A stretch of 32,404 nucleotides of DNA from Culturomica sp. GTDB taxonomy: Bacteria; Bacteroidota; Bacteroidia; Bacteroidales; Marinifilaceae. Positions 1 through 32,404 of the stretch are shown here, piece by piece. The position numbers were made by a program, and so were the translations under genes. The notes beneath the pieces were generated by a model. The model ran no database searches. It had not been told where the DNA came from and was given only the letters and a program-made list of their open reading frames with translations. Numbering within the stretch: position 1 is the stretch's first letter; every line of letters starts with the position of its first letter. Location: contig JAISHE010000071.1 in NCBI GenBank assembly GCA_031262745.1, forward strand, positions 1-32,404, written 5' to 3'.

Positions 1-2
1 TT

Positions 3-170
3 AAAGAATTACACTATGTCAAAGATGAAAACGGAAAAGACCGAAAAAGGAAAAAAAAGACCCTCAAAAATACATGGTTTTTGCAAAGAAACTATTGCAG
101 TGCAAATGTAAAAAATAATTCTGAATATCCGCAAAATAATGTTAGAATATTTTTCAGATCATACATATAA
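3..170 (+). CDS. Possible 3' end of a gene cut by the window edge
   Basis: One frame is open from the left edge to a TAA at 168-170. It encodes about 55 residues, lysine- and asparagine-rich, with a hydrophilic run near its start (YVKDENGKDRKRKKK). I do not recognise a family. The frame could be the tail of a gene starting outside the window, or chance openness in AT-rich DNA. A second frame is also open from the edge to 111, which weakens the case. It lies in the same frame as the transposase remnant further on, but stops at 168-170, 186-188 and 237-239 separate them. Confidence 0.2.
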   Translation, partial: KELHYVKDENGKDRKRKKKTLKNTWFLQRNYCSANVKNNSEYPQNNVRIFFRSYI

Positions 171-198
171 CATGCGCAAAATGTGTAATGTAGGGATG

Positions 199-239
199 TA
201 TGCCATACGCCCGAATAATAATACCATACATCCGAATAA
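199..239. repeat. Two degenerate copies of a GCCATACGCCCGAATAA-type unit
   Basis: The stretch at 199-217 contains GCCATACGCCCGAATAA and the stretch at 222-239 contains ACCATACATCCGAATAA, a close variant. Both resemble one arm of the palindrome at 580-600 and the short form GGGCATACGCCC at 258-269. I read them as decayed members of one dispersed REP-like family clustered around the transposase remnant. Confidence 0.4.
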
Positions 240-575
240 CGATTTGGCGAATGTTTCGGGCATACGCCCAACCATTTTCATGGTATTTTGCAAATCGTAG
301 GGGCAACCCTTGTGGTTGCCCAAAATAACAATGTGATAACAAACAATAGGGCAACCACAAGGGTTGCCCCTACGAGGGTTGGCGACATTGTTGGGGCATT
401 TCAATCCATTGTTACCGTAAATTATATCCGTGCCGTAAAAAATTTCGGTTGGCAATCGTTCGATAAAAAATTATGGCAACGAAATTATTACGAACACATC
501 ATACGTGATATTAATGAATATTCACACATTGCCGAATACATCAAAAACAATCCCAAAAAATGGAATAACGAATAA
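240..575 (+). pseudogene. RAYT (REP-associated Y1/HUH transposase) remnant
   Basis: The open frame after the TAA at 237-239 encodes PNHFHGILQI (267-296), which fits the HUH (His-x-His) metal-binding motif of Y1 transposases of the REP-associated (RAYT) group. After an in-frame 81-base hairpin it continues as VGDIVGAFQSI and then KLWQRNYYEHIIRD and AEYIKNNPKKW, the typical RAYT C-terminal end; the stop is at 573-575. The family is usually about 170-250 residues. The N-terminal third is missing and replaced by stops and palindromic repeats, so no active enzyme is expected. There is no obvious start codon; TTG at 288 lies after the HUH motif. The family call comes from motif recognition; loss of function is inferred from the missing N-terminus. 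Confidence 0.75.
295..375. repeat. 27-bp perfect inverted repeat with 27-base loop
   Basis: The left arm 295-321 and right arm 349-375 are exact reverse complements (core GGGCAACC...GGTTGCCC), separated by 322-348. The whole element is 81 bases, or 27 codons, so it sits in frame within the transposase remnant and is read through without a stop. As single-stranded DNA or RNA it would form a very stable hairpin. It is the kind of palindrome RAYTs are thought to recognise, but here it is carried inside the gene. Confidence 0.9.
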
Positions 576-579
576 TGTA

Positions 580-600
580 CGGGCGTATGCCATACGCCCG
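580..600. repeat. REP-like palindrome, 10-bp arms around one central C
   Basis: The arms CGGGCGTATG (580-589) and CATACGCCCG (591-600) are perfect inverted copies around C590. The element lies four bases after the transposase stop codon. Related half-units occur at 199-239 and 258-269, so palindromes of this family flank the remnant on both sides. Confidence 0.85.
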
Positions 601-624
601 ACGACAATGTCGGTGTATATTTTC

Positions 625-645
625 GGGCGTATGCATGCAACGCCC
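625..645. repeat. Second, less symmetric REP-like palindrome
   Basis: The arms GGGCGT (625-630) and ACGCCC (640-645) flank ATGCATGCA. It shares the GGGCGTATG start with the palindrome at 580-600, so it looks like a rearranged family copy. Confidence 0.6.
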
Positions 646-802
646 CTACATCATATCCGTTCCTCGCCCGAAAGGCAAGGATTTGTGGTTATGTGAACTT
701 CAAGATACTTTTACTCAGTCTGTTGTGATTTTGAAATACAACAACATTCGACTTTCGTAAAAGTTTAGAAAACGCATAGATCCTCTATATACGGGATTTG
801 AT

Positions 803-810
803 TATCTTTG
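803..810 (+). promoter_or_regulatory. Candidate -7 promoter box of the AlbA_2 gene
   Basis: TATCTTTG matches the Bacteroidota -7 consensus TAnnTTTG, 57 bases before the ATG at 868. No TTTG is present at the expected -33 position, so this is half a match. Confidence 0.4.
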
Positions 811-867
811 CGGATAACGAAGATAACTAATTTAGCGTAGGTCTACCACATTCAAAATAGGCATAGT

Positions 868-2199
868 ATGAACATAACAGAGAAAACCCGAATAGAGTTG
901 AAGCAGGAACTGACCAAAGACTTGGAGCAGGAGGCTATCGCATTTCTTAATTACCATGAGGGTGGCGTTATCTACATCGGAATAGATAAGTACGGCACCG
1001 TCGTCGGCGTGAATGATGACGACGGTGATATGCTCAAGATTAAGGATCGCCTGAAAAATAATATCTTACCCTCGGTTATGGGTTTGTTTGATGTGGAATC
1101 GGAGAAGCACGAGGGGAAGGACGTTATCAAAATCACTCTCGCCAGCGGATCGGAGAAACCGTATTATCTCAAAAAAGAGGGTATGTCGGAGCGGGGCGCG
1201 TTTATTCGTGTGGGAACAGCTGCCGAACCGATGACGACAAAGATGATTGACAACCTTTTTGCCAAACGTACCCGTAACTCGCTCAGTAAGATACCATCCC
1301 CACGTAAAGACCTTACGTTCCGGCAACTCAAGATTTACTATGAGGGTGTAGGAAAAGAGTTGAACGACCAATTTGCCACTAATCTCGAATTGCTGACAAA
1401 GGAGGGCGAATATAATTATGTGGGCTATCTGTTAGCCGATGTAAATGGTAATTCCATAAAGGTCGCCAAATACAGTGGGTTGGATAGATTCGATTTGATA
1501 GAAAATAATGAGTATGGCTACTGCTCGCTGGTCAAAGCTACCGACCAAGTGTTGGACAGGGTCAAGGTGGAAAACAAAACTTACGCAACAATCACCTACC
1601 CGAAACGAATTGAGAGACCCATGTGGGATTATCCCGCCATACGAGAAGCAGTAGTCAACGCCATTCTTCATAACGATTATACCTCGGAAGTCCCGCCGAA
1701 ATTCGAATTCTTTGAAGACCGCTTCGAGATAACCTCATACGGCGGCTTGATGCCCGGAATGAGCCAAGAGGAATTTTTCACCGGATTCTCCATGCCGCGC
1801 AATAAGGAGTTGATGCGTGTATTCCGTGATTTGGATATGGTCGAGCAGTTGGGATTGGGAGTTCCTCGCATCCTAAAATCATACGGCAGAGAGTGTTTTA
1901 CGTTCACCGAGAACTTTTTGCGGATGAGTTTCCCTGCTGCCGAACCGCTGACCCCCCAAGTTACCCCCCAAGTCACCCCCCAAGTCGAAAGTCTATTGCG
2001 GGTGTTGAAAACAGCGATGGACAGGGATGAGATACAGCAGTTATTGGAACTCTCGGACAGGAAACACTTCAGGGTTGCATACCTTACGCCTGCTCTCGAT
2101 GCCGGACTTATCGAAATGACCATTCCCGACAACCCCAACAGCCGCTTGCAAAAATATCGCTTGACTGCCCTCGGCGAGCAGTTTAAGAGGGATTTGTAA
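868..2199 (+). CDS. AlbA_2 (Schlafen-type) domain, RecG-like ATP-binding protein
   Basis: A 443-residue protein of the 'putative DNA-binding / ATP-dependent helicase RecG-related' group. Residues about 8-125 fit the AlbA_2 domain (AIAFLNYHEGGVIYIGID). Residues about 250-345 fit a GHKL-type HATPase_c_4 domain, with YPAIREAVVNAILHNDY (255-271) and a YGGLMPG loop (291-297). A linker contains three copies of TPQV (362-373), and 374-443 looks like a winged helix. Proteins of this type are thought to be transcription regulators or stress/defence factors; substrate and targets are unknown. It is a lone gene, convergent with glyQS, beside transposon debris, and richer in G+C to the eye than its neighbours, so lateral transfer is plausible. 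The 'helicase' label common for such proteins is not supported: I see no helicase motifs. Confidence 0.85.
   Translation: MNITEKTRIELKQELTKDLEQEAIAFLNYHEGGVIYIGIDKYGTVVGVNDDDGDMLKIKDRLKNNILPSVMGLFDVESEKHEGKDVIKITLASGSEKPYYLKKEGMSERGAFIRVGTAAEPMTTKMIDNLFAKRTRNSLSKIPSPRKDLTFRQLKIYYEGVGKELNDQFATNLELLTKEGEYNYVGYLLADVNGNSIKVAKYSGLDRFDLIENNEYGYCSLVKATDQVLDRVKVENKTYATITYPKRIERPMWDYPAIREAVVNAILHNDYTSEVPPKFEFFEDRFEITSYGGLMPGMSQEEFFTGFSMPRNKELMRVFRDLDMVEQLGLGVPRILKSYGRECFTFTENFLRMSFPAAEPLTPQVTPQVTPQVESLLRVLKTAMDRDEIQQLLELSDRKHFRVAYLTPALDAGLIEMTIPDNPNSRLQKYRLTALGEQFKRDL
1951..1986 (+). repeat. Three 12-bp tandem units coding TPQV
   Basis: The unit ACCCCCCAAGTY is repeated three times (1951-1962, 1963-1974, 1975-1986), differing only at the last base. 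Each unit carries a six-C run. Gain or loss of a unit changes linker length by four residues without a frameshift, whereas slippage within a C run would shift the frame. Confidence 0.9.
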
Positions 2200-2216
2200 C
2201 CTGATTTTAATTACCG

Positions 2217-2231
2217 TAGGTCGCCGACCTA
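2217..2231. repeat. Palindrome between convergent genes
   Basis: TAGGTCG (2217-2223) and CGACCTA (2225-2231) flank a single central C, the same layout as the palindrome at 580-600. It lies between the convergent AlbA_2 and glyQS genes. It lacks a T-run on either side, so I read it as a REP-like repeat rather than a standard intrinsic terminator. Confidence 0.6.
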
Positions 2232-2269
2232 AGGATAAGAAGTCCCGTATATGGCGTAAGCCTGACGAG

Positions 2270-3820
2270 TTACAAACTTTTCAACAAAGTGGACAAATCG
2301 GTTTTTTCCTTTAAAATGGCGGCAAGTTCGTCAATCGGTAGGCGTTCCTGCTGCATAGTGTCGCGATAGCGAATGGTTACGCTATTGTCTTCGATCGATT
2401 GATGATCAACGGTGATACAGAACGGTGTGCCGATAGCATCCTGCCTGCGATAGCGTTTACCTATTGAATCCTTTTCGTCATATTGACAATTGAAATCGAA
2501 TTTCAGTCGATTAATAATCTCCTCAGCTTTTTCCGGCAGTCCGTCTTTCTTCACGAGCGGCATGACGGCTAATTTCACCGGTGCCAACGCAGGCGGAAGT
2601 TTCAAAACAACTCTTTTATCAACCGAATTGTCATCCTTCTTAATTTCTTCTTCGCAATATGCTGCGGCAACCACTTGCAAAAACATGCGATCAACGCCTA
2701 TCGAGGTTTCAATGACATAAGGCACGTAGGATTCGTTCAGTTCGGTGTCGAAATATTGAATTTTCTTACCGGCATATTTTTGATGTTGCGACAAGTCGAA
2801 ATCCGTGCGGGAGTGAATACCTTCAACTTCCTTAAATCCGAACGGGAAGCGATATTCTATATCTGTAGCGGCATTTGCGTAATGTGCCAATTTATCATGG
2901 TCGTGGAAACGATAATTATCTTCGCCGAAGCCAAGTGATTTGTGCCATTTCATGCGAAATTCTTTCCAATGTGCAAACCAACCTAATTCCTCACCCGGAC
3001 GCACAAAAAACTGCATTTCCATCTGCTCAAATTCCCTCATGCGGAAAATGAATTGACGTGCCACAATCTCATTACGAAATGCTTTCCCGATTTGTGCAAT
3101 GCCGAAAGGCACTTTCATACGACCGGTTTTCTGCACATTTAAGAAATTTACAAAAATACCCTGAGCCGTTTCGGGGCGCAAATAAATCTTGTTACTGCCT
3201 TCTGCCGTTGATCCCATCTCGGTGGAGAACATCAAATTAAATTGTCTAACGTCCGTCCAGTTGCAAGTGCCCGACACGGGATCTACAATTTCGTAATCAA
3301 TTATAATCCGTCGCAACTCCTCAAGGTCGTTGTCATTTAAAGCCTTCGACATTCTTTCATGCAAAACATTCCGCTTCTCACGGTTGGCAACAACCTGCGG
3401 ATTAGTCTCACGGAAAAGAGCCTCGTCAAACTTTTCTCCAAACCGCTTTTTTGCTTTCTCGACATCCTTTTCTATTTTGTCGTCATATTTTGCCAACTGC
3501 TCTTCAATCAGCACGTCGGCACGATAACGTTTCTTTGAATCCTTATTGTCGATGAGAGGATCATTAAACGCATCCACATGCCCCGAAGCTTTCCAAATAG
3601 TGGGGTGCATAAAAATAGCAGAGTCAATACCTACAATGTTTTCATGCAGTCGTACCATTGACTCCCACCAATAACGCTTAATATTATTTTTCAGCTCCAC
3701 TCCATTCTGACCGTAATCGTAGACAGCTCCCAAGCCGTCGTAAATATCCGATGAAGGGAACACAAATCCGTATTCCTTGCAATGTGCTACCAATTTTTTG
3801 AAAACATCTTCCTGCTGCAT
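2270..3820 (-). CDS. glyQS: Glycyl-tRNA synthetase, single-chain homodimeric type
   Basis: Charges tRNA-Gly with glycine in the cytoplasm. The 516-residue class II synthetase contains motif 2 (FRNE at 248-251, then RMREFEQMEMQFF) and motif 3 (GVDRMFL at 375-381). The anticodon-binding domain is about 413-505, with GTPFCITVDHQ. This is the alpha2 type, related to archaeal and eukaryotic GlyRS, not the alpha2beta2 type of E. coli. The N-terminus (VFKKLVAHCKEYGFVFPSS) fits family starts. It lies 25 bases downstream of the cotransporter gene on the same strand and is probably co-transcribed with it. No clear terminator follows. Confidence 0.97.
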   Translation of the reverse strand: MQQEDVFKKLVAHCKEYGFVFPSSDIYDGLGAVYDYGQNGVELKNNIKRYWWESMVRLHENIVGIDSAIFMHPTIWKASGHVDAFNDPLIDNKDSKKRYRADVLIEEQLAKYDDKIEKDVEKAKKRFGEKFDEALFRETNPQVVANREKRNVLHERMSKALNDNDLEELRRIIIDYEIVDPVSGTCNWTDVRQFNLMFSTEMGSTAEGSNKIYLRPETAQGIFVNFLNVQKTGRMKVPFGIAQIGKAFRNEIVARQFIFRMREFEQMEMQFFVRPGEELGWFAHWKEFRMKWHKSLGFGEDNYRFHDHDKLAHYANAATDIEYRFPFGFKEVEGIHSRTDFDLSQHQKYAGKKIQYFDTELNESYVPYVIETSIGVDRMFLQVVAAAYCEEEIKKDDNSVDKRVVLKLPPALAPVKLAVMPLVKKDGLPEKAEEIINRLKFDFNCQYDEKDSIGKRYRRQDAIGTPFCITVDHQSIEDNSVTIRYRDTMQQERLPIDELAAILKEKTDLSTLLKSL

Positions 3821-3845
3821 GATTTCTATGTTTTTAAATTAATTA

Positions 3846-5540
3846 TCAATTATCCGAACCGACTTCTCTTATTGCCTGACTTACATTTATTGCGTAATCA
3901 CCTACCTTTTCACATTCCGCAAACATGTCACTGTATAAAATTCCGGTCGGATAGTCATACTTCTTTTCCTCGATTGCAATCAAATGTTCCTGTTTCAAAA
4001 TCATTCGATAAGTATTAATGGAATTTTCAAGTTCATACGCCTTTTTGATATTTATTTGAGTGTACTCCTTTTTGAGATTGTCGCACATCTCAATCAAAGC
4101 AGCTTCCACCAACTCAAACATGTGCCTTATCTTATTACTCAAATCTTCCGGAAACGTAACGTTCTGTTCATTACGACGGTCTATCGCCTTTGCAACATTT
4201 AACGTAGAATCGGCAACGCTTTCCACATCCGAAACAATCTTAAACATTGCCCTCAAACGATGAGTGTTGTCCGTAGAAAGTTTTGACTCCGAAACCTTTG
4301 TCAAATAATCGGCAATTTCCACTTCAACACGGTCGCTGTCATCTTCCATTGCCTTCAAATGATCGAAATGTTTTTTAAAGTCCTTTTCATTAAAGTCAAA
4401 TGATTCCATCACCTCACGAAACATACTCAACGTACTTTTGCCGTAGAGCGCAATTTCTTGTTGAGCCTGAAAGAGTGAAGCAGCCGGAGTGGATAACAAA
4501 CCTATCTTAATGTGCTGAAGTTTAAAATTATTTTCATTGCTCTCCTTAACGGGAATTATTTTCGTTACAATCCGGGCAATAAGCTTGACAAACCATATCA
4601 AAAGCAAAACATTTATAAGATTGAAAACCGTGTGGAACAACGAAAGAGCAATCGGCACGGAAGAAAGATTCGTAGAGGGATCACCTATACCGAAAAATAT
4701 ACTAAGCTTTTCAATAAATCGAAGAAAGAACGGGAAAATCGACATCACCCAAACCACCCCGAAGACATTAAACAGAAAATGTGCAAAAGCAGCACGCTTG
4801 GCAGTGGTGTTGGCAACCATTGCTGCCAAATTTGCCGTTATTGTTGTGCCTATGTTTTCACCCAGCACCATCGATGCCGCTATATCAAAACTTATCCACC
4901 CTTCGGCACACATCACAAGCGTCAACGCCATTGTAGCCGAAGACGATTGTATCAAAATGGTGAGAATCGTACCTATTAATAAGAACAACAAATAAGAACC
5001 GTAGCCCATATCCGTATAGTTTCTGACAAATTGCAAAATCTGAGGGTTTTCATTCAAATTAGGCATGGCATTTTTCAAAAACTCCAAACCTATGAACAAC
5101 AAGCCGAAACCTATCAGCAATTCACCCCAACTCTTTCTTGAACGCTTTCCGGAGAATAATAAAGGTAAAGACAGACCGATGATACAGAGAGAAATGTCAG
5201 CCATGCTGATCTTGAAACCAAGAATTGAAATCAACCATGCCGTTAAAGTCGTACCGATATTGGCACCCATTATGACACTTATTGATTCCACCAAAGTGAG
5301 TAAGCCCGCATTCACGAAACTCACTACCATAACCGTAGTAGCGGAAGAACTTTGAATAATACCGGTGATCAAAAGACCGGTTATCATGCCCTTAAACCTG
5401 TTGGAAGTCATCGCCGCAAGAATCTGACGCATTTTAGCACCGGCAACCTTTTGCAAAGCCTCACTCATCAATTTCATCCCGTAAAGGAATATACCGAGCG
5501 AGCCTATTAATTCCAGAAAATCAAAGAAAGTATAATTCAT
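3846..5540 (-). CDS. Na/Pi cotransporter family protein with C-terminal PhoU-like domain
   Basis: A 564-residue inner-membrane protein predicted to couple phosphate movement to sodium. The two inverted Na_Pi_cotrans repeats show their signature motifs: QSSSATT (63-69) with GANIGTT (92-98), and QSSSATM (198-204) with GENIGTT (227-233). Several hydrophobic segments follow up to about 325. Residues about 350-560 form a helical, charged PhoU-like region, as in the NptA/YjbB group; direction of transport (uptake or export) cannot be told from sequence. A -7-like box TATTTTTG lies at 5601-5608 on this strand without a -33 partner, close to the groEL terminator. Confidence 0.93.
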   Translation of the reverse strand: MNYTFFDFLELIGSLGIFLYGMKLMSEALQKVAGAKMRQILAAMTSNRFKGMITGLLITGIIQSSSATTVMVVSFVNAGLLTLVESISVIMGANIGTTLTAWLISILGFKISMADISLCIIGLSLPLLFSGKRSRKSWGELLIGFGLLFIGLEFLKNAMPNLNENPQILQFVRNYTDMGYGSYLLFLLIGTILTILIQSSSATMALTLVMCAEGWISFDIAASMVLGENIGTTITANLAAMVANTTAKRAAFAHFLFNVFGVVWVMSIFPFFLRFIEKLSIFFGIGDPSTNLSSVPIALSLFHTVFNLINVLLLIWFVKLIARIVTKIIPVKESNENNFKLQHIKIGLLSTPAASLFQAQQEIALYGKSTLSMFREVMESFDFNEKDFKKHFDHLKAMEDDSDRVEVEIADYLTKVSESKLSTDNTHRLRAMFKIVSDVESVADSTLNVAKAIDRRNEQNVTFPEDLSNKIRHMFELVEAALIEMCDNLKKEYTQINIKKAYELENSINTYRMILKQEHLIAIEEKKYDYPTGILYSDMFAECEKVGDYAINVSQAIREVGSDN

Positions 5541-5613
5541 TATTGATGATTTATATAAAATAAAATTCGCAGCGTAAAATTATAAAATGGCTTGGTATTA
5601 CAAAAATAAAACC

Positions 5614-5654
5614 ACATAAAAAAGAGAGGAGGATGCTCTTTTTGAACATCCTCC
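5614..5654 (-). terminator. Intrinsic terminator after groEL
   Basis: Read on the - strand, GGAGGATG (5654-5647) pairs with CATCCTCC (5635-5628) across an 11-base loop, followed by TCTCTTTTTTATG. It lies about 40 bases past the groEL stop. The loop bases CTCTTTTT (+ strand 5636-5643) could also pair with AAAAAGAG just outside the stem, giving an alternative fold. Confidence 0.85.
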
Positions 5655-5692
5655 AACTACAAACACACAAAACATTAAAAACAATGATTTTA

Positions 5693-7333
<1,641 letters not shown>

Positions 7334-7356
7334 TTATTTTAATCGTTAAAAAATCA

Positions 7357-7626
7357 TTAAAGTATAACCAGAATATCCGACTGATTCATTACCAAATACT
7401 TTTTGTCATCAATGTGAATTTCGGTTCCGGAATATTTACCGAAAAGAACCGTATCACCGGTTTTTAATTCCATAGGCTCATCCGACTTACCTTTACCGGT
7501 TGCCACAACAATACCTTTTTGCGGTTTTTCTTTTGCAGAATCGGGAATTATAATTCCGCTTGCAGTTTTTGTTTCAGCCTCAACAGGCTCTACAATCACT
7601 TTGTTTAAAACAGTTTTTAGTGTCAT
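7357..7626 (-). CDS. groES: Co-chaperonin GroES (Hsp10)
   Basis: Lid of the GroEL chamber. The 89 residues are slightly shorter than the usual 95-97. The mobile-loop region is [21 protein letters not shown] and the core is [14 protein letters not shown], both typical. It is the first gene of the groES-groEL pair. No CIRCE element (HrcA operator) was found upstream; instead there is a different palindrome and a sigma-54-like promoter. Confidence 0.98.
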
Positions 7627-7686
7627 ATTCTTAAATTTTTAATTTAATATTATTGTAATTTATAATTTTTCTTATTTGCGCTTCAC

Positions 7687-7704
7687 CAAACATTTTTTGT
7701 GCCA
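7687..7704 (-). promoter_or_regulatory. Candidate sigma-54-like promoter of groES-groEL
   Basis: On the - strand TGGCACAAAAAATGTTTG resembles the sigma-54 consensus TGGCAC-N5-TTGCW: the -24 block TGGCAC is exact and the -12 block reads TGTT in place of TTGC. GG and the -12 G are spaced correctly (ten bases between). It lies about 60 bases before the groES ATG. No TAnnTTTG box is seen between it and groES. Confidence 0.5.
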
Positions 7705-7719
7705 GATTTAAAACCCTGC

Positions 7720-7754
7720 AAAATGTCAGCGTACAACTGTCATCCTGACATTTT
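7720..7754. promoter_or_regulatory. Nested TGTCA/TGACA palindromes upstream of groES
   Basis: The outer arms AAAATGTCAG (7720-7729) and CTGACATTTT (7745-7754) are perfect inverted repeats with a 15-base spacer. The spacer contains a second TGTCA, which makes an inner palindrome TGTCATCCTGACA (7738-7750). The site lies 16-50 bases upstream of the -24 element, so it could bind a regulator, for example a sigma-54 activator. It is also close to the end of the secG terminator T-run. Confidence 0.6.
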
Positions 7755-7786
7755 AAATAAAAACAAAAGGCTGCGTGAAGCAGCCT
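7751..7786 (-). terminator. Intrinsic terminator after secG
   Basis: On the - strand AGGCTGC (7786-7780) pairs with GCAGCCT (7774-7768) across a five-base loop, followed by TTTGTTTTTATTTAAAA. It separates the secG unit from groES. Confidence 0.88.
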
Positions 7787-7813
7787 AATATTAAGACATA
7801 GTTTAATTAGTTA

Positions 7814-8188
7814 CTATTCTGCCGGAATTTCTTCCTGTGTAGGATTACCGGTTGAAGTTGTTGCACTTCCGTCGGTAGTTGCCGGTTCGGTAGGGAACGA
7901 CGGCATCACTGTACCTGCCGGAGCATTTTCCAACTGATGCTGTATCGCAGAACCTTCTCTTTCACCTTTCGGAATAGCCAAAATAGCTATAACACAAAGT
8001 ACAAGCATTGCACCTGCCAATGTCCATGTTGATTTTTCAAGAAAGTCAGTGGTCTTTCTAACTCCCATAATCTGGTTTGAAGAAGAAAAGTTAGATGCCA
8101 AACCGCCACCTTTGGGATTTTGTACCAAAACGATCAATATTAGAAGGATACAGGCAATAACTATTAAAACCGTGATAACTGTATACAT
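7814..8188 (-). CDS. secG: Preprotein translocase subunit SecG
   Basis: Small inner-membrane subunit of the SecYEG channel that helps SecA-driven export. It has two hydrophobic helices (about 3-22 and 56-74) joined by NPKGGGLASNF, the SecG family signature. The tail (about 80-124) is Pro/Thr/Ser-rich and poorly conserved, making the protein longer than many SecG (about 75-110 residues). It is the last gene of the four-gene - strand unit; its partner SecY is encoded in the + strand super-operon. Confidence 0.95.
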   Translation of the reverse strand: MYTVITVLIVIACILLILIVLVQNPKGGGLASNFSSSNQIMGVRKTTDFLEKSTWTLAGAMLVLCVIAILAIPKGEREGSAIQHQLENAPAGTVMPSFPTEPATTDGSATTSTGNPTQEEIPAE

Positions 8189-8220
8189 AATGCTAAATTA
8201 TTAAATTTATGGACGTTACC

Positions 8221-9270
8221 TTATTCTACGCCCTTGTTTTTTATTTTTTCAATTCGGTTTGCAAAGTAAACACTTTTTTCCGGATATTTCAAACTTAATT
8301 TTATATAAGTTGCAATTGCTTTATCATAAAGTTTCTGTCTGACGTATATCTTCGCCAGAGTTTCGGAAAATAAGTCCTCTTTTTCTTTAACGCTGTTTTC
8401 AGATAAATCTCTATTATCGGTAACGTTTTTACCTACAGGAGAAATTTGTGGTTCTTCTTTAATAAATCTCTCAATCAATTTACTACGACTGTCAACTGTT
8501 TTGGGTTGTGGCTTAGTTACAACCTCAACAACTTCATCAGTTTCTTCCAAGATGTAGTTGCCCGGTACCATGAAAATAATGTTTTTGTCCTTCTTTTTCG
8601 GTTTCACCGGCTCCATAATAGGTTCATCCTCCATGTCAAGCAGTTCGATGCTCGGCATTTGAACTTCGGCAACTGTATCTTCGGATTCGTTAACTTTTAT
8701 CTCAACCTTATGAGATTCGCGGTTGTCTTCTTTATCCGTGTCCTCGTAATCATTTATAAAACCGTCCCAGTCGCTGAGATTAATGTTGTTATTTATTACA
8801 GGTGTATTTACTGATTTTCGTTCAGGAGTTTTCTTTTCGGCGTTTAAAGGAGAAACTGCAATTTTTACAAGCGGTTCATCTTCTTCCTCTTTTTTCTTGC
8901 ATACGTTTTTAACTGCCGGTACACCGTATTCATTCACAGGAATATAACCATTGATTTCCACAATCCTGTCGCTTACAATTTCCGAAAGAGCATCTTTGGT
9001 TTTGTCGTTTTCGACATGTGTCATACAATCAAATTCTACAAAACCGTTCAAATATTTGAAAAATTGCTTATGGTCGGTTATATAAATGGTATTATTTCTT
9101 AGATTATTACGAAATTTCGTTTGTGATTGCAAATAGGAATATTTCAACTCTAATATCCTTGCAGCCTGAAAATAGGGATATTCTTCAATTAATTTGTTCA
9201 ATTGAATTAACTTGTCGCTATTCATGACTTCGGGATGACAAACTAAATCTATAAAATATTCCGCTTTCAT
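8221..9270 (-). CDS. TPR-containing protein of unknown function (lptE-secG interval)
   Basis: A 349-residue protein without signal peptide or membrane segment. The N-terminal 1-85 is a helical block (LNKLIEEYPYFQAARILELKY) that recurs in Bacteroidota proteins at this locus. The middle (about 100-290) is charged, acidic and low in complexity. Residues about 303-340 form one recognisable TPR-like pair (SETLAKIYVRQKLYDKAIATYIKLSLKYP split over the repeat). It lies 14 bases after lptE and 32 before secG. A role in envelope or secretion could be guessed from neighbours only; the biochemical function is unknown. Confidence 0.8.
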   Translation of the reverse strand: MKAEYFIDLVCHPEVMNSDKLIQLNKLIEEYPYFQAARILELKYSYLQSQTKFRNNLRNNTIYITDHKQFFKYLNGFVEFDCMTHVENDKTKDALSEIVSDRIVEINGYIPVNEYGVPAVKNVCKKKEEEDEPLVKIAVSPLNAEKKTPERKSVNTPVINNNINLSDWDGFINDYEDTDKEDNRESHKVEIKVNESEDTVAEVQMPSIELLDMEDEPIMEPVKPKKKDKNIIFMVPGNYILEETDEVVEVVTKPQPKTVDSRSKLIERFIKEEPQISPVGKNVTDNRDLSENSVKEKEDLFSETLAKIYVRQKLYDKAIATYIKLSLKYPEKSVYFANRIEKIKNKGVE

Positions 9271-9284
9271 TTTTAAGAAAGAAA

Positions 9285-9818
9285 TTACCAGTTTACAAGA
9301 GCTTTATTATAAATATCTTCAATAATCTTATCCGTTATTTCTTCAATCAACGATTCTTCAACACTATTGTAATCGACATCAATACTATAGTCGGCATAGT
9401 GAGAAAAACTCGAATCGAAGTCAAACTTATCATCCTTAGTATTGGTGTAACGAACTCTCACCGTTATAGTCAACCTATTAGATGCTGCTATTTCATCTCT
9501 TTGAATTTCCATAGGTCGTTGCGAATACTCGGTTATTTGCCCCTCAAATCGTATATCACCGTTATTTTCTGTTACTTCTTTTAAGGAAGTCTTGGTTCTA
9601 AGATAGTTTTTCAACTTGTCTGTAAATGTGTCGCTTAACGTGGGCACCACCAAAGGAGCTTTGTTTGGGAAATATTCAACAGAAAAAGTTTTCACGTCAG
9701 GCGAAATGGATGCACCGTCGAAACTATATCTAACTTGTTGTAAACCGCATGATATACAGCCGATTAAAATCAGAGAGATTGATATGTATATGTAAAATGA
9801 CCTCATTTTGGCTAACAA
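9285..9818 (-). CDS. lptE: LptE-like outer-membrane LPS-assembly lipoprotein
   Basis: Predicted lipoprotein that plugs the LptD barrel and helps place lipopolysaccharide in the outer membrane. The 177 residues begin with a signal peptide (hydrophobic 8-20) and a lipobox LIGC giving Cys21; Cys24 is a second option. The mature part starts GLQQVRYSF and contains SISPDVKTFSVEYFPN and IRFEGQITEYS, in the style of the Bacteroidota LptE family. Another start, Met5 (MRSFYIY), is equally possible. It lies 13 bases after the activator gene and is in one unit with the TPR gene and secG. Confidence 0.85.
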   Translation of the reverse strand: MLAKMRSFYIYISISLILIGCISCGLQQVRYSFDGASISPDVKTFSVEYFPNKAPLVVPTLSDTFTDKLKNYLRTKTSLKEVTENNGDIRFEGQITEYSQRPMEIQRDEIAASNRLTITVRVRYTNTKDDKFDFDSSFSHYADYSIDVDYNSVEESLIEEITDKIIEDIYNKALVNW

Positions 9819-9831
9819 ATGTAATACAATT

Positions 9832-11049
9832 TTATTGCTTTATATCGTATTCTTTTAGTTTTCTATAAAGTGTTCTTTCCGATATACCTAAATCGTCGGC
9901 TGCTGCTTTACGTTTGCCGTGATTTTTTTCCAAAGCTTTTACTATCAACTCTTTCTCTTTTTTCTCTATCGAAAAAGATTCTTCAACGTTTTCCGGTTCA
10001 ATAAAATCTTCGTCATCATCAATCTTAATATCTTCTTTTGGTGAATTATTATATTGATTTCTAAGTACGATTGAATTAATAGGAGTTTTATCGGGAATAT
10101 CTTTTAGATTGTCGATGTGGCTATCAATCATGCTATATACCAAGTGCTTCAAATCATTTACATCTGCTTTCATATCGAAAAGAATTTTATAAAGAATTTC
10201 TCTTTCCGAAGCAAATGAATGTTCACCTGATTGTTGGTGATTAGTTAATACCGGAAGTATTGATTTTTCAACAGGTAAATATTTTTCCAACGTTGTAGAA
10301 TCTATCAATCGTTCATGTTCAATTATGGAAATTTGTTCGGTTATGTTTTTCAATTGTCTGATGTTTCCCGGAAATCGGAAGTTTTGCAAAGTGCTCACGG
10401 CATCTTCGCTGAGCCTCACAGCCGGCATACGGTACTTTTCTGCAAAATCGGCAGCAAACTTACGGAATAGTAGAGGGATGTCCTCTTGTCTTTCTCTAAG
10501 AGGTGGTATAAATATAGGTATAGTGTTTAACCTATAATAAAGGTCTTCGCGAAACTTACCGTTTTTTACTGCCGTTGGTATGTCAACATTTGTGGCGGCA
10601 ATAATGCGGACATTGGTTTTTTGTACTTTGGAAGATCCGACTCTAATAAATTCTCCGGATTCCAATACTCTCAAAAGTCGAGCTTGAGTAGGCAACGGTA
10701 GTTCAGCCACTTCATCCAGAAAAATTGTGCCTCCGTCTGTTACCTCAAAATAACCTTTGCGCTCGGTCAGAGCACCGGTGAACGAACCTTTTTCATGCCC
10801 GAAAAGTTCGGAATCGATAGTTCCTTCCGGTATAGCTCCGCAATTTACGGCTATATAAGTTGCATGTTTGCGACTGCTGAATTGGTGTATGATGCGAGGG
10901 AACACTTCTTTACCTACACCGCTTTCACCACTGATTAAAACAGATAAATCTGTTGGTGCCACTTGTCGAGCTATGTCAATAGCTCTATTAAGGTCCGCAT
11001 TATTGCCTATTATTTCAAAACGTTGTTTGATAGATTGAATTTCTTCCAT
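9832..11049 (-). CDS. Sigma-54-dependent activator, AAA+ plus Fis-type HTH, no sensor domain
   Basis: A bacterial enhancer-binding protein that remodels sigma-54 RNA polymerase using ATP. The 405 residues begin almost at once with the AAA+ domain: Walker A GESGVGKE (41-48), the sigma-54 loop GSFTGA (88-93, usual GAFTGA), and Walker B GGTIFLDE (106-113). An arginine-finger region follows (FREDLYYRL, 167-175). Residues about 235-355 are variable, and 362-405 form a Fis-type helix-turn-helix (GKRKAAADDLGISERTLYRKL). There is no receiver, GAF or PAS domain, as in PspF, so activity may be set by a partner protein. It is first in a unit with lptE, TPR and secG. A -7-like TATTTTTG lies at 11089-11096 on this strand, without a clear -33. 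Confidence 0.94.
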   Translation of the reverse strand: MEEIQSIKQRFEIIGNNADLNRAIDIARQVAPTDLSVLISGESGVGKEVFPRIIHQFSSRKHATYIAVNCGAIPEGTIDSELFGHEKGSFTGALTERKGYFEVTDGGTIFLDEVAELPLPTQARLLRVLESGEFIRVGSSKVQKTNVRIIAATNVDIPTAVKNGKFREDLYYRLNTIPIFIPPLRERQEDIPLLFRKFAADFAEKYRMPAVRLSEDAVSTLQNFRFPGNIRQLKNITEQISIIEHERLIDSTTLEKYLPVEKSILPVLTNHQQSGEHSFASEREILYKILFDMKADVNDLKHLVYSMIDSHIDNLKDIPDKTPINSIVLRNQYNNSPKEDIKIDDDEDFIEPENVEESFSIEKKEKELIVKALEKNHGKRKAAADDLGISERTLYRKLKEYDIKQ

Positions 11050-11208
11050 CTTTTATACCTTATATTATATATGAACATATTTAGTATGCAAAAATAGCAG
11101 TTCTCATGACATTATTGCATTTTTGAACCCAAAAACTTCGTGTATACGGATAAAATTTGAAAAATGATAGATAATTGTGAAAAAAAATAAAGAAATGGTA
11201 GACAAAAC

Positions 11209-11239
11209 TTTGTAGATTAAATAAAAGGAATTACCTTTG
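11209..11239 (+). promoter_or_regulatory. Consensus Bacteroidota promoter of the ribosomal super-operon
   Basis: TTTG (11209-11212), a 19-base spacer, then TACCTTTG (11232-11239) exactly fit the -33/-7 consensus TTTG-N19-21-TAnnTTTG. It predicts a leader of about 35-40 bases before rpsL. Confidence 0.85.
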
Positions 11240-11282
11240 CGCTCCATTTTGGACTATAATATAAACTTTAAAAGTACTGTAA

Positions 11283-11666
11283 ATGCCTACTATTCAACAG
11301 TTAGTAAGAAAAGGAAGAAAGAAAATTGTCGACAAGAGTAAAGCTCCGGCTTTAGATTCATGTCCTCAAAGACGTGGTGTTTGTGTACGTGTATACACTA
11401 CCACTCCTAAGAAACCGAACTCAGCAATGAGAAAGGTGGCGAGGGTTAGATTAACCAACGGAAAAGAAGTGAATGCTTACATTCCGGGTGAAGGTCATAA
11501 CTTACAGGAACACTCAATCGTAATGATTCGTGGTGGTCGTGTTAAAGATCTTCCCGGTGTACGTTACCATCTTGTTCGTGGTACCCTTGATGCTGCCGGT
11601 GTATCAGAACGCAAGCAAAGTCGCTCCAAATACGGAACAAAACGACCGAAAGCTGCAAAAAAGTAA
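11283..11666 (+). CDS. rpsL: Ribosomal protein S12
   Basis: Part of the 30S decoding centre; it helps select correct tRNAs. The 127 residues show [19 protein letters not shown], holding the lysine that changes in streptomycin resistance, and [11 protein letters not shown], the second such site. Both are wild type (TPKKPNSA and VKDLPG). It is the first gene of the super-operon and has its own consensus promoter. rpoBC, which precede rpsL in many Bacteroidota, are not upstream here; the sigma-54 activator gene is, divergently. Confidence 0.99.
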
Positions 11667-11777
11667 TTAATTAACAGAAATTGTTTATGCGTTGTTCCCC
11701 GAATGTTGAGTAAATGGTTGTGAAACCGTTGAAGACCTGAAGGACAGCTGATCGAACAAATTCGTAAACTAAAAAAA
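11667..11777 (+). promoter_or_regulatory. S12-S7 spacer, possible S7 translational operator
   Basis: This 111-base gap is one of the longest in the operon. In E. coli the equivalent 96-base spacer binds S7 and represses translation. A short hairpin GGTT-GTGA-AACC can be drawn in the middle. No operator structure can be proven by eye. Confidence 0.3.
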
Positions 11778-12257
11778 ATGAGAAAAACCAAACCTAAAAA
11801 AAGGATTTTGTTACCTGACCCTAAGTACAACGATGTGTTGGTAACAAGATTTGTGAACGACCTGATGATTTCAGGTAAAAAAACAGTTGCATTCAAGATT
11901 TTTTATGAAACATTGGATATTGTTGCAGCGAAATTAGCTGAAAAGGAAGGAAAATCTGCTTTGGAAATTTGGAAACAAGCATTGGAGAATATCACTCCGC
12001 AAGTGGAAGTGAAAAGTCGCCGTGTAGGTGGTGCTACATTTCAGGTACCCACAGAAATTAATCCTCGAAGAAAACAAGCGATATCCGTTAAAAATATGAT
12101 CCTTTTTGCCCGTAAGAGAAGTGGCAGGAATATGGCAGAAAAGTTGTCGGCAGAAATTATGGCTGCATACAAAAACGAAGGTGCCGCATTCAAGAAAAAG
12201 GAAGACACCCATAGAATGGCAGAAGCTAATAAGGCATTTGCTCATTTCAGATTTTAA
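11778..12257 (+). CDS. rpsG: Ribosomal protein S7
   Basis: Primary assembly protein of the 30S head, near the E-site exit. The 159 residues include [45 protein letters not shown] and the C-terminal [11 protein letters not shown]. Start MRKTKPKKR is preceded by an A-rich stretch with no Shine-Dalgarno sequence. fusA follows after 22 bases. Confidence 0.99.
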
Positions 12258-12279
12258 AAAGAAGGGACAGATTTAGAAT

Positions 12280-14382
12280 ATGGCAAAAAGAGATTTACAT
12301 TTAACCAGAAATATCGGTATCATGGCTCACATTGATGCCGGTAAGACTACAACAACCGAACGTATTCTTTATTTCACAGGAGTATCCCATAAGATCGGTG
12401 AAGTTCACGACGGAGCTGCAATTATGGACTGGATGGTGCAGGAACAGGAAAGAGGTATCACAATCACTTCCGCTGCAACGACCTGCTTTTGGAAATATCA
12501 AGGAAGTGAATACAAAATTAATATAATAGACACTCCGGGACACGTCGATTTCACTGTTGAGGTGGAACGTTCATTGCGAGTTTTGGACGGTGCCGTTGCG
12601 CTTTTTTGTGCTGTAGGTGGAGTTGAAGCCCAGTCGGAAACAGTTTGGAGACAAGCCAACAAATACGGAGTACCTCGTATAGCTTTTGTAAATAAAATGG
12701 ACCGTTCCGGTGCGGATTTTTTTAAAGCTGTACGTGAGATAAAAGAAAAATTAGGTGCAAATCCTATTCCTTTGCAATTACCTATCGGCGCAGAAGAAAA
12801 ATTTGAAGGGGTTATAGACCTTGTAGAAATGAAAGCATTTGTTTGGGAAAACGGAGCAATGGAACCTACTGTTAAGGAAATTCCAGCCGGACAACTTGCA
12901 GAAGCTCAGGAATGGAGAGAAAAGTTGGTTGAAGCTGCTGCCGTTCAAGACGAAGCTTTGATGGAGCGTTTTTTTGAAGATCCGGATTCGATCACTGTTG
13001 AAGAATTGAAAGCGGTTGTTCGCAAGTCCGTTATTGCAATGGATTTTGTACCTGTGCTTTGCGGTTCTTCTTTCAAAAATAAAGGCGTGCATAATTTGCT
13101 TGATTCGGTCATTGCATATTTGCCTCACCCGCTTGATAAGCCGGAAATTACCGGTACTAAGCCCGGTACCACCGAAACGATATCTTATCCTATAGATCCC
13201 GCAGAACCGCTTGTGGCTTTGGCATTTAAGATTGCTACCGACCCATTCGTAGGTCGTTTGTGTTACACCAGAGTTTACACCGGTAAAATAGATGCAGGTT
13301 CATACGTGTATAATCCTCGTACGGAAAAGAATGAACGTATCTCACGTTTGTTCCAAATGCACTCTAATAAACAACAGCCTAAGGATTTTATTGAAGCAGG
13401 TGATATTTGTGCATGTGTCGGTTTCAAAGACATTCGTACCGGAGATACGCTTTGTGATCCGGAACATCCTGTAGTTCTTGAAAGTATGACTTTCCCTGAA
13501 CCGGTTATAGGTATTGCAATAGAACCGTTAACTCAAAAGGATACCGATAAATTGGGTATGGCTTTAGCAAAATTGGCTGAAGAAGATCCTACATTTAAAG
13601 TAAAAACCGATGAAAATTCCGGTCAAACCGTTATTAGCGGTATGGGCGAATTACACTTGGATATTATTCTTGATCGTTTGAAACGTGAATTCAAGGTTGA
13701 ATGTAATCAAGGTGCACCTCAGGTGGCTTACAAAGAAGCTATCAACGGAACGGTTGAACATCGTCATGTGTTTAAGAAACAAACCGGTGGACGCGGTAAG
13801 TTTGCAGATATTATTTTCCGAATGGGACCTGCAGAAGAAGGTAAGGAGGGTCTCGTGTTTGTTAACGAAGTTAAAGGCGGTAATGTTCCTAAAGAATATA
13901 TTCCTGCTGTAGAGAAAGGTTTCAAAGAAGCAATGGAAAACGGTGTCCTTGCCGGCTATGAAATGATAAATTTGAAGGTAACACTTCTTGATGGTTCATT
14001 CCACCCTGTGGATTCGGATTCACTTTCATTTGAGATGGCTGCAAAAATCGGTTATAAGGAAGCTGCTCAAAAAGCTAAACCTGTTTTACTCGAACCTATT
14101 ATGAAATTGGAAGTTGTAACTCCGGAAGAATATATGGGTGATATAATAGGCGATCTTAACCGTCGCCGCGGACAGGTTGAAGGTATGGAAGAACGTGCCG
14201 GTGCACGTGTTATCAATGCAAAAGTACCTCTTTCGGAACAATTTGGTTATGTAACCGTTCTGAGAACCCTTTCATCAGGTCGTGCAAGTTCCTCAATGGA
14301 ATTTGACCACTATGCGGAAGTACCGAAAGGTATTGCCAAAGAGGTAGTGGAAAAAAATAGTGGAAGAGTTGAATTAGTATAA
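12280..14382 (+). CDS. fusA: Elongation factor G
   Basis: GTPase that drives translocation of tRNA and mRNA on the ribosome. The 700 residues carry the G motifs [32 protein letters not shown] and NKMD, followed by the EF-G domains II-V; the end is [24 protein letters not shown]. The translocation-active histidine region of domain IV is in [17 protein letters not shown]. The next gene is rpsJ, 15 bases on; tuf, which follows fusA in many bacteria, is absent. Confidence 0.99.
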
Positions 14383-14397
14383 TAATCGCAATAAAAA

Positions 14398-14703
14398 ATG
14401 AGCCAAAAAATTAGAATTAAATTAAAATCTTACGATCACAACTTGGTTGACAAGTCTGCTGAAAAGATTGTTAAGACAGTGAAGGCTACGGGTGCAGTGG
14501 TAAGCGGACCTATTCCGCTCCCTACACATGATGCAATTTTCACTGTTAACCGCTCTACTTTTGTAAACAAGAAGAGCCGTGAGCAGTTTTTGGTAAGCAC
14601 ATTCAAGCGATTGATAGACATCTATAGTTCCACAGCAGGAACGATAGATGCCTTGATGAAACTTGAATTGCCGAGTGGTGTAGAAGTAGAAATTAAAGTA
14701 TGA
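14398..14703 (+). CDS. rpsJ: Ribosomal protein S10 / NusE
   Basis: Part of the 30S head and, as NusE, of antitermination complexes with NusB. The 101 residues include [20 protein letters not shown] and VSGPIPLPT, with the tetracycline-relevant loop region intact. First gene of the S10 block, joined directly to fusA. Confidence 0.99.
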
Positions 14704-14729
14704 TAAGGGCGAATAACGTATGTCCTTAT
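14703..14729 (+). other. Hairpin in the rpsJ-rplC spacer
   Basis: ATAAGGGC (14703-14710) pairs with GTCCTTAT (14722-14729), including one G-T pair, around an 11-base loop. It starts on the last base of the rpsJ stop codon and lies 30 bases before rplC. No T-run follows, so it is not an intrinsic terminator; it may affect coupling or RNA processing. Confidence 0.4.
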
Positions 14730-14759
14730 TGAATGAAAACCTATTAAAATTAAAAGAAA

Positions 14760-15377
14760 ATGCCAGGTTTAATTGGGAAAAAAGTCGGAATGACTTCCGT
14801 ATTCAGTGCCGAGGGGAAAAGTATCCCATGCACTGTGATTGAATGTGGTCCATGTGTAGTAACTCAGGTTAAAACAAAATCGACCGACGGTTACGAAGCG
14901 CTTCAGTTGGGTTTTGAGGAAAAGAAAGAAAAACAAACAACTAAGCAGCTAAGTGGACATTTTAAGAAAGCAGGCACAACTCCAAAAAGGAAGCTTGTAG
15001 AATTTTCAGGTTTTGAAACCGAATACAAGTTAGGAGATGTGATTGATGTTACTTTATTTGATGGTGTTAACTTTGTTGATGTTATTGGCACCAGCAAAGG
15101 TAAGGGCTTTCAGGGTGTTGTTAAACGTCACGGCTTTGGCGGTGTCGGTGAAGCAACTCACGGTCAGCACAACCGTCAGAGAAAGCCGGGTTCTATCGGT
15201 GCATGTTCCACTCCTTCAAGAGTATTTAAAGGAATGAGAATGGCAGGACGAACAGGTAATGACAGAGTTACAGTATCCAACTTGCAGGTTTTAAAAGTGT
15301 TGCCTGAAAATAATTTGTTATTAGTGAAGGGATCAGTACCCGGAACTAAGGGTTCTTACTTAATGATTGAAAAGTAA
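14760..15377 (+). CDS. rplC: Ribosomal protein L3
   Basis: Early 50S assembly protein reaching towards the peptidyl transferase centre. The 205 residues start [16 protein letters not shown] and contain [13 protein letters not shown] and the basic loop [33 protein letters not shown], whose Gln in the GQHN-type motif is the site of methylation in enterobacteria. The stop overlaps the rplD start by one base (TAATG). Confidence 0.99.
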
Positions 15378-16009
15378 TGGAGTTAAGTGTATTAAACATT
15401 GCCGGTAAAGACACCGGCAGGAAAGTAGAATTGGATAATTCTATTTTTGGAATAGAACCGAATGAACATGCTATTTATCTTGATGTGAAGCAATATCTTG
15501 CTAATAAGAGGCAAGGTACTCACAAATCTAAGCAGAGGAACGAAGTTTCCGGCAGTACAAAGAAGTTGAAGAAGCAAAAAGGTACTGGAGGTGCTCGTGC
15601 CGGTAGTATCAAGAATCCATTGTTCAGAGGAGGTGGTAGAGTTTTCGGTCCTGTACCGAGAGACTACAGTTTCAAATTAAATAAGAAATTGAAAAGATTG
15701 GCTCGTAGATCCGCATTGTCGTTGAAGGCATCGGCTTCTGCCATCAAAGTGGTTGAGGATTTCGATTTTGAAAAGCCTAAAACAAAACAGTTTGTGGAAT
15801 TTATTTCTAATTTGGAATTGTCAAACGGAAAAATTTTGTTTGTACTTAAAGAGCCTAATAAGAATTTAATTTTGTCGGCTCGCAATCTACAAGAAGTGAA
15901 CGTTATGAGAATTCAAGATTTGGCTACTTACAATATTATGCATGCCAAACATTTGATTTTCGTTGAAAGTTCTATAGTGAGTCTGAATGAAGTGTTCAAT
16001 CTTAATTAA
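15377..16009 (+). CDS. rplD: Ribosomal protein L4
   Basis: 50S protein whose long loop lines the exit tunnel; in E. coli it also represses the S10 operon. The 210 residues contain [21 protein letters not shown] and [22 protein letters not shown], the tunnel loop and its flank. ATG overlaps the rplC stop by one base, so translation is probably coupled. Confidence 0.99.
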
Positions 16010-16020
16010 TCAAATAAGAG

Positions 16021-16311
16021 ATGGAAATAATTTTTGAACCCGTTCTGTCGGAAAAAATGACAACACTCACCGACAAGTATAACAAGGTGGCTTTTATAGT
16101 TGCCGATGATGCAAACAAAATTGAGATCAAAAAAGCAGTTGAAGCTATGTATGATGTAAAGGTAAAAGGTGTTAACGTTATGCGTTATCAGGGTAAAGTG
16201 AAATCCCGTTACACCAAAGCCGGCGTTATTTCCGGTCGTACCGATAAGTACAAGAAAGCAATTGTTACGTTGGAAAAAGGAAGTACTATTGATTTTTTTA
16301 GCAATATTTAA
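16021..16311 (+). CDS. rplW: Ribosomal protein L23
   Basis: 50S protein at the tunnel exit, docking site for trigger factor and SRP. The 96 residues show [43 protein letters not shown] and [22 protein letters not shown]. It is 12 bases after rplD. Confidence 0.99.
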
Positions 16312-16315
16312 TAAG

Positions 16316-17143
16316 ATGGCTGTAAGAAAACTAAATCCTGTAACACCCGGTCAAAGGCACAAAATAGTGAATACCTTTGAACAGGTTACTACAGACAATA
16401 GACCTGAGAAATCATTGTTAAGACCTTTCAGCAAAACCGGTGGTAGAAATAACAGCGGTAAGATGACAATGAGATATATAGGTGGAGGTCACAAACGTAG
16501 ATATAGAGTTATCGACTTCAAGAGGGACAAGGACAATATTCCGGCTAAGGTAGCCACTATTGAATATGATCCTAACAGAACAGCTCGTATAGCTTTATTG
16601 AATTATGCCGATGGTGAAAAACGTTATATCATCGCTCCGATTGGTTTAACAGTTGGACAGACTGTTGAGAGCGGCAAGGGTGTGGTACCGGAAACGGGTA
16701 ATGCCTTGTTCTTGTCTGAAATTCCATTAGGTACAATCATTCATAACATTGAGTTACGTCCGGGTCAGGGAGCTGTTATGGCTCGTAGTGCCGGTTCGTA
16801 TGCACAATTGGTTGCAAGAGAAGGCAAATATGCGTCAGTGAAATTACCTTCGGGAGAAATCCGTATGGTTCTTATCACCTGCAAAGCGACTGTTGGTAGC
16901 GTTTCCAACACCGACCATGCACTAGAACGTTCCGGTAAGGCGGGTCGTACACGTTGGTTGGGTAGACGTCCGAGAGTCAGAGGTGTTGCAATGAACCCGG
17001 TAGATCACCCGATGGGTGGTGGTGAAGGACGTGCTTCGGGAGGACATCCTCGTTCACGTAAAGGCTTGTTGGCTAAGGGCTATAAGACAAGAGCACCTAA
17101 GAAGGCTTCAAGTAAGTATATTGTAGAAAGAAGGAAAAAATAA
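16316..17143 (+). CDS. rplB: Ribosomal protein L2
   Basis: Core 50S protein needed for subunit joining and peptidyl transfer. I place the start at ATG 16316 ([16 protein letters not shown]), giving 275 residues, the usual size. The frame is open upstream to 16262 but that stretch overlaps rplW and is not L2-like. Motifs include [40 protein letters not shown] with the essential histidine, and a basic tail. Confidence 0.99.
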
Positions 17144-17163
17144 CCGATTAAATTATTGATGTT

Positions 17164-17424
17164 ATGAGTCGTTCGTTAAAAAAAGGTCCTTTTATCGATT
17201 ATAAACTGGAGAAAAAAGTATTGGCAATGAATGATACCAATAAAAAGTCGGTTATTAAGACATGGGCACGGTACTCTATGATTTCTCCCGATTTCGTAGG
17301 ACATACTATTGCAGTACATAATGGTAATAAATTTATTCCCGTGTATGTAACCGAAAATATGGTAGGACATAAGCTGGGTGAATTTGCACCGACGCGTACT
17401 TTTAGAGGTCATGCTAAAAAGTGA
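17164..17424 (+). CDS. rpsS: Ribosomal protein S19
   Basis: 30S head protein bound to S13, close to the A-site tRNA. The 86 residues start [19 protein letters not shown] and end [15 protein letters not shown], both typical. It sits between rplB and rplV as in most bacteria. Confidence 0.99.
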
Positions 17425-17457
17425 TGACTAAGTTGAACCAATGAAGATGTATTAAAA

Positions 17458-17877
17458 ATGGGTGCTAGAAAAAGAATAAGAGCAAATCAAATTAAGGAAG
17501 CCAAGAAAGAGAAGGCTTTTGCTTCTCTGAAAGGTTGTCCTTCGTCACCGCAGAAAATGAGGTTGGTGGCAGATATGGTACGTGGGATGGACGTACAGAA
17601 AGCTTTGGATACACTTAAATATTGTTCTCGTGATGCTGCCCGTAAGGTTGAAAAACTTTTACTTTCGGCTATAGCAAACTGGGGTCAAAAAAATGAAGGC
17701 AAACGTATGGAAGATGCTGCTTTATACATTAAAGAGATCTTTGTAGATGGAGCCGGAATGTTGAAAAGACTTAGACCTGCTCCGCAAGGAAGGGCACACA
17801 GGATTCGTAAGAGATCAAATCACGTAACAATTGTTTTGGGAAGCAAGACTGTTGTTGAAAATATTGTAAACGAGTAA
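17458..17877 (+). CDS. rplV: Ribosomal protein L22
   Basis: 50S protein whose hairpin forms, with L4, the exit-tunnel constriction that affects macrolide response. The 139 residues include [15 protein letters not shown] and the hairpin [22 protein letters not shown]. An N-terminal basic extension (about 25 residues) precedes the core. rpsC follows after two bases. Confidence 0.99.
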
Positions 17878-17879
17878 AC

Positions 17880-18608
17880 ATGGGACAAAAAGTAAATCCA
17901 ATAAGCAATAGATTAGGTATCATCAGAGGATGGGATTCTAATTGGTTTGGTGGCAAGAACTACGGCGATAAGTTAGTAGAAGATTACAAAATCAGAAAAT
18001 ATCTTAACGCTCGTTTAGCTAAAGCCGGTATATCGAAAATAGTTATTGAGAGAACTCTTAAGTTAGTAACAATCACTATCAACACAGCTCGTCCGGGTGT
18101 CATAATCGGTAAAGCCGGTGCTGAGGTTGACAAGCTGAAAGAAGAGCTTAAGAAAATCACAGATAAGGAAGTTCAAATCAATATTTTTGAAATTAAACGT
18201 CCCGAATTGGATGCTGTTATTGTTGGTAACAATATAGCACGTCAGTTGGAAGGACGTGTGGCTTATCGTCGTGCTATTAAGATGGCAATACAATCAACCA
18301 TGAGAATGGGTGCCGAAGGTATTAAAGTTTTAATATCAGGTCGTTTGAACGGTGCGGAAATGGCACGTGCGGAGATGTATAAAGAAGGTAGAATACCGTT
18401 GCATACTTTCCGTGCCGATATTGATTATGCACAGTCGGAAGCATTGACAACCTACGGACAGTTGGGTATTAAAGTATGGATTTGTAAAGGAGAAGTTTAC
18501 GGTAAACGTGAATTGGTACCAAGTTCGATTTTGCCTCAACAGAGGGAAATGAAGGGTGGTGTATCCGACAATAACGGTAAAAAGAATTTCAAAAGAAGAA
18601 AAAAATAG
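17880..18608 (+). CDS. rpsC: Ribosomal protein S3
   Basis: 30S protein at the mRNA entry tunnel with helicase-like activity. The 242 residues start [22 protein letters not shown] and contain the KH domain ([17 protein letters not shown]) and [28 protein letters not shown]. The tail (about 215-242) is a lysine-rich extension. The mRNA is tightly packed with rplV and rplP. Confidence 0.99.
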
Positions 18609-18614
18609 TTAGTT

Positions 18615-19043
18615 ATGTTACAACCAAAAAGGACTAAGTATAGAAGATCCCAGAAGGGAAGAATGAAAGGCAATGCTCAGAGAGGCAATCAATTGGCTTT
18701 CGGTTCTTTTGGGATTAAGGCACTTGAATCCATGTGGATTGAAGGACGCCAGATTGAAGCTGCCCGTATTGCGGTAACGAGGTACATGCAAAGACAAGGA
18801 CAGATATGGATCCGTATATTTCCTGATAAGCCTATAACCAAAAAACCTGCGGAAGTACGTATGGGTAAAGGTAAAGGTTCACCGGAAGGATTCGTGGCAC
18901 CGGTAACACCGGGACGTATACTTTTTGAAGCAGACGGAGTGCCTTATGCAGTTGCAAAAGAGGCATTGCGTTTAGCAGCACAAAAGTTGCCCATTACTAC
19001 AAAGTTTGTGGTTAGACGTGATTATGATTATTCTGCCGAATAA
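18615..19043 (+). CDS. rplP: Ribosomal protein L16
   Basis: 50S protein that contacts A-site tRNA and is a late assembly factor. The 142 residues start [24 protein letters not shown] and contain the arginine site [19 protein letters not shown], plus [23 protein letters not shown]. It lies 6 bases after rpsC. Confidence 0.99.
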
Positions 19044-19080
19044 TCAAGTATTGATTGTGAAACCGATTAATTGAAGAAAG

Positions 19081-19281
19081 ATGAAAAATTCGGAAGTCAA
19101 AGAAATGACCACAGAGGATCTTAAAGAAAGAGTGGATACGGAAAAGAACGCTCTGACTAAGATGAAGATGAATCATGTTGTAACTCCTTTGGAAAATACT
19201 ATGTTAATTCGCGGTAAAAGAAGGGATATTGCACGCATGATGACGGAATTACGCCGTAGAGAATTAACCGTAAATAATTAA
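19081..19281 (+). CDS. rpmC: Ribosomal protein L29
   Basis: Small 50S protein beside L23 at the tunnel exit. The 66 residues form two long helices, with the family ending [21 protein letters not shown]. rpsQ follows five bases later. Confidence 0.98.
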
Positions 19282-19286
19282 AAGTA

Positions 19287-19544
19287 ATGGAAGCAAGAAA
19301 TCTTAGAAAAGAACGTATAGGTCTTGTTACAAGTAATAAAATGGACAAATCCATAACGGTTTCTGTTCATTTTAAAGAAAAACATCCGATTTACGGTAAG
19401 TTTGTAAATAAGACCAAGAAATTCACCGCTCATGATGAAAAGAATGAGTGTAATATTGGTGATAAAGTGAGAATTATGGAAACCCGTCCTTTGAGTAAAA
19501 TGAAGAGATGGAGGTTAGTTGAAATCATTGAAAGAGTTAAGTAA
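19287..19544 (+). CDS. rpsQ: Ribosomal protein S17
   Basis: Primary 16S rRNA-binding OB-fold protein of the 30S body. The 85 residues include [42 protein letters not shown] and [17 protein letters not shown]. rplN follows two bases later. Confidence 0.99.
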
Positions 19545-19546
19545 CT

Positions 19547-19912
19547 ATGATACAGCAGGAAAGTAGATTAACAGTGGCAGACAACAGCGGAGCCAAAGAA
19601 GTATTGGTCATCCGTGTGTTGGGCGGAACTCGCAAGAGATATGCCCGTGTAGGTGACAAAATAGTTGTTACCGTGAAAAATGCTTTGCCGGGTGGCGACC
19701 TTAAAAAAGGTACTGTTACCAAAGCAGTGGTGGTACGCACGAAAAAAGAATACAAGCGTTCCGACGGTTCCTATATTCGTTTTGACGATAATGCTTGCGT
19801 TTTATTAAACGCCGCAGGAGAAATGAGGGGAACACGTATTTTCGGACCTGTTGCTCGTGAAGTTCGTGAAGGCTATACGAAAATAGTTTCCTTAGCTCCT
19901 GAAGTACTTTAA
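19547..19912 (+). CDS. rplN: Ribosomal protein L14
   Basis: 50S protein at the subunit interface and target of the silencing factor RsfS. The 121 residues start [27 protein letters not shown] and contain [26 protein letters not shown] and [14 protein letters not shown]. It opens the spc-type block. Confidence 0.99.
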
Positions 19913-19934
19913 TTTCGCTAAAAGATTTATAGAG

Positions 19935-20258
19935 ATGAGTATAAAATTGCATATTAAAAAAGGTGATCTGGTTTATGTTAATACCGGAGTTGACAAGGGC
20001 AAACAGGGAAAAATTCTTGAAGTAATTCCCGCTAAACAAAGAGCAATTGTTGAAGGTGTTAACTTTATCAGTAAGCACACTAAGCCGAATTCAGCTAATC
20101 CGCAAGGCGGAATTATCAGGAAAGAGGCACCGATTCATATTTCAAATCTTAACGTTGTTGACCCGTCGACAGGTAAGCCTACCCGTGTTGGAAGGAAATT
20201 AGATGAGAACGGTAAGCGCGTTAGGTATTCAAAGAGATCGGGAGAAATTATAAAATAA
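19935..20258 (+). CDS. rplX: Ribosomal protein L24
   Basis: Initiator of 50S assembly with a KOW motif ([23 protein letters not shown]). The 107 residues also contain [22 protein letters not shown]. It is followed by a long 94-base gap that holds a second consensus promoter. Confidence 0.99.
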
Positions 20259-20259
20259 T

Positions 20260-20290
20260 TTTGATTATTGATTTTAGATTTATATTTTTG
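20260..20290 (+). promoter_or_regulatory. Internal consensus promoter ahead of rplE
   Basis: TTTG (20260-20263), a 19-base spacer and TATTTTTG (20283-20290) match the Bacteroidota -33/-7 consensus as well as the rpsL promoter does. It begins two bases after the rplX stop and predicts a leader of about 55 bases before rplE. It could raise or separately tune the distal half of the super-operon. Confidence 0.65.
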
Positions 20291-20352
20291 CAACTCATTT
20301 GCGAATAGGTTGCATAGCGATCTAAAGTTGTAATTTAATAAAGTAAAAATAA
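20289..20352 (+). other. rplX-rplE spacer, possible S8-type operator region
   Basis: The stretch contains the stem TGCAAC (20289-20294) with GTTGCA (20309-20314) around a loop and then AT-rich sequence up to the rplE ATG. In E. coli the S8 repressor binds the spc mRNA at the start of rplE, so this is the expected place. The stem overlaps the promoter edge and the match is by position only. Confidence 0.25.
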
Positions 20353-20901
20353 ATGAATTACGTACCAAATTTAAAAAAGAAGTATAACGATGAGATTGTA
20401 CCGGCTTTGATGAAAGAGTTCGGATACAAATCGATTATGCAGGTCCCCAGATTGGAGAAGATAGTAATCAATCAGGGTATAGGTGCTTCAATTCAGGATA
20501 AGAAAGTTCTTGAATTTTCTCAGAATGAAATAGCAACTATCACAGGACAGAAACCGGTAACAACCAAATCCACGAAAGACGTTTCCAATTTCAAATTACG
20601 TAAAGGAATGCCAATCGGGGTTAGAGTTACATTGCGTAGGGAACACATGTATGAATTTTTGGAAAGGCTGATAGGTTCGGCTTTACCTCGTATTCGTGAT
20701 TTCCGTGGTATTAGCAGTAAATTAGATGGAAGAGGTAATTATACATTAGGTATAGAAGAGCAGTTGATTTTTCCTGAAATAGTGCTTGATAATGTACACA
20801 AGATTTCAGGAATGAATGTAACGTTTGTAACTTCGGCAAATACCGACGAAGAAGGTTTTGCTCTTCTCAGAGAATTCGGATTACCGTTTAAAAAGAACTA
20901 A
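20353..20901 (+). CDS. rplE: Ribosomal protein L5
   Basis: Carries 5S rRNA into the 50S central protuberance. The 182 residues contain [38 protein letters not shown] and [14 protein letters not shown]. Start [11 protein letters not shown] fits the family. It is the first gene after the internal promoter. Confidence 0.99.
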
Positions 20902-20912
20902 AACAAAAAGAA

Positions 20913-21182
20913 ATGGCAAAAGAATCAATGAAAGCTCGTGAAATGAGGCGTGCAAAATTGGTAGAAAAGTATGCAGCAAAACGAGCAAAATTAAAGGCAG
21001 AAGGGGACTATGTGGGTCTCAGTCTATTGCCTAAGAACTCAAATCCTATCCGTTTGCACAATCGTTGCAAACTGACCGGTAGACCGAGAGGTTACATCAG
21101 ACAATTTGGTATCAGCAGGATTCAGTTCCGCGAAATGGCATCTGCCGGCTTGATACCCGGAGTTAAGAAAGCTAGTTGGTAA
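20913..21182 (+). CDS. rpsN: Ribosomal protein S14, zinc-free long form
   Basis: 30S head protein near the A site. The 89 residues end [40 protein letters not shown]. There is only one cysteine and no CxxC pairs, so this is the C-minus form that does not bind zinc. Spacing of 11 bases to rplE. Confidence 0.99.
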
Positions 21183-21201
21183 ACCTTTAAAAATTAAGAA
21201 A

Positions 21202-21597
21202 ATGACAGATCCAATAGCAGATTATTTGACACGTGTAAGAAACGCTGTAAAAGCAGGTCATAAGGTTGTTGAAATACCGGGTTCAAATTTGAAGAAAGAG
21301 ATGACCAAAATCCTTAAAGAAAAGGGTTATATTTTGAACTATAAGTTCGAAGAAGACGGTCCTAAGACAAATATAAAGATAGCACTTAAATATAATCCCG
21401 AAACGAGAGTTCCGGCGATTAGAGCTTTGGTGCGTATTTCCAAACCGGGTTTGAGACGTTATACGGATGTTGAAAACATGCCGAGAGTTTTGAATGGTTT
21501 GGGTATTGCTATAATTTCCACCTCACTGGGAGTGATGACCGATAAAGAGGCTCGCCAGAAGAATGTTGGTGGTGAAGTATTGTGTTATGTATATTAA
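21202..21597 (+). CDS. rpsH: Ribosomal protein S8
   Basis: Central-domain 30S assembly protein; in E. coli it represses the spc operon. The 131 residues start [15 protein letters not shown] and end [31 protein letters not shown], with the conserved STSxGVMT loop. Confidence 0.99.
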
Positions 21598-21614
21598 TTT
21601 TAAAGTGTAGAAGA

Positions 21615-22169
21615 ATGTCACGAGTAGGAAAATTACCGATTAATATACCTCAGGGAGTTACAATAACAGTAAGTCAGGACAACACCGTAACGGTTAAAGG
21701 TCCTAAGGGTGAACTTTCGCAGAAAGTTAGTGAGGTACTCACTGTTAAGGTGGAAGATAAGACGGTTCAATTGGAACGTCATACTGAAGAAAAGCCTCAC
21801 AAGGCTATGCATGGTTTGTATCGTGCTTTGATAAATAACATGGTTGTTGGTGTTTCGGAAGGTTACACTATTAAACAGGAATTGGTTGGTGTTGGTTACA
21901 GAGCAAGTGCGGAAGGTCAGGTTTTGGAATTGGGATTGGGTTATTCCCACTCAATTTTCTTTGAATTGCCGGCGGAAGTGAAAGTTTCGGCTGTAACTGA
22001 GAAACGCTCTAATCCTATTATAACTTTACAAAGTTGTGATAAACAATTAATAGGTCAGGTGGCTGCAAAGATTCGTTCATTCCGTGCACCGGAGCCTTAC
22101 AAAGGTAAAGGTATTCGTTTTGTCGGAGAACAGGTGCGTCGCAAGGCAGGTAAATCAGCCAAAGTTTAA
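21615..22169 (+). CDS. rplF: Ribosomal protein L6
   Basis: 50S protein near the factor-binding site. I start it at ATG 21615 (MSRVGKLPINIPQGV), giving 184 residues; the frame is open further up to 21582 but overlaps rpsH and is not L6-like. The C-terminal signature EPYKGKGIRFVGEQVRRKAGKSAKV is complete. Confidence 0.99.
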   Translation: MSRVGKLPINIPQGVTITVSQDNTVTVKGPKGELSQKVSEVLTVKVEDKTVQLERHTEEKPHKAMHGLYRALINNMVVGVSEGYTIKQELVGVGYRASAEGQVLELGLGYSHSIFFELPAEVKVSAVTEKRSNPIITLQSCDKQLIGQVAAKIRSFRAPEPYKGKGIRFVGEQVRRKAGKSAKV

Positions 22170-22190
22170 TCCTTAAAGTAAGTAGAAGTT

Positions 22191-22547
22191 ATGGCTTTAA
22201 CGAAAGAAGAAAGAAGATTAAGAATAAAGAGGAGAGTACGTAAGATTATCTCCGGAACGGCTGAAAGACCTCGCATGAGCGTATTCCGTTCAAATAGACA
22301 GATTTCGGTTCAATTAATTGATGATGGAACAGGTAAAACACTTGTTGCGATGTCATCTTTAGATAAGGAAATTTCCGAAAAGAAAGGTACGAAAACAGAA
22401 CAAGCAGTTTATGTCGGTACGGCAGTAGCTGAAAAGGCTAAATCATTCGGCATTGTTAATGTGGTTTTCGATAGAAATGGTTATTTATATCACGGCAGGG
22501 TGAAAGCATTAGCAGATGCAGCCCGTAACGGAGGTCTCAAATTTTAA
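22191..22547 (+). CDS. rplR: Ribosomal protein L18
   Basis: Binds 5S rRNA together with L5. The 118 residues contain [32 protein letters not shown] and [28 protein letters not shown], the typical end. Confidence 0.99.
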
Positions 22548-22558
22548 AAGTTAGCGTA

Positions 22559-23065
22559 ATGGAAGAAAAAGTTATTAATACTGACTTGGAATTAAAAGAC
22601 AGATTGGTGGCAATCAATCGTGTGACCAAGGTTACCAAAGGTGGTAGAACGTTTAGTTTTGCTGCTATTGTAGTGGTAGGAGATGAAAAAGGCATTGTGG
22701 GTTGGGGTTTAGGCAAAGCCAATGAAGTAACCACAGCTATTGCGAAGGGAGTGGAGGCAGCTAAAAAGAATCTGATAAAAGTGCCTGTTTGGAAGGGAAC
22801 AATTCCTCATGAACAATTGGCAAGTTATGGCGGTTCTACTGTTTTCATGAAGCCTGCTTCGTCAGGTACGGGTTTAGTGGCAGGTGGTGCTATGCGTGCT
22901 GTTTTGGAAAGTGCGGGAGTTCGTGATGTTTTGGCAAAATGTAAGGGTTCTTCAAATCCTCATAATTTGGTGAAGGCAACTATTGCCGCATTAAAGGCAA
23001 TGCGTTCTCCTTTGATTGTTGCGCAACATAGAGGAGTTAGTCTTGACAAAGTGTTTAACGGTTAA
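22559..23065 (+). CDS. rpsE: Ribosomal protein S5
   Basis: 30S accuracy protein, site of spectinomycin-resistance changes. The 168 residues include the N-terminal dsRNA-binding fold ([30 protein letters not shown]) and [35 protein letters not shown]. It is 11 bases after rplR. Confidence 0.99.
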
Positions 23066-23076
23066 TTTTGACAAAA

Positions 23077-23259
23077 ATGGAAAAAGTAAAAGTTACATTG
23101 GTTAGAAGTAAAATCGGCAGCACAAAACGTCAAATAGGTACATTAACGGCTCTTGGTTTGAATAAAACGAATAGCAGTGCTGTGCATGAGGTTACACCGC
23201 AAATTCAAGGAATGATTAACAAGGTTGGTCATCTTTTGAAAACGGAAGAAGTAAAATGA
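23077..23259 (+). CDS. rpmD: Ribosomal protein L30
   Basis: Small 50S protein absent from some bacteria. I use ATG 23077 (MEKVKVTLVRSKIGSTKRQ), giving 60 residues, the family size; a TTG at 23068 in the same frame would add three. The end HEVTPQIQGMINKVGHLLKTEEV is typical. Confidence 0.97.
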   Translation: MEKVKVTLVRSKIGSTKRQIGTLTALGLNKTNSSAVHEVTPQIQGMINKVGHLLKTEEVK

Positions 23260-23288
23260 TTGTAGAATTGTTTAATAAGTAATATAAG

Positions 23289-23735
23289 ATGGAATTAAAC
23301 AACTTAAAACCTGCAGTCGGTTCGACGCATAAAAAAAGAAGGCTCGGACGCGGACAAGGTTCTGGAAAAGGTGGAACCTCAACAAGAGGTCTTAAAGGTG
23401 CAAAATCAAGGTCGGGTTATAAGAGTAAGATCGGCTTTGAAGGTGGTCAGATGCCTCTTCAAAGAAGGGTGCCTAAGTTTGGCTTTAAGAATATCAACAG
23501 AGTTGAATACAAAGCTGTTAATATTTCAACACTACAGCAATTAGCAGAGAAAGATAATTTAACTGTAATTGACAGAGATGTTTTGATTGCAGCCGGTTGG
23601 TTGTCTAAAAATTCTTTACTAAAAGTATTAGGTAAAGGCGAATTAAAAGCCAAACTGGAAGTGAAAGCTGATGCTTTCTCGAAAAAAGCGATTGAAGCGA
23701 TTGAAGCAGTAGGAGGGTCGGCAACTATTTTGTAA
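23289..23735 (+). CDS. rplO: Ribosomal protein L15
   Basis: Late 50S assembly protein. The 148 residues start MELNNLKPAVGSTHKKRRLGRGQGSGKGGTSTRG (in split form) with the Gly/Lys-rich tail that threads into rRNA, and contain GFEGGQMPLQRRVPKFGF. secY follows after 12 bases. Confidence 0.99.
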   Translation: MELNNLKPAVGSTHKKRRLGRGQGSGKGGTSTRGLKGAKSRSGYKSKIGFEGGQMPLQRRVPKFGFKNINRVEYKAVNISTLQQLAEKDNLTVIDRDVLIAAGWLSKNSLLKVLGKGELKAKLEVKADAFSKKAIEAIEAVGGSATIL

Positions 23736-23747
23736 ATCCCTAAGTAT

Positions 23748-25088
23748 ATGAAGTTAATAGATACATTAAAGAACATTTGGAGGATAGAAGAACTTAGAAC
23801 CAGAATATTGATTACTCTGGGCTTAGTTGCAGTATATCGTCTGGGAGCTGAGATTGTGCTTCCCGGTATTAATCCGGAAGCACTTGGAGCGTTGAAAGAG
23901 CAGGCTTCTTCGGGAGTACTCGGATTGCTGGATATGTTCTCGGGCGGAGCTTTTTCAAATGCTTCGGTATTTGCTTTGGGGATTATGCCTTATATTTCGG
24001 CATCCATTGTTGTTCAATTATTCGGTATAGCTGTGCCTTATTTCCAGAGATTACAGAAAGAAGGTGAAAGCGGAAGACGCAAGATCAATATGTTTACACG
24101 TTATTTGACGGTTATAATTTTGGTTGTACAGGGTTCTGCTTATCTGACTAATCTTCATGCGCAGATTCCCGACTGGGGTTTTGTTACAGCGGGAGTTATG
24201 TTTACTCTGCCGTCAATTATAATTCTTGCAGCCGGTTCAATGTTTGTGTTGTGGCTTGGTGAAAAGATTACCGATAAAGGTATTGGTAATGGTGTTTCCA
24301 TAATTATTATGGTTGGTATAATCGACCGTTTACCGTTCTCTTTTGTTGCTGAGGCAACTTCAAGAGTATCGGAACAGGGTGGAGGTTTATTTACTTTCCT
24401 TGTGGAATTGATTGTACTTTTCTTCATTTTCTGCGGTTCAATTATGTTGGTTCAGGGAACGAGAAAGGTGCCTGTACAGTATGCAAAGCGTATTGTAGGT
24501 AATAAACAATATGGGGGTGTGCGTCAGTATATACCTTTAAAGATTAATGCTGCCGGTGTTATGCCTATCATTTTTGCTCAGGCAATAATGCTGTTACCTA
24601 TATCATTTATTAATTTCTCGAACTCCGAGTCATTATCCGGATTTGCAGCAGCATTTTCTAATTTCACGGGCTTTTGGTATAACTTTACATTCTTCGTTTT
24701 AATAGTTGCATTTACGTATTTTTATACTGCAATTACGATAAATCCGATGCAAATGGCAGACGATATGAAGAAGAACGGAGGTTTTATACCGGGAGTTAAA
24801 CCGGGTAAGAAGACGTTGGAATTTTTGGATACGGTTATGTCCAGAATAACATTACCGGGTTCTATATTCCTTGGAATTGTAGCTATTTTACCTGCATTTG
24901 CAACGATAGCGGGAGTAAATAATCAGTTCGCACAGTTTTATGGCGGTACGTCATTGTTGATTTTGGTGGGTGTGGTTTTGGATACATTGCAACAAGTAGA
25001 GTCTCATCTTCTGATGCGTCATTATGACGGTTTGATGAAGACGGGAAGAATAAAAGGCAAAACACCGGGCGGACCGGCAATATATTAA
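23748..25088 (+). CDS. secY: Protein translocase subunit SecY
   Basis: Channel-forming subunit of the Sec translocon in the inner membrane. The 446 residues have about ten hydrophobic segments. Visible landmarks are the plug region (SGGAFSNASVFALGIMPYISASI), the early cytoplasmic loop RLQKEGESGRRKIN, and the C5 loop MADDMKKNGGFIPGVKPGKKT that contacts SecA and the ribosome. It abuts map with no gap. Its partner SecG is encoded about 16 kb away on the other strand. Confidence 0.99.
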   Translation: MKLIDTLKNIWRIEELRTRILITLGLVAVYRLGAEIVLPGINPEALGALKEQASSGVLGLLDMFSGGAFSNASVFALGIMPYISASIVVQLFGIAVPYFQRLQKEGESGRRKINMFTRYLTVIILVVQGSAYLTNLHAQIPDWGFVTAGVMFTLPSIIILAAGSMFVLWLGEKITDKGIGNGVSIIIMVGIIDRLPFSFVAEATSRVSEQGGGLFTFLVELIVLFFIFCGSIMLVQGTRKVPVQYAKRIVGNKQYGGVRQYIPLKINAAGVMPIIFAQAIMLLPISFINFSNSESLSGFAAAFSNFTGFWYNFTFFVLIVAFTYFYTAITINPMQMADDMKKNGGFIPGVKPGKKTLEFLDTVMSRITLPGSIFLGIVAILPAFATIAGVNNQFAQFYGGTSLLILVGVVLDTLQQVESHLLMRHYDGLMKTGRIKGKTPGGPAIY

Positions 25089-25868
25089 ATGATTGTATTA
25101 AAGACTAAAGAGGAAATAGAACTACTGAGAGAAAGTAATCAATTAGTAGGTAAAACCTTGGGTGAATTATCTAAGTATATTCGTCCGGGGATTTCCACTT
25201 TACAGCTTGATAAAATAGCAGAGGAGTTTATCCGTTCTAATGATGCGGTTCCGGGTTTTCTCAATTATAACGGTTTTCCTAATACGCTTTGTATTTCTTT
25301 GAATGACAAAGTGGTGCACGGGATACCTTCCGGTAGGGAGATTTTGAGGGATGGAGACGTTGTTTCTGTTGACTGTGGCACAGTAAAAAACGGTTTTTAT
25401 GGTGATAGTGCTTACACTTTCACAGTTGGTGAGGTTAGTGATGAAGTGATGAAATTGTTGGTTACTACGAAGACTTCTCTTTACAAAGGGATAGAAAAGG
25501 CTTTGGAAGGTTACAGAGTCGGCGACATAGGTAACACTATACAACAATATTGTGAAGCGAGGGGTTATACGGTTGTCAGGGAGTTGGTAGGTCATGGTGT
25601 CGGTCGTAAGATGCACGAAGATCCGCAGGTTCCGAACTATGGCAAAAGAGGTCAGGGACCAATGTTGAGAGAGGGAATGGTTATAGCGATTGAACCGATG
25701 ATAAATATGGGTAAGCGTAATGTTTATCAGGAGAATGACGGTTGGACTGTACGCACGAGAGACGGTAAACCGTCGGCACATTTTGAGCACACGGTTGCCA
25801 TAGGTAAAAACAAGGCAGATATTTTATCAACCTTTGATTATATTGACGAGAGATTTAACTATAATTGA
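25089..25868 (+). CDS. map: Methionine aminopeptidase type I
   Basis: Removes the first methionine from new proteins; a two-metal hydrolase. All five metal ligands are visible in the 259 residues: Asp95 and Asp106 ([19 protein letters not shown]), His169 ([13 protein letters not shown]), Glu202 (IAIEPM) and Glu233 (HFEHTVAI). No N-terminal extension. The start directly follows the secY stop, so translation is probably coupled. Confidence 0.99.
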
Positions 25869-25872
25869 TTAT

Positions 25873-26094
25873 ATGGCAAAACAGCCTTCAATAGAGCAAG
25901 ACGGAGTAATTAAGGAATCATTATCAAATGCGATGTTTCGAGTGGAACTTGAAAATGGGCATATTATCACGGCTCATATTTCCGGTAAAATGAGAATGCA
26001 CTATATAAAGATACTTCCGGGCGATAGGGTTAAGGTGGATATGTCCCCCTATGATTTGACAAAGGGAAGGATTACGTTTCGTTATAAGAATTAA
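25873..26094 (+). CDS. infA: Translation initiation factor IF-1
   Basis: Binds the 30S A site during initiation. I choose ATG 25873 ([17 protein letters not shown]), giving 73 residues, the family size. The frame is open upstream inside map but the extra part is not IF-1-like. The OB-fold carries [36 protein letters not shown]. Confidence 0.98.
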
Positions 26095-26120
26095 TAAATT
26101 AACATTAAATATAAGTAACC

Positions 26121-26237
26121 ATGAAAGTTAGAGCATCTATCAAGAAGCGTAGTGCTGATTGTAAGATTGTAAGAAGAAAAGGACGTTTATACGTCATTTG
26201 TAAAAAGACCCCTAAGTTTAAACAACGTCAAGGGTAA
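26121..26237 (+). CDS. rpmJ: Ribosomal protein L36
   Basis: Smallest 50S protein, 38 residues, reading [17 protein letters not shown] and ending PKFKQRQG. In zinc-binding L36 four ligands occur (Cys11, Cys14, Cys27, His near 33). Here Cys14 and Cys27 remain, position 11 is Ser and the His is gone, so a standard zinc site cannot form. Position between infA and rpsM is as expected. Confidence 0.97.
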
Positions 26238-26268
26238 TTATTAATTAAAATCACATTAAAAAAGATTT

Positions 26269-26646
26269 ATGGCAAGAATCGTAGGTGTAGATTTACCCTC
26301 AGCAAAAAGAGGCGAAGTAGCCTTGACCTATATTTATGGTATAGGTAGAAGTAGTGCTCGTGCTATCCTGAGTGAAGCAGGCATCGATTATGACCTTAAG
26401 GTAAAAGACTGGAATGACGACCAACTCGCAGCTGTCCGTAAAATTATTAACACGGAGTATAAAGTTGAAGGAGAGTTGCGTTCAAGCGTTCAAATGAACA
26501 TCAAGCGATTGATGGACATCGGTTGTTACCGTGGTATCAGGCATCGTTTGGGGTTGCCTGTTAGAGGACAAAGTACGAAGAATAATGCTCGTACAAGGAA
26601 AGGTAAGAAGAAAACAGTTGCAAACAAGAAGAAAGCAACTAAATAA
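26269..26646 (+). CDS. rpsM: Ribosomal protein S13
   Basis: 30S head protein that bridges to the 50S and contacts P-site tRNA. The 125 residues include [19 protein letters not shown] and the end [25 protein letters not shown]. First of the alpha-operon type genes. Confidence 0.99.
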
Positions 26647-26661
26647 TTGAATTAAAGAATT

Positions 26662-27051
26662 ATGGCAAAGAAGTCTACATCAAACAGGAAACGGTTAGTT
26701 AAAGTTGAAGCCGTTGGACAAGCACACGTACATTCTTCTTTCAATAACATTATTGTCTCCCTGACCAATGCTACCGGACAGGTAATTTCTTGGTCATCGG
26801 CAGGTAAGATGGGATTTAGAGGATCGAAAAAGAACACTCCTTATGCGGCACAGATGGCTGCTACGGATTGTGGCAAGGTTGCATTTGACCTTGGTATGAG
26901 GAAAGCAAAAGTATATGTTAAGGGACCGGGTAATGGTCGTGAATCGGCTATCAGGGCTATCAATGCTTGTGGTATAGAAGTAACGGAAATTGTTGATGTT
27001 ACTCCGCTTCCGCATAACGGATGCCGTCCTCCTAAACGTAGAAGAGTGTAA
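26662..27051 (+). CDS. rpsK: Ribosomal protein S11
   Basis: 30S platform protein near the E site. The 129 residues include [37 protein letters not shown] and the ending [18 protein letters not shown], which includes the NG pair that becomes isoaspartate in other bacteria. Confidence 0.99.
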
Positions 27052-27071
27052 TCATTAAAAATTAGAGAAAA

Positions 27072-27680
27072 ATGGCTAGATATACAGGACCTAAGTCTAA
27101 AATAGCAAGAAGATTCGGAGAGCCTATTTTCGGACCCGATAAGGCGTTGGATAAGAGGAATTATCCTTCCGGACAGCATGGTTTGGCTCGCCGCAGGAAA
27201 AAAGTTTCCGAATATGGCGTGCAATTGAGAGAAAAACAAAAAGCAAAATATACTTACGGTTTGTTGGAAAAACAATTCCGTAATTTGTTTGAGAAAGCAG
27301 AAGGCAAGAACGGTATCACCGGTGAAGTTTTGTTGCAAATGCTTGAATGTCGTTTAGATAATGTGGTTTATCGTTTGGGCATTGCACCCACTCGTGCAGC
27401 GGCTCGTCAGTTGGTGAGTCATCGCCACATCACTCTTAACGGCGGTGTTTGTAATATTCCTTCGGCAGCAGTGAGGAAAGGTGATGTTGTTGCCGTGCGT
27501 GAAAAATCCAAATCATTGGAAGTTGTTGACGAGTCGTTGAGAAGTAACAGCGTTAGCAAATATTCGTGGTTGGAATGGGATGCCGCCTCAAAGAGCGGTA
27601 AACTGTTGAATGTTCCGGAAAGAACAGATATTCCGGAAAACATTAAGGAACAGTTGATAGTTGAACTGTACTCCAAGTAA
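27072..27680 (+). CDS. rpsD: Ribosomal protein S4, zinc-free form
   Basis: Nucleates 30S assembly; in E. coli it represses the alpha operon. The 202 residues include [16 protein letters not shown], the S4 domain ([34 protein letters not shown]) and the end [12 protein letters not shown]. The N-terminus lacks the cysteine cluster of zinc-binding S4. Confidence 0.99.
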
Positions 27681-27699
27681 TAAGTAATATTTATATTTT

Positions 27700-28692
27700 A
27701 TGGCAATATTAGCTTTCCAAAGACCGGAAAAAGTGAGCATGCTGGAATCAACGCCTAAATTCGGCAAGTTTGAATTTAGACCGTTGGAACCCGGTTACGG
27801 CATCACAATAGGTAATCCTTTGCGCAGGATACTGCTATCTTCCTTAGAGGGATATGCGATTACCGGAATAAAGATCGAAGGGGTAGACCATGAGTTTGCA
27901 ACAATTTCAGGTGTAATCGAAGATGTTTCCGAAATCATCTTGAATCTGAAGCAAGTTCGGTTTAAGAGAAAAGTGGAAAACATTGAGAATGAAAAACTGA
28001 CTGTTATCATCTCAGGGCAGGAAACTTTTACTGCCGGTGATATCAATCGTTTTTTGTCAGGGTTTGAAGTATTGAATACCGACTTGTTGATATGTAATAT
28101 GGCAAAGACTGTGAATTTCCAAATGGAGATCACAATCCAGAAAGGTCGCGGATATGTTCCTTCTACGGAAAATATGCCGGCTGATGCTGAAATAGGTTTT
28201 ATTCCTATTGATGCCATTTTCACTCCGATTAAAAACGTAAAATATGAGGTGGAGAACTATCGTGTTGAAGGTAAGACCGACTATGAAAAATTGTTGTTGG
28301 AAATAGAGACCGACGGTTCAATCAATCCTAAGGATGCTTTGAAAGAGGCTGCAAGGATATTGATTTACCATTTCATGTTATTTGCTGAGGACAAAATAAT
28401 CTTGGAATTAGATGATTCTTATGAAAATGAAGAATTTGATGAAGAAGTTTTGCACATGCGTCAACTTCTCAAAACAAGATTGTTGGATATGGGACTTTCC
28501 GTGCGTGCTTTGAATTGTTTGAAAGCGGCAGAGATTGTAACTTTGGGTGAATTGGTGAAGTTAAACAAGAATGATTTGTTGAAATTCCGCAATTTCGGTA
28601 AGAAATCACTAACCGAGTTGGAACAATTGCTTGAGGATAATAATCTTGAATTCGGCATGGATATATCAAGGTATAAATTAGACAAGGAATAA
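27700..28692 (+). CDS. rpoA: RNA polymerase alpha subunit
   Basis: Dimerises to seed RNA polymerase assembly. The 330 residues have the N-terminal assembly domain ([21 protein letters not shown], then [13 protein letters not shown]-like block) and a C-terminal domain ([40 protein letters not shown]) that contacts upstream DNA and activators. It sits between rpsD and rplQ as usual. Confidence 0.99.
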
Positions 28693-28698
28693 ATTAAG

Positions 28699-29253
28699 AT
28701 GAGACATAAGAAGAAATTCAATCACCTGAACAGGACGAGCAGTCACAGACATGCTCTCTTGTCGAATATGGCAGTGTCGTTGATTATGCACAAGCGTATC
28801 ACGACCACTGTTGCCAAAGCAAAAGCTTTGAGAATGTATGTTGAACCGTTGATAACAAAGAGTAAGACCGATGAGATGCACTCACGTAGAGTGGTGTTCA
28901 GTTATCTTGGTCAGAAAGAGGCTATCAACGAGTTGTTTAGGGAGATTGCTCCTAAGATTGCAAACCGTCCGGGTGGTTATACTCGTATTTTGAGGATAGG
29001 TAACAGAGTAGGTGATAACGCAGAAATGTGTATCATTGAATTGGTTGATTATAACGAAACCTATACGGAAGTTAAGAAAGAGGTTAAGAAACCGACTCGT
29101 AGGAGAAGATCCGGCGGTGGTGCAAAATCAGCGGAAACGAAACCGGCAGTAGCAGAAGTTAAGCCTGAAGTTGTTGAAGAAGCTCCGAAAGAAGAAGTTC
29201 CGGCTGTTGAGGAAGAAGTTGCCGCACCGGTAGTTGAAGAAAAAGCGGAATAA
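28699..29253 (+). CDS. rplQ: Ribosomal protein L17 with acidic C-terminal tail
   Basis: 50S protein near the tunnel exit. The core 1-124 is standard ([36 protein letters not shown]). Residues about 125-184 add a basic patch ([12 protein letters not shown]) and then a Glu/Pro/Val/Ala-rich tail to the end, making 184 residues against about 115-130 in E. coli-like bacteria. Such tails are common in Bacteroidota L17; its job is unknown. Confidence 0.98.
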
Positions 29254-30564
<1,311 letters not shown>

Positions 30565-30591
30565 AGAGGATTGTTCATAATTTATTTGTTG

Positions 30592-30624
30592 ACTGCTTCG
30601 GGAGAAATCTCGGGGCAGTTTTTT
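30592..30624 (+). terminator. Strong intrinsic terminator after eno
   Basis: ACTGCTTCGGGA (30592-30603) pairs along all 12 positions (three G-T pairs) with TCTCGGGGCAGT (30608-30619) around a GAAA tetraloop, followed by a six-T run. This is the only clear terminator found after the rpsL promoter, supporting a single transcription unit of about 19 kb. Confidence 0.93.
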
Positions 30625-30661
30625 ACATTTATATTTCCTATACATAGAGGCTATTTTTTCG

Positions 30662-30669
30662 TATCTTTG
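30662..30669 (+). promoter_or_regulatory. Candidate -7 promoter box of the YhcG-type gene
   Basis: TATCTTTG matches TAnnTTTG, 78 bases before the TTG start. No TTTG lies 19-21 bases upstream. A second TAnnTTTG (30743-30750) overlaps the proposed start codon and also lacks a -33 partner. Confidence 0.4.
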
Positions 30670-30747
30670 CCGGTTGAAAAACATTTTTATTTAGCATAGT
30701 CTGAAAAGCAACAAAACACATGAAGAAATTTTAAACTAAATTTATTT

Positions 30748-31767
30748 TTGGAAAAAGAAGTGAACATAGAGAAAGTAAAATATACGACCTTAATCAATGA
30801 AATCGGTGTTTTACTGCAAAAAGGCAGAGAACAAGTTGCCCATTCGGTAAACACTGTTTTGGTGCAAACTTATTGGCTAATTGGTCGGCACATTGTAGAG
30901 TTTGAGCAAGGCGGAAAAGAAAAAGCCGAATACGGGAGTTTCCTTTTTGAGCAACTTTCCAAAGACTTAACACAACTCTACGGAAAGGGCTTTAGCAGAG
31001 CCAATTTGCTTTATATGAGAAAGCTATACCTGACTTTCCCAAAAAGTGAGACACTGTCTAACGTTTTGAGTTGGAGTCATTATTTTGAGATTTTGCGTTC
31101 TGATAACGAACTTGAAATTAACTTTTACGCCAAGCAAACCGAAAAAGAAAATTGGAGCGTTAGGGAACTCAAACGCCAAATGAAAAGTATGTTATTTCAC
31201 CGTTTGGCTTTGAGCAAAGATAAAAAAGGAGTGTTGGAACTTTCGGAACAAGGACAAGAAATTCAAAAAGCCGAAGACATTTTGAAAGACCCTTATGTTT
31301 TGGAATTTCTAAGCATTCCGCAAAATTATCAATACCTTGAAGGCGAATTGGAAGAAAAATTGATTTCCAACTTACAATATTTCCTTTTGGAATTAGGTAA
31401 AGGTTTTACGTTTGAAAAACGACAATACAGAATTTCAATAAGCGGAAAGCATTTTTTCGTTGATTTGGTTTTCTATCATCGTATTTTGAAATGCTTTGTG
31501 TTGATTGATTTGAAACGTGGGGAAGTAACACACCAAGACGTTGGACAAATGAATTTGTATCTCAACTATTTCAAAAAGGAAGTAAACACAGAAGGCGACA
31601 ATCCACCGATCGGAATAGTTTTAGGTGCAGACAAAGACCACGTTTTAGTAGAATACGCAACAGAAAGTATCGGCAATCAACTTTTCATCAGCAAATACCA
31701 ACTTTACCTGCCTGATAAAAAGCAACTTGAAAACGAACTGAACAAACTGTTAGACGAAAATGAATGA
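30748..31767 (+). CDS. YhcG-type PDDEXK nuclease-domain protein (DUF1016)
   Basis: A 339-residue protein. Residues about 10-155 match the DUF1016 N-terminal helical domain (INEIGVLLQKGREQVAHSVNTVLVQTYWLIGRHIVEFEQ split over the motif) and about 170-335 the YhcG C-terminal PDDEXK nuclease fold, with Asp239 (FFVDLVFYH), Asp254 and Lys256 (VLIDLKRG) and QMNLYLNYF. Members occur near restriction-modification genes and on mobile DNA; the in vivo target is not established. No in-frame ATG is near the start: TTG 30748 or GTG 30760 must be used, as the frame is closed by TGA at 30721-30723. It is alone, with codon use that looks different from the ribosomal genes. Confidence 0.9.
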   Translation: MEKEVNIEKVKYTTLINEIGVLLQKGREQVAHSVNTVLVQTYWLIGRHIVEFEQGGKEKAEYGSFLFEQLSKDLTQLYGKGFSRANLLYMRKLYLTFPKSETLSNVLSWSHYFEILRSDNELEINFYAKQTEKENWSVRELKRQMKSMLFHRLALSKDKKGVLELSEQGQEIQKAEDILKDPYVLEFLSIPQNYQYLEGELEEKLISNLQYFLLELGKGFTFEKRQYRISISGKHFFVDLVFYHRILKCFVLIDLKRGEVTHQDVGQMNLYLNYFKKEVNTEGDNPPIGIVLGADKDHVLVEYATESIGNQLFISKYQLYLPDKKQLENELNKLLDENE

Positions 31768-31791
31768 GAGAAAACCAGCCTATAATAGCAG

Positions 31792-31838
31792 TTTGGTACA
31801 ATGCGGGCAGACAGCTTCGTTTGAAACATTTTGCCAAA
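31792..31838. repeat. Imperfect inverted repeat just after the YhcG gene
   Basis: TTTGGTACAATG (31792-31803) pairs with CATTTTGCCAAA (31827-31838) at 10 of 12 positions plus one G-T pair. The wider stretch (CAGTTTGGTACAATGCGGG) resembles, from memory, a dispersed non-coding sequence found after cassette-like genes in Bacteroidota and other phyla; this needs a search. Confidence 0.45.
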
Positions 31839-31945
31839 TTTGTTTTATGTTGATCCGACTCACCGTAGATTGCAAATGTATTTGTTTAGGTTAACCATTA
31901 ACCACAACCATGAATTTAGGTAAAAGAAAAAATCTTTAACATTAT

Positions 31946-31977
31946 TTTGGATGTTTAAAAAGTGTTTAATACATTTG
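31946..31977 (+). promoter_or_regulatory. Consensus promoter, probably of the HU-like gene
   Basis: TTTG (31946-31949), a 20-base spacer and TACATTTG (31970-31977) match the Bacteroidota consensus. The next coding region is the HU-like gene at 32257, so its leader would be about 270 bases long and would include the AC tract and hairpins. Confidence 0.6.
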
Positions 31978-32081
31978 CTGCGTTAATCGAAGAACAAAAC
32001 TACAATCAATGCTTTTTTATTCTTTAAAAATATCTGAAAAAAACGTCGTCAAAAATTTGGCGGTGTCGGATAATTTTTTAA

Positions 32082-32107
32082 ACACACACACACACACACA
32101 CACACAC
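32082..32107. repeat. (AC)13 dinucleotide tract
   Basis: Thirteen perfect AC units, 105 bases after the promoter -7 box and 150 before the HU-like ATG. Such tracts change length by slippage and are rare in bacterial chromosomes. Confidence 0.97.
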
Positions 32108-32130
32108 CTCATTAGACTATATACCAGACG

Positions 32131-32147
32131 ATTACGCAAAGCGTAAT
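32131..32147. other. Palindrome ATTACGC-AAA-GCGTAAT
   Basis: Perfect 7-base arms around AAA, 24 bases after the AC tract. It could be a protein-binding site or a small RNA hairpin; no T-run adjoins it closely. Confidence 0.5.
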
Positions 32148-32175
32148 AAAGCAGATCTTTTAAAATATACGTATG

Positions 32176-32214
32176 AAGCTATCTTTTCTCGGAAGGATAG
32201 CTTTTCTTGTTTTC
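32176..32214 (+). terminator. Hairpin with T-rich tail in the HU-gene leader
   Basis: AAGCTATC (32176-32183) pairs with GATAGCTT (32196-32203); the stem extends inward by four more pairs including G-T. TTTTCTTGTTTT follows. It may end a short RNA from the promoter at 31946, or act as an attenuator for the HU-like gene. Confidence 0.6.
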
Positions 32215-32256
32215 GAGTTTTAATTAACATTTTTCTTAATCTAAAAATTTTAAATT

Positions 32257-32404
32257 ATGCCTATCAATTATGTTTTATCTCAGAAAGGTAATCCTCTGAA
32301 ACCGGAGGAACCTAAAAAGTGGTATGCCACAGCAAAGAGCACCGGCGAATTAACGCTTAAAAAGCTTAGTCAGGAAATAGCCGAAGGCAGCACGACGGTT
32401 AGCG
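32257..32404 (+). CDS. HU-like DNA-binding protein (Bacteroidota HU-related family), 5' part
   Basis: The first 49 codons are present; the gene runs off the window. It reads MPINYVLSQKGNPLKPEEPKKWYATAKS and LTLKKLSQEIAEGSTT, in the style of the histone-like HU-related family with a variant N-terminus that is abundant in Bacteroidales. Members are thought to bind and bend DNA; the specific role is unknown. The DNA-binding arm region lies beyond the window. Confidence 0.8.
   Translation, partial: MPINYVLSQKGNPLKPEEPKKWYATAKSTGELTLKKLSQEIAEGSTTVS

Follow-up and report, generated by a model that had tools for sequence, protein, structure and literature searches.

Putative sigma-54 control of groES-groEL and of a proteostasis gene set with shared TGTCA dyads in a Bacteroidales genome

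Introduction

Which promoter and which activator drive groES-groEL in this Bacteroidales genome? HrcA/CIRCE or sigma-32 regulate groESL in other bacteria, and sigma-54 is usually regarded as a specialised regulator. To our knowledge, the control of heat-shock genes in Bacteroidota, a dominant gut phylum, is poorly described. A first-pass annotation of the locus, made from the sequence alone, proposed that groES-groEL is under a sigma-54-like promoter with its own palindromic operator and that such control would be a distinct heat or stress circuit. We followed up this proposal by comparison within the genome and across relatives. The window, i.e., the whole stretch of 32,404 nt that was analysed, corresponds to contig C28. 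The Bacteroidales draft genome to which it belongs measures 2.12 Mb and has Odoribacter and Butyricimonas as its closest named relatives. The genome sequence inspected consisted of the stretches surrounding matches.

Results

Gene order and the candidate groES promoter

On the minus strand, the window carries the gene for an enhancer-binding protein (EBP), lptE, an ORF of unassigned family, secG, groES and groEL in this order (Table 1). This arrangement is a conserved cluster. In 68 of 80 Bacteroidota loci, the EBP gene is located upstream of groES at a distance of at most 6 kb. The protein encoded between lptE and secG is a conserved neighbour whose C-terminal part appeared TPR-like by eye.

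Table 1. Features of the groES-groEL locus in the window.
Feature	Positions	Strand	Basis
groEL (Cpn60)	5693..7327	-	Pfam PF00118, E 7e-77
groES (Cpn10)	7357..7626	-	Pfam PF00166, E 7e-30
Putative sigma-54 -24/-12 element TGGCAC-AAAAA-ATGT	7690..7704	-	Sequence; kept in relatives
Outer inverted repeat AAAATGTCAG-N15-CTGACATTTT	7720..7754	-	Counterpart of the hairpin after secG in relatives
Third half-site TGACA	7724..7728	-	Sequence; relatives
TGTCA-GGA-TGACA dyad, candidate UAS (enhancer) of the EBP	7738..7750	-	Comparison within the genome and with relatives
Hairpin downstream of secG resembling an intrinsic terminator, distinct from the inverted repeat; AGGCTGCTTCACGCAGCCT, T-rich tail	7768..7786	-	
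secG, preceding the groES promoter	7814..8188	-	Pfam PF03840
ORF between lptE and secG	8221..9270	-	ORF call; without Pfam match
lptE, conserved neighbour	9285..9818	-	Pfam PF04390; synteny
EBP: receiver-less AAA+ sigma-54 activator, Fis-type HTH, proposed activator	9832..11049	-	

The candidate promoter places TGGCAC at 7704-7699 (-24) and ATGT at 7693-7690 (-12) on the minus strand. The first-pass annotation had read TGGCAC at -24 with correctly spaced -12 bases, and the GG-N10-G spacing of sigma-54 promoters was indeed present; the -12 dinucleotide is GT, not GC. The predicted groES start lies at about 7678, giving a 5' UTR of about 52 nt. The minus strand before groES reads AAAATGTCAGGATGACAGTTGTACGCTGACATTTT, next TGGCACAAAAAATGT and last 63 nt up to the ATG.

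Matches of this kind were not rare. In the window, TGGCAC-N5-TTGC with up to two mismatches matched 34 times vs 22 expected, and the groES match alone is not beyond chance. Genome-wide, a relaxed -24/-12 pattern gave 37 matches vs 38 for a reversed control, and matches of the pattern in the genome lay mostly inside genes. The genome-wide scan was rejected as stand-alone evidence because it showed no excess over the reversed control. As the -24/-12 pattern alone is within chance, the case for the groES promoter rests on comparison.

Of 110 Bacteroidota loci, 106 have TGGCA[CT] followed by a G at the proper spacing no more than 135 nt ahead of groES. The pattern TGGCA[CTA]-N5-[TA]TG occurred in 48/110 groES and 24/26 dnaK upstream regions vs 6/744 control upstream regions, which belong to other genes at the loci retrieved from relatives; the same pattern was present in 17/29 grpE and 7/26 clpB upstream regions of relatives. 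Read by eye, nearly all Odoribacteraceae-type loci showed TTTGGCA[CT] 56-114 nt ahead of the start of groES, with TGTCAGTATGTCAG..CTGACA or a near variant upstream of it. In one such locus (L014), the best-match routine of the script overlooked the groES element. On this sequence comparison, the groES -24/-12 element is made credible by its conservation and position, and it combines the GG/G[C/T] 10-nt spacing of a sigma-54-dependent promoter with conservation in relatives. The proposed sigma-54-like promoter of groES is thereby supported.

CIRCE, by which the locus would be assigned to HrcA/CIRCE control, had no match in the window at up to three mismatches, and neither TAnnTTTG nor its tested one-mismatch forms occurred in the 150 nt before the window's groES, in agreement with the first-pass annotation, which had reported neither upstream of the gene. 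Among relatives, TAnnTTTG lay within 150 nt upstream of groES in only 9/110 loci.

TGTCA half-sites and the hairpin after secG

The nested TGTCA/TGACA palindromes described further upstream were also recovered, as a palindrome with 10-bp arms (7754-7720) holding TGTCA-GGA-TGACA and a third half-site. The outer palindrome occurs once in the window and had 0 matches in 100 shuffles even at three mismatches, in a test whose pattern was picked after being seen. At least one TGTCA/TGACA precedes groES in 109/110 Bacteroidota loci (292 copies vs 62 in shuffles). The third half-site lies 20-22 bp past the first in relatives, and a family-wide search allowing one mismatch found the three-half-site element in 40 of 60 genomes, mostly as one copy per genome. 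Ranked by over-representation, TGTCA/TGACA came first or second among the 5-mers in the groES, clpB, dnaK and grpE upstream regions of relatives.

Many flavobacterial loci (among L019-L084) have a TGTCA half-site about 17 bp upstream of TGGCA; this nearly fixed position contrasts with the variable-distance dyad of Bacteroidales.

The view of the palindrome as the promoter's own operator held in part: it contains the shared dyad, but it is not simply an operator, being a terminator-like hairpin in relatives. In most of the relatives' loci with the hairpin, the palindrome starts 22-38 nt past the secG stop and is followed by a T-run, and this position holds whatever the distance of the hairpin to the -24 element. 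The hairpin folds well, and inner stem pairs 6, 7, 8 and 10 covary above all 1000 shuffles; that is, the stable hairpin, T-run and covarying stem of a secG intrinsic terminator are present in most relatives with the hairpin. These observations would suit a palindrome that is only the secG terminator and plays no role at groES, where the sigma-54 promoter would act alone or with other sites. We consider this explanation improbable. A long T-run is missing from the window copy, which is preceded by a separate secG hairpin (7786-7768), and the dyad is nonetheless kept, indicating retention without an evident need for termination. In addition, TGTCA-N3-TGTCA is fixed in 33 of 42 distinct hairpins, including the second half-site despite its position in the loop and stem top, and the same dyad occurs at clpB, grpE, htpG and lon, as described below. 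The element of relatives may have two jobs, enhancer and terminator, which is the simplest reading and fits everything. If true, a single DNA element in most relatives stops secG transcription and activates groESL.

A shared dyad upstream of proteostasis genes

Intergenic -24/-12 matches lying no more than 260 nt from a gene start were found at groES, dnaK, grpE, htpG, lon and one unrelated gene. The unrelated match (G000:C19:27027, L291) precedes a large secreted repeat protein, has no TGTCA half-site nearby and is probably due to chance. clpB has a variant promoter, CGGTAT-AATAT-TTGT; its reading as an ECF-type promoter (GAAAC...CGGTAT) was dropped because the GG-N10-GT spacing fits sigma-54. 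At grpE, TTGGCACATTCGTTG was dropped as the promoter, the conserved one being TTGGCAAACTTTTTGC, 18 nt further on; TTGGCACATTCGTTG is better read as part of a putative dyad, TGACA-TGT-TGGCA. The identity of htpG was assigned by NCBIfam and those of clpB, grpE and dnaK by family matches, and lon is a putative assignment from reading the sequence, a 60-residue piece without NCBIfam match.

The exact TGTCA-N3-TGACA has four copies in the genome, located before groES, before clpB and, for two of them, inside reading frames. We then scored TGWCA-N3-TGWCA with up to one mismatch in the 200 nt upstream of groES, dnaK, grpE, clpB, htpG and lon and in control upstream regions from the same genome. The dyad was present in 6/6 proteostasis upstream regions vs 6/112 controls (Fisher 2.8e-7), with the six genes having been picked for their sigma-54 sites; the half-site variant TGHCA was tried after htpG had been seen, and the quoted figure uses TGWCA. 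Among 16 spacings, only a spacer of 3 gave a dyad at all six genes; those of dnaK and grpE contain a single mismatch each. That is, the search for TGTCA-N3-TGACA with a sigma-54 site near other chaperone genes, which the first-pass annotation had recommended, was positive. The gap between the dyad and the -24 element ranged from 10 to 184 nt, suggesting enhancer-like behaviour of the dyad; a shared site at variable promoter distance is what would be expected of an EBP enhancer. The lon dyad sits downstream of the lon promoter.

Both elements also appeared in the dnaK, grpE and clpB upstream regions of 25-30 genomes. Dyads with a spacer of 3 or 7 occurred in 13/26 dnaK, 8/29 grpE, 6/26 clpB and 37/110 groES upstream regions of relatives vs 37/744 controls. 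dnaK used mostly N7 and the others mainly N3; relative to the upstream regions of other genes at the same loci, N3 was in excess at groES, clpB and grpE, and N7 at dnaK and groES.

Of 29 genomes, 21 carry a sigma-A-like TAnnTTTG no more than 150 nt ahead of grpE. In the grpE upstream regions inspected visually, among them that of the window's genome (G000:C60:81554-81580, L112/L197), this motif directly follows the sigma-54 -12 element; a double promoter of grpE, sigma-54 plus sigma-A-like, is possible.

Sigma-54 and its enhancer-binding protein

The genome has one rpoN (Sigma54_DBD, E 8e-49, contig C57), and rpoN was matched in 191 of 199 Bacteroidales genomes. Use of the other eight genomes as a natural knock-out test was dropped, since seven keep the EBP and G253 is also without groES; rpoN-less Bacteroidales genomes mostly look like assembly gaps.

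The window EBP is the one protein of the genome that carries a complete sigma-54 activation domain, and the other PF00158 matches are short partial AAA regions of at most 29 bits. The EBP matched PF00158 (E 7e-67) and HTH_8 (E 6e-14) and has the AAA+ domain with Walker A, the GAFTGA-type loop and the DNA-binding domain of this protein class. The loop reads GSFTGA; this variant was common to 20 of 50 orthologues scanned, and GAFTGA was found in 30. The AAA+ domain begins at the N-terminus, with no receiver or recognisable sensor domain, and the structure model (mean pLDDT 74) predicted no extra N-terminal domain, a helix at residues 282-313 and a low-confidence stretch at 313-359. A conserved motif, REILYKILFDM...DLKxLV (approximately residues 282-303), lies between the AAA+ domain and the HTH and has no Pfam match.

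Orthologues of the EBP, full-length or nearly so (50-67% identity), were present in 30 of 31 genomes of the order, in which other EBPs matched mainly the AAA+ domain at below 49%. The recognition-helix residues ISERTLYRK of the HTH were invariant in 24 orthologues from several Bacteroidota lineages. The orthologue was the only EBP match in G000 (the window's genome), G013, G014 and G082. Transcription from a sigma-54 promoter requires an EBP. Because only one EBP is encoded here, we infer that the window EBP activates these promoters; in relatives that encode several EBPs, the activator could be a different one of these.

The dyads might instead bind another regulator, e.g., a heat-shock repressor, with the sigma-54 promoters standing below that regulator. 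Binding of the dyads by the EBP is proposed from sequence, TGTCA-N3-TGACA is compact, as is frequent in repressor operators, and the position of the lon dyad would also agree with such a regulator. We judge this unlikely, as the dyad-promoter distance varies widely, unlike that of a repressor operator, the sigma-54 promoters would require the one EBP that the genome encodes, and the window is free of CIRCE matches.

Discussion

We consider it probable that sigma-54 and this EBP, together with the TGTCA dyads, activate a proteostasis regulon in this organism. In the proposed mechanism, groES-groEL would be transcribed from the sigma-54 promoter, and the activator would be the receiver-less AAA+ EBP, whose gene lies four genes before groES. 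The EBP would bind upstream TGTCA-type half-sites (TGWCA-N3-TGWCA or N7), contact the sigma-54 closed complex and remodel it by ATP hydrolysis. dnaK, grpE, clpB, htpG and lon would be driven by the same sigma-54/EBP pair, and sigma-54 would be the heat-shock/proteostasis sigma factor of this organism. Stress would raise the activity of the EBP, and no other promoter would carry most of the groESL expression. That is, a single activator encoded in the immediate neighbourhood probably turns on the heat-shock genes of this organism.

A single candidate activator and a shared candidate enhancer are now named. In genomes where an EBP of the window type is the sole EBP, the whole sigma-54 output could be assigned to it. 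In the reduced genome studied here, most of the intergenic sigma-54-like sites found precede protein-quality genes. We lean, with some reserve, towards a broader reading in which this is a phylum-wide, vertically inherited system, with sigma-54 replacing sigma-32/HrcA, a sensor-less EBP beside groESL, TGTCA dyads and, in most relatives, a groES enhancer inside the secG terminator hairpin.

It is very unlikely that groESL is transcribed mainly from an ordinary sigma-A promoter and that TGGCAC is coincidental: two-mismatch -24/-12 matches are not rare in the window, but TAnnTTTG is missing before its groES and was found in 9 loci vs 106 with the -24 element, and the available text of a Flavobacterium psychrophilum study reports the groESL start as sigma-54 (PMC9723704).

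The proposed system shares its genes with HrcA/CIRCE and sigma-32 systems and differs from them in that the sites in the window are of the sigma-54 type and no CIRCE was matched there. The EBP resembles PspF and other receiver-less EBPs in having an AAA+ domain from the N-terminus and a Fis-type HTH. It matched the PspF model end to end at 270 bits vs the 443.6 required by the equivalog TIGR02974, and by this curated cut-off it is not a PspF orthologue; it also has a longer linker with the conserved helix (282-313) and different proposed targets.

The closest parallel is F. psychrophilum, in which, according to the available text, sigma-54 starts were mapped at groESL, dnaK, grpE-dnaJ, htpG, lon and clpB; these SM4 (sigma-54) promoters cover the same gene set as here, and a sigma-54 regulator and LptE (THC0290_0733-0732) lie a few genes from groESL (THC0290_0729-0728), as in the window (PMC9723704). 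The same text counts three EBPs, leaves the activator open and names no enhancer (PMC9723704), whereas we propose one EBP and a TGTCA dyad in a different order of the phylum. Across Bacteroidota, heat-shock genes are predicted sigma-54 targets, with clusters also in Planctomycetota (PMC12316311). These clusters hold the same genes as here; they are promoter predictions, and the text available mentions no UAS and ties no EBP to chaperone genes (PMC12316311). It also states, citing another source, that groES and grpE of B. thetaiotaomicron are sigma-54-dependent (PMC12316311); in the transcriptome papers on B. thetaiotaomicron that we consulted, we found no statement on sigma-54 and groES. The idea of a distinct heat or stress circuit therefore stands as to sigma-54, but it is not unprecedented in view of the available text of both sources (PMC9723704, PMC12316311). 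The promoter type was already known for the phylum, and the additions made here from sequence are the putative activator, the TGTCA enhancer and the overlap of enhancer and terminator. Compared with the open-access literature searched, as far as its text was available, the activator and its site appear to be unassigned.
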